Source: Fidelibacterota bacterium (GTDB lineage Bacteria; Fidelibacterota; Marinisomatia; Marinisomatales; UBA1611). Taken from it: a DNA stretch of 64,000 nucleotides. The stretch is from contig JABIHN010000041.1 of assembly GCA_018649625.1 (NCBI GenBank), positions 1 to 64,000 on the forward strand, given 5' to 3'. Both the position numbers and the translations under genes were made by a program. The notes beneath the pieces are model-generated. The model did no database searches. It had not been told where the DNA came from and saw nothing but the letters and a program-made list of their open reading frames with translations. This document shows positions 1 to 64,000 of the stretch, piece after piece (the first letter of the stretch is position 1; every line of letters starts with the position of its first letter).

Positions 1-42
1 AAATTGAATTAAATATTTTTCTACCTTTAACTAAAAATTAAT

Positions 43-495
43 ATGAAATACATACACACAAATATCATTGCCAAAGATTGGAAAAAGTTATCTGATTTTT
101 ACATCAAAGTTTTTCATTGCAAACCCGTACCACCTGAAAGAAATTTCAAGGGTGACTGGCTGGGGAAATGCACAGGTGTTATAAATGCTTCTCTAAAAGG
201 CATGCACTTACTTCTGCCTGGATTTGATGAAAATGGTCCAACATTAGAAATTTTCCAATATCAAGAAAATGAATATAAACCTAATCCAGTCGCAAATAGA
301 GAAGGGTTTGGTCATATCGCATTTTATGTAGACGATGTTGAAGCAGTTCTTGAGGAAATGATTTCTTCTGGTGGTACTACACTTGGTGAAGTTATCAGAA
401 AAGAATTTGGCAAGGGAACTTTGATATGCGTGTATGCAAAAGACCCTGAAGGCAATATTATTGAACTTCAGAACTATGAACCGAAAAATATTTAG
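43..495 (+). CDS. VOC (glyoxalase/bleomycin-resistance) family protein
   Basis: ORF with VOC-like N-term (MKYIHTNIIAKDWKKLSDFYIKVF) and C-term (DPEGNIIELQNYE). Confidence 0.85.
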   Translation: MKYIHTNIIAKDWKKLSDFYIKVFHCKPVPPERNFKGDWLGKCTGVINASLKGMHLLLPGFDENGPTLEIFQYQENEYKPNPVANREGFGHIAFYVDDVEAVLEEMISSGGTTLGEVIRKEFGKGTLICVYAKDPEGNIIELQNYEPKNI

Positions 496-545
496 TTCAC
501 AACTTCTCGCTATCGCTCGACCACGTTGCGCTTCGCTTTATTACA

Positions 546-621
546 TTTTATATTTATAATAAATTTGGCTTTGTTTTTCTTTGAGTAATAGTTGTGCCTT
601 ACCCCAATCATAAATTGTAAA
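546..621. repeat. Left copy of perfect 76-bp direct repeat (other copy 3800-3875)
   Basis: ttttatatttataataaatttggctttgtttttctttgagtaatagttgtgccttaccccaatcataaattgtaaa is identical at both sites; it corresponds to the 3' end of the minus-strand CDS 3783-4268. Confidence 0.95.
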
Positions 622-712
622 GTCTGAGTTTCGAAATCGGCTACTGTCCTTATTCCAACCATAAGCGACGAATTATAAAATCAAGAAACATAAAATAATT
701 AACAGACCACAA

Positions 713-754
713 ACAATGTGATAAGAAAATGCGATATTTTTATCATAACATTGT
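713..754. repeat. Imperfect inverted repeat (acaatgt...acattgt)
   Basis: ACAATGTgATAAgAAAA...tatTTTTATcataACATTGT. Confidence 0.5.
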
Positions 755-964
755 AACTTTGTAAAGAAAATAGAATTAACTTAGTAGAAATAAATTTGTG
801 GCAAACTGAAAGTTAATCATTTCAATTTCCAATTTATTTTAAGGTAGATACATTCGAAGTAACCGTCAATTCGCTATACTTACAAAAATATGCTGATTTT
901 ATTTAACATTTATTATAAGGCGGCTTTTTGCATAATTATGAGGTTAAAACACGATAAAGAATTA

Positions 965-1012
965 AAGAGTAAACTCAAATTCGACTGTCTTTACAGCGCA
1001 CCACATTGTGCG
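965..1012 (+). repeat. Cassette-associated degenerate repeat, copy 1 (related to 2136-2180)
   Basis: gagtaaactcaaattcgactgtctttacagcgcaccacattgtgcg vs gagtaaactagaattttgctgcctttacagcgcaccccattgcgc; each ends in a small hairpin just upstream of a CDS. Confidence 0.7.
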
Positions 1013-1029
1013 TCATAGAAGAAAACTAA

Positions 1030-2091
1030 ATGAACAAATTTTATAAATTGATATATCTAATTCTATTTTTCACCCTGAGCTTTTCCTGTGTTGAAAAAAA
1101 ATCTCCCCAAAAGGAAATTAGCAAATCTGAATTTATAAACTCTTCAAAAACCAACACCTTAAAATTCACTTCTCGAATTCGCTCTATCCTTCAAGATAGT
1201 GAAGGGAATTATTGGTTAGGAAGTCATCAAGAAGGTGTATGCTTATTTGACGGAAAATCATTTGAATACTTTACAACTAATGAAGGTTTGCCAGATAATC
1301 AAATCCGTTCAATACAAGAAGATGAAAATGGAAACATTTGGTTTGGAACAGCAAACGGAGTTAGTAGTTATAATGACGGAAGTTTTACCAACTATACTAC
1401 AAAAGCCTACAATCCGAATCTAAAATTGGAAAATACAGATAGTTATTTGTGGTTCAATGCAGGAATAAATTCAGGGATTAACCAGTTTGATGGAAAAAAT
1501 CTAAACTACTTACCCTTCCCTATACCCAAGGACAAAAATCTTAATAATTCATACGGAGTAACAGGTATTTCAAAAGGTAAAGATGGTAGAGTGTGGATAG
1601 CAACATATTCAGCGTTATTCAATTTTGATGGCAAAACAATAAATGTTTTTGATAAAAGTAAATTGGCACTTAAAGAGAGTGAAATGTTGCATATACGCAG
1701 TGTGTTTGCAGACTCAAAAGGACGGATTTGGGTTGGAAATAATGGAATTGGAGTTTTACTGCTTCAGGAAAACTCCACTATAAATTTTTCAGATAAAAAC
1801 GAACTTATACACACAAACAGTAGTAAAAATGGTAACGCATCACCAGTTGGGACTTTAGAACACGTTTTTACTATCGAAGAAGATTCGGAAGGAAACATTT
1901 GGTTTGGAGATAGAGATACTGGACCTTGGAAATTTGACGGTGAAACTATGACAAACTATATTATAGATACCAAACTTTCGACACAGATGATTTTGGAAAT
2001 ATATGAAGACAATAACAAAAACTTACTTTTTACAGTGGAAGATGGTGGCGTTTACAAGTTCAACGGAAAATCATTTGATAAACTGTTTTGA
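1030..2091 (+). CDS. Lipoprotein with two-component-regulator-type beta-propeller repeats
   Basis: Signal-like N-term with LSFSC; repeated D(S/E)(E/K)GNIWFG(T/D) motifs. Confidence 0.8.
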   Translation: MNKFYKLIYLILFFTLSFSCVEKKSPQKEISKSEFINSSKTNTLKFTSRIRSILQDSEGNYWLGSHQEGVCLFDGKSFEYFTTNEGLPDNQIRSIQEDENGNIWFGTANGVSSYNDGSFTNYTTKAYNPNLKLENTDSYLWFNAGINSGINQFDGKNLNYLPFPIPKDKNLNNSYGVTGISKGKDGRVWIATYSALFNFDGKTINVFDKSKLALKESEMLHIRSVFADSKGRIWVGNNGIGVLLLQENSTINFSDKNELIHTNSSKNGNASPVGTLEHVFTIEEDSEGNIWFGDRDTGPWKFDGETMTNYIIDTKLSTQMILEIYEDNNKNLLFTVEDGGVYKFNGKSFDKLF

Positions 2092-2110
2092 GATGAAATA
2101 CGAATGCACA

Positions 2111-2180
2111 ACACTGTAAAATTAATAAAATTTATGAGTAAACTAGAATTTTGCTGCCTTTACAGCGCACCCCATTGCGC
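2111..2180 (+). repeat. attC-like imperfect palindrome plus degenerate repeat copy 2
   Basis: CTGTAAA-attaat-AAAATT...AATTTT-gctgcc-TTTACAG (2114-2165) paired arms with internal loop, followed by gcgca-ccccat-tgcgc. Confidence 0.55.
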
Positions 2181-2201
2181 AACAGCCGAAAACAGAAGTA
2201 A

Positions 2202-2609
2202 ATGAAAGTAATAATTTCAGAAACAAGAGAAATTAAAGCGGAAAAAATTATCCAATTGTACAGAGCAAATAAATGGAGCTCTGCTAAAAAACCTACAAAA
2301 TTATATAATGCATTAATAAATTCACATTCTCTAATAACAGCGTGGAATAAAGAAGATCTAATTGGAATTGGAAACGCTATTTCTGATGGGTATTTGGTGG
2401 TTTACTATCCTCATTTACTTGTGCATCCAAATTATCAAGGAAAAGGAATAGGACAAATGATAATGGATAAAATGCAAGAAAAATATAAGGATTTTCATAT
2501 GCAAATGTTAACCGCAGACGGAAAGGCAATTGATTTCTATCGAAAAGCAGGCTTTAAAAAAGCAGGAAACACTGAACCAATGTGGATTTATAAAGGAAAC
2601 GAACACTAA
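2202..2609 (+). CDS. GNAT family N-acetyltransferase
   Basis: VHPNYQGKGIGQMIM acetyl-CoA binding motif. Confidence 0.9.
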   Translation: MKVIISETREIKAEKIIQLYRANKWSSAKKPTKLYNALINSHSLITAWNKEDLIGIGNAISDGYLVVYYPHLLVHPNYQGKGIGQMIMDKMQEKYKDFHMQMLTADGKAIDFYRKAGFKKAGNTEPMWIYKGNEH

Positions 2610-2619
2610 AGGAATAAAT

Positions 2620-2922
2620 ATGATTGCACGGATTTGGCACGGAAGAACAAAAATTGAAGATTTTGAAAAATATACGGAATTTATGAAATCAAAAGCAATT
2701 CCTGATTATAAGGAAACAGATGGTTTTGTTAAATTAACATTTTTGAGAAATATAAAAGGGAATGTGGGACATTTTAAACTAATCACATTTTGGAAAAACC
2801 TTGAATTAATTAAAAATTTTGCTGGAGAAAATTTTGAAAAAGCGAAATACTATCCAGAAGACGAAAATTTCTTATTGGAATTTGAAGAAAAAGTAACACA
2901 TTATGAAGTGTTTGCAGAATAA
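2620..2922 (+). CDS. Antibiotic biosynthesis monooxygenase-like (ABM/dimeric alpha-beta barrel) protein
   Basis: Start chosen at internal Met (MIARIWHGRTKIEDFEKY); small ABM-like sequence. Confidence 0.65.
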   Translation: MIARIWHGRTKIEDFEKYTEFMKSKAIPDYKETDGFVKLTFLRNIKGNVGHFKLITFWKNLELIKNFAGENFEKAKYYPEDENFLLEFEEKVTHYEVFAE

Positions 2923-2930
2923 AGCCGAAC

Positions 2931-3050
2931 ACACAACAATGTATATAGTTTATGGCGGGTGAAATGCTATATATGAATATTTTAGATATTAATAAACATC
3001 GGTGTCAGTTGAAAAATTTGTGTTTCAAAACCATATACTTACCGTTACAT
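2931..3050. repeat. attC-like imperfect palindrome (about 120 bp)
   Basis: Left arm acacAACaatgtatatagttt pairs with right arm aaaccatatacttaccGTTacat with unpaired bases; central part less structured. Confidence 0.5.
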
Positions 3051-3125
3051 GAAATTGAAAAAAGCTTAAATGTAGAAGAACAAAAACAAAACTTTAATAA
3101 TACTTAATATTCTATCAATATTAAT

Positions 3126-3611
3126 ATGGCAAATAAATTCATACCAACAGATTTTAAGATTCCTGAAGTATTAGAAACTGACAGGTTGCGGTTGAGAATG
3201 CTTACTGTAAATGATGTTAAATTAGATTATGATGCTGTAATGACAAGCATTGATCATTTACAGAAAACGAAACCTTTTGGACCTAATCATAAATGGCCAA
3301 TAAAAAAATTATCTTATGAACAAAATTTAATAGATCTTGGATGGCATCAAAAAGAATTTCAAAAAAAATCATCCTTTGCTTTTACCGTTATGAATTTGGA
3401 AGAAACTGAATGCCTTGGTTGTATGTATATTTATCCTTCTGACAATCCAAATTATGATGCAGTAATTATGATGTGGGTTAGGCAAAGTGAAGTTGAAAAT
3501 GGATTAGATGAAATTCTTTTTTCTTCTGTGAAAAAATGGATTCAGAATAAATGGCCATTTAAGAAAATCGCATATCTTGGCAGAGATGTTAGTTGGTCTG
3601 AATTTGAATAA
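3126..3611 (+). CDS. GNAT-like N-acetyltransferase
   Basis: LETDRLRLRMLTVNDVKLDYDAV N-term typical of GNAT proteins. Confidence 0.65.
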   Translation: MANKFIPTDFKIPEVLETDRLRLRMLTVNDVKLDYDAVMTSIDHLQKTKPFGPNHKWPIKKLSYEQNLIDLGWHQKEFQKKSSFAFTVMNLEETECLGCMYIYPSDNPNYDAVIMMWVRQSEVENGLDEILFSSVKKWIQNKWPFKKIAYLGRDVSWSEFE

Positions 3612-3782
3612 GTTTTGTTTTTGTCTCTATTCTTTTATTTGATTGAACTTCGTTCTCGATGTAAGTTTTTTTTCAACTCAAGGTGACGTTGCACTTTCGC
3701 CTTCGGCTCACCCTCGTATAACAAAGATTATGAGATTCAGCCGTTGCAGGGCTTCATCCAAATTTATTCACGATCCGCTTCG

Positions 3783-4268
3783 CTACTTGCGAATGAATGT
3801 TTTATATTTATAATAAATTTGGCTTTGTTTTTCTTTGAGTAATAGTTGTGCCTTACCCCAATCATAAATTGTAAAAAAAATATTAACAGCTACCCCTAAA
3901 GAAAATGCTGTCGCATCTCTTGGGCTTTCTTGAACCATTTCCTGAAAACTCACACTTGCTATTTCGTGCTTACCGAAAAATGTGAAATCTGCCCAAGCGG
4001 CTATAACCAGGCCACTCGCAATGAATCTAATTGTTTTTATCTTATCAGCCGTAGAATCTTCCAAAGCATATTCATGATTATATCCTGGATAAATAACCGA
4101 TGTAAACAATTCTTTCCAACCCAGATGTCGATCAATAATTTGGAATTCTTCAAGCGTCATTGAATCGGGAAGCGACGGAAATTTTCTAGAGTTTGAAACT
4201 TCCAATTGGAAATCTTGCCCCACAGAAATTGTTGAAAGAAGACTTAATATTAGAATAATTTTTTTCAT
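3783..4268 (-). CDS. Hypothetical secreted/membrane protein
   Basis: ORF with signal-like N-term; its last codons fall in the 76-bp repeat. Confidence 0.65.
   Translation of the reverse strand: MKKIILILSLLSTISVGQDFQLEVSNSRKFPSLPDSMTLEEFQIIDRHLGWKELFTSVIYPGYNHEYALEDSTADKIKTIRFIASGLVIAAWADFTFFGKHEIASVSFQEMVQESPRDATAFSLGVAVNIFFTIYDWGKAQLLLKEKQSQIYYKYKTFIRK
3800..3875. repeat. Right copy of perfect 76-bp direct repeat
   Basis: Identical to 546-621. Confidence 0.95.
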
Positions 4269-4420
4269 GGATAAACCCTACCCTGTTTATTTATTAGATG
4301 GATTATACTTAAAAAGTTACAATTGAAAAATATGGAGAAAATATTTTAAATTTCGATGTATAATTTTGTCATATTGACAATTTTATAATTAATTAAGGAT
4401 ATTATTACGATATATTAAAA

Positions 4421-5446
4421 ATGAAATTTCCTAATCTTGCATTATTAATCTTATTGACAACTACATTTGGACAGTCTCTTTCAAGCAAAGGTCAATTTTG
4501 GGCAAGTGGACTTACAGGAAATGACGTGCCAACTGGGCAATCTGCATTTGAATCATCATTAGGATATATTCCCACACTCTCTTTATCGCGAGATTTATCA
4601 GACTTTAGCTTTATCGACTTTGAATGGGCCGTCCGATTTGATCGCTTATATTCAGGTGATTCTCTTTTATCAAATCATGAAAAAAATCACCGGCTTTGGG
4701 CACGATATACATCTGAAAAATTCGAAGCACGACTCGGTTTACAAAAAATAGTTTTCGGTCCATCACAAATATTAAGATCCCTATCTTGGTTTGATACCAT
4801 TGACTTAAAAGATCCAACCAATCAAACAAAGGGTGTGGATGCACTCCGACTAAAATGGTTTCCGAATAACTCACTTTCACTTTGGTCTTGGGCGATCCAA
4901 AATGAGCAAGACACATTATCCTTTGGTGGACGAGCTGAAATATCTTCATCAATTGGAGAATTCGGATTTACGGTTCATTCGGATCCTTCAACAATACCAA
5001 AGCAACGGTTTGCTCTGGATTTTCGCCACGATGGATATATTGGTTCTTGGTTAGAAACGGCGCTGATAACTTCAGAAAATTCTGATATTAAATTGACGAC
5101 TATTGGTGCTGATTATACATTACCTATTTTGAATAGACTTCTCATTATGACTGAATCCATGTTTATCAAAACGTCTGAATCTGAGAACCAATCATTTACA
5201 GCCTTTATGGTTATCTTGCCTTTGGGGATGATTCATTCCGTTCTTTTTATTTCTCAATTTGATTGGAAAGAAGAACAATCTTATAATTACCTACGGTGGA
5301 GTGCCACGTATGATAAATTCAGCCTAAATTTACTTTTATCTCAAAGCCCTAAACGGACAGATTACAGCATTCCAGCAGAATATTTGCCAAAAACGGTTGC
5401 CGGGTTTGGAACAGGAATTCAACTTATGTTCATTTACAATCATTAA
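4421..5446 (+). CDS. Putative outer-membrane beta-barrel protein
   Basis: Signal peptide; alternating amphipathic strands; immediately precedes ABC transporter genes. Confidence 0.55.
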   Translation: MKFPNLALLILLTTTFGQSLSSKGQFWASGLTGNDVPTGQSAFESSLGYIPTLSLSRDLSDFSFIDFEWAVRFDRLYSGDSLLSNHEKNHRLWARYTSEKFEARLGLQKIVFGPSQILRSLSWFDTIDLKDPTNQTKGVDALRLKWFPNNSLSLWSWAIQNEQDTLSFGGRAEISSSIGEFGFTVHSDPSTIPKQRFALDFRHDGYIGSWLETALITSENSDIKLTTIGADYTLPILNRLLIMTESMFIKTSESENQSFTAFMVILPLGMIHSVLFISQFDWKEEQSYNYLRWSATYDKFSLNLLLSQSPKRTDYSIPAEYLPKTVAGFGTGIQLMFIYNH

Positions 5447-5458
5447 AATATGGAGATT

Positions 5459-5522
5459 GCCACAAAGACTCGAAGACACAAAGTTAAAATAATTTTTTTC
5501 GAGCCTTTGTGCCTTCGTGGTA
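5459..5522. repeat. Intergenic imperfect palindrome of the cacaaag type
   Basis: gccacaaagactcgaagacacaaag...cgagcctttgtgccttcgtggt; related element at 8722-8784. Confidence 0.6.
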
Positions 5523-5537
5523 AAAACAAGGAAAAAT

Positions 5538-6254
5538 ATGTCAAATAATAAAGTAGTAGAAATTCAAAAACTTCTAAAACAATTTCCTGTTGGTGGTGAT
5601 TTTTTTACCGCATTGAGTGATATTAATTTTGAATTAGAAAAAGCAGAATTCACGGGGCTAGTCGGTCCATCTGGTTCAGGGAAAACAACATTATTAAATA
5701 TAATCGGCGGTCTTGATTCACCCACAAAAGGAACTATAAATGTTCTTGGAATGGAATTGGGTTCTGCCTCCCATAACGAACGAGCCTTTTTACGAAAAAC
5801 AAAAATGGGGTTCATTTTTCAAAGTTATAATCTACTTCCGGTTTATACCGTTTTTGAAAATGTTGAGCTACCTTTAATTCTAAATAAAGTTGAATCAAAA
5901 GAACGAAAACGACTCGTCACTCAAGCAGTGGAATGGGTTGGGTTATCAGATAAAATTGATTCTCGCCCAGCACAATTAAGCGGTGGTGAATGTCAACGAA
6001 CTGCTATTGCTCGCGCTATTGTCCACGAACCAGCCTTAATTTTGGCAGACGAACCAACAGCTAATTTGGATGCAAAAAATTCCCATCAAATTATGAATAT
6101 TATGGTTCGCTTAAATAAAGAATTGAATACATCATTTATCTTCGCAACTCACGATGAAAAAATCATGGCATATCTACGACGAATCGTTCATTTAGAAGAT
6201 GGTCAAATTGTAAAAGATGAAATCATTGAAAATCCAGAAATGGGTGCAATCTAG
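5538..6254 (+). CDS. ABC transporter ATP-binding protein, LolD/MacB type
   Basis: GPSGSGKTTLLN Walker A; LSGGECQR signature; LADEPTANLD Walker B; start at MSNNK. Confidence 0.9.
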   Translation: MSNNKVVEIQKLLKQFPVGGDFFTALSDINFELEKAEFTGLVGPSGSGKTTLLNIIGGLDSPTKGTINVLGMELGSASHNERAFLRKTKMGFIFQSYNLLPVYTVFENVELPLILNKVESKERKRLVTQAVEWVGLSDKIDSRPAQLSGGECQRTAIARAIVHEPALILADEPTANLDAKNSHQIMNIMVRLNKELNTSFIFATHDEKIMAYLRRIVHLEDGQIVKDEIIENPEMGAI

Positions 6255-6258
6255 AAAT

Positions 6259-7431
6259 ATGCTTTTTCACCTTGCCATTAAAAATTTAATTGGTGCGGGA
6301 ATACGAACGTGGTTAAACGTATTCGTAACTGCCGTTTCATTCTTCATGATAATTTTCACGTCTGGGATGTATGATGGAATGCGATCTCATGCAAAACAAG
6401 TAACCATCGATACCGAAGTAGCCGGTGGTGCTTATTGGCATCCAAAGTATGATCCTTTAGACCCATTTTCTTATGAAGATGCACACGGAATCCCACCGAA
6501 AGAGATTCATGAACTTATTCAATCGAATGATGCCTTCTCTGTGTTAGTAAGCCAAGCTTCTATTTATCCAAATGGGCGGATGATGCCTGTTATGATGAAA
6601 GGGATTGAGCCAAACCAATCAATCATAAATTTACCGACTCAATCACTTCTGACTCATACCGATGATTTGATTCCGGTTCTTATTGGAAGCGGAATGGCAA
6701 AATACACACAATTAAAAGTAGGTGACACCTTTGCAATTCGCTGGTTAGATGCAAACAGAACTTATGATGCAGATGAAGGTGTGATTGTAGCCATCATGGA
6801 AACAGAAAATTTCAAAGTGGATATGGGTACAATTTGGATTCCACTGGATCGTGCGCAAACCATGCTGGATATGGAAAAGGAAGCTACATATATTACATTC
6901 TCAAAAAAAAGTGCCACAATTCAAAATAAAGAAAATTGGATTTATCGCGATGTAAATTATTTGATGCGAGACATGGAAGCTATGATCAAAGCAGATGAAC
7001 CTGGTGCACAAATTATGTATATGATTCTATTAGCATTAGCAGGGATGGGCATTTTCAATTCCCAAATATTGTCTATTTTTCGTCGTCGGAAAGAAATTGG
7101 CACACTGATGGCTTTAGGTATGACTCGATCTCGTGTTGTCACTTTATTCACATTAGAAGGTGGAATGAATGCTTTTTTTGCTCTAATTATGACCTTGATT
7201 CTAGGCGGACCTGTTTTTATCTATTTCGCACTCTATGGAATTCCCCTGCCTATTGATTATTCAGAAATGGGGTTGATTGTGGCGAAGAGACTCATTCCTG
7301 TTTATACTATGGGACTTTTCGTTTCTACTACATTATTTATTGCATTTGTTGTGCTGGTTTTGAGTTATCTACCATCGCGACGTATTGCAAAAATGAAACC
7401 CACTGATGCTCTACGGGGGAAAATCAATTAA
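6259..7431 (+). CDS. ABC transporter permease, FtsX/LolC-E type
   Basis: FtsX-like C-term with IFRRRKEIGTLMALGMTRSRV; start at MLFHLAIKNL. Confidence 0.9.
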   Translation: MLFHLAIKNLIGAGIRTWLNVFVTAVSFFMIIFTSGMYDGMRSHAKQVTIDTEVAGGAYWHPKYDPLDPFSYEDAHGIPPKEIHELIQSNDAFSVLVSQASIYPNGRMMPVMMKGIEPNQSIINLPTQSLLTHTDDLIPVLIGSGMAKYTQLKVGDTFAIRWLDANRTYDADEGVIVAIMETENFKVDMGTIWIPLDRAQTMLDMEKEATYITFSKKSATIQNKENWIYRDVNYLMRDMEAMIKADEPGAQIMYMILLALAGMGIFNSQILSIFRRRKEIGTLMALGMTRSRVVTLFTLEGGMNAFFALIMTLILGGPVFIYFALYGIPLPIDYSEMGLIVAKRLIPVYTMGLFVSTTLFIAFVVLVLSYLPSRRIAKMKPTDALRGKIN

Positions 7432-8714
7432 TGTTTAGATTTGTTCTAAAAGGCATTTTACGAGATAGGTCACGCAGTTTATTTCCCATTATAGTGGTTT
7501 CTCTCATTGTTGCACTTGTGATTTTCAACCGTGGATTCCTTGTGGGAAGTATGAATGGGATGTTTAAGGATACGGCTGTTATTTCTTCGGGCCATGTAAA
7601 AGTCATGACACACGCCTATCAAAAAGAAAGTCAATTAATGCCCAACGATTTAGCGCTAATGGATGTAGATGAAATCCTTAAAGATTTAGAGATAAAATAT
7701 CCTAACTATTTTTGGTCACCCAAAATTTCTTTTGCAGGATTATTAGACCTTCCCGATGAACACGGTGATACAAAATCTCAAGGTCCAGTTATGGCGTATG
7801 GTGTTGATTTTTTATCATCAAATTCACGTCAATTCGAATTATGGGAATTGGAAAAACGAATCGTTTTAGGACGTATGATAAAAGATCCTACCGATGCTTT
7901 AGTGGGACACAAATTAGCAGACAAACTTGGGTTATCACTGGGGGATCAAGTAACCTATATTGGCACGACAATGAATAATGCATTTACCACATTCAATTTT
8001 ACGGTAGTAGGCACATTTAATCTTGGAATGGGACCTTTAGACAAACAAATGATGTTGGTCGATATTGAAGGAGCACGAATGGCATTGGATATGGATAATG
8101 CGGCATCAGAGATTCTTGGGTTTATGCACGATTTATATTATAATGATGATGCTTCAATTGAAATTCGAAATGAATTCAATACATTCCATTCAGATACGAC
8201 AGATTTATTTCGATCCAGCATGATTGCGCTCCGGGATGCAAATCAAATGGGCACCATGATTGATTTGGTGGATTGGTCTGTGTTTATCATTCTTGGTATT
8301 TTTCTCTTTATCGCCATGATAGTTTTATGGAATATGGGCATCATGAGTGGATTGCGACGATATGGAGAAATTGGCGTTCGTCTTGCAATGGGAGAAACCA
8401 AAGGACAAGTGTATCGGTCACTCATTTTGGAATCAACGATTATTGGAACCATCGGCACCATTATCGGAACATGTATTGGCTTACCTTTAACATACTATGT
8501 TCAGGCAGTTGGTATTGATTATTCCGCAGCGTTTGAAAACTTGAATTCTACAACAATGATTATGTCATCCGTTTTTTATACACAAGTAACGCCTGATCTT
8601 TATTATATCGGTATTATTCCAGGTGTATTGGCAACAGTTTTTGGAACTATGTTAGCAGGACGAGCTATTTACAAACGAGAAATGGCACAGTTGTTTAAGG
8701 AACTCGAAACGTGA
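7431..8714 (+). CDS. ABC transporter permease, FtsX/LolC-E type
   Basis: GLRRYGEIGVRLAMGETKGQVYRSLILES; overlaps preceding stop. Confidence 0.9.
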   Translation: MFRFVLKGILRDRSRSLFPIIVVSLIVALVIFNRGFLVGSMNGMFKDTAVISSGHVKVMTHAYQKESQLMPNDLALMDVDEILKDLEIKYPNYFWSPKISFAGLLDLPDEHGDTKSQGPVMAYGVDFLSSNSRQFELWELEKRIVLGRMIKDPTDALVGHKLADKLGLSLGDQVTYIGTTMNNAFTTFNFTVVGTFNLGMGPLDKQMMLVDIEGARMALDMDNAASEILGFMHDLYYNDDASIEIRNEFNTFHSDTTDLFRSSMIALRDANQMGTMIDLVDWSVFIILGIFLFIAMIVLWNMGIMSGLRRYGEIGVRLAMGETKGQVYRSLILESTIIGTIGTIIGTCIGLPLTYYVQAVGIDYSAAFENLNSTTMIMSSVFYTQVTPDLYYIGIIPGVLATVFGTMLAGRAIYKREMAQLFKELET

Positions 8715-8721
8715 AAAATTA

Positions 8722-8784
8722 TAGCCACAGAGCACATAAAGAAAAAAATTCATTTTATCTCTTAAAACCCTGTGTGTTCTGTTG
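8722..8784. repeat. Intergenic imperfect palindrome, second degenerate copy
   Basis: tagccacagagcacataaag...ctctt...ccctgtgtgttctgttg. Confidence 0.5.
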
Positions 8785-8804
8785 ATATTAAAAAGGAACA
8801 AAAA

Positions 8805-9539
8805 ATGAGACGCATTATATTATTATTTTTACTATCATTTGTTTTCGGGCAAAACGAGATATCAGTCAAAGAGATTATTCAAGAAATGGATAATAATTTG
8901 AATGCCAAAAGCCGAGTACTTACCAGTAAAATGGTTGTTCATGGACGGCGAACAAGCCGAACCATTGAATCAAAGAACTGGGTTGTGGGAACGGATCAGG
9001 CCTTCACAGAATATTTATCACCCCCACGAGAAGCAGGAACAAAAATGTTAAAAGTGGGGAACAAACTTTGGACGTATTCTCCACAGACGGATCGAGTTAT
9101 ACAAATCTCTGGACACATGCTCCGTCAGTCCGTCATGGGATCGGATATGTCATATAACGACATGATGGAAGATCAACCACTCATGGATCGCTATGCGACA
9201 ACGCTTGAAGGTTCGGTCATTATAGATGGGCGAGATTATTGGATTATTTTCATGGATGCAAAAGTAAAAGGATTATCATATCCCAAACGGCGAGCCTGGA
9301 TTGATAAAGAATACTTTTTACCTACAAAAGAAGAACTCTATGCCAAAAGCGGAAAACTCCTAAAAACAGCCACAATGGATGGTATTAAAAAAGTGCAAGG
9401 CCGATGGTTCCCATCCAGATATCTCTTTAAAGATGAATTGAAACGAACCAGCAAAGGAACGGAATGGATCATTGATGAAATTGAGTTTGACAGTGATATT
9501 CCAGAGTCTCGATTTTCGAAAGTAATGTTACGTAAATAA
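8805..9539 (+). CDS. LolA-like outer membrane lipoprotein-sorting protein
   Basis: Signal peptide; LSPPREAGTKMLKVGNKLWTYSPQTDRVIQISGHMLRQSVMGSDMSYNDMM is typical of the family. Confidence 0.85.
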   Translation: MRRIILLFLLSFVFGQNEISVKEIIQEMDNNLNAKSRVLTSKMVVHGRRTSRTIESKNWVVGTDQAFTEYLSPPREAGTKMLKVGNKLWTYSPQTDRVIQISGHMLRQSVMGSDMSYNDMMEDQPLMDRYATTLEGSVIIDGRDYWIIFMDAKVKGLSYPKRRAWIDKEYFLPTKEELYAKSGKLLKTATMDGIKKVQGRWFPSRYLFKDELKRTSKGTEWIIDEIEFDSDIPESRFSKVMLRK

Positions 9540-9562
9540 ATTAAAGGCAATATGAGCATAAA

Positions 9563-9895
9563 ATGGAAAAACCCGTAATCTACTACGACGGAGATTGCTC
9601 TTTATGCAATCATGCTATTATAATTATTTCCAAGATTGATAAAAAAAATGTTTTCCGATTATTACCATTTTCACATTTATTAAATAAAACAAATTCGAAA
9701 TATCCTGATAGCATTATTTTAAAGTTAAATGATATTTATTATTCTGAAGGAGAAGCAGTATTGAAAATCGTGAATGAATTGGAAGGCGTATGGTGGGTAT
9801 TAGGTTTTGGGCTGAATCTAATTCCATTATTTATTTTGGATAGGTTATATAGGATAGTATCAACGCATCGAAATAAATGGATCAATACTCGATAA
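9563..9895 (+). CDS. DCC/DUF393 thiol-disulfide oxidoreductase-like protein
   Basis: YYDGDCSLCN motif. Confidence 0.85.
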   Translation: MEKPVIYYDGDCSLCNHAIIIISKIDKKNVFRLLPFSHLLNKTNSKYPDSIILKLNDIYYSEGEAVLKIVNELEGVWWVLGFGLNLIPLFILDRLYRIVSTHRNKWINTR

Positions 9896-9896
9896 T

Positions 9897-10676
9897 TTAT
9901 TTATTTTTTGCTCGTTCCCAAATTTCATCCATTTCTTCCAAAGTGGACTCTTCTAACGTTTTTCCTTTCGCTTCTAGTTCTTCTTCAATCTTTTGGAATC
10001 GGTAAATAAATTTTCGATTAGTCGCACGAAGCATATCTTCTGCTGGAACATTATAATATCTCGATAGATTTACCATAGAAAAAATCACATCCCCAATTTC
10101 TTCTTTAATATTTTCAGTATCTCCAGCTTCATGTGCAGATTTTAATTCATCGATTTCCTCATGGAGCTTTGCCCAAACATCATCCACATTGTCCCAATCA
10201 AATCCGGCATAGGCTGCTTTTTGCTGTAGACGCTGTGCTCTAATAAGTGCGGGAAGCGCCGGAGGAACACCATCTAATCTTGATTTTCGATTTTTTTCTA
10301 TATGTTTTGTTTCTTCCCAATTCTGTTTTGCTTCAAAAGCTTCATTTGTTTTTTTATCACCAAAAACGTGAGGATGCCTCCTAACCAATTTTTCATTAAC
10401 GGTATCCAACGAATCTGCAATTGTAAATTTTGAATCTTCAGAAGCAATTTGTGTTTGAAGTGCAACATGAAGCATAATATCACCCAATTCTTCTTGCACA
10501 GTATCCCAATTCTCTTCATCTACACTTTCCACAACTTCATAAGCTTCTTCAAGAAAATAGGGAAGTAAAGACGCATGAGTTTGTTCCTTATCCCAAGGAC
10601 AGCCATCCGGACCACGAAGAGTCTCAACAATTTCAAGAAGTTTTATAAATTTTTCTGCTATTTTTTGTTTTTTCAT
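9897..10676 (-). CDS. mazG: Nucleoside triphosphate pyrophosphohydrolase MazG
   Basis: LRGPDGCPWDKEQTHASL, EEAYEVVE, EELGDIMLHV. Confidence 0.95.
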   Translation of the reverse strand: MKKQKIAEKFIKLLEIVETLRGPDGCPWDKEQTHASLLPYFLEEAYEVVESVDEENWDTVQEELGDIMLHVALQTQIASEDSKFTIADSLDTVNEKLVRRHPHVFGDKKTNEAFEAKQNWEETKHIEKNRKSRLDGVPPALPALIRAQRLQQKAAYAGFDWDNVDDVWAKLHEEIDELKSAHEAGDTENIKEEIGDVIFSMVNLSRYYNVPAEDMLRATNRKFIYRFQKIEEELEAKGKTLEESTLEEMDEIWERAKNK

Positions 10677-11120
10677 TTAAATCTCAAATAAAGTTTGCCA
10701 CGAAATTTGGTTTATAAAGTTATTTTCCATTTTGGTCATAACTTTTTTTTCATTATCGGATTCATCATTGAACCCAAGCAAGTGAAGAGAACCATGAATA
10801 ATAAGTCGTACAACTTCTTTTTCAAAAACTTCCTGGTAAGACACTGCATTCTCTTTAGCTCGTGGTAAGCTAATATATATTTCACCTTCTACGTCTTTTT
10901 CATCATATTCATTCAAGCGAAACGCAATTACATCTGTCCATTGATCTTTTTGGAAAAATTGTTTTTTTAACTCAGATACTAAATTATCTGACCCAAAAAT
11001 AAATGAAACATTCCCGTCTAAAATTTGATTTTTTTTAAAAACTAAACTGGCTGTTTGTTTTACAATATCATGATTGGGAGAAATAAATTTTGGATCACAA
11101 TCAATTGAAATATTAATCAT
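10677..11120 (-). CDS. ybeY: Endoribonuclease YbeY / rRNA maturation factor
   Basis: HGSLHLLGFND metal-binding motif. Confidence 0.9.
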   Translation of the reverse strand: MINISIDCDPKFISPNHDIVKQTASLVFKKNQILDGNVSFIFGSDNLVSELKKQFFQKDQWTDVIAFRLNEYDEKDVEGEIYISLPRAKENAVSYQEVFEKEVVRLIIHGSLHLLGFNDESDNEKKVMTKMENNFINQISWQTLFEI

Positions 11121-13432
11121 GCAGAATTTTGGCTTCTTGGATCGTCCGGGTATTCAACTCTAATATGGTATATCCCTCTGAGAACAGGTAACATTCCAGT
11201 ATTCCCATCTACAGTCCCTTTAATTTTATTTAATTCATCTAAGGTGAGAGGACAATTATTTAATTGGCCATCTTCTATTCTCCCTTTTATGATTTTTTCA
11301 ATCATTGCTTCAATTTTTATAATATCGGGTTTTTTTATAGACCGAACTGCTGCTTCGACAGCTTCACAAATCATAAGAATTCCCGTCTCTTTTGTATTGG
11401 GCTTTGGCCCTGGATATCGGAATGCGCTTTCATCGACTAAATCACCCGTTTCCACTGCATCTTTTAAGGCCATACGATAAAAATATTCTACGCGCATTGT
11501 TCCATGATGCATTGGAATAAAATCAGAAACCACTTTTGGAAGATTGTATTCATCGGCCAAATTTAATCCTTCCTTAACATGCGCCTTAATTATGCGAGCG
11601 CTCATGGTATGGGTCAAATTATCGTGCTTATTTTCTCCACCATATTGATTCTCAATAAAATATTCTGATTTTGCCATTTTACCTATATCATGATAATAAG
11701 CGCCTACGCGACACAACAAAGAATGAGCGCCAATCGCATTTGCACAAGATTCCGCAAGATTTCCTACAACGATACTATGATTAAAAGTTCCATTCGTTTC
11801 TTGTTGTGCACGTTTCAATAATGGGTGATCATAATCCAATAATTCTATTAAGGTTAAATCTGTTGTTACTTCAAACAATATTTCAAAAAGACCGATTAAA
11901 CCATATGTCACAATTGGAGCCAAAATACTATTAATTGTTAATAATTGAATATCACTTAACATGGTTATCCAATTATGCTCTTTAAATAATCCGAGTCCTA
12001 AAACAACAATTATACTCGCAGCAATTAGGGCAAACATCGTTGTAAATAACTGACTTCTTTTTCTCAGTTCTCTAATATTATAAACTGCAATTGTTGATGT
12101 AAATAGCGATACAATTACAAGGTCAATATTTTGCCCCATCATAAGTCCCATGAGAATAGCCATAGATGTAGTAGCCATAAATCCAATCCGGGCATCAAAC
12201 AAAATAGTGAGAGTCATTGCACCCACAGTGACAGGAATTAAATATTCAGACCACTCTAATCGAATTACAAAAATGTAGGCTAACCCTATTTGTAAAAAAA
12301 ATACTATAGAAATCAATAAAACCATTTTCCAATCTCTGAAAATGGCTATTCGATAAACGACAAGAAATGCAAAAAATAAAGACACAACAACTGAAAGAAG
12401 AATAATTCTTCCTATAAAACTCCAAAAAACTTTCATCCATCCTGAATTTATTTCCTGCTTTGTAATTGCCACTGATAGTGAATTTAGTTTTTGGAGAACA
12501 TCTTCTGTGATTCGAATATTTGCATCAACAATTAATTCATTCTCTAAAACAACACCCTGGCTTAAAGGCACTTTGTTTAAACTTTCTAATTGTCTACGAT
12601 GGGTAACGACTTGATCAAATAATAAATTTGGTTTCATGAATTCAACAATAAGGTCATATCCCAAATCACGAAAACTTTCGCCATCAGAAAATATGGCTAA
12701 TAGTTCTTTTCTTGCCTTTGTCCAAGCCATCTGAAGATCATTAAAACTTTCGGGAGATGCGAGGTCTGGAACATCACTTTGATTTATCATTACTTGATGG
12801 CTAACAATATCACCTATGGGAATATCGTAAACACCTTCAGTCCATCTATTTTTGCAAATTTGTTTCACATAATCTCTATTTCGATCCAAATCTTTCATAT
12901 TTTTTGGATCCTGTGTGGGTGTGATATAGGCGAACCACTCAGGTTTATCGATTGTAAATAAATAAATTCGATGGAATTCACTTGTTAGGATTGAAAGATT
13001 TGTGCTGTCAGAAATAAATTCAGAACGCGCCTTTTCATATTGTTTATTATACCGTCGCTCATAAACTAATCTTTTAGATTCTTCCAATCGCCAAATGGCG
13101 TGGCGCAGCTCATTTGTCATAGCAAAGAATTCATCCAAACTACTTGTTTGATTTGCAACTATTTCGTCATTCCGGTTAAATATAAAAGGTACCGAAATTT
13201 TCCGTTTATCTAAATCACCTTTAAGACGATCTTCCGTTTTTAAAATCGAAAAAGTAAAAGGCGCAATAATCGGCTCTCGTGTAATATCATTAACTTGATA
13301 CGAATATTTCAAAGCCTTTCCCTGTGGGAATAATATCGAAATCAATAATACTAAACCAAAAATAATCGAATATTGAATCCAGTATTTATCTAAGAAAAAA
13401 TATTTAAACAGTATATTATTTTTTTGGTTCAA
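11117..13432 (-). CDS. 7TM-HD family membrane phosphohydrolase (PgpH/YqfF-like)
   Basis: Multiple TM segments plus YYHDIGKMAKSEYFIENQ HD domain. Confidence 0.92.
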   Translation of the reverse strand: MNQKNNILFKYFFLDKYWIQYSIIFGLVLLISILFPQGKALKYSYQVNDITREPIIAPFTFSILKTEDRLKGDLDKRKISVPFIFNRNDEIVANQTSSLDEFFAMTNELRHAIWRLEESKRLVYERRYNKQYEKARSEFISDSTNLSILTSEFHRIYLFTIDKPEWFAYITPTQDPKNMKDLDRNRDYVKQICKNRWTEGVYDIPIGDIVSHQVMINQSDVPDLASPESFNDLQMAWTKARKELLAIFSDGESFRDLGYDLIVEFMKPNLLFDQVVTHRRQLESLNKVPLSQGVVLENELIVDANIRITEDVLQKLNSLSVAITKQEINSGWMKVFWSFIGRIILLSVVVSLFFAFLVVYRIAIFRDWKMVLLISIVFFLQIGLAYIFVIRLEWSEYLIPVTVGAMTLTILFDARIGFMATTSMAILMGLMMGQNIDLVIVSLFTSTIAVYNIRELRKRSQLFTTMFALIAASIIVVLGLGLFKEHNWITMLSDIQLLTINSILAPIVTYGLIGLFEILFEVTTDLTLIELLDYDHPLLKRAQQETNGTFNHSIVVGNLAESCANAIGAHSLLCRVGAYYHDIGKMAKSEYFIENQYGGENKHDNLTHTMSARIIKAHVKEGLNLADEYNLPKVVSDFIPMHHGTMRVEYFYRMALKDAVETGDLVDESAFRYPGPKPNTKETGILMICEAVEAAVRSIKKPDIIKIEAMIEKIIKGRIEDGQLNNCPLTLDELNKIKGTVDGNTGMLPVLRGIYHIRVEYPDDPRSQNSA

Positions 13433-13434
13433 GA

Positions 13435-14589
13435 TTAAATCTTTATATCTTTTATAATCTGTCGAGAAATAATTAAACGTTGGATTTCACTGGTTCCTTC
13501 ACCGATTTCAAGAATTTTAGCATCTCGAAAAAACCGTTCTACATCATACTCTTTTACATAACCATATCCACCATGAACTTGGATAGCTTCAGTGGTCACA
13601 TCCATAGCCGTTTCACTCGCGAAAAGTTTTGCCATTGCAGCTTCTTTTGTAATATCCATACCTTGGTCTTTCATCCAAGCTGCATGAAATACCAATAACT
13701 TTGATGCTTCAATTTTCGTGGCCATGTCAGCTAGTTTAAATCCAATCGACTGAAATTTATTAATAGGTTTACCGAAGGCTTTTCGCTCAACAGAATAAGC
13801 AAGTGCTCGTTCGTATGCTCCTACCGCTGTTCCAACTGATAACGCCCCTACAGAGACTCGCCCTGAAGTTAATGTTTTCATAAATGTCTTAAATCCAGCG
13901 CCAGGCGTACCTAGCATAGATGAAGCTGGAATTCTCATATTCTTGAAAAAAAGTTGACGAGTATCACTTGCACGCCATCCCATTTTCTTTTCTTTTGGAC
14001 CAATTTCTAATCCTAACGTATTTGTCGGAATTGAAAATGCTGCAATTCCAAGATCATCTCCATTATCTTCTACTTTAGATGTGAATGAAAGCACACCTGC
14101 TTCACCTGCGTTGGTAATAAATATTTTACCACCATTTACAATATAATCATTGCCATCACGAACTGCTTTTGTTTGTGTTGCACCGGCATCACTACCTGCA
14201 TTGGGTTCTGTTAAACCAAATGCGCCCAGCATTTCTCCTGTTGCTAATTTAGGAAGATATGTCTTTTTTTGTTCTTCTGAACCAAATAGTAAAATTGGCA
14301 ATGAGCCCAGTGATGTATGAGCGGCCATCGTGATGGCCACAGAAGCGTCAGCTCGCCCCAATTCCATAATAGCCGTTGCAAAGGCTACCATATCTAAGCC
14401 AGCACCTCCATACTCTTCTGGAATTAAAATTCCCATTAGCCCCAATTCACCCATTTTTTCTACTAGGTCACTTGGGAATTTCCCGAGTTGATCTAGTTCA
14501 TGAGCAACAGGTGTAATTTCGGAATCAGCAAATTCGCGAACCATATCGCGAATCATAAAATGTTCATCTGTAAAAAATAAATTATCCAT
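13435..14589 (-). CDS. Acyl-CoA dehydrogenase
   Basis: FGLTEPNAGSDAGATQT, QVHGGYGYVKEYDVERFFRDAKI. Confidence 0.95.
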   Translation of the reverse strand: MDNLFFTDEHFMIRDMVREFADSEITPVAHELDQLGKFPSDLVEKMGELGLMGILIPEEYGGAGLDMVAFATAIMELGRADASVAITMAAHTSLGSLPILLFGSEEQKKTYLPKLATGEMLGAFGLTEPNAGSDAGATQTKAVRDGNDYIVNGGKIFITNAGEAGVLSFTSKVEDNGDDLGIAAFSIPTNTLGLEIGPKEKKMGWRASDTRQLFFKNMRIPASSMLGTPGAGFKTFMKTLTSGRVSVGALSVGTAVGAYERALAYSVERKAFGKPINKFQSIGFKLADMATKIEASKLLVFHAAWMKDQGMDITKEAAMAKLFASETAMDVTTEAIQVHGGYGYVKEYDVERFFRDAKILEIGEGTSEIQRLIISRQIIKDIKI

Positions 14590-14627
14590 TATATTTTCGT
14601 TCTATCTTGAATTGATTAAGTTTGAAT

Positions 14628-16349
14628 TTACAACAAGACTCTTGAAGATGAAGACAGTCGAATATCTCTAGCATTGAGTTGAGTTGACTCTCTTCCTTTC
14701 CAAACGTTGGTTTCTACCACACATGCAATATCGACCGGTTCACCCATAATAAGATCCTGATAATAATTGGCCAAACCAAACCCAATTACATCTATGACAG
14801 AATGTTTTTGTTTTATCCTGAATCGAATATGATCTCCATTCCCAATTATTTTGGGATTTCCAACTACATCTGCGCGCATTACAGCAAATTTTGGGCGCAT
14901 ATTCCCAGGACCAAATGGACCTAGCTTTTTCATAAAATCCATAAAGCGACTGTTTAAATCTAAAATGTTAATTTCTGTATCTAGGTATAATTTTGGTTCA
15001 AGATCATTCTCGCTTAATGTTGATTCAGCATAAGATAAAAAAACCTTTCGAAACTCATTTAATTTTGACTCGTGAATTGCCAATCCTGCAGCCATTGCAT
15101 GTCCACCATAATTCAATAAATGTTCACTTGATGCTGAAAGAGCTGAATATAAATCAAGCCCCCTAATACTTCGTGCTGAGCCTTTCCCATTCCCTTCTTC
15201 ATCAAATGAAATTATTATTGTGGGACGATTGAACTCTTCTTTAATCTTGGATGCAGCTATACCTACTACGCCTTGATGCCATCCACGGGATCCCAATACA
15301 ATAGCTCTATCTTTCTCCAATTCCACTTGAGAATTCACCATAAATAATGCTTCATCTACAACACCTTGTTGAATGGCTCGTCGTGATAAATTTTCTTCAT
15401 CTAGCTCTTTTGCCAATTCTATGGCTATTCCTGTATCCCTAGTGGTTAGCAGTTCAACAGATCTATTAGCATCTCCCAATCTACCTGCAGCATTTATTCT
15501 AGGGGCAACATGAAATACAACTTGTGTTACTGAAATATCTCTTTCTAAATCTACTTTTGAGATTTTGAGTAATTCTCTAATTCCAGGGCGACGTGTGGAT
15601 CGTAATGTTTGCAATCCATAATGTACAATAACTCGATTTTCATCACGCATCGGTACAAGATCTGCCGAAGTTCCCAACGCTGCTAAATCCATTAGATCTG
15701 TAATTAAATCAAATGAATAGCCCATTCTTTTCACTAGCCCCGATAACAGTTTTAAAGCAACACCTCCACCACATAATCCTTTAAATGGATACTCACAATC
15801 CACTTGTTTAGGATTTATAATAGCAAATGCATTGGGAAGAATTTCTCCCGGAATGTGGTGATCCGTTATAATAACATCAATCCCTTTTTCATTTGCGTAA
15901 TTCACTCGATTAATTGCATTAATTCCGCAATCACATGTTATGAATAAGTTTGCTCCAAATTTTGCTGCTTTATCAATTCCCATTTCTGAAACGCCATAAC
16001 CTTCCTTTTCTCTATTGGGAATATAAGTTTTAACTGTAGCGCCTAAGTTTTGAAGCCCAATAAAGAGAAGAGATGCTGCAGTTGTCCCATCCACATCATA
16101 ATCACCGAAAATAAAGATTGGAGTGTCTGAATCAATATTTTGGATGATACGATTTACTGCTTTATCCATGTCTTTTAATAAAAACGGATTATGAAGTTGA
16201 GAAATATTTGGCGTGAAAAATTCTTTTGTCTTATCTAATTCAGTTAAACCACGAGCAACCATTACTTTCGCAATTGATTCTGGAACTTGATAATGTTCCA
16301 TCGTGTCTCTGACTTGATCAGACTGAAGGTTTGGAAATATCCATTGCAT
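14628..16349 (-). CDS. recJ: Single-stranded-DNA-specific exonuclease RecJ
   Basis: IFGDYDVDGTTAASLL, ITDHHIPG, GGHAMAAGL. Confidence 0.95.
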   Translation of the reverse strand: MQWIFPNLQSDQVRDTMEHYQVPESIAKVMVARGLTELDKTKEFFTPNISQLHNPFLLKDMDKAVNRIIQNIDSDTPIFIFGDYDVDGTTAASLLFIGLQNLGATVKTYIPNREKEGYGVSEMGIDKAAKFGANLFITCDCGINAINRVNYANEKGIDVIITDHHIPGEILPNAFAIINPKQVDCEYPFKGLCGGGVALKLLSGLVKRMGYSFDLITDLMDLAALGTSADLVPMRDENRVIVHYGLQTLRSTRRPGIRELLKISKVDLERDISVTQVVFHVAPRINAAGRLGDANRSVELLTTRDTGIAIELAKELDEENLSRRAIQQGVVDEALFMVNSQVELEKDRAIVLGSRGWHQGVVGIAASKIKEEFNRPTIIISFDEEGNGKGSARSIRGLDLYSALSASSEHLLNYGGHAMAAGLAIHESKLNEFRKVFLSYAESTLSENDLEPKLYLDTEINILDLNSRFMDFMKKLGPFGPGNMRPKFAVMRADVVGNPKIIGNGDHIRFRIKQKHSVIDVIGFGLANYYQDLIMGEPVDIACVVETNVWKGRESTQLNARDIRLSSSSRVLL

Positions 16350-16361
16350 AATATATAAAAA

Positions 16362-16770
16362 TTTGAGTTGGTCTATAAGCCGAGTTCTGTCCTTTGGATT
16401 AATAATTCCAATACAAAGGGATAGTCATTCGTCTAGCCACAACGTTACCATTGTGATCAAGCAATCTACCCGCTCCTTTAACGATGCGAACAACATCTCG
16501 AAGCCTATTCGATCTTGCACTGGATGGGGTTTACAAGCATACTGAATTTATTCAGAATCTGGTGGTCTCTTACACCACCCTTTCACCCTTACCTATGACA
16601 AATACAAGGCAAGCCTTATGCTCATCGAAGGCGGTTTACTTTCTGCTGCACTTTCCATGGTTCGCAAATGCGAATCTCCTCTCATTATGAGGCATCCTGT
16701 TCTGCAGTGCCCGGACTTTCCTCTCTCGGAGTGCTTACGCTCGCCAAGAGTAACTATCCGACCAACTCAA
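16362..16770 (-). ncRNA. rnpB: RNase P RNA (bacterial type A)
   Basis: Minus strand contains gaggaaagtccgggc near 5' end, gcagaaagtaaaccgcc, gggtaagggtgaaaggg, and 3' end ggacagaactcggcttatagacc; ends pair (gagttggt/accaactc). Confidence 0.95.
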
Positions 16771-16780
16771 TTTTAAAAAT

Positions 16781-17491
16781 TTAATTTTCAGAAACTTTTT
16801 CACTATATAGAAATCGCCCACAAACATCACAACGATGTATTTTGGAATTGGCACGAACTTCTGTTACTTTTTGTAAAGGCACATGTGCACCACAACCACC
16901 GCAACCATTTCCAGAAAGATTTACTACAGCCAAAGCATCTCGAGCTTGAAAAACACGATTATAAATCGATATTGTTTTAACATCTATATCTTTAATTCTT
17001 TCCGAGCGTTTTGTCTCCAATATTTCTTTCTCTTCAGCAGATTCGGAAATAACAGATTCCAATTTTTCTCTACGAGTAGATAAATCACTCGATAATGATC
17101 CTAAATCAGCTTCCATTGATACGACAGAATTGGTTAATTCTTCTTTCTCTTCTAATAAAGAAATAATCTCATTTTCAAAAGTAGATCTCTCATCTTTCAT
17201 ATGATCCATTTCATGCATCAATGCATCATACTGTTTGTTATTTGTGACGAGAAATAATTGGTCTTTTAATTTGTTAACCTTGGTATTAATCTCTGCGATT
17301 AAAACTTCCCGTTTATGTGATTCAACTTCAATTTCTTTTAATCGAGCTTTATTATCTTCTAGCGTGCTCTTGATTGATTCTTCTTGCTTATTTAATTCAT
17401 TTACTTTAATCGGCAAATCACCCAGTAAATCGATTAAATCTTTCAATTTTGTATCGATTTCTTGCAATTCAATTAATTTTTCCATAGACAT
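16781..17491 (-). CDS. Coiled-coil protein with C-terminal C4 zinc ribbon
   Basis: Long coiled coil then CGGCGAHVPLQ...IHRCDVCGRFLY. Confidence 0.85.
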   Translation of the reverse strand: MSMEKLIELQEIDTKLKDLIDLLGDLPIKVNELNKQEESIKSTLEDNKARLKEIEVESHKREVLIAEINTKVNKLKDQLFLVTNNKQYDALMHEMDHMKDERSTFENEIISLLEEKEELTNSVVSMEADLGSLSSDLSTRREKLESVISESAEEKEILETKRSERIKDIDVKTISIYNRVFQARDALAVVNLSGNGCGGCGAHVPLQKVTEVRANSKIHRCDVCGRFLYSEKVSEN

Positions 17492-17506
17492 CTATTACCT
17501 CAATAT

Positions 17507-17535
17507 AAAAAAAATGCACCGTTGGCGGTGCATTC
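17507..17535 (-). terminator. Rho-independent terminator
   Basis: Minus strand: aaTGCACCgccaacGGTGCAtttttttt. Confidence 0.75.
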
Positions 17536-17700
17536 TAAATGTTTTCTTATGATTCAGATTTCTCTGTAAATCTTGTTTTTTTCCCCACGGCAACAATAAT
17601 TGTTACCCTTATTTCCATATCTTTATTCATATACAGTACCCAAATTTACCGATATATTTCTAAAAGTAGAATGGTTTAATAATAAGATTCAATATTTTAT

Positions 17701-17904
17701 TCAGTCGTGTTGAGAAAGAAGATTTTCAACTTCCTTTTCGGACTTTTGAATGGTGTAGCTTGTTCCGCCAATACCTTCACGATAAAGGGTAATTGAATTA
17801 TCCACTATTTCAGCAACTTTCCATTCTATATCTTCTATTTGAACTCGATCACCTACTTTTACTAAGCGATCTTTTTTAACTCTGAATTTTGTTATGTCTA
17901 TCAT
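17701..17904 (-). CDS. Small hypothetical protein (67 aa)
   Basis: ORF only; KOW/SH3-like feel (VKVGDRVQIEDIEWKVAEI). Confidence 0.5.
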   Translation of the reverse strand: MIDITKFRVKKDRLVKVGDRVQIEDIEWKVAEIVDNSITLYREGIGGTSYTIQKSEKEVENLLSQHD

Positions 17905-18029
17905 AAGCCGAAGTTGCTTATAATTAATCTAAAAAAACAAGTAAGACTATAAAAATCAAATTAGAAATAATGACGAAATTTCTTTAATCTCACTACGTTG
18001 TTTTAAACCTAATACTACTATTTTAATTT

Positions 18030-20843
18030 ATGTCTAATTCATTTGCCAATCGCCATCTAGGTCCTAGAGATATTCATATCCAAGAAATGTTATCTATTTT
18101 AGGATTTTCATCTTTAGATCAGCTTTCCACGACTATCGTACCTGAAAATATTTTATCTAAACAGTTACCGAATGACCCGAAAAGTTTATCTGAACCCGAT
18201 ACCATCAAACGCCTTCGTGAAATGGCCAATAAAAATTTAGTATATCGATCTTTTATAGGCATTGGATATTATGGGACTTTTATTCCAGGTGTCATTAAAA
18301 GAAATATTTTAGAGAATCCCGGTTGGTACACTGCCTATACTCCCTATCAAGCTGAAATATCTCAAGGGCGGTTAGAAGCATTGTTGAATTTTCAAACAAT
18401 GGTATCTGATTTAACGGGGCTTCCCCTAGCCAATGCATCTTTACTAGATGAAGGAACTGCAGCAGCTGAAGCAATGATTATGTTCTTTAATCATACCCGA
18501 GATACAAAAAGAAATACATTTTTAATTTCCGATACATGTCACCCGCAAACAATTGAAATTTTAAAAACACGAGCTGAGCCCATTGGAATTAATTTAATAA
18601 TTCAAAATCATTCATCCTTTATTTTTAATGATTCTATTTTCGGTTCATTAATTCAATACCCTGATACAAATGGCTCAATTAATGATTTTACCGATTTGTG
18701 CAATACTGCACATGAAAATAAATCCTATGTTTGTATAGCGACGGACTTGCTTGCACTAGCCCTTTTAAAGCCACCCGGTGAAATGGGTGCAGATGTTGCA
18801 GTTGGAAACTCTCAAAGATTTGGTGTCCCTATGGGATATGGTGGACCTCACGCCGCTTTTTTTGCAACCAATGAAAAATTTAAACGAAAAATCCCTGGAC
18901 GGATTATTGGTGTTTCTCAAGATGCTCATGGAAACTTAGCACTCAGAATGGCACTCCAAACACGAGAGCAACATATTCGTCGTGAAAAAGCCACATCTAA
19001 CATTTGTACATCTCAAGTTTTACTTGCAATTATGTCCGGAATGTATGCTGTATATCATGGGCCAAAAGGGATTAGCAGTATTTCCCGTCGTGTAAATGAA
19101 CTCACTGCAATTCTGGTAAAATCTTTGGAAAATTCTGGATATAAGCTAGAAAACAAATTCTATTTTGATACAATTCGTTTTAAGGCGGATGGATGGAGAG
19201 AAAAAGCAAAGTCACTTGAATATAATATTCGTGACTTTGGTGATGGAACAATTGGAATATCAATAGATGAAACATGCACTAAAACTCATATTCAAAAATT
19301 ATTATCTATTTTTAATGCTAAAATTGTAAATGAATGTAATGATTCAATTCCACTGGGACTAATTCGTAATTCTTCTTATCTGAATCATCCAGTATTTCAT
19401 TCCCATCGGTCAGAAACCGAAATGCTGCGTTATTTACATCGACTTGAAACTAAAGATTTATCATTGAATACAAGCATGATTCCGCTGGGCTCTTGCACAA
19501 TGAAATTGAATGCAACCACAGAAATGGAAGCAATTACTTGGCCAGAATTTGGACATATTCATCCATTTGCGCCGAAAGATCAAACAATTGGATATCAAAA
19601 ACTTATTCATGAATTGAAACAATGGTTAACTGAATCAACAGGGTTTGAAGATATTTCTTTGATGCCTAATTCTGGGGCTCAGGGCGAATACGCAGGACTA
19701 ATGGTTATTCGTGCATTTCACAAAGACAATGGAAATGGGCATCGTAATATTTGTTTAATTCCGGCATCGGCCCATGGAACAAACCCAGCATCTGCTGTGA
19801 TGGCTGGAATGGAAGTGATTATAGTTGAATGCGATAAATATGGCAATATTTCAGAAGATGACTTAAAAATCAAAGTTCAACTTCATTCAAATCGCCTGGC
19901 ATGTATGATGATAACTTATCCATCAACACATGGCGTTTTTGAACATTCAATCAAAAATATCTGTAATCTCATTCACACTCATGGTGGTCAAATATATATT
20001 GATGGCGCCAATCTAAATGCCATGCTTGGTTTGTGCAAACCTGGAGAATTTGGTGGTGATGTGATGCATATAAATCTCCATAAGACATTCAGCATTCCTC
20101 ATGGCGGTGGTGGCCCAGGGATGGGTCCCATTGTTTGTAAAAAACATTTGTCTCCTTTTCTCCCAAACCATTCTGAAATTAAAATAAATGGAGATAAAGC
20201 AATTACGGCCGTGTCTTCTGCACCATTTGGTAGTAGTAGTATATTACCTATTTCTTGGGCATATATGGCTCTTATGGGAAGTGATGGTCTCAAAAAATCT
20301 ACGCAAGTTGCTATTCTTAACGCAAATTACATGGCAAATATATTGGAAAATCATTATCCAATTCTTTACCGCGGAATGAGTGGATTCAACGCTCACGAAT
20401 TCATCATTGATTTACGCGAGTTGAAAAAAGAATCTGGAATTTCTGAAGAAGACGTAGCTAAACGACTTATGGATTATGGATACCATGCACCTACAATGTC
20501 TTTCCCTGTGCCTGGAACCCTTATGATTGAACCAACAGAAAGTGAATCTAAAGAAGAATTGGATCGTTTCTGTGAAGCAATGATATTTATTCGTCAAGAA
20601 ATTCAAAATATAATTGATGGTAAAATTGATCAAAATGACAATCCTTTAAAAAATGCACCCCATACAGCTTTTATCGTGACAGCGAATAATTGGCCACATT
20701 CTTATTCTCGACATTTGGCAGCATTCCCGGCGCCATGGCTTAAAGAACATAAATATTGGCCCACGGTTGGGAGAGTGAACAATGCCTATGGTGATCGGAA
20801 TCTAATATGTTCATGTCCGCCAATTGGTGATTATGAAAAATAA
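18030..20843 (+). CDS. gcvP: Glycine dehydrogenase (decarboxylating), full-length P protein
   Basis: RHLGP N-term; NLHKTFSIPHGGGGPGMGPI PLP lysine motif. Confidence 0.97.
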   Translation: MSNSFANRHLGPRDIHIQEMLSILGFSSLDQLSTTIVPENILSKQLPNDPKSLSEPDTIKRLREMANKNLVYRSFIGIGYYGTFIPGVIKRNILENPGWYTAYTPYQAEISQGRLEALLNFQTMVSDLTGLPLANASLLDEGTAAAEAMIMFFNHTRDTKRNTFLISDTCHPQTIEILKTRAEPIGINLIIQNHSSFIFNDSIFGSLIQYPDTNGSINDFTDLCNTAHENKSYVCIATDLLALALLKPPGEMGADVAVGNSQRFGVPMGYGGPHAAFFATNEKFKRKIPGRIIGVSQDAHGNLALRMALQTREQHIRREKATSNICTSQVLLAIMSGMYAVYHGPKGISSISRRVNELTAILVKSLENSGYKLENKFYFDTIRFKADGWREKAKSLEYNIRDFGDGTIGISIDETCTKTHIQKLLSIFNAKIVNECNDSIPLGLIRNSSYLNHPVFHSHRSETEMLRYLHRLETKDLSLNTSMIPLGSCTMKLNATTEMEAITWPEFGHIHPFAPKDQTIGYQKLIHELKQWLTESTGFEDISLMPNSGAQGEYAGLMVIRAFHKDNGNGHRNICLIPASAHGTNPASAVMAGMEVIIVECDKYGNISEDDLKIKVQLHSNRLACMMITYPSTHGVFEHSIKNICNLIHTHGGQIYIDGANLNAMLGLCKPGEFGGDVMHINLHKTFSIPHGGGGPGMGPIVCKKHLSPFLPNHSEIKINGDKAITAVSSAPFGSSSILPISWAYMALMGSDGLKKSTQVAILNANYMANILENHYPILYRGMSGFNAHEFIIDLRELKKESGISEEDVAKRLMDYGYHAPTMSFPVPGTLMIEPTESESKEELDRFCEAMIFIRQEIQNIIDGKIDQNDNPLKNAPHTAFIVTANNWPHSYSRHLAAFPAPWLKEHKYWPTVGRVNNAYGDRNLICSCPPIGDYEK

Positions 20844-20846
20844 ATT

Positions 20847-21197
20847 GTGCTTTATCCAACTCTAAAATTTTTAATCACATCTGGACTCATAGTCGCTATT
20901 TCAGAGATTGCCAAAAGAAGTTCTATGCTGGCTGGGATATTGGCTTCAATTCCTCTGATTTCTGTTTTAGGTTTAGTCTGGATCTATCTAGATACAAAAG
21001 ATATTGAAAAAATCACCAATCTCTCTACAAACATTTTCTGGTTAGTCATTCCATCTCTGGCTCTGTTTATCACTTTACCTATATTTTTAAAAAAAGGATT
21101 TGGGTTTTACCTAAGTCTTAGCTTGGCATCATTTATCACCGTTCTTTGTTATTATTTGATGATTGTTATTTTGGGAAAGTTTGGTATAAAACTTTAA
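20847..21197 (+). CDS. DUF3147-like small membrane protein (GTG start)
   Basis: Four hydrophobic segments, SEIAKRSSMLAGILASIPLIS. Confidence 0.65.
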   Translation: MLYPTLKFLITSGLIVAISEIAKRSSMLAGILASIPLISVLGLVWIYLDTKDIEKITNLSTNIFWLVIPSLALFITLPIFLKKGFGFYLSLSLASFITVLCYYLMIVILGKFGIKL

Positions 21198-21276
21198 ATA
21201 ATTATATTTTCAATTAAGAATCAAATCCTATTTACATAAATATTCTTTCTTAAAAGACGAATTCATTTCATATTAA

Positions 21277-22026
21277 ATGCTAATTTTACTTTCTCCATCA
21301 AAGACACAAGACTTTTCTCCGATCTCAAATCTTGAATCTTCTATTCCTAAGCACATTAAAAAAGCAAATTATTTAATCTCCTTACTAAAGAAACTAAATA
21401 AACAGGAATTATCTAAATTCATGTCTTTGAGTGAAAGTTTATGTGATATTACGCATATGCAAATTCAAGAATTTAACCTGACAAGCAATGGTGAAGCTGA
21501 TAAACAGGCATTATTTGCTTACACAGGTGAAGTATTTAATAAAATAAATCCAAAATCTTTTTCATCTGAACAAATTTCATTTTGCCAATCTCATATCCGA
21601 ATTCTTTCGGGATTATATGGTGTGTTAAAACCGTTAGATTTAATTCAGCCCTACCGTTTGGAAATGGCGACAAAAATAATAACCAAGGATAAAAAAAACT
21701 TGGTAGAATTTTGGAAGAATTCTATTACTAAAATACTTAAAATCGAAAAAGAAATCATCATTAATCTTGCTTCAAAAGAATACATACATTCTATCAACCT
21801 AAAAGATTTAAATGCAAAATTTCTTACAATTCATTTTAAAGAAAAAAAAGTAAATGGGTTTAAAGTGGTGGGAGTCTATGCAAAACAAGCACGAGGAATG
21901 ATGATTGATTTTATAGTTAAAAATCAAATTATTGCTCCTCAATTATTGAAAAAGTTCACCGAAGAAAGGTATAGATTCAACTCAAATCTTTCTTCCGAGT
22001 GTGATTGGGTCTTTACGCGGAATTAG
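21277..22026 (+). CDS. yaaA: YaaA/DUF328 family peroxide stress protein
   Basis: MLILLSPSKTQDF; LSGLYGVLKPLDLIQPYRLEM; ARGMMIDFI. Confidence 0.93.
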   Translation: MLILLSPSKTQDFSPISNLESSIPKHIKKANYLISLLKKLNKQELSKFMSLSESLCDITHMQIQEFNLTSNGEADKQALFAYTGEVFNKINPKSFSSEQISFCQSHIRILSGLYGVLKPLDLIQPYRLEMATKIITKDKKNLVEFWKNSITKILKIEKEIIINLASKEYIHSINLKDLNAKFLTIHFKEKKVNGFKVVGVYAKQARGMMIDFIVKNQIIAPQLLKKFTEERYRFNSNLSSECDWVFTRN

Positions 22027-23887
22027 CCAATAGCCCTTCCTGCTCTTCCATCAATTCTAAATATTCACATTCCAAATTTGTCATGAATTCCATAGCTTTT
22101 TGCAGCAATTCATAATCGTCCCCGTTGGCTGGATCTTGGGAAATTTTCCGCTGATTTTCTATTTCTTTTTCGATAGTTTTAAATCGTTTTTCAATCCAAG
22201 ATAAACGATTTCGAACTTTCTTTCGCTCTTTATAATCAAACTTCCCTTTTGTTTCAACCTTAATTTTTGGTCGTTCAGATTTTCTTTGTTTTTCTTCCTG
22301 TTTTTTCCACTCATAATAATCATAATTCCCTTCAAATAATTTGATACCGCCTTCCCCAACTTCGCAGGTAAGATTGGTTACATTATTTAAAAAGTGTCTA
22401 TCATGAGAAATACAAACAATAGAGCCAGTGAATTGGGCCAATGCACGTTCTACAACATTTCGAGTCATCATATCCAAATGGTTTGTAGGTTCATCTAATA
22501 AAAGTAAATGAGATGGCTGAACCAACATTCTTGCCAAGGCGACTCGTGCTTTTTCACCACCAGAAAGAACCTTTACATATTTCTCTATCTCATCTCCTGT
22601 AAACATAAAACTGCCAAGATAAGTTCTCATTTCTGTCTCACTCCACCCTTGGCTCACTTTCTGAATTGATTCAAAAACTGTTTCATTAGGATCTAGAATT
22701 TCCAATTGATGCTGGGCATAATATGCACTAATCACACTGGAGCCAATACGGACAGCGCCAGATGTTACAGATTCCACACCCGCCAGCATTTTCAATAACG
22801 TTGATTTACCAGCGCCATTATGGCCCACCAAGCCAATTTTTTGCCCTCGCTCAACTATCATATTTAAATTGTTAAAAACTTCTATATCACCATAGTGCTT
22901 AACCACATTCCGACAAGATGCTACATTCAATGGCGATCGGCTTGGCTGAGGTAATCTCAAATTCATATTATGATTTTGCTCAGTGGGTGCTTCAACCTTT
23001 TCCAATTTATCCAGCATTTTTACCCGACTTTGTACTTGAGTTGCCTTGGTATTCTTTGACCGAAACCGCTCTATAAACCGTTCTGTATCTTTAATTTGTT
23101 TTTGCTGATTCCGAAAGGCATTTCTATGTTGTTCAATACGTAAAGATTTTTCTTCAGTGTATTTTGTATAATTACCATGATATAGCGTAATTTTCTTAAG
23201 GTCAATTTCAAGAATATTATTTATGGATCGATCTAAAAACGCTCGGTCATGGCTAATCATAATCATCCCGCCTTTCCAATTGGCTAAAAATGATTCTAAC
23301 CAAATGGTTGCTTCTAAATCTAAATGGTTTGTAGGCTCATCTAAAAATAAGATATCTGGTTGCTGTAATAGAATAGATGCTAAAGCGACTCGCATTCGCC
23401 ATCCCCCACTAAATACATCCATAGGTTCGGTAAATTTTTCATCTGAAAATCCAAGACCGCTCAAAATCTTTTTTGCCTTATCTTCAAGATTCCAACCGCC
23501 TAATGCTTCGAACCGGTGTTGGGCATCGCCCAATTTATTCACCAAATCCATATTATTAGGATCTTTGGAAATAGCTTCTGATAAGGTAAGAATTTTCCCT
23601 TCCAAATCTCGTACTTCAGGGTAACTAACCAACACTTCTTCTAAAATAGATCGGCCTGTTCCAGCAACAATATCTTGCGCAAGATACCCAATAGACGTTG
23701 CTTTATCAACTTGAACACTTCCAGAATCGGGCGAATCTTTTCCCAACATAATTCGAAGTAATGTAGTTTTCCCAGACCCGTTAGGACCAACAAGTCCAAT
23801 ACGCATTCCACGTTTAATAGATATATTTACGTTATTAAATAAGTCACCATCCGGGAAGGATTTTGATAAATTTTCAAGACGAATCAT
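22013..23887 (-). CDS. ABC-F family ATPase
   Basis: Two ABC domains (GPNGSGKTTLLRIM; GHNGAGKSTLLKML) with linker, no TM. Confidence 0.95.
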   Translation of the reverse strand: MIRLENLSKSFPDGDLFNNVNISIKRGMRIGLVGPNGSGKTTLLRIMLGKDSPDSGSVQVDKATSIGYLAQDIVAGTGRSILEEVLVSYPEVRDLEGKILTLSEAISKDPNNMDLVNKLGDAQHRFEALGGWNLEDKAKKILSGLGFSDEKFTEPMDVFSGGWRMRVALASILLQQPDILFLDEPTNHLDLEATIWLESFLANWKGGMIMISHDRAFLDRSINNILEIDLKKITLYHGNYTKYTEEKSLRIEQHRNAFRNQQKQIKDTERFIERFRSKNTKATQVQSRVKMLDKLEKVEAPTEQNHNMNLRLPQPSRSPLNVASCRNVVKHYGDIEVFNNLNMIVERGQKIGLVGHNGAGKSTLLKMLAGVESVTSGAVRIGSSVISAYYAQHQLEILDPNETVFESIQKVSQGWSETEMRTYLGSFMFTGDEIEKYVKVLSGGEKARVALARMLVQPSHLLLLDEPTNHLDMMTRNVVERALAQFTGSIVCISHDRHFLNNVTNLTCEVGEGGIKLFEGNYDYYEWKKQEEKQRKSERPKIKVETKGKFDYKERKKVRNRLSWIEKRFKTIEKEIENQRKISQDPANGDDYELLQKAMEFMTNLECEYLELMEEQEGLLANSA

Positions 23888-23931
23888 ATTTTACTAATTT
23901 GAACTAAATTAACCTTGTTTTTAATGTACAT

Positions 23932-25224
23932 TTATAATTCTCCATCGAGAACTGTCCCCTGATTTTTTAAAAGTGAAACGGGCTGAATAGTATTTATAAG
24001 ATTTATATCTCCGTCAACCTGAACTTGAATATAATTATCGGTATGTCCCCGTATTTTTCCATTTTTCATCGTTTCAAAAAGTACCGGTCGATTCTTACCA
24101 ATGAATTGATCCTGAAAATAACGTCGTTTTTTATCAGATAAAATATGTAACATTTTACTTCGTTCTGTTCGTTTTTCTTTTGAGACGACTTCTCTCAATT
24201 TAATAGCATCTGTATTTGGACGTTCCGAATAAGTAAATACATGAAGATAAGAAATATCTAACTCATTGAGAAAATTATACGTGTCCAAAAAATCATCATC
24301 TGTTTCACCGGGAAAGCCCACAATCACATCTACACCAATACAAGCATCTGGATTAATTTGTTTAATTTGAATTACTCGATCGGAATACAATTCTCGTTTA
24401 TATCTTCGACGCATTGCGCTTAATATTTTGTCTGAACCCGATTGTAAAGGAATATGGAAATGCGGCATGAATTTTTCTGATAATGCACAAAAGTTAATAA
24501 TATCATTAGTAAGCAAATTTGGTTCAATAGATGAAATCCTGATTCGGTCAATTCCATCTAACTGCTCTAATTGTTGAATTAAATCAAAAAACGTTTCATT
24601 TGACCCCTTGCCAAAATCACCGATATTCACCCCCGTAAGAACGATTTCTCGTGAATCTGTTTCTGACACTTCTTTTGCAACTCTCAATGTATTCACAATT
24701 GTATCACTTCGACTCTTACCACGAGCCATTGGAATGGTACAAAATGAACACGTATAATTGCAACCATCTTGAATTTTCAAAAAGGATCGGGTTCGTTCTC
24801 CGAAAGAATAAGATGGCATAAATGTATGAATATGATCAATATCAGACTGTATCACCTTTGTCCTACCATTCAAATCAATCGAATCTAAATGATTCAGTAA
24901 ATTAAATTTTTCTTCCGCACCTAAAACCAAATCTACATCATCAATTGCAGCTATATCATTTGGTTTGAGCTGGGCGTAACAGCCAATAACTGCAATAGCT
25001 GATTCTGGATTGCGTCGCTTAGCTTGACGAATTAGTCTCCGAGCTTCTTTGTCAGCATTTTCGGTCACGGAACAAGTATTTAAAACATAAATATCCGCTT
25101 TGTCTTTGTAATCTACTTTTTCAAATCCATAACGCAAAAATTCACGGGAGATAGTTGCTGTCTCTGAAAAATTTAATTTGCATCCCAATGTATGAAATGC
25201 CACGCGTTTGGTTGGTGTACTCAT
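23932..25224 (-). CDS. mtaB: tRNA t6A37 methylthiotransferase MtaB
   Basis: TLGCKLNFSET; QDGCNYTCSFCTIPMARGKSRS radical SAM motif; TRAM-like C-term. Confidence 0.93.
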   Translation of the reverse strand: MSTPTKRVAFHTLGCKLNFSETATISREFLRYGFEKVDYKDKADIYVLNTCSVTENADKEARRLIRQAKRRNPESAIAVIGCYAQLKPNDIAAIDDVDLVLGAEEKFNLLNHLDSIDLNGRTKVIQSDIDHIHTFMPSYSFGERTRSFLKIQDGCNYTCSFCTIPMARGKSRSDTIVNTLRVAKEVSETDSREIVLTGVNIGDFGKGSNETFFDLIQQLEQLDGIDRIRISSIEPNLLTNDIINFCALSEKFMPHFHIPLQSGSDKILSAMRRRYKRELYSDRVIQIKQINPDACIGVDVIVGFPGETDDDFLDTYNFLNELDISYLHVFTYSERPNTDAIKLREVVSKEKRTERSKMLHILSDKKRRYFQDQFIGKNRPVLFETMKNGKIRGHTDNYIQVQVDGDINLINTIQPVSLLKNQGTVLDGEL

Positions 25225-25341
25225 TTTATTAAATGATCATGTGTTTATGTATCATTTAAAAACGATCATGTTTTTACTTTAACACATAGAAAATTCGAAC
25301 GAGAAATTAAGACTTATAAAAGGAATAAAAGCGAAATAGAC

Positions 25342-25770
25342 TCAACAACAGGATGTTTGATTCTGGGTTGTTGAACATGAATTTTCTTCCAAATCTTCCA
25401 ATTCATCCGTAACAGTATAAACTTCCCAACGATTTCCATCTGGGTCTTGTACCCATACTTTATCTGCTTTAGCATAACAGCAGACTTCACCCATTTCTTC
25501 TTTTAGATGGAACCCTGCTGCACGTAACCGTTTAACCGTTGAATTTACTTCTTCAGAAGATGGTACTTGAATGCCCAAATGACTTACTTTACTTTCTTCT
25601 TTTAAGTTTGTTTTACCTGACTGAAGAGCCAACTTTAATGGTGGATCATTCAATTCAAAATTAGCATAACCTGGGCGGACTTTATTAACAGCTTCATTTA
25701 AAAATGATTCATAAAACTTTTGAGATTCATCTACGTTTGCCACATTTAATGAAATATGTACTTTATTCAT
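25342..25770 (-). CDS. ArsI/CadI-type VOC protein (putative C-As lyase-like)
   Basis: MNKVHISLNVANVDESQKFYESFL; EVCCYAKADKVWVQDPDGNRWEVYTV; Cys-rich C-term SCSTTQNQTSCC. Confidence 0.8.
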   Translation of the reverse strand: MNKVHISLNVANVDESQKFYESFLNEAVNKVRPGYANFELNDPPLKLALQSGKTNLKEESKVSHLGIQVPSSEEVNSTVKRLRAAGFHLKEEMGEVCCYAKADKVWVQDPDGNRWEVYTVTDELEDLEENSCSTTQNQTSCC

Positions 25771-25824
25771 TATTAACTCCTAATACCTAATATTAAAACT
25801 AGATTAAAATAAAAAAACCATTTA

Positions 25825-27423
25825 TTAACTCATTAATTCATTTTCAGAGTTTTGAATTTTAAATAAACGGTAGTTAAAACTATCTCTTAATGCTTCCCAA
25901 CTTGCTTCAATGATATTTTCAGACACACCAATGGTTGACCAACTTTCCGTCCCATCTGAACTTTCTATTAAAACCCTAACTTTTGCACTAGTTCCATCTT
26001 GTTCATTTAAAACACGAACTTTATAATCGGTGAGTTTTACTTGTTCAAGTTCTGGGAAAAATCGAACCAATGCTTTTTTGATTGCATTATTTAATGCATT
26101 AACTGGACCATTACCATCAGCTGCAGTATGTTCAATTTCACCACCCACTTTTACTTTTAACATTGCATCTGCATTGTTATGGCCTTGCTTATCATAATGC
26201 ACATTGACTCGGGATTCCAATACTTCAAAAAATGGTTTGTAAACACCTTTTCTTTTCTGGAGTATAAGTTCAAAAGATGCTTCCGCACTTTCAAATTGAT
26301 ACCCTTCATGTTCTAAAGATTTAATTTGGTTTACTAAATCTTTCGCTAATTTTTTATCTCCGTTTAATTCAACATTGAGCTCATCTGCTTTAAACCTTAT
26401 GTTACTTTGGCCTGAAAGATCTGAAACTAAAACACGTTGATGACTCCCAACTATTTTGGGGTCAATATGTTCATACATTCGACTGTCTTTCATAACAGCG
26501 CTGACATGAATTCCACCTTTATGAGCAAAAGCAGATTTTCCTACATAAGGCGCCTGATCATCAGGATGCAAATTCATAAGTTCATAAACAAAGTGTGTTA
26601 ATGGCGTTAATTTTTCCAAGTCTATTTTTGACTGCATTTGTCGATTCATTTTTAAAATTAAATTCGGAATAATCGTCCCAAGGTTAGCATTTCCACACCG
26701 CTCTCCTACTCCATTTATCGTACCTTGCACATGGGTTGCTCCAGCCATGACTGCCGATAATGTATTGGCGGTTGCAAGACCACCGTCATTATGAACATGA
26801 ACTCCAATCCTTGACTCAAACTTTTGAACGACTGCATGTGTCGCTTCTTGAATAAATTCTGGCATTGAACCTCCATTCGTATCACATAATACGAGAGTAT
26901 CTGCTCCACCTTTTTCAGCTGCTGCCAACATATTTAATGCAAAAGATGGTGAAGTTTTATACCCATCATAAAAATGTTCTGCATCAAAAATAACGCGCTT
27001 CCCTTCTTTAACTAAAAAGGCAACCGATTTTTCTATAAGCTCAGCATTTTCATCTTCTTCTAAACCAAGCCCCCTTTCAGAATGAAGTTGCCACGTCTTA
27101 CCAAATATTGTTATAACAGACGTTTCAGCTTTAAGTAGGGCATTTAAATTGGCATCTGATTCAATTTTATTTGGCCAACGTGCTGTAGAACCAAATGAAC
27201 ATATTTTCGCTTGTTGCAAATTAATTTCTTTACATCTTTTAAAAAACTCTTGATCTCTAGGATTACTTCCGGGCCAACCACCTTCCAAAATATTAATTCC
27301 GAAGTCGTCTAATTTTTCTGCAATTCGAAGTTTATCATCAACCGATAAATTAACACCTTCTCCCTGAGTTCCATCACGAAGGGTTGTATCAAATAATTCA
27401 ATCTTTTTCAAATAACCACTCAT
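25825..27423 (-). CDS. cimA: Citramalate synthase
   Basis: [48 protein letters not shown] is typical of the CimA/LeuA-like subfamily. Confidence 0.92.
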   Translation of the reverse strand: MSGYLKKIELFDTTLRDGTQGEGVNLSVDDKLRIAEKLDDFGINILEGGWPGSNPRDQEFFKRCKEINLQQAKICSFGSTARWPNKIESDANLNALLKAETSVITIFGKTWQLHSERGLGLEEDENAELIEKSVAFLVKEGKRVIFDAEHFYDGYKTSPSFALNMLAAAEKGGADTLVLCDTNGGSMPEFIQEATHAVVQKFESRIGVHVHNDGGLATANTLSAVMAGATHVQGTINGVGERCGNANLGTIIPNLILKMNRQMQSKIDLEKLTPLTHFVYELMNLHPDDQAPYVGKSAFAHKGGIHVSAVMKDSRMYEHIDPKIVGSHQRVLVSDLSGQSNIRFKADELNVELNGDKKLAKDLVNQIKSLEHEGYQFESAEASFELILQKRKGVYKPFFEVLESRVNVHYDKQGHNNADAMLKVKVGGEIEHTAADGNGPVNALNNAIKKALVRFFPELEQVKLTDYKVRVLNEQDGTSAKVRVLIESSDGTESWSTIGVSENIIEASWEALRDSFNYRLFKIQNSENELMS

Positions 27424-28064
27424 TATGATTTAAATATCCACGGGTATTTTTTTAAATGATCAATTTCAAAACTCTTAATTTCTTCAACACGAGATAAAGT
27501 TAGACCTATTTCATCTAACCCATTTAATAAAGCATCTTTCCGAAATGATTCAATATCAAAAGGAATCACAGTCTCATTTGAATCAATTAATATTTGCTTA
27601 TCCAATTCAACTTTTAAACTAAACCCTATATTGAGTTTGGTTTTTTCAATTAGAGATTCAACTTTTTCTGAAGGTAATGCGATAGGGAGAATCCCATTTT
27701 TGAAACAATTATTATAAAAAATATCAGCAAAGCTTTCTGCAATAATTGTTTTAATACCAAAGTCTAACAAGGCCCAAGGTGCATGTTCTCTACTGGATCC
27801 ACATCCAAAATTTTCACGTGTTAATAAAATAGATGCATTTCTATATCGTTCTTGATTTAAAACAAAATCTTGATTTAAGGGACGATCAGAACAATCTTGC
27901 CCTGGCTCTCCATGGTCTAAATATCGCCATTCATCAAATAGATATGGTCCGAATCCAGTCCGATGAATCGACTTTAAAAACTGTTTAGGGATAATGGCAT
28001 CGGTATCAATATTGGCACGATCTAATGGTGCAACAATTCCAGTAAATGTTTGAAATTTATCCAT
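27423..28064 (-). CDS. leuD: 3-isopropylmalate dehydratase small subunit
   Basis: [48 protein letters not shown]. Confidence 0.96.
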
Positions 28065-28065
28065 T

Positions 28066-29460
28066 CTAATTTCCCCAATCTGCATTAGTCACATTCACAA
28101 AATAGCCTTTTATTGCTGCGGCTGCCGCCATAGCAGGGCTTACTAAATGTGTTCGTCCACCTTGACCTTGACGACCTTCAAAATTTCTATTTGATGTAGA
28201 CGCACACCGTTCTCCAGCTTCTAAACGATCTGCATTCATCGCTAAACACATGGAACATCCTGGATCTCGCCACTCAAATCCTGCATTTATAAATATTTTA
28301 TCCAACCCTTCTTGTTCCGCTTGTAATTTTACAGGCCCAGAGCCAGGAACAACCATGGCTAACTTGATTGAATCAGACACTTTTTTCCCATCAACAATTT
28401 TTGCAGCTTCTCGTAAATCTTCAATCCTGGAATTTGTACAAGATCCAATGAAAATCTTATCCAATAAAATATTCTTTATAGGCATTCCCATTTCTAAACC
28501 CATATAATTCAATGCAAGCTGAAATTTATCATTAGACGAAAAAGGAATTTCATTTTCAACATCCGTAACTAATTCAGGCGATGTTCCCCAAGTAACCATT
28601 GGATTTATTTTATCCGCATTAAATTCTATTATTTTATCAAATACAGCATTTTCATCGCTTTGTAATGTTTCCCAATACTCACATGCTTCAGTCCACAAAG
28701 CACCTTTCGGAGAAAAGGGTTTATCTTTTACATAGTCCAATGTTTTTTGATCCACAGCAATTAATCCAGCTCGAGCACCAGCTTCTATCGTCATATTGCA
28801 AACGGTCATTCGCCCTTCCATGGATAATGATTTAATCGCATCACCACCAAATTCGATGGCATATCCAGTGCCACCAGCTGTACCAATTTTACCGATTATA
28901 TATAAAATTAAATCTTTTGCAGTGATGCCTTGTTTCAATTCACCATTCACTTTTATCAACATATTTTTTGTTTTTTGCTGAATCAGACATTGAGTCGATA
29001 ACACATGCTCAACTTCTGAAGTACCAATTCCAAATGCCAATGCTCCCAAAGCACCATGAGTAGATGTATGAGAATCTCCGCAAACAATTGTCATACCAGG
29101 GAGAGTTAAACCCTGCTCGGGACCTATAACATGTACAATGCCTTGATTTGGATTGGACATTTTAAATTCTTTGATTTTAAAGGAATCACAATTCGCATCT
29201 AATGTATCCACTTGTAATTTGGATATGGGATCTTCAATACCTTTTTCTCGATCTTTTGTTGGAATATTATGATCTGGAACTGCTACATTTGCTTCCGTTC
29301 TCCATAGAGAGCGATTTGCTAAACGCATCCCTTCAAATGCTTGGGGTGATGTCACTTCATGAATTAGATGTCGATCAATATATAATAGACTTGTTCCATC
29401 TTCATTCTCACGAACAAGATGACTATCCCAAAGTTTATCAAATAATGTTTTTCCGATCAT
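28066..29460 (-). CDS. leuC: 3-isopropylmalate dehydratase large subunit
   Basis: [41 protein letters not shown]. Confidence 0.97.
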
Positions 29461-31037
29461 TACACGGTTTCAGTGATTTCTTCAAAAACACCTTCCATAT
29501 TTTTCAAGGATTCATAATGATTCAGAGCTTGCAAATATGCTTTTGCACTAGCACGAATTGTATCAGTTGAAACGCCTTTTCCGGAATAAGCACACTCTTG
29601 AATTTTAACCCTTACTGTAACTTCACCTTGTGCACCTTTTCCTGCCGTAACCGAGCGAACTTGATAATGCTCCAATTTTGCTTTATCCTGAAAGTTAATA
29701 GCTCGATTAATAGCACGGAAACAGGCATCTACCGGTCCATCACCTGTAGCTGATTCTTCATACGTTTTTTCACTTGTTTTAATTCGAACAGTTGCCGTTG
29801 CAATGGTCGTCGTACCTAAATTCACATGAAGATAATCTAATATATAAAATCCAATTTCACTTTCTGCTTCATCTCCCATTAACACGCGTAAATCTTCATC
29901 GAAAATTTCTTTTTTCTTATCGGCTAAAATGACAAAGCGTTCATAGATATTGCCCATGAGTTTATCCGAAATTTCATATCCCAATATTTTCAACCTAGAT
30001 GACAAACCATGGCGGCCAGAATGACGACCAAGAACAATTTTATTATTCACAATCCCCACAGATTCCGGCGTCATAATTTCATAGGTATCTCTATTTTTCA
30101 ACATCCCATCTTGATGAATCCCAGACTCATGTGCAAATGCATTTTCACCCACAATCGCCTTATTCGGTTGTACCAACATTCCGGTAAAACCCGAAACCAT
30201 TCGACTAGCATTATAAATTTCTTCTGTATTTATATCTGTATGAAAATCCCAAAAATTTGAGCGTACATTTAATGCCATGACAAATTCTTCCATACTAGCA
30301 TTACCCGCTCGTTCACCAATTCCATTAACAGTACATTCCACTTGGCGAGCACCATTTGCAACAGCATAAAGTGAATTAGCAACTGCTAATCCCAAATCAT
30401 TATGACAATGAACACTAATAATAGCTTGATCAATATTGCTAACACGTTTTTTAAGGTCAGCAATTTTTTGTCCATATTCTGCCGGCATGGTATATCCAGT
30501 CGTATCAGGAATATTAACTGTGGTTGCACCGGCAGCAATCACTGCTTCTATTATTTCGCATAAATAACCAATATCTGTCCGACCTGCGTCCTCTGCTGAA
30601 AATTCAACATCATTTGTAAATGTCTTTGCATATTGAACCGCTTCACTTGCCATTTTTAAAATAGTCGCTTGTTTTTCAGGTAAGGATTTTCCGTAACGAT
30701 CCGATCCGAATTTTCCATTAATATGAATATCAGATGTTCCAATAAATGTATGGATTCTAAATCGATCAGCACCTTTTAATGATTGATAGCATGCATCAAT
30801 ATCACCATTAATTGTCCGGGCTAAACCGGTAATAACTGTATTCACCGAATCTGCAATTCGTTGAACCGCTTCAAATTGACCTTGAGATGAGACTGGAAAA
30901 CCAGCTTCAATCACATCGACATTTAATCGTTCAAGCAGTTTTGCAATTTCAACTTTTTCAAATACATTCAACGATGCGCCCGGTGCTTGTTCTCCATCAC
31001 GTAATGTTGTGTCAAAAATAATTACTTTTTCACTCAT
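29460..31037 (-). CDS. leuA: 2-isopropylmalate synthase
   Basis: [32 protein letters not shown]-terminal LeuA allosteric-type domain. Confidence 0.96.
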
Positions 31038-31040
31038 ACT

Positions 31041-32147
31041 TTATTCCTTTACAAGTTCACGAGATGATTTAATAGATTGATCGGAATCTTGGAAGGCATG
31101 AATAATTTCATTCCTCATTCCATCAGTTGATACAATTGTTGAATTCGGTGAAGCAATATCAATCGTTCTTATTCCTTTTTCAAGAACAGTTTCAATGGCC
31201 ATATTAATTCTATGTGCAGCTTCAGGCTGATTCAATGTTATTTCCAACATCATTGCTACGGACCCAATCATGGCGATTGGATTTGCTTTATTTAAACCGA
31301 CAATTTCAGGAGCCGTACCATGGACAGGTTCATACATAGCGTGATTTTCACCAATACTGGCCGATGGCAACATACCCATACTTCCAGTAATCATGGCTGT
31401 TATATCACTTAAAATATCTCCAAATAAATTTTGGGTAAGAATCACATCAAATTGCTTGGGATCTCTAACCAACTGCATCGCAGCATTATCCACATACATA
31501 TCTGATAATGGAACATCTTTATAATCTTGGTGAACTTCATGAACAACATCTCGCCAGAATTGAGAACTATCTAAAACATTCGCTTTATCCACAGATGTAA
31601 CATGTCCATTCCTTTTTTTCGCCAATTCAAACGCAACTTTGGCAATACGCTCAACTTCGTATTTTTTATATCGTAATGTATTAAACCCTTCCTGTTTATT
31701 ATGTCCCCGAGGCTCACCGAAATAGATTCCACCCGTTAATTCCCGAACTACCATTACATCCGAACCAACAATGACATCTTTTTTTAACGATGATGCATCT
31801 GCAAGAGGTGCAAATATTTTTGCAGGGCGAAGATTTGAAAAAAGGCCCAAAACCTCACGAAGTTTTAACAAACCTTTTTCAGGTTTTTTATTTTGGGGAA
31901 GGTTATCCCACTTTGGGCCACCTACAGCACCCAAAAGTACTGCATCCGATTCCAGACATGATTGGAGCGCTGATTCTGTAATCGGTTCATTAAATTTATC
32001 AAATGATGCACCACCAGCTAACTCTGTGATGATTTCAAAATTCAACTCATATTCACTGCCAACCAAACCTAAGATCGCTAAAGCAGCATCCATGACTTCT
32101 GGACCAATTCCATCTCCTGGAAGAGTGGTTATTTTGAATGATTTCAT
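31041..32147 (-). CDS. leuB: 3-isopropylmalate dehydrogenase
   Basis: LPGDGIGPEVMDAAL; NLFGDILSDITAMITGSMGMLPSAS. Confidence 0.97.
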   Translation of the reverse strand: MKSFKITTLPGDGIGPEVMDAALAILGLVGSEYELNFEIITELAGGASFDKFNEPITESALQSCLESDAVLLGAVGGPKWDNLPQNKKPEKGLLKLREVLGLFSNLRPAKIFAPLADASSLKKDVIVGSDVMVVRELTGGIYFGEPRGHNKQEGFNTLRYKKYEVERIAKVAFELAKKRNGHVTSVDKANVLDSSQFWRDVVHEVHQDYKDVPLSDMYVDNAAMQLVRDPKQFDVILTQNLFGDILSDITAMITGSMGMLPSASIGENHAMYEPVHGTAPEIVGLNKANPIAMIGSVAMMLEITLNQPEAAHRINMAIETVLEKGIRTIDIASPNSTIVSTDGMRNEIIHAFQDSDQSIKSSRELVKE

Positions 32148-32165
32148 TTAAAAAATTCCAGTTTT

Positions 32166-33209
32166 TTATAGATTTTCAGGACGAAGTTGACGAAGCTGTT
32201 TTCCCGCAATCCACATTTCTTGTTTATTAATTTCATCTAATTCCTTTTCCAACTCTACACGGTAATCAGATTTTGAATTAGATTCAATAGAGCGCCTTGC
32301 TTCTTCACCACTTAATACTTTTTGATAACACTCTTCAATAACAGGTTTTAGTGTATCTTTGAATTTCGGAGCCCAATCCAACGCACCACGCTGTGCTGTT
32401 GTAGAACAATTTGCATACATCCAATCCATACCATTTTCTGCTACCAATGGGTATAGACTCTGCAATGCTTCTTCAATGGTTTCATTATAGGCTTCAGATG
32501 GAGAGTGTCCATGCTCTCGCAAGACTTCATATTGCGCTAAAAATGCTCCTTGTAAAAGTCCCATTAACACACACCGTTCACCGGTTAAATCACTATGGAC
32601 TTCTTTAGAAAATGTTGTTTCAAATAAATGTCCAGAACCAATAGCAAATGCTGTTGAGACACATCGCTCTTTCGCTCTTCCTGTAAAATCTTGATGAATT
32701 GCGAATGAAGAATTAATTCCACGTCCTGCTTGGAAATGTGTACGAACCGTAAGTCCACTCCCCTTAGGTGCGACAAGAATAACATCAACATTCTCTGGTG
32801 GAATTATACCTGTGTCTTCATGAAAAACGATTCCGAATCCATGTGAAAAATAAAGAGCATCCCCTTCACTCAAATTTTCCTTTACCGTTGGCCAAGCTTG
32901 AATTTGTCCCGCATCTGATAGGAGAAATTGAATGATTGTCCCACGTTGAACAGCTTCTGCAATTTCAAATAAATTTTCACCATCAACCCATCCATCTTTC
33001 TCTGCTTTTTCCCAGCTGGATCCACGGCGTAAACCGAGTATAACATTAAATCCTTGATCACGCATGTTCATGCCTTGTCCATAACCTTGAGGTCCATATC
33101 CGAGAATCGCCGTTACTTCATTATTTAATATGGCTTTACATTTTTCTTGCGGATAATCTGACCGTTCAATAATCGTTTCAGAATGTCCGTTAATATTTAA
33201 TTCTTTCAT
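32166..33209 (-). CDS. ilvC: Ketol-acid reductoisomerase
   Basis: LGYGPQGYGQGMNMRDQGFNVILGLR; start chosen at MKELNINGH. Confidence 0.95.
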   Translation of the reverse strand: MKELNINGHSETIIERSDYPQEKCKAILNNEVTAILGYGPQGYGQGMNMRDQGFNVILGLRRGSSWEKAEKDGWVDGENLFEIAEAVQRGTIIQFLLSDAGQIQAWPTVKENLSEGDALYFSHGFGIVFHEDTGIIPPENVDVILVAPKGSGLTVRTHFQAGRGINSSFAIHQDFTGRAKERCVSTAFAIGSGHLFETTFSKEVHSDLTGERCVLMGLLQGAFLAQYEVLREHGHSPSEAYNETIEEALQSLYPLVAENGMDWMYANCSTTAQRGALDWAPKFKDTLKPVIEECYQKVLSGEEARRSIESNSKSDYRVELEKELDEINKQEMWIAGKQLRQLRPENL

Positions 33210-33241
33210 TTTATTTTTATACCTGTTTTTTTTTAACACTG

Positions 33242-33793
33242 TTAAAAAGAATCTAAAATTTGACCTGTTGCCCAATTTGGTTCTTTTTTTGTTAGTGATG
33301 GTTTATTTTCAAAAAAATTACCTGAAACCATTGCGACTTTACCTGATCGAACAATTTCTAGTATATCATATGCATCAAAGGATTGAATCGCCGATTCAAC
33401 ATCTTTTTCAGATCCAGTCAATTCAATAATAACTGCATTATCCTTTTCATCTATAATTTGATTATGTAATGATTCAACACTCTTTCTAATTTTGTCTAAA
33501 TCGTTTTTATGTACCGAAATTTTCAATAATGCGTATTCTCGAATATGACAATCTGTTTTAGTAGCATCAATGACATCATAAACATCATCTAGTTGACTTA
33601 AACTACTTACAACTATTTTTTGTTTTGTTTTATCTGGTTCATTCAATACAACAGTCATTCTCGTTATACCTTTCTTTTCTGTTTTACCAGCAACCAAACT
33701 TTCTATATTAAAATTTCGTTTACGAATATGGCTTGAAATCCGGTTTAGAACACCTGGTTCATCTTGCACAAAAACAATTAATGTTTGTTTCAT
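33242..33793 (-). CDS. ilvN: Acetolactate synthase small subunit, paralogue 2
   Basis: MKQTLIVFVQDEPGVLNRISSHIRKRNFNIESLVAGKTE ACT domain. Confidence 0.9.
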   Translation of the reverse strand: MKQTLIVFVQDEPGVLNRISSHIRKRNFNIESLVAGKTEKKGITRMTVVLNEPDKTKQKIVVSSLSQLDDVYDVIDATKTDCHIREYALLKISVHKNDLDKIRKSVESLHNQIIDEKDNAVIIELTGSEKDVESAIQSFDAYDILEIVRSGKVAMVSGNFFENKPSLTKKEPNWATGQILDSF

Positions 33794-33818
33794 GATTATT
33801 ATCCCCCGTTACAAATAT

Positions 33819-34382
33819 TTAATTTTGATAAGCAGTAATATGGTCCGGAGTCCATGATAAATCATCTGGTTCCGAATTTATTTTACTTGAGGAAACTTGG
33901 TGTGTTTTTCCTTTCCTCATGGCGATTTTTCCTGTTCGCATAATTTCCGTAATCTTGAAGTGCTTTAAAGATTCAATCAAATCATTAATTGCAGATTCTT
34001 CATCCATGGCTTCAACAATCGTTGATTCTGTGCCCATATCTACAATACGTGCACCAAATTTTTTAATGACTTCATTTAATTCATTTAATTGGCTAGGCCC
34101 TGATTCCATTTTTACCAAAATAGTTTCTCTTGAAATACACGGTAAGGATGAAACATCTTTTACTGCGATTACATTGACAAGTTTAAGCAAATTAAAATAA
34201 AGATTTCCTCGTTTATGGGAATCTGGTTCATTGGCTACAATTGTCATCCGACTCACACCAGGCATTTCACTTTTCCCTACTGATAAACTTTCAATATTAA
34301 AATTTCTACGCCTAAATAAACTTGCGACTCGATTTAAAACGCCCGGTTTATCTTCGACTAATGCAATTAGTGTTTGTTTCAT
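33819..34382 (-). CDS. ilvN: Acetolactate synthase small subunit, paralogue 1
   Basis: MKQTLIALVEDKPGVLNRVASLFRRRNFNIESLSVGKSE ACT domain. Confidence 0.93.
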   Translation of the reverse strand: MKQTLIALVEDKPGVLNRVASLFRRRNFNIESLSVGKSEMPGVSRMTIVANEPDSHKRGNLYFNLLKLVNVIAVKDVSSLPCISRETILVKMESGPSQLNELNEVIKKFGARIVDMGTESTIVEAMDEESAINDLIESLKHFKITEIMRTGKIAMRKGKTHQVSSSKINSEPDDLSWTPDHITAYQN

Positions 34383-36121
34383 AATACTGATTTCTCCTGA
34401 TTCTTTGTTTGTCCATTTTTGGGATGAGGGCGTTGAATCATTTCATGTAAACCAACACCTGCAGGAACCATGGGATAAACCATATCATGTTCCTCTACAA
34501 TAAATTCAATCAAACTTGGCCCTTTTGTTTTTTGAGACAGTTTCATAGTCGGAATAATATTATCTAACGAATCAACTCGATAGGCTGGAAGACCATATGC
34601 TTCAGCTAACTTCACAAAGTCGGGGCTGGAAATTGGTGTTTCTGCATATCGTGCATCATAAAAGAGCTCTTGCCATTGGCGAACCATTCCAAGATATCCA
34701 TTATTGATAATTGCAATATTGATATTCACATTTTCCTGCATTGCAGTGGCTAATTCCATGAGCATCATTTGAAAACTTCCATCTCCAACAATAACCCAAA
34801 TTTCTCTTTCTTTTTCATGGAAGCTTGCTCCAATAGCCGCAGGCAAACTAAAGCCCATTGTTCCTAGGCCTCCCGACGTAAGTAACGTTCGAGGCTCATC
34901 ATGCTGGTAATATTGAGCTTCAAGCATTTGGTGCTGTCCAACATCAGTCACAATAAGTGCTTTACCATCCGTGCCTTCCCATATTTCTCTAATAACCTGA
35001 GCGGCCATCAACCGTTCAGACTTAATATTTAAAATGTCCCTTACTTGGGAATCTTTATTCCAACTTGATATTGTTTCCACCCAATCTAATTTTTTGGAAG
35101 GTTGAATTAATGGATTTACTTGACGTAATACTGTCCCTAAATCTGCATGAACCGCTAAATCAACTAATACATTTTTATTAATTTCTGATGCATCTATTTC
35201 AATATGAATCTTTTTTGAGTTAGGAGAATAAGTCTTAAGCGTGCCTGTTACTCGGTCATCAAAACGCATACCACATGCAATCAATAAATCCGCGTCTTGA
35301 ATCGCATGATTCACCCAAGATTCACCGTGCATTCCCATCATACCCAAAACCAGTGGGTGACTATCAGGTACACCACCAATCCCAAGTAAAGTTGTGGCAA
35401 TGGGAATAGATGCTTTTTCAGCTAATTCCATAACTTCTTTACAAGCTCCAGATAATAATACACCATGACCGGCAAGAATAACTGGTTTTTTAGCAGCATT
35501 AACCATGTCTGCAAATTCTTGCAAATGTGACTCATTTGTTTCTGTTGGTGGATGATACCCTGGAAGACTTACCGGATCTGTTGGATAAATAAATTCCGTA
35601 GTTTCATTTTGAATGTCTTTAGGGATATCAACAAGGACCGGTCCTGGACGTCCAGTTCTTGCAACAAAAAAGGCTTCTCGAATCGTACTTGCTAACTTTT
35701 TTATGTCTGTAACAAGGTAACTATGTTTTGTCACAGGTATTGACGCGCCGGTGATATCAACTTCCTGAAATGCATCTGATCCAATTACACTTGATGATAC
35801 TTGCCCGGTAATACAAACCATTGGAGAAGAATCTAAAATCGCTGTAGCCATACCAGTAATCATATTGGTAGCTCCGGGTCCAGAAGTTGCTATTGCCACC
35901 CCGACTTTTCCACTAGACCTTGCATATCCATCAGCCATATGAGTTGCGCCTTGTTCATGCCGAACCAATACATGATGAACTTTATCTCGGTATTTATTTA
36001 AAGCATCATACGTAGGCAAAATGGCTCCACCAGGATAACCAAATACAACTTCGACTCCTTCTTTAATAAGTGACTCCCAAACAATTTCTGCACCTGTTAA
36101 TAATTTTGTTGATTGATTCAT
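34379..36121 (-). CDS. ilvB: Acetolactate synthase large subunit
   Basis: VFGYPGGAILPTYDAL; ThDP motif GDGSFQMMLMELATAMQENVNINIAIINN. Confidence 0.97.
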   Translation of the reverse strand: MNQSTKLLTGAEIVWESLIKEGVEVVFGYPGGAILPTYDALNKYRDKVHHVLVRHEQGATHMADGYARSSGKVGVAIATSGPGATNMITGMATAILDSSPMVCITGQVSSSVIGSDAFQEVDITGASIPVTKHSYLVTDIKKLASTIREAFFVARTGRPGPVLVDIPKDIQNETTEFIYPTDPVSLPGYHPPTETNESHLQEFADMVNAAKKPVILAGHGVLLSGACKEVMELAEKASIPIATTLLGIGGVPDSHPLVLGMMGMHGESWVNHAIQDADLLIACGMRFDDRVTGTLKTYSPNSKKIHIEIDASEINKNVLVDLAVHADLGTVLRQVNPLIQPSKKLDWVETISSWNKDSQVRDILNIKSERLMAAQVIREIWEGTDGKALIVTDVGQHQMLEAQYYQHDEPRTLLTSGGLGTMGFSLPAAIGASFHEKEREIWVIVGDGSFQMMLMELATAMQENVNINIAIINNGYLGMVRQWQELFYDARYAETPISSPDFVKLAEAYGLPAYRVDSLDNIIPTMKLSQKTKGPSLIEFIVEEHDMVYPMVPAGVGLHEMIQRPHPKNGQTKNQEKSVL

Positions 36122-36132
36122 AAGAATTCCTT

Positions 36133-37803
36133 TTATTTTAAAATTGCACCTGTATTTGCAGATGTAACCATTCGAGCATATCGCCCTAAATATCCATTTG
36201 TAATTTTTGGTTCAAATTTCGGAAGGTTATCTAACCTAGATTGAATTATTTCATCCGATAATTCTACCATTAATATTTTTTTAGAGATATCAACATGAAT
36301 AATATCCCCATTTTCTATTGCTGCGATTGGCCCTTTTTCAGCTGCTTCTGGGGAAATATGCCCAATACAGGCTCCACGCGTTCCACCTGAAAACCTTCCA
36401 TCAGTTATGAGTGCTACTTTATCTCCAAGCCCCATACCCATTATTGCACTCGTAGGAGATAACATTTCGGGCATACCAGGACCGCCCTTCGGTCCTTCAT
36501 ATCGAATAACCACTACATCCCCGACTTGCACTTCTTGATTCATTATACCTGAAAGAGCTTCTTCTTGAGATTCATAAATACGTGCTGGACCTGAATGAAC
36601 TAACATTTTAGAATCAACCGCTCCCGTTTTTACAATGGAACCATTTGGTGCTATATTTCCAAACAATACCGCTAAGCCACCTTCTTTTGAATATGGAGAT
36701 TGAACTGTTCGAATTACTGATTTATCCTTGATTTGTGCATTTGAAATATTTTCACCTAAGGTTTTTCCTGTAATAGTTGGAAGATTTAATTGCAATATAC
36801 CTTTCTTTTTAGATAACTCTCTTAATATTGCTGAAATACCCCCAGCGCGGTCCACATCTTCCATATGAACATCGGGAGTCGCTGGACTCACCTTACATAT
36901 ATAAGGTGTATTTTTTGAAATATCATTTAACTCTGAAAGATCAAAATCAATACCAGCTTCATGGGCGATTGCTAATGTATGTAGAACAGTATTTGTACTT
37001 CCACCCATTGCCATATCTAAAGCAAATGCATTTCTAATAGAATCTTTTGTAATGATATCTCTTGGATTGATGGCATTATTTACCATATTTAGTATTTTTT
37101 CCCCTGCTTGTTTAACTAACTCCAATCGACCTTCATCTACAGCTAAGACTGAGCCATTTCCGGGCAAAGCAATTCCCAAGGCTTCCATTAAACAATTCAT
37201 AGAGTTTGCGGTAAACATTCCAGAACAAGAGCCACAAGTAGGGCAACCTTCTTTCTCTAACTCCATTAATTCATCTTCAGATAACGTACCTACTTTAACC
37301 TGTCCAACACCTTCAAATACTGAAATCAAATCTACTTTTTTACCATTAACAATTCCCGCTTTCATAGGGCCACCAGAAACAAAAACAGTTGGGATATTTA
37401 TTCGAACAGCAGCCATCAGCATACCCGGAACAATTTTATCACAATTAGTAATACATAAAAGGCCGTCTAATCGATGGGCTTCAACTACTGTTTCTATAGA
37501 ATCAGCAATTAATTCACGACTTGGCAAAGAATATCGCATACCAATATGTCCCATTGCAATACCATCATCTACGCCAATAGTATTGAATTCAAAAGGGACT
37601 CCCCCAGCTTCACGAATAGCTTTTTTAGCAACTTTACCAAATTCTTGAAGATGGACATGACCTGGGATTAGGTCAATATAGGAATTTGCAATTCCAATGA
37701 ACGGACGTTCAAAATCTGATTCGTCCTGTATAACGCCAGTTGCCCGTAGCAAACTACGATGTGGAGCATGTTCAAAACCTTTTTTTATAGTATCTGATCT
37801 CAT
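36133..37803 (-). CDS. ilvD: Dihydroxy-acid dehydratase
   Basis: [31 protein letters not shown]. Confidence 0.98.
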
Positions 37804-37943
37804 CTATTTTCTTATTCGTCCATATTTCATAAAAACACAAAGGCCAAATCAAACAAATTGTAAAAATAGGTAGGATAAGGGGATTTTTCGGGAGGAAGTT
37901 TCTCCGCTGTCATCTTCGCCTACTGTATTATTTAAATAATCTG

Positions 37944-38096
37944 TCAGACGATTTGGACAGCGAGTCCAATAATCACTAGAATCAGTAAATCAATAATCAG
38001 ATTGTTAATCTGCAGGAGATCAATATTAATATCAAATGTACGCGCACCTATTTGGCCGTGTACTTCTTGATTCATTTTTCTGTATTGATTTATCAT
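37944..38096 (-). CDS. Small Ile/Leu/Val-rich ORF (50 aa; alternative start at 38075 gives 43 aa); candidate leader peptide or single-TM microprotein
   Basis: Minus-strand translation MINQYRKMNQEVHGQIGARTFDINIDLLQINNLIIDLLILVIIGLAVQIV*; AAGG 9 nt upstream of start; not in ORF track. Confidence 0.45.
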   Translation of the reverse strand: MINQYRKMNQEVHGQIGARTFDINIDLLQINNLIIDLLILVIIGLAVQIV

Positions 38097-38185
38097 TTTA
38101 GCTAACCTTGTTCTCCATTATTGGAAAACTTGGTCGAAATTTTACCCGAAAATTAAGATAGTTCCAATATATTTATCAATTAATA

Positions 38186-39775
38186 TTATTCTTGATAATT
38201 ATCTAATTCTCGTGCGGATGGATCAATTGCATCAGTCCATTTTGGCATCCAAAAATGTGGAATTAATTTTTCATGACCTCCAAAATAAGATTCAAATACC
38301 TTACGGTAATAATAGCTCTCTTTTAGAAGAGGGACACAATGGTTCATATTTGAACTCTCCTTATAAAATTCATAATTTGAGATTTTAGCATCAACAAAAC
38401 CTTGTATAATATGATGCCACGATTTCTTTTTTGCACTGACACCATCAGAAAATGCACATTTACGACGCCAAAGGACATCATTAGGCAGGAGTCCTTGATT
38501 ATCAAATGATTTTCGTAATAAATATTTTTCTAATCGATTAATACCGTCAAACTGTTTTAACTCAGCCGGGATAGAGAGATAGTATTTCACAAACGCTTTA
38601 TCTAGAAATGGCGTCCTAGCTTCTAAACCATTTGAACTAATACTTCGATCCGATCTTAAAACATCAAAATAATGAATTTCTTTTAAAAGCCGTTCACTTT
38701 CACTTTGCAATGCCAATGAATTTGGTGCGTTTTTTAAATAAACATAACCACAACATGCTTCATCTGCACCGTCTCCGTTAAAAATAACTTTACAATCCGA
38801 ATTTTCTGAAATGTATTTTGAAACAAGATAATTTCCAACACTGGCTCTCACGGTCGTTGTATCATAAGATTCAATAGCGTAAATAACTTTATCTATCGCA
38901 TTCAAAAAGTCATCTTCTGACACTTCAATTTGATGATGTTTAGTTCCTAAGTGATCAGCTACTGTTTGAGCATATTTAAGATCTATACTTCCCGGAAGCC
39001 CAATAGAAAATGTATTAAGTTTTGGACCGTCATAATATTTATTTACAAGGGCAGAAATCAAGCTTGAATCCAACCCTCCAGACAATAGACATCCAATTTC
39101 ACGTTCTGCCATTAATCGTTTTTGAACAGCATCTGTTAATAATAATTGAATTTTATTGCAAATATCTTCTTCGGTTTTTTCCTGATTTCGCATTCCATTA
39201 TAGTGAAAATAGGAATTGAACTTATTTGGCGACTTGGAATGCCACCAAGCTCCAGGTGGAAATGGCGAAATGTCCTTGCAATACTTTATTAATGGCTTTG
39301 CTTCTGAAGCTATCATGATTTCTTCTCCATCGTAGCCAATAAATCCGGGACGAACTCCCATAGGATCCCTACCTGCAGTTATTTCGCATTTACTTGAATC
39401 ATAAATCACAAACATAAATACACCATCGAGTTCAGCGATTGTTTTTTCAATTCCGAATTTTTCAAACATCAGTAAAATTATTTCACAATCTGATCCCGTA
39501 ACCAAATCTAATTTATATTTTTTGGCTAATTTTAGATAGTTATAAATTTCACCGTTACAAATCATTGTTAATGAATCATTTTTAGGATGTCTCATAGGCT
39601 GATTACCAGTAACAGACATTCCCATAATAGCTAACCGGTGAAACCCAAATAAAATATTATCCGCAAGTTTTTCATGTTGTGTATTATCTGGTCCACGATA
39701 AGAAATTAAGCCTATATCATCTTCCAGTGCTTCCTGTGAATGTTTTGTCCCTTTATAAAAATAAATACCACACAT
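38186..39775 (-). CDS. asnB: Asparagine synthetase (glutamine-hydrolysing)
   Basis: MCGIYFYKGT class-II amidotransferase N-term; GCLLSGGLDSSLIS PP-loop. Confidence 0.93.
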   Translation of the reverse strand: MCGIYFYKGTKHSQEALEDDIGLISYRGPDNTQHEKLADNILFGFHRLAIMGMSVTGNQPMRHPKNDSLTMICNGEIYNYLKLAKKYKLDLVTGSDCEIILLMFEKFGIEKTIAELDGVFMFVIYDSSKCEITAGRDPMGVRPGFIGYDGEEIMIASEAKPLIKYCKDISPFPPGAWWHSKSPNKFNSYFHYNGMRNQEKTEEDICNKIQLLLTDAVQKRLMAEREIGCLLSGGLDSSLISALVNKYYDGPKLNTFSIGLPGSIDLKYAQTVADHLGTKHHQIEVSEDDFLNAIDKVIYAIESYDTTTVRASVGNYLVSKYISENSDCKVIFNGDGADEACCGYVYLKNAPNSLALQSESERLLKEIHYFDVLRSDRSISSNGLEARTPFLDKAFVKYYLSIPAELKQFDGINRLEKYLLRKSFDNQGLLPNDVLWRRKCAFSDGVSAKKKSWHHIIQGFVDAKISNYEFYKESSNMNHCVPLLKESYYYRKVFESYFGGHEKLIPHFWMPKWTDAIDPSARELDNYQE

Positions 39776-39796
39776 ATCGTTTCCTTTTTAATTGAT

Positions 39797-39830
39797 AAAA
39801 AAAAACCCCCAAGAATTAAATTCTTGGGGG
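39797..39830 (-). terminator. Attenuator terminator upstream of asnB
   Basis: Minus strand: CCCCCAAGAAT-tta-ATTCTTGGGGG then 9 U; 21 nt before asnB start. Confidence 0.93.
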
Positions 39831-39838
39831 TTTTTTTA

Positions 39839-39873
39839 AAAGCTTAACCTTATGGTTACAAAGCTTTACCCCC
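39839..39873 (-). promoter_or_regulatory. Antiterminator 5' portion of asn attenuator
   Basis: Minus strand GGGGGTAAAGCTTtgtAACCataaGGTTAAGCTTTtaaaaaaaCCCCC: GGGGG (39869-39873) can pair with CCCCC (39826-39830), enclosing the AAAGCTT/AAGCTTT stem. Confidence 0.7.
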
Positions 39874-39963
39874 ACTTATATTATTATTATTATTATTAAA
39901 TAAAGTGTTAAATTGATCCAAATTATTGGATTGCTTTCGCCATAAAATATTTTGTAATTCCAT
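39856..39963 (-). CDS. Asparagine-rich leader peptide (35 aa) of asnB attenuator
   Basis: Codon-by-codon minus-strand translation MELQNILWRKQSNNLDQFNTLFNNNNNNISGGKAL*; 10 Asn of 35 including six consecutive. Confidence 0.85.
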   Translation of the reverse strand: MELQNILWRKQSNNLDQFNTLFNNNNNNISGGKAL

Positions 39964-39968
39964 GGCTA

Positions 39969-39997
39969 ATCTTATGGATAAATCTTATGGATACCAA
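39969..39997 (-). promoter_or_regulatory. Candidate sigma70-like promoter for asnB leader
   Basis: TTGGTA - 17 nt - TAAGAT, 5 nt before leader ATG. Confidence 0.35.
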
Positions 39998-40017
39998 TAC
40001 CCATCATTACCCTTTTT

Positions 40018-40827
40018 TTATGATTTCTTAATTATATCTTCAATCTTATTTGCAGAACGAACAATTGCTCGAATCATAGCAGAGCTGAAACCTTGATGTT
40101 CCATTTCATTTAATCCTGAAATAGTTATGCCTTTTGGAGTTGTCACCTTATCAATCTCTGATTCAGGATGCATTTTAGAATTTATTGTTAAAGATGCAGC
40201 TCCTCGAGCTGTTTGAGCCGCAAGTAAGATTGCTTCTTCAGCATGGAACCCAATTTCTGTTCCACCTTGAGATGCTGCACGGACTGCCCTAAGAAAGAAT
40301 GCTAACCCAGACCCACATAATGCTGTGGCAGGAGCAATTAAATCCTCTTTTACAATTAGCGTTTGCCCTAATTGATCAAATATTTTTTTTACTGCTTCTA
40401 AGGAATGAGTATCTTTATCTAAGGATGCTATACATGTCATGGATTCACAAATAGCTACTGCTATATTAGGCATAACTCTAACAATTGGTATTTGTTGACC
40501 AACAATAGATTTAATTTTATTGATTGAAATCCCTGTCATTGTCGAGATTAAGATATGTTTTTTGGAATCCAACTCTTCCTTAAAAGATGTAAGCACTTGC
40601 TCAGCATCTTGTGGTCCTACACATACAATAACCAAATCACTCATTTTTACAGCAAACGAATTATTATCAGTTACTTGAATTCCCAGAGTTTTAAATGCAT
40701 TTATTTCTGAAAGATTTCGACGAGTTAATACCAGATTCTCTGAAGAAAAAGAATCAGACTTCACTAAGCCATGAGCAATCGCTTTCCCAAGATTTCCTGC
40801 GCCAATAATTGATATTTTAGTTTTCAT
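40018..40827 (-). CDS. proC: Pyrroline-5-carboxylate reductase
   Basis: IIGAGNLGKAIAHGL; VRVMPNIAVAICESMTCI; TTPKGITISGLNEME. Confidence 0.93.
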   Translation of the reverse strand: MKTKISIIGAGNLGKAIAHGLVKSDSFSSENLVLTRRNLSEINAFKTLGIQVTDNNSFAVKMSDLVIVCVGPQDAEQVLTSFKEELDSKKHILISTMTGISINKIKSIVGQQIPIVRVMPNIAVAICESMTCIASLDKDTHSLEAVKKIFDQLGQTLIVKEDLIAPATALCGSGLAFFLRAVRAASQGGTEIGFHAEEAILLAAQTARGAASLTINSKMHPESEIDKVTTPKGITISGLNEMEHQGFSSAMIRAIVRSANKIEDIIKKS

Positions 40828-40869
40828 ATTTATGTTCCTAAATAATAGTTGTTAATTACATTTATTATA

Positions 40870-42111
40870 TCAAACTCTTATTTGTCCATTCCCAATTACG
40901 ACAAATTTTGTTGTAGTTAATTCTCGCAAACCCATAGGTCCGAATGAATGTAATTTTGTAGTACTAATTCCTATTTCAGCACCTAAACCCAATTCGCCAC
41001 CATCGTTAAAACGAGTAGACGCATTTACAATGATTGCAGAACTATCCAACGCCTGAATGAATGTATCAATGGATTTTTCATCCTGACTAACAATCCCTTC
41101 TGTATGTTGGCTTGTAAATTGCTGAATGTGACTAATGGCATGGTCTAAGTCATCAACTACTTTAATAGCTAAAATTAAGTTAAGGAATTCTGTGTCATAA
41201 TCAATATTAGTTGCGGGCTTAACATTATCAGAATATGATTGGGTAATCTCACACCCGCGAATTTCCACATTTTCATTATTTAAACTATCAATCATTATTG
41301 GTAAAAATGAATCAGCGATATTATGATGTACCAATAATGTTTCTAATGCATTGCAAACACCGGGTCGCTGTACTTTTCCATTCATCACGATAGCAATCGC
41401 TTTGTCAATATCTGCAGATTCATCGACAAACACATGACAATTCCCTTTGTAGTGTGCAATAACTGGTACTGTAGCTATAGAATAAATATGTCGAATAAGA
41501 CCTTCTCCACCTCTGGGAATAATTACATCCAATACATCATTCATTTTTGCCATTTCATCAACATTTGCACGGTCTGTATTTGGGGCAATATCTATTGCAT
41601 GTTCAAGGTTATGATTTTTTAATACACTTTTTAATATTTTAACTAAAATAGTATTCGAATGAAAAGCTTCAGACCCACCGCGGAGTAATAGTCCATTCCC
41701 TGCATAAAAACAGAGAGATGCAGCTTCAACTGTTACATTTGGTCTTGATTCATATATGACCCCAATGACACCTAGCGGTATTCTTCGACGTTGAACTTGT
41801 AGCCCATTTGGCCTTGAATAATCTTCAGTGATTTCGCCAACCGGGTCTTGGAGAGTTGCAACTTCTTTAACACTATCAGACATTGATTCAATTCTATTTT
41901 TATTCAATCGTAATCTATCAATCATAGCAGAAGAAAGCCCATTCCTTTTCCCTTCTTCTAGGTCAAGTAGGTTTGCAGATATAATTATATCAATATTGCC
42001 ATTGATTGCATCTGCCATTTCTCTTAAAATAGTTTGTTTTTGACTTGTCGATATTGTGGGTAGAACTAAACTTTCTTTTTTAATTCTTGCACCAATTTCT
42101 TTTAAACTCAT
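40870..42111 (-). CDS. proA: Glutamate-5-semialdehyde dehydrogenase (gamma-glutamyl phosphate reductase)
   Basis: RRIPLGVIGVIYESRPNVTVEAASLC; RFNDGGELGLGAEIGISTTKLHSFGPMGL. Confidence 0.97.
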   Translation of the reverse strand: MSLKEIGARIKKESLVLPTISTSQKQTILREMADAINGNIDIIISANLLDLEEGKRNGLSSAMIDRLRLNKNRIESMSDSVKEVATLQDPVGEITEDYSRPNGLQVQRRRIPLGVIGVIYESRPNVTVEAASLCFYAGNGLLLRGGSEAFHSNTILVKILKSVLKNHNLEHAIDIAPNTDRANVDEMAKMNDVLDVIIPRGGEGLIRHIYSIATVPVIAHYKGNCHVFVDESADIDKAIAIVMNGKVQRPGVCNALETLLVHHNIADSFLPIMIDSLNNENVEIRGCEITQSYSDNVKPATNIDYDTEFLNLILAIKVVDDLDHAISHIQQFTSQHTEGIVSQDEKSIDTFIQALDSSAIIVNASTRFNDGGELGLGAEIGISTTKLHSFGPMGLRELTTTKFVVIGNGQIRV

Positions 42112-42114
42112 TTT

Positions 42115-43242
42115 TTATTTTTCCTTTATAATCACCATATTGTCCCGATGAATGATTCCCCGGTGATGCTTAAAACCAAGTATAGATTCAATTTCCGAAG
42201 ATTGTTTTCCCAGAATTAGATTAATTTCTTCTTGGTCATATTCTACGATTCCCCTAGCAATTACTTCCGATTCGGGCGAAAGACACATTACACCATCTCC
42301 TCGGGAAAATGCTCCTTCCGTTTTTATAATTCCAGATGGAAGTAAACTGGCTTTTTTTCTGCAGATGGCCTGTGCAGCTCCTTGATCAATAATCAATTTT
42401 GCTTTTGGCTTCAAGGCGTGAGCAATGAATGCTTTTTTAGAATTCAATTTTGATTTAGTTGGTTGAATAAATGTCCCGATTGGCTCAAATTCTAAAAGTT
42501 TTTTCAAAATGAAATCATTTTGACTATTGGCAATAATGGTGGGGATACCATATTGTGCCGCCATGATAGGTGCTTCTAATTTGGTGAAAATTCCGCCCCG
42601 ACTGATTGTCCCTAACTTTGTTTTTGGAATATTCATTTTTAGTTGTTCAAGTTTTTCAATACTTAATGTTTCATAAATATCTGTTTCAGGATGCGTCTTC
42701 GGATCCTTTTCTCCAATTCCATCAATATTAGATAAAATAATAAATAAATCTGCACTCACAAGGTTGGTACAGAGTGCTGCCAGAAAATCATTATCGCTAA
42801 ATTGAATTTCTTCTGTGCTTATCGTATCATTCTCGTTGATGATAGGAACCAAACCATGGTCTAACAAATTTTCCAGCGTATTTCGAGCACTTAAATATCG
42901 TTGCCTATCGTGCAAATCGTCATGAGTTAAAAGCACTTGAGCGATGGTCAAATTGTGTTTTATAAAAAAACGTTGGAATGTTCCAAGAAGAATTGGCTGG
43001 CCAATGGCTGCTGCCGCTTGCTTATTTTCGATAGATGTGCCTTGCTCATTTAATAAGTGGCGTCCGGCAGCTACAGCTCCACTGGAAACAAGGACAACTT
43101 GAATTCCTTGTTGAATCAGTTGGGAGATATCATCCACCAAAGATTCAATTCGGTTTGGGTTTATTTTTCCATTTTCATGACATAAACTAGAACTGCCGAT
43201 TTTGACAACAATTCGTTTTAATTTGGGGAGCGTCCGTTTCAT
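42115..43242 (-). CDS. proB: Glutamate 5-kinase with C-terminal PUA domain
   Basis: RIVVKIGSSSLCHENGKIN; VSSGAVAAGR; KLEAPIMAAQYGIPTIIAN. Confidence 0.96.
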   Translation of the reverse strand: MKRTLPKLKRIVVKIGSSSLCHENGKINPNRIESLVDDISQLIQQGIQVVLVSSGAVAAGRHLLNEQGTSIENKQAAAAIGQPILLGTFQRFFIKHNLTIAQVLLTHDDLHDRQRYLSARNTLENLLDHGLVPIINENDTISTEEIQFSDNDFLAALCTNLVSADLFIILSNIDGIGEKDPKTHPETDIYETLSIEKLEQLKMNIPKTKLGTISRGGIFTKLEAPIMAAQYGIPTIIANSQNDFILKKLLEFEPIGTFIQPTKSKLNSKKAFIAHALKPKAKLIIDQGAAQAICRKKASLLPSGIIKTEGAFSRGDGVMCLSPESEVIARGIVEYDQEEINLILGKQSSEIESILGFKHHRGIIHRDNMVIIKEK

Positions 43243-44444
43243 ATTTTATTTATTATTTTTGCTACCTTTAAATATGCATCTCGAAACGGGACACCCTGTT
43301 TCACCAAATCATAGACTTTTTCTGTCGCAAAAAGCTCATCAGTTAGAGCATCATGACATTTTTGTTTATTTACTTTTAGGTTTGAAAAAAGCAAATCTGC
43401 TATTTGTAGACTTTCTAATGTAACGGAGAACCCATTCATAATAGGTTCTTTGGTCAATTGCATATCTCGATTATAACCAGATATAAGATTTGATGTTAAT
43501 CGAGAAACTTGAAATTCATAAGAAGATACAATATGATATTTTGCACGAAGTAGCTCCAAGACATCTGGGTTTTTCTTTTGGGGCATGATAGAACTTCCCG
43601 TACAAAATTCATCAGGGAGTTTTACATATCCAAATTCTGGCATGCTGAATAAGATTAAATCTGATGCGATTTTATTTAAATCCAACATGATTTGAGATAA
43701 GATGTGTAGGATAGTAATTTCAAATTTTCCACGACTATATTGGGTATAAATAGGATTTTCTTGTACTCTAGAAAATTGCAATTCTTCTGCTGTGAATTTC
43801 CGATCAATATTTAACGGCACACCATATCCTGCAGCAGTGCCCAACGGGGATTGATCCACTAATTTCGTAGCGGTTTTTAATAATATTAGATTATCCATCA
43901 TTGAATCAGAAAAACTATTACACCATAATTCAAAAGAAGAAGGCATTGCTTTTTGCATATGGGTGTATCCGGGGAACTGTATTTTCCCATACTTATTTGA
44001 CATATTGGAAATCGAAGTGGTTAAACGATTGATGCTTTGTTCAACAATAGCAATATGATCTATGTAATAGAGCCTTAAAGCAGTTAAAACTTGGTCATTG
44101 CGGGAGCGAGCTGTATGGATTTTTTTTCCGATATCTCCAAGTTTACTTGTAAGGAACATTTCAATAGCTGTATGACAATCTTCCTGCTCTTGAGTAATAT
44201 TAAATTCCCCTGTTTTATCTAAGTCTATTATATTATTTAATTCATGCACTAGTTCATTGACTTCATCCTTGGATAACAAGTTTATTTTACCCAACATTTT
44301 TGCATGAGCAATGGATGCAATACAATCGTATTTTACAAGTTGCTTATCTAAAATAGGATCATTCCCTACGGTAAAAGATTCGATCGTTTTATTCAAATCA
44401 TAACCTTTATCCCACAATTTTTTCACGATGATTCCTTCCGCCAT
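43239..44444 (-). CDS. argH: Argininosuccinate lyase
   Basis: [37 protein letters not shown]. Confidence 0.93.
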
Positions 44445-45676
44445 CGGTAAGGTTTATTTTTATGAAGTACCAAGTGGTGAGCCTTAAGTCGAATGGCATT
44501 AATGTTGATAAACCCTTGTGAATCTATGGCATTAAATCCTCCTTCAATCTCCATGCTGGATAAATCTTGATTATACAATGATGATTCTGATTCTCTGCCT
44601 GCGGGAATAATATTCCCCTTATATAGCGCAAGTCTTACGGTTCCATTTATTGCTTCCTGGCTTTTATTAAAAGCAGCCATAATGAAATCCATTTCAGGTG
44701 AAAACCAAAAACCATTATAAATCAATTCTGAGAACTTTGGTATCAGCATATCTCTTAGGTGCATTACTTCCTTGTCCATAGCTATTCCTTCCAAATCACG
44801 ATGCGCCAACCATAAAATTGCTCCACCGGGTGTCTCATAAATACCTCGAGATTTAATCCCTATAAATCTATTTTCCACCATATCTAATTGACCGATTCCA
44901 TTTTCACCGCCAATTTCATTTAAATAATTGAACAATTCTAACGGGTCTGTTTTTTCAGTACCATCATCTAGATTCTTCACACAAAGTGGCGTGCCATTTT
45001 CGAATGTAATTTCGATTAACGTTTCTGAATCCGGAGCATTTTTTACTGTATTTGAAATTGTAAAAACATCATCATTCGGACGCTTTGATGGATCTTCAAG
45101 GATGCCGGCTTCATGGCTAATATGCATTAGGTTTTCATCTTCGCTGTAAGGGCGTTTTTTAGATGCGGTAATTTCAATATCATACTTTTTCGCATAATTA
45201 ATCATATCCGTACGTCCCTTAAATTCTTCTAAGAAAACAGGGTCTTTCCAGGGAGCAATGACCTTTATATCTGGATTTAACGCATAATATCCCAATTCAA
45301 AACGTACTTGATCATTCCCCTTTCCTGTTGAACCGTGGGACACATATTCAGCACCTTCAATTCTTGCTATTTCAATTTGTTTTTTTGCAAGGATTGGGCG
45401 CGCCAAGGATGTACCCAATAAATATTGTCCCTCGTACAGCGCATTTCCTTTTAATGCTGGGAATATATAATCGGTCACAAATTCTTTTCGCAAATCTTCT
45501 GTATATACCTTTGATGCACCTGTGGCAAAGGCCTTTTTTTCTACAGCTTCAAAGTCTTCTTTTTGACCCACGTTTCCAACAAAACAAATGACTTCATATT
45601 CTTGATTTGCCAACCATTTTAAAATGATTGATGTATCTAAACCACCGCTATAAGCTAGCACTACTTTCTTATTCAT
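44423..45676 (-). CDS. argG: Argininosuccinate synthase
   Basis: [32 protein letters not shown]. Confidence 0.97.
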
Positions 45677-46058
45677 TAATAAACTCCATTTTATTTGATA
45701 TTATTTTTCTATAATAACAAGTGGTCCGATTAGTATGACATGCATTTTCTTTTTTAGGGATTACTCGGTAAACCAATGAATTTTGATCACAGTTTACACG
45801 AACATCCACCAGTTCGAGCACATCACCAGATGTTGCACCTTTTACCCATAATTCATTTCTAGATGTACTCCAAAATGCGGCCATATTATTTTTCAATGTA
45901 TAATCCAATGCGAGCTGGTTTACATAGGCAATAATAATGACTTCCCCTGTTTCGGCATTCTGTACTGCTACTGGAACAACATTTTCTTCAATACCCGCAA
46001 TTTGTTTTAATTTTGTAAAGTCTAACTCTAGTGTTAAACTTTCTTCTTTTTCTTTCAT
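45669..46058 (-). CDS. hisI: Phosphoribosyl-AMP cyclohydrolase (no HisE domain)
   Basis: [50 protein letters not shown]. Confidence 0.95.
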
Positions 46059-46068
46059 TTTTTTCCTT

Positions 46069-46821
46069 TTATCTGACTTGAATATTTTTCTGTATTAAAT
46101 AATTCTTTACTCTATCTATTGGCAAAATGTCTCGGTGAAAAACTGATGCTGCTAAAACTGCATCTGCTTTTCCGATATTAAATGCATCCTTAAAGTGTTC
46201 AAGAGTTCCAATACCACCCGATGCAATAACCGGGATTGAAACCATGTCACTAATTATTTTTGTTATCTCTAAATCAACACCAGCTTGTGTTCCATCCGCA
46301 TCCATACTTGTAAGTAATATTTCACCGACGCCTCGGTTTTCTGCCTTTTTGATCCATTCAATAGCATTAATATTAAGCGACCTACTTCCACCATGAGAAT
46401 AAACATTCCACGAATCCCCAGTTCGTTTCACATCTACGGCCAACACAATGCATTGAGACCCAAATCGGTTTGAAGCATCATTAAGCAAATTAGGGTTTTT
46501 TAATGCAGCAGAATTAATGGAGACTTTATCTGCGCCTGCAATTAATAATTCAGAAATATCTTTTATAGATCGAACACCACCACCAACAGTAAAAGGAATA
46601 AATACTTTTTTTGCAACTTTTTTAACCAAATCAACAACATTGTTTCTGGATTCTAACGTAGCTGTAATATCTAAAAACACCAATTCGTCAGCACCTTCAT
46701 TGCTATATTTTTGTGCAAGTTCAACAGGGTCACCTTCAGAAGTTAAATTCACGAAATTAACGCCCTTAACGACTTCACCATCTTTCACATCTAAACATGG
46801 AATTATCCGTTTGGCTAACAT
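46069..46821 (-). CDS. hisF: Imidazole glycerol phosphate synthase cyclase subunit
   Basis: [23 protein letters not shown]. Confidence 0.97.
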
Positions 46822-47543
46822 TGGATTAATTCCTTTAATGTGATTTTTCCATCATAAATAGCTTTACCCAAAATAACGCCATTAATATTGTTCATAGCTA
46901 ATGATTTAATATTATGAATATCCTTAATCGACCCAATACCACCGGATGCTATGGTTGAAATTGAAGAATGTTCAGCGAATGTTTTTAATTGGTCTATGTT
47001 TGGACCTGTTAACATTCCGTCTCTTTGGATATCAGTATAAATGGTTCGTTTGAATCCTTTTTTACCAAGTTGCTTTATTAGGTCAACAGCAGATACAGTA
47101 GATGTTTCTTCCCAACCTTCCACAGCAACCCATCCGTTTTTGGCATCAATTCCTGCAACTAATCTATCTGGAAATTTGGTCACCCATTCATCCATAACCG
47201 GTCCAATATTTAATAATTTTGTTCCAAGAATTAAATCTTGCGCGCCCGCATTAATTGCGGACGTAAGGTGGTTCATAGTTCGAAGCCCCCCCCCCAATTC
47301 TATGGTAATTCCACAGGAAGCAATCTCTTCAATAGATTTTAAATTTTTAGGTTCACCATCTTTTGCACCATCTAAATCCACGACATGGACCAAATCAAAT
47401 CCTGCGTCCAAAAATTGTTTCGCCGTAGCTCCTGGATCAGCATTGTAAATTGTCTTTTGTGAATAATCACCTTGAATGAGCCGTACACATTTCCCATCAA
47501 TTAAGTCGATGGCTGGAATTATTTTAAATGGAGGCATTTGCAA
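46815..47543 (-). CDS. hisA: ProFAR isomerase
   Basis: [33 protein letters not shown]. Confidence 0.96.
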
Positions 47544-48120
47544 AATTCCTTAAAATATTTAAGCCATAATCTTGGGATTTTTCCGGATGAAACTGGACAC
47601 CCATTATATTTTGATTTTGAATTGCAGAAGCAAATGAATCTCCATACTCAGTTTTCGCAATAATATGTGTTTCATCTTCGGGTTGGCAAACATAAGAATG
47701 GACAAAATAAGCATAAGCCGAACTTGAAATAAGAAAATTGTTATTAACTGGTTCAACTTTATTCCAACCCATGTGAACTTTACGCTTACTTTTTTGAAAA
47801 GGCAGAACATTACCGGGAATAATCCCTAATCCTTTACAAAACCCATTTTCCTCACTTCCTGAGAGTAGAAGTTGCATACCGAGACAAATTCCCAAAATAG
47901 GTTTTCCTTCCTTTGCCCATTTATCTAAAAAAACATCCATCCCAATTTTTTTTAGAATTTCCATGGCAGGTTGAAAGGCCCCCACGCCGGGAAGTATTAA
48001 CCGGTCACATTTGGATAGTTCACTTATTGACCCTGTGGCAACACATGGGAATTTCAAAAACTTGAAAGCATTTTTTACTGAACCAATATTTCCAATACCA
48101 TATTGAATTACACCAATCAT
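47524..48120 (-). CDS. hisH: Imidazole glycerol phosphate synthase glutaminase subunit
   Basis: YGIGNIGSVKNAF; PILGICLGMQLLL; GVQFHPEKS. Confidence 0.97.
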   Translation of the reverse strand: MIGVIQYGIGNIGSVKNAFKFLKFPCVATGSISELSKCDRLILPGVGAFQPAMEILKKIGMDVFLDKWAKEGKPILGICLGMQLLLSGSEENGFCKGLGIIPGNVLPFQKSKRKVHMGWNKVEPVNNNFLISSSAYAYFVHSYVCQPEDETHIIAKTEYGDSFASAIQNQNIMGVQFHPEKSQDYGLNILRNFANASI

Positions 48121-48689
48121 AAAGATCCTTTTGTAGATTGAGTTTCATCGCCCGTGATTTCACAAGCGCGATTTAATGCGAGACCCAATCCTTTAAACAT
48201 GGTTTCAATAATATGATGTGCATTCTTTCCGTGAAGAACATGAATATGCTGGGTAATTCGTGATTCCTGCGCAAAAGAATAGAAAAAATGCTCCGTCATA
48301 GATGTTTCAAATTCGCCTACTTTTTCGACATTAAAATCAGCATTAAATGTATTGTTTGGACGATTACAAACATCCACCACAACCCTCGTTAACGCTTCAT
48401 CTAACGGACAAAAAGCGTAAGCAATTCTTGTTATGTTTTTGTTTTGTGACCATTCTTTATAAAAGGCTTTTCCTAAAGAAAGTCCAACATCTTCAATGGT
48501 GTGGTGAGTATCAATATAAAGATCTCCTTTGCATTTTAGATCTAAATCCCAATTTCCCCAAAAAGCTAAAGATGTGAGCATATGGTCGAAAAACCCTATC
48601 CCTGTAGCAATGTTGATATTTTTACTTCCCCGAATATTTAGGGACAGTTGGATATCTGTTTCTTTCGTCTTTCGAGAAACATTTGTCAT
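48117..48689 (-). CDS. hisB: Imidazoleglycerol-phosphate dehydratase (monofunctional)
   Basis: GIGFFDHMLTSLAFWG; DTHHTIEDVGLSLGKA. Confidence 0.97.
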   Translation of the reverse strand: MTNVSRKTKETDIQLSLNIRGSKNINIATGIGFFDHMLTSLAFWGNWDLDLKCKGDLYIDTHHTIEDVGLSLGKAFYKEWSQNKNITRIAYAFCPLDEALTRVVVDVCNRPNNTFNADFNVEKVGEFETSMTEHFFYSFAQESRITQHIHVLHGKNAHHIIETMFKGLGLALNRACEITGDETQSTKGSL

Positions 48690-49489
48690 GATTTGGCTCC
48701 ATATTTCTTGAAATATTCCATGATATCATTCACATTATAATCAGATTCTGGAATATCATTATTATTACCAACACAGCAAAACTTCATTTGCATTTTCGAT
48801 TGCTCATTAAAGTTTTTCACCAATAAATAATCATCAATTGAATCCCCAAAATATATAGGAGAGTGGCAGGCTAACTCATTAATAATATTCATAAGATTTT
48901 CAGGATTCGGTTTATCTAATGTTGGATTGTCAGAAACCGCAACACGAGAATCCGGTAATTCCCAGCCAAGAATACTGAACCCTAATTCCATTTCAGTTTT
49001 ATTCCGGCCAGTTACAATTCCAGAAATTGGTAATATGTTTTTAATATTATTTTTTGTGATGAACGGTGTTTCATTTTTCCACATTCCATCTATTTTAATG
49101 GATGTTGGGTTAAATCCATATAGTTGTTTGCAAGCCGTGGTCCCACCATAAGCTTCCATTGCTAATTGAGATACATTTTCTAAAAATGAATCAGTCATAT
49201 CCGGAATAGCTTCTATAAATAGTTTAGGCTCACTATTTTTATTGATGACCACTTCAAGAAATGATTCAAATGAAGTTGATGGATAAAATGCAATCCAAGC
49301 TGCACCTGCAATTGCAACATCCCAATCATTATTAAAACCCGAAATTTCTTTCAATGAATTATAATGGGATAATTGAAATCGGGACGATGCTGTTGCTTTT
49401 TCGACTGCATATAGTACAGCTGAACTAAAAGATTGACTTGTATCAATCAATACACCATCTACATCAAATATGTATGCATCAAAATTCAA
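48686..49489 (-). CDS. HAD-family phosphatase in his operon; candidate histidinol-phosphatase
   Basis: YIFDVDGVLIDTSQS HAD motif I; GDSIDDYLL motif IV; overlaps hisC and hisB by 4 nt each. Confidence 0.8.
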   Translation of the reverse strand: MNFDAYIFDVDGVLIDTSQSFSSAVLYAVEKATASSRFQLSHYNSLKEISGFNNDWDVAIAGAAWIAFYPSTSFESFLEVVINKNSEPKLFIEAIPDMTDSFLENVSQLAMEAYGGTTACKQLYGFNPTSIKIDGMWKNETPFITKNNIKNILPISGIVTGRNKTEMELGFSILGWELPDSRVAVSDNPTLDKPNPENLMNIINELACHSPIYFGDSIDDYLLVKNFNEQSKMQMKFCCVGNNNDIPESDYNVNDIMEYFKKYGAKS

Positions 49490-50538
49490 GTCATTTCCTT
49501 CAATATTTGGATGAGAGTATTATTTTCGTCAGTGGTACCCACAGTGATTCGATTATACCTTTCAAGATCTTCATACGATGATATATTTCGAATAAGGATA
49601 CCTTTATTGGCGCAATAGTTGAATACGTATTCAGGTGTTTTATCAGTTGAAACCAAGAAAAAATTTGAATGGGATTGGATAGCTTTAAATCCCGGAAAAG
49701 TATTCAATTCACTAATGATGCGGTCTCTTTCGTTACATATCATTTCTGCTCGATCACCTACAATATTTGAATAATCTAAAAGGGTGTTTAATGCAATAAT
49801 TGATGGCATATCTAAATTAAAGGGTAGCAGGCACTTTTGGATTTCAGATGCCAATTCATTATGCATTAACCCATATCCAATTCTAAACCCAGCCATAGCG
49901 AATGCCTTGGAGAAAGTTCGTGTTACAATCAAGTTTTTGTAGGTGGGTAACAACCCAATGGCAGAAACATTTGAAAAGTCTACGTAAGCTTCATCAACCA
50001 CAATCAATCCGGAAGTGTTTTTAACTATTTTTTCAATTATGTTTATGGGAATCAATGAACCAGTTGGAGAATTTGGATTACAAATAATTGTTAACTTTGC
50101 ATGTTTTGATTTAGATAGCAAATCCGGTAGGTCAACATCAAAGTTAGAATCCAATTTTGATTCAATAATTGTTGCTCCTTTTTGTTCTGCCAGTATTTTA
50201 TAAACTGCAAAAGTTGGAGATATCGAAACAATCGTATCGTTTGAGCGAATACTCGCTGTAAAAAGAGCTTGCAATATTTCATTTGACCCTTTGCCGATGA
50301 CGATTCCATTTTCATCAATATGATTGTTTTTAGCAATTTTCAATTTCAAATCTGTTGAAATTAAATCAGGGTATCGATTCCAATTACTTGATAAAATAGA
50401 TTCACTAATACGGCTTTTAATTTCGATTGGCCAATCCCAAGGAGATTCATTTTGGTTTAGCTTAATTTGAAATGGTAATGTTTTCACTTTGTAAGCAGGC
50501 TGGTTTAGCACATCTTTTTGAACCCAATTACTGATCAT
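49486..50538 (-). CDS. hisC: Histidinol-phosphate aminotransferase
   Basis: KLNQNESPWDWP; VVDEAYVDFS; TRTFSKAFAMAGFRIGY. Confidence 0.96.
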   Translation of the reverse strand: MISNWVQKDVLNQPAYKVKTLPFQIKLNQNESPWDWPIEIKSRISESILSSNWNRYPDLISTDLKLKIAKNNHIDENGIVIGKGSNEILQALFTASIRSNDTIVSISPTFAVYKILAEQKGATIIESKLDSNFDVDLPDLLSKSKHAKLTIICNPNSPTGSLIPINIIEKIVKNTSGLIVVDEAYVDFSNVSAIGLLPTYKNLIVTRTFSKAFAMAGFRIGYGLMHNELASEIQKCLLPFNLDMPSIIALNTLLDYSNIVGDRAEMICNERDRIISELNTFPGFKAIQSHSNFFLVSTDKTPEYVFNYCANKGILIRNISSYEDLERYNRITVGTTDENNTLIQILKEMT

Positions 50539-51794
50539 GATTCATCTCCATTTCGGAGATTTACAGAAAGTGCATGCCCCATTAATCCTTCAGCTTCTGC
50601 CAACAAACTTATTGCATGAACACTTTTTTGATTTGCGCCGGCTTTGGTCACAGAGTATGGGACAAGAAAATCTAACACATTTAATAATCCACGATATTTT
50701 GCTGTTCCAGATGTTGGTAATGTATGATTAGGGCCAGCCCAATAATCTCCCCAAGCAACTGGCGTTTCTTGACCGATAAAAATTGCTCCCGCAATACACT
50801 TATCATATAGCGTTTCCATATTATTTGTTTGAATTGAAAGATGCTCTGGCGCAATTTGATTTGATATTTCAATACATTCATCAAGTGATTCAGCAAAAAA
50901 TGAGACTCCGTTATTTTTTAAAGATTCGGTCGCTGTGTTCTTCGTGCTGATTTTTTGAAGTAAACGCTCTATTTCATTCTTTGTATTTTCAATAATATTT
51001 TTATTTGTACTTAATAATAATGTAAAAGCATCTTTATCATGCTCGGCTTGAGAAATAAGATCTGATGCAATAAGTGTAGGGTTAGCAGTTTTATCCGCAA
51101 TAATGACAAGCTCTGTAGGGCCAGCAACCATATCAATTCCCACTCTATTTGAAACATATTGCTTTGCTGCGGCTACATATCTATTTCCTGGACCTACAAT
51201 TTTATTTACCTTTGGAATAGTTTCAGTCCCAAAAGCCATTGCTGCAATAGCTTGGGCGCCACCAATTTGGTAAACATCAGAAACTCCCAGAAAATTACAA
51301 ACAGCTAATACCGTTGGGTCTGGCAATCCATTGGATTGCGGAGGTGTACAAACAATAATATTATTCACACCAGCGATTTGGGCCGGAATCACATTCATCA
51401 ATATCGTGGATAATAACGGATAATTACCACCAGGAACATATACACCAACTTTACTAATGGTTCTCCATTTTAAGGAAACTTTCGTACCATCATTTTGCTT
51501 ATGATCAAAGCTTTTGGGCAATTGCTTTAAGTGAAATGATCGTATATTTTTTGAAGCTTGACTGATTGCATTTAATAATAATTTATTAGAAATAACACAA
51601 TCGTCAATTGAGACACGTAATTCTTTTAATCTAACATGATCAAATTGTAAAGTAAGGTCTTTGATTTTTTCATCACCGCCACTTCGAACTTCTGCAATAA
51701 TTTTTCGCACGATAAGTGAATCCCCATCAAAAGCACGACGCTGTTTGGCGATTTTCTCTAATAACTGAGTCTTTTTTAGTACTTGAGATAGCAT
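50535..51794 (-). CDS. hisD: Histidinol dehydrogenase
   Basis: VGVYVPGGNYPLLSTILMNVIPAQIAGV; IVGPGNRYVAAAKQYV. Confidence 0.97.
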   Translation of the reverse strand: MLSQVLKKTQLLEKIAKQRRAFDGDSLIVRKIIAEVRSGGDEKIKDLTLQFDHVRLKELRVSIDDCVISNKLLLNAISQASKNIRSFHLKQLPKSFDHKQNDGTKVSLKWRTISKVGVYVPGGNYPLLSTILMNVIPAQIAGVNNIIVCTPPQSNGLPDPTVLAVCNFLGVSDVYQIGGAQAIAAMAFGTETIPKVNKIVGPGNRYVAAAKQYVSNRVGIDMVAGPTELVIIADKTANPTLIASDLISQAEHDKDAFTLLLSTNKNIIENTKNEIERLLQKISTKNTATESLKNNGVSFFAESLDECIEISNQIAPEHLSIQTNNMETLYDKCIAGAIFIGQETPVAWGDYWAGPNHTLPTSGTAKYRGLLNVLDFLVPYSVTKAGANQKSVHAISLLAEAEGLMGHALSVNLRNGDES

Positions 51795-52669
51795 TAAATA
51801 ATAACTTTATTTAATGGGTATTCAATTATATCTGTTGCGCCATTATCTATAAGAAGTGGTATAAAATCACGTACTATTTTTTCTTCTACAATAATTTCTA
51901 CTGCAGATCCTGAATCGTTAGTAAGTTGACTTATCGTTGGTTTTTTCAATGAAGGTAAAATAGAAATGAGTGAATCTAGGTTTTCATTATTTACATTCAT
52001 TTTTAATCCAACACGTGATGTTGCATTTATGCTACTTTGGAGTAACCGAGAAATGTTATCAATTTTCTTCTTTTTCCATGGATTGTTATAGGCATCTTTA
52101 TTTGCAATTAAACGTGTACTGGATTCCATGATAGTATCAGCTATTCGTAGATTATTTGCTCGTAGAGATGATCCTGTTTCTGTCACTTCAACAATTGCAT
52201 CTACAAGAATTCCAGGTTTTACTTCCGTTGCTCCCCACGAAAATTCGACATGAGCATTCACATTGTTTTGTTTCAAATATTTTTTAGTTATATTGACAAC
52301 TTCTGTACTAATTCGTTTCCCTTCTAAATCTTTTACAGACCGAATATCACAATTTTCTGGTACAGCTAAAACCCACCGAACAGGTCGCATATATGATTTT
52401 GCATAAATAAGTTCACAAACTTCTACTACATCTGACTCATTTTCATCAATCCAATCTTTCCCGGTAATTCCCATATCAAAAACGCCCTGCTCTACATATA
52501 CAGACATTTCTTGAGCTCGAATGAGCCAAGCTTCTATCTCAGCGTCATCGCAATAGGGCTTATATGCCCGGCTGGATAAAGTAAAATTCCATCCAGCTTT
52601 TTTTAATAGTTTTAAGGTTGTGTCTTGAAGACTGCCCTTCGGCAATCCTATTTTCAAATTATTATTCAT
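51794..52669 (-). CDS. hisG: ATP phosphoribosyltransferase, long form with C-terminal regulatory domain
   Basis: [38 protein letters not shown]; extra C-term ACT-like domain. Confidence 0.96.
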
Positions 52670-52685
52670 TTTGTTCCTTTTGGGT

Positions 52686-52718
52686 AAAAAAAAAGCCTTC
52701 CAAGTATCTGGAAGGCTT
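52686..52718 (-). terminator. Attenuator terminator upstream of hisG
   Basis: Minus strand: AAGCCTTCC-agatact-TGGAAGGC-TTTTTTTTT. Confidence 0.93.
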
Positions 52719-52744
52719 TTAAATTTTATATTTTTATTAAAAAA

Positions 52745-52819
52745 TTATATAGCTCGGCCAGGCCTTCCTATTAAAGTAAAGGGATGATGATGATGGTTAT
52801 GGCGTCGTCGCATGTTCAT
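52745..52819 (-). CDS. hisL: Histidine leader peptide (24 aa)
   Basis: Minus-strand translation MNMRRRHNHHHHPFTLIGRPGRAI*; GGAAGGCC within its 3' end (52761-52768) can pair with GGCTTCC-complementary terminator arm as antiterminator. Confidence 0.9.
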   Translation of the reverse strand: MNMRRRHNHHHHPFTLIGRPGRAI

Positions 52820-52971
52820 AATTCAGTCATGAAGCTATCGATTTTTAATATTTAAATGCAAATAAATTCTTTGATAATTAAAAAAATAAAATAATCAATC
52901 GATTCCTACCCCAAATGATTCTTAATATTTCCACCATCTATTAATCCTGTTTAATTACAATTTGATATAAC

Positions 52972-55377
52972 ATGAAACTAAAAATACTAAAATTTGGCGG
53001 ATCTTCAATTTCAAGTGCTGCCAGAATCGAAAATGTTGCTGATATAATTCAGACTCAACGCAGTCATTCTGAAATAGCGGTGGTTGTTTCGGCTTTTGGT
53101 GGCGTAACGGATCAATTATTAGCATTAGCAAACTCAGCATTCAATGCTAAACCAATTGAATACTCATTACAAATATTATCAAATCATCATCTTCAAATTA
53201 TCAATACTCTTTTTGAAGAAAATAGCACAGAGATTAAAAAACTGTTTGGGGTTTACCTGAAAAAATTGAAAACTGATTTAGATATAATTACCAATGATAA
53301 TAAACTCACACCTCAAGCCACGGATAAAATTCTCTCTTATGGAGAACTGATTTCATCCACAATAATTTCTTATTATTTGACTCAAAAAAACATTCCTGCA
53401 GAACAATTAGATGCAAGACACGTCGTTTTAACAGATAATCATTTTAATAATGCTTATGTCCACTACCAGCGGACTTATAATCGAATACGGGCTTATTGTA
53501 AAAACCGGAATAAAATGCAAATTATTACAGGGTTTTTGGGAGCAACTGAACGAGGTGAGACTACCACACTCGGGCGTAGTGGTTCTGATTATTCAGCATC
53601 CATTTTTGGTGCTGCACTTATTGCTTCTTCAATTGAAATTTGGACAGATGTCAATGGTATTTTATCAGCAGACCCTAATATTGTAAAGGATGCAAAAACT
53701 ATATCTGAACTTACTTATGAAGAAGCAATGGAATTAGCACATGCTGGAGCACGCGTTATATTTCCACCTACAATGATTCCAGCTAAATATAAAAATATTC
53801 CTATTATTATTAAAAATACTTTTAATCCAAATCATCCTGGATCTCGTATTTCTCAGTCTCGCGAATTAAATAATAAAAATGAAGTTGGGATATCTTCATT
53901 ATCGGGAATTAGCCTTTTACGTCTTCAAGGTGCTGGGATGGTAGGAATTCATGGGATCAATGCTCGAATTTTTTCAACCTTAGCAAAAGAAAAAATAAGC
54001 GTCTTACTTGTTTCACAGGCATTCAGCGAACATGCGACATGTTTTGCTGTTAATCCCAATTTGGTTGAGAAAGCTATTTTAGTTCTTGAATCTGAATTTG
54101 AAATGGAAATGAAAAACCATTATATCGATCATATCAGATGTGAAGATGAACTATCTATGGTAGCGGTAGTTGGAGAGGGAATGAGACATACACCTGGAAT
54201 TTCCGGTAAAGTTTTTGGTCGATTAGGCATTGAAAAAATTAATATTATTGCAATTGCGCAAGGTTCATCTGAGAGAAATATATCATTTATTATAAATAAT
54301 AAAGATGTCAAGCGAGCTATTCGCTCATTACACCATTATTTATTTTCTGATTTAAATAAAAAAAATCTTTTTATTGCTGGTATTGGATTGGTGGGTAAAG
54401 ACTTAATTAAACTTATAAGTCAAAATAAGACTTTAAATGTTTGTGGAATTATGAATAGTAAAAAAATGCGAATAGATCTAACTGGAATTAAATTAAAAAC
54501 AATTTCAACAGAAATAAGCAAAGGTGTACCATCAAACTTGGATTCTTATATTTCTATGGCAATAGAAACACCTAATGCTATTTTTATTGATGTAACATCA
54601 TCACCTATTATAGCTGAAAAAACTTCGTTATTAATCAAAAATGGTGTTTCGGTTGTAACTGCTAGTAAACTCGCTAATACCATGAATCAGGATTTTTATG
54701 ATTCAATTCGTGCTAATTCGATTATTAGTGGTGCCCATTTTAAATACGAAACCAATGTAGGTGCAGGGCTCCCAATTATTGAAACATTGCAAACACTTTT
54801 GGCTACTGGTGATTCTATAGAAAAAATTGAAGGAGTTATGTCCGGAACATTAAGCTATTTATTCAGTCAATTTGACGGCTCAACTTCTTTTAGTGATTTG
54901 GTTAAACAAGCTCAGGAAAATGGATTTACAGAGCCTGACCCAAGAGATGATTTAAATGGAATGGATGTTGCCCGAAAAATTCTCATACTGGCAAGAGAAA
55001 CCGGTGTACAACTTGAATTATCAGATATATCTGTAGAAAATCTTATTCCATCGGAAATGGATCCGGATTTATCTGTGGACAAATTTTTAGATCAATTCTC
55101 TAAATTTGATTCTAATTTTCTGAAACAATATGAATCGGCAAAAAAAGAGGATAAGGTTTTACGATATATCGCAACTTGGAATGGCGAAAAAGCAATCGTC
55201 GGATTAAATGCAGTAGGGAAGTCCAATCCATTTTACCATCAAAATGGACGTGAAAATTTTATTGTTTTTACAACTAGAAGATATAAAGATGCACCCTTAG
55301 TCATTAAAGGTCATGGTGCAGGTGCTGAAGTCACAGCCGCTGGCGTATTAGGAGATATTTTAAAATGCACCAATTAA
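52972..55377 (+). CDS. thrA: Bifunctional aspartokinase/homoserine dehydrogenase
   Basis: KFGGSSISSAARIENVADII (AK), ACT region, HSD GVMSGTLSYLFSQF. Confidence 0.96.
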   Translation: MKLKILKFGGSSISSAARIENVADIIQTQRSHSEIAVVVSAFGGVTDQLLALANSAFNAKPIEYSLQILSNHHLQIINTLFEENSTEIKKLFGVYLKKLKTDLDIITNDNKLTPQATDKILSYGELISSTIISYYLTQKNIPAEQLDARHVVLTDNHFNNAYVHYQRTYNRIRAYCKNRNKMQIITGFLGATERGETTTLGRSGSDYSASIFGAALIASSIEIWTDVNGILSADPNIVKDAKTISELTYEEAMELAHAGARVIFPPTMIPAKYKNIPIIIKNTFNPNHPGSRISQSRELNNKNEVGISSLSGISLLRLQGAGMVGIHGINARIFSTLAKEKISVLLVSQAFSEHATCFAVNPNLVEKAILVLESEFEMEMKNHYIDHIRCEDELSMVAVVGEGMRHTPGISGKVFGRLGIEKINIIAIAQGSSERNISFIINNKDVKRAIRSLHHYLFSDLNKKNLFIAGIGLVGKDLIKLISQNKTLNVCGIMNSKKMRIDLTGIKLKTISTEISKGVPSNLDSYISMAIETPNAIFIDVTSSPIIAEKTSLLIKNGVSVVTASKLANTMNQDFYDSIRANSIISGAHFKYETNVGAGLPIIETLQTLLATGDSIEKIEGVMSGTLSYLFSQFDGSTSFSDLVKQAQENGFTEPDPRDDLNGMDVARKILILARETGVQLELSDISVENLIPSEMDPDLSVDKFLDQFSKFDSNFLKQYESAKKEDKVLRYIATWNGEKAIVGLNAVGKSNPFYHQNGRENFIVFTTRRYKDAPLVIKGHGAGAEVTAAGVLGDILKCTN

Positions 55378-56474
55378 AGAATAAAATAGCAGTTAGTGTA
55401 TTAGGTGCCACAGGAATGGTGGGCCAAAATTATCTTCGGCTCCTAGAAAATCATCCCTGGTTTCAAGTTGTAGATGTAGCAGCATCTCCAAGGTCGGCCG
55501 GAAAAACATATGCTAAAGCCGTTGGAAAGAACTGGTTCATGAAAAGTGATATACCAAATAAAATAAAAGAATTAATTGTGAGAGATGTAAATGATTTTGA
55601 GAAAATCCCCAAAAATGTATCCTGTGTTTTTTCTGCGATAGAACTTTCTGAAAAAGAAGATACACGTAATTTGGAATTTAAATATGCAAAAGCAGATTAT
55701 GCTTTAATTAGTAATAGTTCAGCCAACCGTTTTACAAACGATGTGCCTATGATTATCCCTGAGATAAATCCTGAACATACTGGTATCATCCCGATTCAAC
55801 GGTCCAACCGAAATTTACCAGAAAATGGGTTTATTGCGGCAAAACCCAATTGTTCGATCCAATCATATTTGGTAACACTTTATGCATTGGAAAAAGCTGG
55901 ATTCCCTATAAAGCATGTTCAGGTCACCACTCTACAAGCTATATCCGGCGCAGGACAAGCAGGGTTAACTTCAGAAGAAATGAGAGAAAATGTAGTCCCA
56001 TTCATAGGTGGCGAAGAAGAAAAAACTGAAAAAGAACCTTTGAAAATTTTGGGTAAAGTCACGGAAAATGGAATTCAGAACTATAATCAAATTGAAATTT
56101 CCGCTCTCTGTACTCGTGTACCAGTGGTTGACGGTCATACAGCTGTGGTGCATGTTACATTTAAAGAAAATATCCCATCACTAGAACAAATAAAATCAAT
56201 TTGGACTGATTTTAAGGGAATTCCCCAGCATCAAAATTTGCCCATGGCACCGAAACGACCCATCATTTATTTTGAAGAAGAAAATCGACCGCAACCTAAA
56301 AGGGATTGTGATTTAGAAAAAGGAATGGCTGTGAGCGCGGGACGTTTGGCTGACGCTAAATTTTTTGATATTCGATATGTGTCGCTTTCCCACAATACAG
56401 TTCGTGGCGCTGCAGGTGGAGCAATACTCCTGGGTGAATTATTAGTAAACCAAGGATATATCCATGGGAAATAA
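55365..56474 (+). CDS. asd: Aspartate-semialdehyde dehydrogenase
   Basis: VSVLGATGMVGQNYLRLLENHPWF; KPNCSIQSYLVTLYALEK; QAISGAGQAGL. Confidence 0.95.
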   Translation: MHQLKNKIAVSVLGATGMVGQNYLRLLENHPWFQVVDVAASPRSAGKTYAKAVGKNWFMKSDIPNKIKELIVRDVNDFEKIPKNVSCVFSAIELSEKEDTRNLEFKYAKADYALISNSSANRFTNDVPMIIPEINPEHTGIIPIQRSNRNLPENGFIAAKPNCSIQSYLVTLYALEKAGFPIKHVQVTTLQAISGAGQAGLTSEEMRENVVPFIGGEEEKTEKEPLKILGKVTENGIQNYNQIEISALCTRVPVVDGHTAVVHVTFKENIPSLEQIKSIWTDFKGIPQHQNLPMAPKRPIIYFEEENRPQPKRDCDLEKGMAVSAGRLADAKFFDIRYVSLSHNTVRGAAGGAILLGELLVNQGYIHGK

Positions 56475-57399
56475 TTCAATCAAAATAAAAGGAAATGCAT
56501 CCGTTGCCAATGTTTCCTGTGGATTTGATTGTATAGGTTATTCAATTTCTGACCCGGGAGATATTATTACACTCTCCAAAAAAGACATGTCTGGCATCGA
56601 TATTTCTATGTCAGGATTTGGATTTGATTCCATTTCTTCCAATCCAGAAAAAAATACAGGTGGCAAAGCAGTTCTTTCGTTGCTTGATGCAATAGATAGC
56701 CAACAAGGATTTAAACTCCATATTGAAAAAGGGATTCCGCCTGGGAGCGGAATTGGTTCCAGTTCAGCAAGCGCGGCAGCAGCAGTGCTTGGCGCAAATG
56801 AATTATTGGGAAATCCTTTATCTTTAGATGAACTATTAATTCATGGAATGGCAGGAGAAGCGGTAGCATCGGGCGGATTCCATGCGGACAATATAGCTCC
56901 AGCATTATTTGGGGGAATTATACTAGTAAGAAGTTATGACCCTTTGGATATTTTGAAATTACCCGTTCCTGATAATTTATTTAGCACAGCAGTTTTACCT
57001 AATATGACAATTAACACAAAAGAAGCGCGAGAAATTCTTCCTAAAAATGTTCCGTTAAAAAATGCAGTTGAACAAGCAGGAAACTTGGCGGGATTTACGC
57101 TGGGACTTCATGAATCAAATTTTGAATTATTAGGGCGTTCTATGATCGATCATTTCGCAGAACCCCATCGAGCCAAGCTCATTCCCGGATATAATAAAGT
57201 ACGGCAATCCGCTTTGGATTTTGGTGCAATTGGCTGTGGAATTTCAGGTTCCGGCCCCTCGGTTTTCGCCTTATCGAACTCTTTAGAAAAAGCAGAAGAA
57301 ATTGGAAAAGCCATGGTGAATGCATTTAAAATTGTGGGGCTGAAAAGCACCGCCTACAATTCACCCATTCATACAAATCCACCGAAAATATTGGATTGA
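56464..57399 (+). CDS. thrB: Homoserine kinase (GHMP)
   Basis: GIPPGSGIGSSSASAAAAVLGAN GHMP motif; ASVANVSCGFDCIGY. Confidence 0.96.
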   Translation: MGNNSIKIKGNASVANVSCGFDCIGYSISDPGDIITLSKKDMSGIDISMSGFGFDSISSNPEKNTGGKAVLSLLDAIDSQQGFKLHIEKGIPPGSGIGSSSASAAAAVLGANELLGNPLSLDELLIHGMAGEAVASGGFHADNIAPALFGGIILVRSYDPLDILKLPVPDNLFSTAVLPNMTINTKEAREILPKNVPLKNAVEQAGNLAGFTLGLHESNFELLGRSMIDHFAEPHRAKLIPGYNKVRQSALDFGAIGCGISGSGPSVFALSNSLEKAEEIGKAMVNAFKIVGLKSTAYNSPIHTNPPKILD

Positions 57400-57402
57400 A
57401 TC

Positions 57403-58695
57403 TTGCGTTTTTTTAGCACAAAAAACAAAGTCGTTTCTGTGGGATTCAAGGATGCACTATTTCAAGGTTTATCCTCGGATGGTGGCCTTTTTATGCCCGA
57501 GACCATCCCTCATTTAGGAACCGACTTTTTCAATTCAAAATTAAACTATTCCGAATGTGCTGTTGGCATGATTCATCCATTCACAAAAGATGATTTAACG
57601 CATTCTCAATTAACGGATATTTGTGAATCAGCCTTTGATTTTCCAATCCCAATTAAAGAATTAAATGATACCGATTCTGTACTTGAATTATTTCACGGAC
57701 CCACATTAGCATTCAAAGATTTTGCCGCTCGATTCATGGCCCATACTATGTCACATTTTCTTGAAAATGAAAATAAAGAATTAACAATTCTTGTCGCAAC
57801 ATCCGGTGATACGGGTAGTGCGGTGGCAAATGGTTTTTTTAACATTGATGGTATTAAAGTTATTATTCTTTATCCATCCAATCGTGTCAGTACAATTCAG
57901 GAAAAACAACTCACCACCTTGGGTGGAAATATTACCGCTTTAGAAATTGACGGCTCCTTTGATGATTGCCAGCGCATGGTTAAAACTGCTTTTCAAGACA
58001 CTGATCTGCGAAGCCGTTTATCATTAAGTTCAGCCAATTCTATTAATGTGGCTCGCCTTCTTCCCCAAACTGTTTATTATGCCTGGGCATGGAAACAATA
58101 TGGTAAAGACATTCCTGTCATTTTCAGTGTTCCCAGTGGAAATTTCGGAAATTTGACCGCTGGATTATTGGCAAATCGCATGGGAATTCCTGTTGAGAAA
58201 TTTATTGCTGCCACGAACGCTAATGATACTTTCTCGAATTTTTTAAACAATGGAATAATTCAGAACCAAGATGCAATTCAAACAATATCCAATGCTATGG
58301 ATGTTGGTATCCCCAGTAACTTAGATCGAATTCAAAATTTGTATTATAATGATGTAAATCAAGTAAAGACCGATATTTCTAGTTGGAGCTTTTCAGATAA
58401 AGCCACAAAAGACTGTATTCAAAATATCCGAAATGAGTTTGAATATTTAATTGACCCACATACTGCAATTGGGATTTTAGGATTAAACCAGTATCGAGAA
58501 AAAACAAATTCAAAAGCAAAAGGCATTACATTATCTACAGCACACCCAGGGAAATTTTCAGATGTAATTGAGCCTATCATAAAAAATAAAATACCATTAC
58601 CACTGTCTTTAAAAATTGCTATGAAAAAAGAAAAAAATTCTATTAAAATGTCCAAACATTTTTCTGAATTAAAAGATTATTTGCTTTCGACATGA
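57403..58695 (+). CDS. thrC: Threonine synthase (TTG start)
   Basis: FHGPTLAFKDFAARFMA; ATSGDTGSAVANGF. Confidence 0.96.
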   Translation: MRFFSTKNKVVSVGFKDALFQGLSSDGGLFMPETIPHLGTDFFNSKLNYSECAVGMIHPFTKDDLTHSQLTDICESAFDFPIPIKELNDTDSVLELFHGPTLAFKDFAARFMAHTMSHFLENENKELTILVATSGDTGSAVANGFFNIDGIKVIILYPSNRVSTIQEKQLTTLGGNITALEIDGSFDDCQRMVKTAFQDTDLRSRLSLSSANSINVARLLPQTVYYAWAWKQYGKDIPVIFSVPSGNFGNLTAGLLANRMGIPVEKFIAATNANDTFSNFLNNGIIQNQDAIQTISNAMDVGIPSNLDRIQNLYYNDVNQVKTDISSWSFSDKATKDCIQNIRNEFEYLIDPHTAIGILGLNQYREKTNSKAKGITLSTAHPGKFSDVIEPIIKNKIPLPLSLKIAMKKEKNSIKMSKHFSELKDYLLST

Positions 58696-58718
58696 ATACC
58701 TAACCCTGAGAAAACTTT

Positions 58719-59861
58719 ATGAAATTTGATACAAAAGTTGTCCAATCGGGAATGACTCCGGACCCAACCACCGGTGCCATTGTCCCACCCATTTACCAAA
58801 CAGCTACCTATGTTTTGGATGAAGTTGGCAAGGATAAAGGATTTGACTATACGCGTTCGTCCAATCCCACGAGACAGATTATGGAAGAAGTATTAGCCGA
58901 TCTCGATGGTGGAAAATTCGGTGTAGCTTTTGCCAGCGGAATGTCCGCTGTGGATAGTGTAATGAAACTATTGAAAGCTGGCGATCATGTGGTTTGTTCC
59001 GATGATGTTTACGGCGGCGTATCTCGGCATTTTAACCAGATATTGGTCAATTATAATCTTCATTTCACTTATGTTGATTCTTCTAATCCCACTAATATTG
59101 AAAATGCGATTCAAGCCAATACAAAATTAATTTGGGTGGAAACCCCCACGAATCCACTTTTGAAAATTACTGATCTAGAAGCAGTGGGAAATATTGCAAA
59201 AAAACATAATATTCTGTTTGGAGTGGATTCCACCTTTGCCACGCCGGTTTTTTTACGACCGCTGGAATTTGGGGCTGACCTTGTCATGCATAGCACGACC
59301 AAATATTTGAGCGGACATAACCAGTTGATAGGTGGAATAGTTATTACCAATCGGGAAGATCTATTTAACCAATTAAAATTCGTCCAAAAAACCATCGGTG
59401 CTGTGCCGGGACCCTTCGATTGCTGGCTCACGCTTTTAGGGATAAAAACGCTGGATCTACGAATGAAAAAACATGATGCCAACGCCCAAATTGTTGCGGA
59501 ATATTTAGAAGCCCATCCAAAAGTTTCTTCAGTTACTTATCCGGGTCTCCCATCCCACCCATCTCATAAAATTGCAAAAAAGCAAATGTCGGGGTTTAGT
59601 GGCATGATTTCCTTCGAATTGACGAATGGCATCCTAGCGGGAGAAACAGTTATGAATTCTGTAAAACTCGCAAAATTAGCGGAAAGCCTTGGGTCCGTAG
59701 AAACAATGATTACCCACCCCGCCACCATGACCCATGCGGATGTTCCGCAAGAAGAACGTGAAGCCCGAGGACTCACTGATGGACTGGTGAGACTATCCGT
59801 AGGCATTGAAAATGCTGATGATATAATTGCGGATTTGGAACAGGCATTAAATCAAGTATAA
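58719..59861 (+). CDS. metB: Cystathionine gamma-synthase / beta-lyase family PLP enzyme
   Basis: YTRSSNPTRQIMEEVLADLDGG; VMHSTTKYLSGHNQLIGG; exact specificity not determinable. Confidence 0.85.
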   Translation: MKFDTKVVQSGMTPDPTTGAIVPPIYQTATYVLDEVGKDKGFDYTRSSNPTRQIMEEVLADLDGGKFGVAFASGMSAVDSVMKLLKAGDHVVCSDDVYGGVSRHFNQILVNYNLHFTYVDSSNPTNIENAIQANTKLIWVETPTNPLLKITDLEAVGNIAKKHNILFGVDSTFATPVFLRPLEFGADLVMHSTTKYLSGHNQLIGGIVITNREDLFNQLKFVQKTIGAVPGPFDCWLTLLGIKTLDLRMKKHDANAQIVAEYLEAHPKVSSVTYPGLPSHPSHKIAKKQMSGFSGMISFELTNGILAGETVMNSVKLAKLAESLGSVETMITHPATMTHADVPQEEREARGLTDGLVRLSVGIENADDIIADLEQALNQV

Positions 59862-59886
59862 CTAATTCAAAATTGTATATTCCCAT

Positions 59887-60156
59887 ATGAAATCGAAAAA
59901 TAAAATTAAAGAATTACGCAAAAAGATTGATAATTATGATGACCAAATGTTGGATCTGCTTGTAAAGCGATTCGCTGTGTCTAAAGAAATCGGTTACATA
60001 AAATCATCCAACAATCTTGAAGTTGGAGATCCTAACCGCGAACAAGATATCATTGATCGATTAAGTGAAAAATTATCTGATAAATTAGACCGTGAAGATA
60101 TTGCAGCAATTTTTGGACCTATATATTTTATCTCAAAAAAAATACAAAGAAAGTGA
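59887..60156 (+). CDS. Chorismate mutase (AroQ type)
   Basis: IKELRKKIDNYDDQMLDLLVKRFAVSKEIGYIK. Confidence 0.9.
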   Translation: MKSKNKIKELRKKIDNYDDQMLDLLVKRFAVSKEIGYIKSSNNLEVGDPNREQDIIDRLSEKLSDKLDREDIAAIFGPIYFISKKIQRK

Positions 60157-60164
60157 AAATAAAC

Positions 60165-60192
60165 TTGGTATCTATAAAAACTAGGTTATAAT
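60165..60192 (+). promoter_or_regulatory. Candidate sigma70-like promoter for trp leader
   Basis: TTGGTA - 16 nt - TATAAT, 10 nt before leader ATG. Confidence 0.6.
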
Positions 60193-60202
60193 ATTCCTGC
60201 CC

Positions 60203-60271
60203 ATGAATAACATGAAAACAAATAATTATTACAGTTGGTATTGGTTTTTTAGCCGCAAAGGGGTTTTGTAG
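60203..60271 (+). CDS. trpL: Aromatic leader peptide (22 aa) of trp operon
   Basis: ATG...TAG translates to MNNMKTNNYYSWYWFFSRKGVL*. Confidence 0.9.
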   Translation: MNNMKTNNYYSWYWFFSRKGVL

Positions 60272-60304
60272 TCCCAGGGAATACCTGTATAAATTGACTG
60301 CTCT

Positions 60305-60334
60305 AAAACCCCGACATGATCGGGGTTTTTTTTT
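60305..60334 (+). terminator. Attenuator terminator upstream of trpE
   Basis: aaaACCCCGAcatgaTCGGGGTttttttttt; ACCCC arm can alternatively pair with GGGGTTTT at the 3' end of the leader ORF. Confidence 0.93.
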
Positions 60335-60341
60335 ACTCAAA

Positions 60342-61826
60342 ATGGATAAAACACAACTCACATACGACGAATTTCAAAACTTGGTTTCCCAGGGACACCA
60401 AACCATCCCTGTGTATAAACGCTTCCTTGCAGATCTACTTACACCAGTAGCAGCTTGGGTCCATCTTTCAAAGAAAGCAAACTATGCATTTTTACTTGAG
60501 TCTGTAGAAAAAGGAAATCAATATTCACGGTATTCTTATGTAGGAATTAATCCACAAAAGATTTTGATGCACAAAGATGGAAAAACTACTATTACAGAAA
60601 ATGGAGAATCCATTAACGTAAATACACATTTTCTCGATTTATTGCGGGAAACTCAATCCCAATATAATATGGTAAAATTGCCAGAAATTCCATCTTTTAC
60701 CGGTGGATTGGTAGGCTACCTTGGTTACGAAACAATCACTTGGGTAGAAGATATTCCTACTCATGATGAATCCCAATTAGATGTACCCGATTCAGTATTC
60801 ATGCTTTTTGAAGATATGATTGCATTTGACCATTTGAAAGGATCAGCACTGGTGATTTCCAATGTAACTGTAGATTCAAATCGCGATTTAAAAGAACAGT
60901 TTGATTGTGCCCATAAACGTATTGATATAATCGGCGAAGCGCTACATTCTGATGTAGATTATCGAACACCTGTCCGCGTTGAGCAAAGTAAAGTATCATC
61001 CAATTTTGATCAAAATTCGTTTGAATCGGCAGTTCTCAAAGCGAAAGAATACATTGTAGATGGAGATATTTTTCAATTGGTTTTGAGTCAACGTTTTGAA
61101 CGAAAAACATCGGTTGAGCCCACAACACTTTACCGTGCATTACGAACTATAAATCCATCACCGTATATGTTTCATTTAAAAATTAAAGATTTTGATATAA
61201 TTGGAGCATCACCGGAATTATTAGTCAAAGTTGAAGATGATATCATTGAAATTCGACCAATCGCAGGTACACGCCTACGAGGAAAAACGAAAACAGAAGA
61301 TCAAGCACTGGCACAAGATTTAATTAATGATGAAAAAGAATGTGCTGAACATTTGATGCTCCTAGACTTGGGGCGAAATGATGTAGGACGCGTATCTGAA
61401 TATGGATCAATTACCATTCCTGAAAATATGGTAATTGAAAATTATTCCCACGTGATGCATATCGTTTCTGATGTAAAAGGAAAATTGGCGAAAGATAAAG
61501 ATTCCTTCGATGCGCTCATGAGTGGATTCCCCGCCGGAACTGTAACCGGTGCACCAAAAATCCGAGCCATGGAAATTATTCATGAATTAGAACCAGATCG
61601 ACGTGATATTTATTCAGGGGCTGTAGGGTTTTTTGATTTTACTGGGAATATAAATACATGCATTACAATCAGAACCATGATAATGAAAAATGGCACAGTC
61701 CATTTTCAATCCGGCGCAGGCATTGTGCATGATTCTGACTCCACTAAAGAATTTGATGAAACTGTGAATAAGGCAAAAGCCATTATGGCTGCAATTGATT
61801 TCGCTGAAAAGGGTTTGGTGGCGTGA
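60342..61826 (+). CDS. trpE: Anthranilate synthase component I
   Basis: RPIAGTRLRGKTKTEDQALAQDLINDEKECAEHLMLLDLGRNDVGRV; start set downstream of terminator at MDKTQLTYDEF. Confidence 0.96.
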   Translation: MDKTQLTYDEFQNLVSQGHQTIPVYKRFLADLLTPVAAWVHLSKKANYAFLLESVEKGNQYSRYSYVGINPQKILMHKDGKTTITENGESINVNTHFLDLLRETQSQYNMVKLPEIPSFTGGLVGYLGYETITWVEDIPTHDESQLDVPDSVFMLFEDMIAFDHLKGSALVISNVTVDSNRDLKEQFDCAHKRIDIIGEALHSDVDYRTPVRVEQSKVSSNFDQNSFESAVLKAKEYIVDGDIFQLVLSQRFERKTSVEPTTLYRALRTINPSPYMFHLKIKDFDIIGASPELLVKVEDDIIEIRPIAGTRLRGKTKTEDQALAQDLINDEKECAEHLMLLDLGRNDVGRVSEYGSITIPENMVIENYSHVMHIVSDVKGKLAKDKDSFDALMSGFPAGTVTGAPKIRAMEIIHELEPDRRDIYSGAVGFFDFTGNINTCITIRTMIMKNGTVHFQSGAGIVHDSDSTKEFDETVNKAKAIMAAIDFAEKGLVA

Positions 61827-61838
61827 GTCTATTTATTA

Positions 61839-61939
61839 TTATGACCGCCCCTAAATCCCCGGCTATAACAGGCGGGGACTGGAAGGATTTATACCTAAAA
61901 GTTTTCCCCTGTAATAGGGGAAATACAAAGGGGTCATAA
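61839..61939. repeat. 101-bp structured palindromic element between trpE and trpG
   Basis: Outer arms TTATGACC...GGTCATAA; inner stems CCCC...GGGG and TTCCCC-tgtaata-GGGGAA. Confidence 0.75.
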
Positions 61940-61942
61940 ATA

Positions 61943-62512
61943 ATGATTTTAGTTATCGACAATTACGATTCATTTACTTATAATTTGGTGCAATACATTG
62001 GTGCATTTAACCCCGATGTAAAAGTAGTTCGGAATGACAAATTCGAACTGGATAATATTAAAAAATGGAAACCAACCCATATAGTGGTTTCGCCTGGGCC
62101 AGGGCGTCCTGAGAATGCGGGAAATTCTATCGAAGTGATTAAAAAATATGGATCACACATTCCAATCTTGGGTGTTTGTCTTGGTCATCAAGCCATTACC
62201 ATTGCTTATGGTGGGAAAGTAATTCATTCATCAGAAATTGTTCATGGAAAAACAGCAACCATTCAACATAACGAATCGACTATATTTAATGGATTAGATC
62301 GTTCTTTTACAGCAACCCGATATCATTCCTTGGTTGCGGATCGAGCAAACTTTCCAAATGAATTAAAAATAACAGCTGAATTAGAGAATGGGCTCATTAT
62401 GGGAATTGAGCATGAAACTCATCCAGTTTTTGGAGTCCAGTTTCATCCTGAATCCATTGCAACAGAAAATGGGATTCAAATAATAAGTAATTTTTTAAAG
62501 ATCAAATCATGA
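61943..62512 (+). CDS. trpG: Anthranilate synthase component II (glutamine amidotransferase)
   Basis: VIDNYDSFTYNLVQYIG; ILGVCLGHQAI; GVQFHPESI. Confidence 0.97.
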   Translation: MILVIDNYDSFTYNLVQYIGAFNPDVKVVRNDKFELDNIKKWKPTHIVVSPGPGRPENAGNSIEVIKKYGSHIPILGVCLGHQAITIAYGGKVIHSSEIVHGKTATIQHNESTIFNGLDRSFTATRYHSLVADRANFPNELKITAELENGLIMGIEHETHPVFGVQFHPESIATENGIQIISNFLKIKS

Positions 62513-63504
62513 AACAAATATTAGAACAATTACTTGATAAACAAAACCTATCTAGACCTGAAGCATTTGATATCATGCATTCCATTATATCAGGAAAATA
62601 CGATGATATTCAAATAGCTGGATTTCTTATTGCACTTCGCGCGAAAGGTGAAACGGTAAATGAGATTACTGGATTCGCCCAAGCTATGCGTGAAAAAATG
62701 GTAACCGTTTCACTTAATACTCCGGCCATTGATATGTGTGGGACAGGTGGCGATGCGCTTGGCACATTTAATATTTCTACGACAGCTACATTTGTTGTTG
62801 CCGGCGCTGGTATTCATGTGGCAAAACATGGCAATCGTTCCATGACATCTAAATCTGGATCTGCCGATGTGCTTCAAGCATTGGGAATTTCAATTGATAA
62901 ATCGGTTGAAGAATCAATTGATGATATAGAAAATATTGGTTTGGGATTCATGTTTGCCCCTGCTTACCACCCTTCCATGAAGCATGCCATAGGCGCTAGA
63001 AAAGCTCTGGGAACTCGAACGGTGTTTAATATTTTAGGACCACTTTGTAATCCAGCCGATGTAAAAGCTCAAGCCATGGGCATTTTTCACCAGGATTTAA
63101 CTGAAGTTCAAGCCAATGTATTAAAAGCCTTGGGCTCCACCGATGTAATGGTATTCCACGGCAGAGACGGATTGGATGAAATTTCTACCACTACCACTAC
63201 TAAGATCAGCCAAATGCAAGGGGGCGGTAATGTAAATACATTTGAATTTGATTCAACAGAATTGGGATTGGGGCGAGTTTCTCTGGATGACTTAAAAGGT
63301 GGCGAACCGGCAGAAAATGCAGAAATCATTCGGGAAATTTTGAATGGCGAAAAGGGGTCAAAACGAAATATTGTTTTACTTAATGCTTCTGCTGGAATTG
63401 TGGTTAGTGGAAATGCTCAAAATTTAAAAGATGGGTTAGAAATAGCAACTGAATCGGTGGATTCTGGAGCTGCCTTAAATATATTAAACCAATTGGTAAA
63501 ATGA
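62509..63504 (+). CDS. trpD: Anthranilate phosphoribosyltransferase
   Basis: DMCGTGGDALGTFNISTTATFVVAGAGIHVAKHGNRSMTSKSGSADVLQALG. Confidence 0.97.
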   Translation: MKQILEQLLDKQNLSRPEAFDIMHSIISGKYDDIQIAGFLIALRAKGETVNEITGFAQAMREKMVTVSLNTPAIDMCGTGGDALGTFNISTTATFVVAGAGIHVAKHGNRSMTSKSGSADVLQALGISIDKSVEESIDDIENIGLGFMFAPAYHPSMKHAIGARKALGTRTVFNILGPLCNPADVKAQAMGIFHQDLTEVQANVLKALGSTDVMVFHGRDGLDEISTTTTTKISQMQGGGNVNTFEFDSTELGLGRVSLDDLKGGEPAENAEIIREILNGEKGSKRNIVLLNASAGIVVSGNAQNLKDGLEIATESVDSGAALNILNQLVK

Positions 63505-64000
63505 ATATTCTTGAACAAATATTAGATGTAAAACGTCGGGAAGTTGAACAAATTCAAGATACAGAATTTGGAGATTTAGTTCGTCCAAAACGCAGTCTAA
63601 AGGGTGCCCTTTCTGCGCCCGGAATTTCTGTCATTGCGGAAATAAAAATGAAATCACCCAGCGAAGGTGAAATCATGCCAAATGTTGACCCGATTCAAAT
63701 CGCCAAAGATTATGAATCAGCAGGGGCTGCTGCCATTTCTGTTTTAACTGATGAACAGTTTTTCGGAGGAAGTTTAGAGATTTTGAAATCGGTTCGAGAT
63801 ACTGTTTCAATTCCTGTCATACGAAAAGATTTTATTATAGATAAAAAACAAATTGCAGAAACTGTTCATTATCAAGCAGATGCATTTCTACTTATCGCAG
63901 ACGCAATAGATCAAGATACATTACAACAATTAATGAATGATGGTAAAACAGCTGGTTTAGAGTTTCTTGTTGAATATCATGATGAAGAGCATGCTGAGTT
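63501..64000 (+). CDS. trpC: Indole-3-glycerol phosphate synthase (5' part; runs off window)
   Basis: MNILEQILDVKRREVEQI...VIAEIKMKSPSEGEI...SVLTDEQFFGGSLEIL...PVIRKDFIID. Confidence 0.95.
   Translation, partial: MNILEQILDVKRREVEQIQDTEFGDLVRPKRSLKGALSAPGISVIAEIKMKSPSEGEIMPNVDPIQIAKDYESAGAAAISVLTDEQFFGGSLEILKSVRDTVSIPVIRKDFIIDKKQIAETVHYQADAFLLIADAIDQDTLQQLMNDGKTAGLEFLVEYHDEEHAE

Follow-up and report, generated by a model that had tools for sequence, protein, structure and literature searches.

Between proC and asnB, on the minus strand of the 64,000-nucleotide stretch of DNA analysed here (the window), lies a short reading frame crowded with asparagine codons and followed by a terminator-like hairpin, and the question is whether these elements control asnB. 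We judge, with a probability of about 0.9, that through them asnB is controlled by ribosome-mediated transcription attenuation in response to the charging of Asn-tRNA. A first-pass annotation of the sequence had proposed Asn leader-peptide attenuation, and the proposal is supported here by covariation in the stems, the presence of AsnRS, and the finding of a single asnB.

Parts of the asnB leader

The host genome (G000) is a 2.39 Mb member of the Neomarinimicrobiota (SAR406), and its minus-strand gene order is argG, argH, proB, proA, proC, leader, asnB, ilvD, ilvB, ilvN, with gene names assigned from ORF translations. The leader ORF (Table 1) encodes MELQNILWRKQSNNLDQFNTLFNNNNNNISGGKAL*, and Asn accounts for 10 of its 35 codons. 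The terminator stem is perfect, and the hairpin and its nine T residues (39830-39797) end 21 nt before the asnB ATG at 39775. The CCCCC arm of the hairpin (39830-39826) is common to the terminator and the antiterminator. The earlier description of an ORF with six AAU codons near its stop, an 11-bp hairpin followed by 9 U, and an alternative fold involving GGGGG and AAAGCTT/AAGCTTT proved exact, each element lying where it had been placed.

Table 1. Coordinates of features in the window (position 1 is its first nucleotide).
Feature	Position	Strand	Remark
-35 element TTGGTA, predicted	39992..39997	-	Matrix scan; 17-nt spacer
-10 element TAAGAT, predicted	39969..39974	-	5 nt upstream of leader ATG
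Leader peptide ORF	39856..39963	-	35 codons + stop; in-frame counterparts at 22 asnB loci
Control codons, AAT x6 (Asn)	39880..39897	-	AAT/AAC swapped among relatives
Antiterminator, outer 5' strand GGGGG	39869..39873	-	Within final leader codons
Antiterminator, inner helix, 5' strand AAAGCTT	39861..39867	-	Overlaps leader ORF end
Antiterminator, inner helix, 3' strand AAGCTTT	39839..39845	-	
Intrinsic terminator hairpin CCCCCAAGAAT-TTA-ATTCTTGGGGG	39806..39830	-	Compensatory changes in relatives
Terminator T-tract, 9 T	39797..39805	-	
asnB Shine-Dalgarno region AAAAAGGAA	39781..39789	-	Kept before asnB genes; leader ATG has none
asnB, glutamine-hydrolysing asparagine synthetase, regulated gene	38186..39775	-	
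ORF upstream of ilvD, 50 codons	37944-38096	-	Ends LIIDLLILVIIGLAVQIV / NLIIDLLILVIIGLAVQIV
trpE leader ORF MNNMKTNNYYSWYWFFSRKGVL*	60203-60271	+	G-run at end, then terminator, trpE
RNase P RNA, bacterial class A	16360-16769	-	Rfam match

Folding, a check that the first-pass annotation had recommended, gave the leader RNA a z of -6.5, more stable than all 200 shuffles. The 2.39 Mb genome contains three runs of at least five consecutive AAY codons, one of them in the leader, and the ORF, G-run, and terminator are kept together at 22 asnB loci; the element is therefore beyond chance.

Conservation with asnB and the asparagine codons

The search sample comprised 245 genomes of the phylum, 34 of which have asnB of this type; in 22 of the 34, belonging to six genera, the leader element accompanies asnB (sequence-level counts below cover 21 of these 22 leaders). 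A covariance model of the leader gave 22 matches above 70 bits, all just upstream of known asnB genes; as the model was made from the same leaders, this result shows that the 245 genomes hold no further strong copies and is not independent proof. Eleven genomes (genera g9, g11, g31, and g40) have asnB without the element, which is thus non-essential, and this counts against the attenuator reading. In one further genome (G074) the 5' end of asnB is missing. The first-pass annotation had staked its proposal on the coupling of ORF and hairpin in relatives: no leader was seen to retain the terminator without also retaining the in-frame Asn run and the G-run, and no part of the leader was recognised where the terminator is lost.

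Conservation also bears on whether the terminator merely ends the proC operon, the small ORF being incidental or encoding an unrelated small protein, and asnB having its own promoter. The element does lie directly 3' of proC in genera g1 and g33, but the upstream genes change by genus while leader, terminator, and asnB remain linked, and the pairing of the leader G-run with the C-arm is conserved. Moreover, the T-tract ends only 11-28 nt from the asnB start in 20 of the 21 leaders, too close for an intervening promoter, so that asnB would depend on read-through. We consider an operon terminator of this kind very unlikely. In the remaining leader, L010, 194 nt separate the terminator from asnB, and this gap contains a sequence that resembles a small insertion element, with an inner palindrome between inverted ends (AACTCTTTGATAAACCTA...TAGGTTTATCAAAGAGTT).

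Leaders fall into form A, NNNN..SGGEAL (genera g1 and g33); form B, NNNNNN-A-NN..VG.xV (genera g6, g29, and g30); and form C, INN..NNA..FGMGxL (genus g26). On the AsnB tree, A and C each occupy one side of a single branch and B needs two changes; the four form labels together need four changes, compared with a shuffled mean of 17.4. The leader thus tracks the descent of asnB, and its history may comprise either one gain with losses or several gains. AsnB and the form-A leaders of g1 (family f1) and g33 (family f12) make up one clade despite the different families, and form A sits after proC in most members of both genera; either horizontal transfer or ancestral retention may account for this clade.

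In-frame counterparts of the Asn run, whose conservation was still to be established when the locus was first annotated, are present at the 22 asnB loci. The last 20 codons of the 21 leaders comprise 110 AAT and 48 AAC (158 Asn codons) and five Lys codons. Within the Asn runs the third position toggles between T and C while the first two stay AA, none of the 21 leaders has a Lys codon (AAA or AAG) inside the run, and run length varies by whole codons. This pattern points to in-frame selection on asparagine codons. A microsatellite origin of the AAU run was ruled out, as relatives mix AAU with AAC in runs that contain neither AAA nor AAG. The codons further speak to the idea that the leader senses a general slowdown of translation, through stalling by drugs or stress, and not asparagine. 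Drug-sensing leader-peptide attenuators are known, that of Bacillus subtilis bmrCD (PMC4191407) being one; however, the repeated codon here specifies the product of the downstream gene, with its synonyms interchanged, and a sister element before trpE (see below) has Tyr, Trp, and Phe codons instead. A general slowdown sensor is accordingly rated highly improbable.

This asnB is the sole full asparagine synthetase seen in G000, where the other PF00733 matches are short and weak; no asnA was found there, and it is absent from 18 of the 19 genomes tested. AsnRS is present in G000 and scores above the cut-off in 28 of the 34 asnB genomes, including 20 of the 22 with the leader. It is missing above the cut-off in the other six, all incomplete assemblies and two of them with the leader, which counts against the attenuator reading; G073 has an AsnRS fragment at a contig edge. 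With a sole asnB and AsnRS present, charged Asn-tRNA can depend on free asparagine from AsnB, and the charging of tRNA-Asn can report free asparagine.

Alternative folds, initiation, and the proposed switch

Two folds that share the C-arm are available to every leader: a terminator, which is strong at -13.8 to -22.7 kcal/mol, and an antiterminator, at -9.9 to -18.6 kcal/mol. The first-pass annotation had called for covariation in both hairpins: compensatory changes were found across relatives in the terminator stem and, in eight form B/C leaders, in the inner antiterminator helix, whereas for the outer helix the evidence is weak and confined to a few cases at the edges. The outer helix, which competes with the terminator, has a length of just 4-6 bp and an invariant core (the GGG of the G-run is present in 21 of 21 aligned leaders, and the centre of the helix is GGG:CCC), which leaves little room for covariation; this weakness counts against the attenuator reading. 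At the edges, covariation with the terminator takes the form of leader C, arm G, and terminator C in L013, L021, and L037 (the C:G pairing of L013 and L021 was read by eye), and of leader U, arm A, and terminator U in five other leaders. Within genus g6, L035 has G.U on the leader side with U-A in the terminator, and L038 has A-U with U.G. Forms B and C have an extra hairpin between the Asn run and the G-run, ACGCYAAU...AUURGCGU, which also shows compensatory changes; it overlaps the Asn codons and may have a pausing or stacking role.

Another kind of RNA sensor, such as a riboswitch, a T-box, or a protein-binding antiterminator, might act on the terminator, the Asn ORF then being a coincidence. 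Such sensors are common on terminators before amino acid genes, but a scan of the window at Rfam gathering thresholds returned no leader, riboswitch, or T-box, its sole match being RNase P, and the leader RNA is almost entirely taken up by the ORF, whose frame is conserved. A sensor of this kind is extremely unlikely.

The end of the predicted -10 element lies 5 nt from the leader ATG in form A, where the other leaders repeat the predicted -35/-10 geometry of Table 1, and mostly 10 nt from it in forms B and C; these are matrix predictions, and the weights are E. coli-like. Another predicted site scores slightly or clearly higher in L005, L006, and L047, the 10-nt site is not the top-scoring one in L037 and L039, and the matrix scan gave no good site in L010. 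Shine-Dalgarno pairing averages -0.5 kcal/mol for the leaders, which is to say that they have none, versus -5.7 kcal/mol for the asnB genes. The simplest reading is that the leader ORF is probably leaderless, or nearly so.

On the attenuator reading, transcription would begin with the leader AUG or a little ahead of it, giving a leaderless or near-leaderless mRNA on which a ribosome would load. When charged Asn-tRNA is scarce, the ribosome would stall within the AAU/AAC run, leaving GGGG(G) free to pair with the CCCC(C) arm and enclose the inner hairpin; this antiterminator would delay the terminator, and RNA polymerase would continue into asnB. When charged Asn-tRNA is plentiful, the ribosome would reach the stop codon, which lies 12-15 nt beyond the start of the G-run, the G-run would be covered, and the terminator would form. 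Comparison of sequences supports the parts, their conservation, the alternative pairings, and some of their covariation, whereas the start site, the stalled ribosome, the kinetic control, and a response of asnB to asparagine in vivo are what we infer.

The pairings were simulated with the ribosome in either place. With the ribosomal A site on the first Asn codons and RNA synthesised as far as the C-arm, that arm is paired with leader sequence at P = 0.79-0.99; a ribosome standing at the stop codon leaves the terminator as the sole possible fold. Once the full terminator has been transcribed, equilibrium favours it even with a stalled ribosome, which counts against the attenuator reading and means that the switch would have to be kinetic. 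Kinetic control is of course accepted for the trp attenuator. In ribosome-free RNA the antiterminator is dominant in most species, whereas the G-run pairs upstream in L004, L010, L032, and L038, and partly so in L009 and L035. Folding of the ribosome-free RNA thus revealed no 1:2-type protector helix conserved across leaders and predicts that an untranslated leader would mostly allow read-through, unlike that of E. coli trp. The earlier reading may therefore be refined in three respects: the ORF is probably leaderless or nearly so, a conserved protector helix appears to be lacking, and two of the three forms have an extra hairpin.

Sister leaders and known attenuators

A pattern search with the same layout detected a second attenuator-like element in the window, before trpE (60203-60338, plus strand). 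Like the asnB leader, it has a G-run end, an inner helix over the stop codon, a shared C-arm, a terminator, and a -10 element close to the ATG (TATAAT, 10 nt upstream, by eye); it differs in having aromatic control codons (Tyr/Trp/Phe; YYSWYWFF) and in the gene downstream, which is trpE or pheA-like. Leaders of this type are kept in relatives (L096, L102, L108, and L112), two of which have a pheA-like gene downstream. The ORF upstream of ilvD, with counterparts in L003, L006, and L007, is likely a candidate branched-chain amino acid leader; no clear terminator or antiterminator was made out for it. Given the trpE leader and the ilvD-upstream ORF, leader-peptide attenuation looks general in this lineage.

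Covariance-model matches, which below ~60 bits are mostly due to chance, were inspected down to L091. L087 (G104) has a leader, MKLILKSIKTTNQLIWWYNYGGTL, with two Trp codons, a G-run, and a terminator, laid out as in the asnB leader, before a trpE-like gene, and a second identical match lies on contig C30 of the same genome. In L085 and L086 (G060 and G061) a similar arrangement, with a short ORF, a G-run, and a terminator, lies between lysW and an argH-like gene; the ORFs have no evident control amino acid. L084 and L091 were rejected because they lie inside coding sequence, and L088-L090 because they resemble ordinary terminators.

The first-pass annotation knew of no described Asn leader-peptide attenuator, and our limited search, mainly of open-access literature, likewise found none; on that basis, asparagine is apparently a new specificity of a known mechanism. 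If the attenuator reading is true, leader-peptide attenuation gains asparagine as a sensed amino acid and reaches a largely uncultured marine phylum in which comparison is nearly the sole route to regulation. The reuse of one architecture for Asn and the aromatic amino acids would also make the evolution of attenuator specificity testable. We suggest tentatively, at somewhat worse than even odds, that the Neomarinimicrobiota have a distinct class of leaderless, protector-free attenuators with a G-run antiterminator and read-through as the untranslated default, re-targeted by exchange of control codons among Asn, Tyr/Trp/Phe, and perhaps other amino acids.

The E. coli trp, his, thr, leu, ilv, and phe attenuators likewise combine a short ORF with many codons for the pathway product, a mutually exclusive antiterminator and terminator, and a matching pathway gene downstream. 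The asnB locus has the first in its Asn run (22 loci) and an intrinsic terminator between leader ORF and asnB; computationally, and with weak covariation in the outer helix, it also has an antiterminator whose formation precludes that of the terminator and which a ribosome standing at the stop codon would mask. It differs in sensing, as we read it, asparagine, in lacking the conserved 1:2 protector helix of the E. coli trp-type three-hairpin attenuator, in placing its antiterminator strand in a G-run within the last leader codons, and in probably being leaderless. This layout predicts the opposite of E. coli trp when leader translation is blocked. T-boxes, too, sense whether tRNA is charged, and their target can be a terminator. 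An Asn-specific T-box would share both properties, but it works without translation, by direct binding of uncharged tRNA, and the Rfam scan gave the asnB leader no T-box match. Actinobacterial leaders, including the candidate Cys leaders of mycobacteria (PMC1262725), similarly string together codons for a single amino acid towards the end of a short ORF that precedes the matching biosynthetic genes. The mycobacterial candidates have no obvious terminator (PMC1262725), whereas the asnB leader, from another phylum and for another amino acid, has both an intrinsic terminator and an antiterminator.
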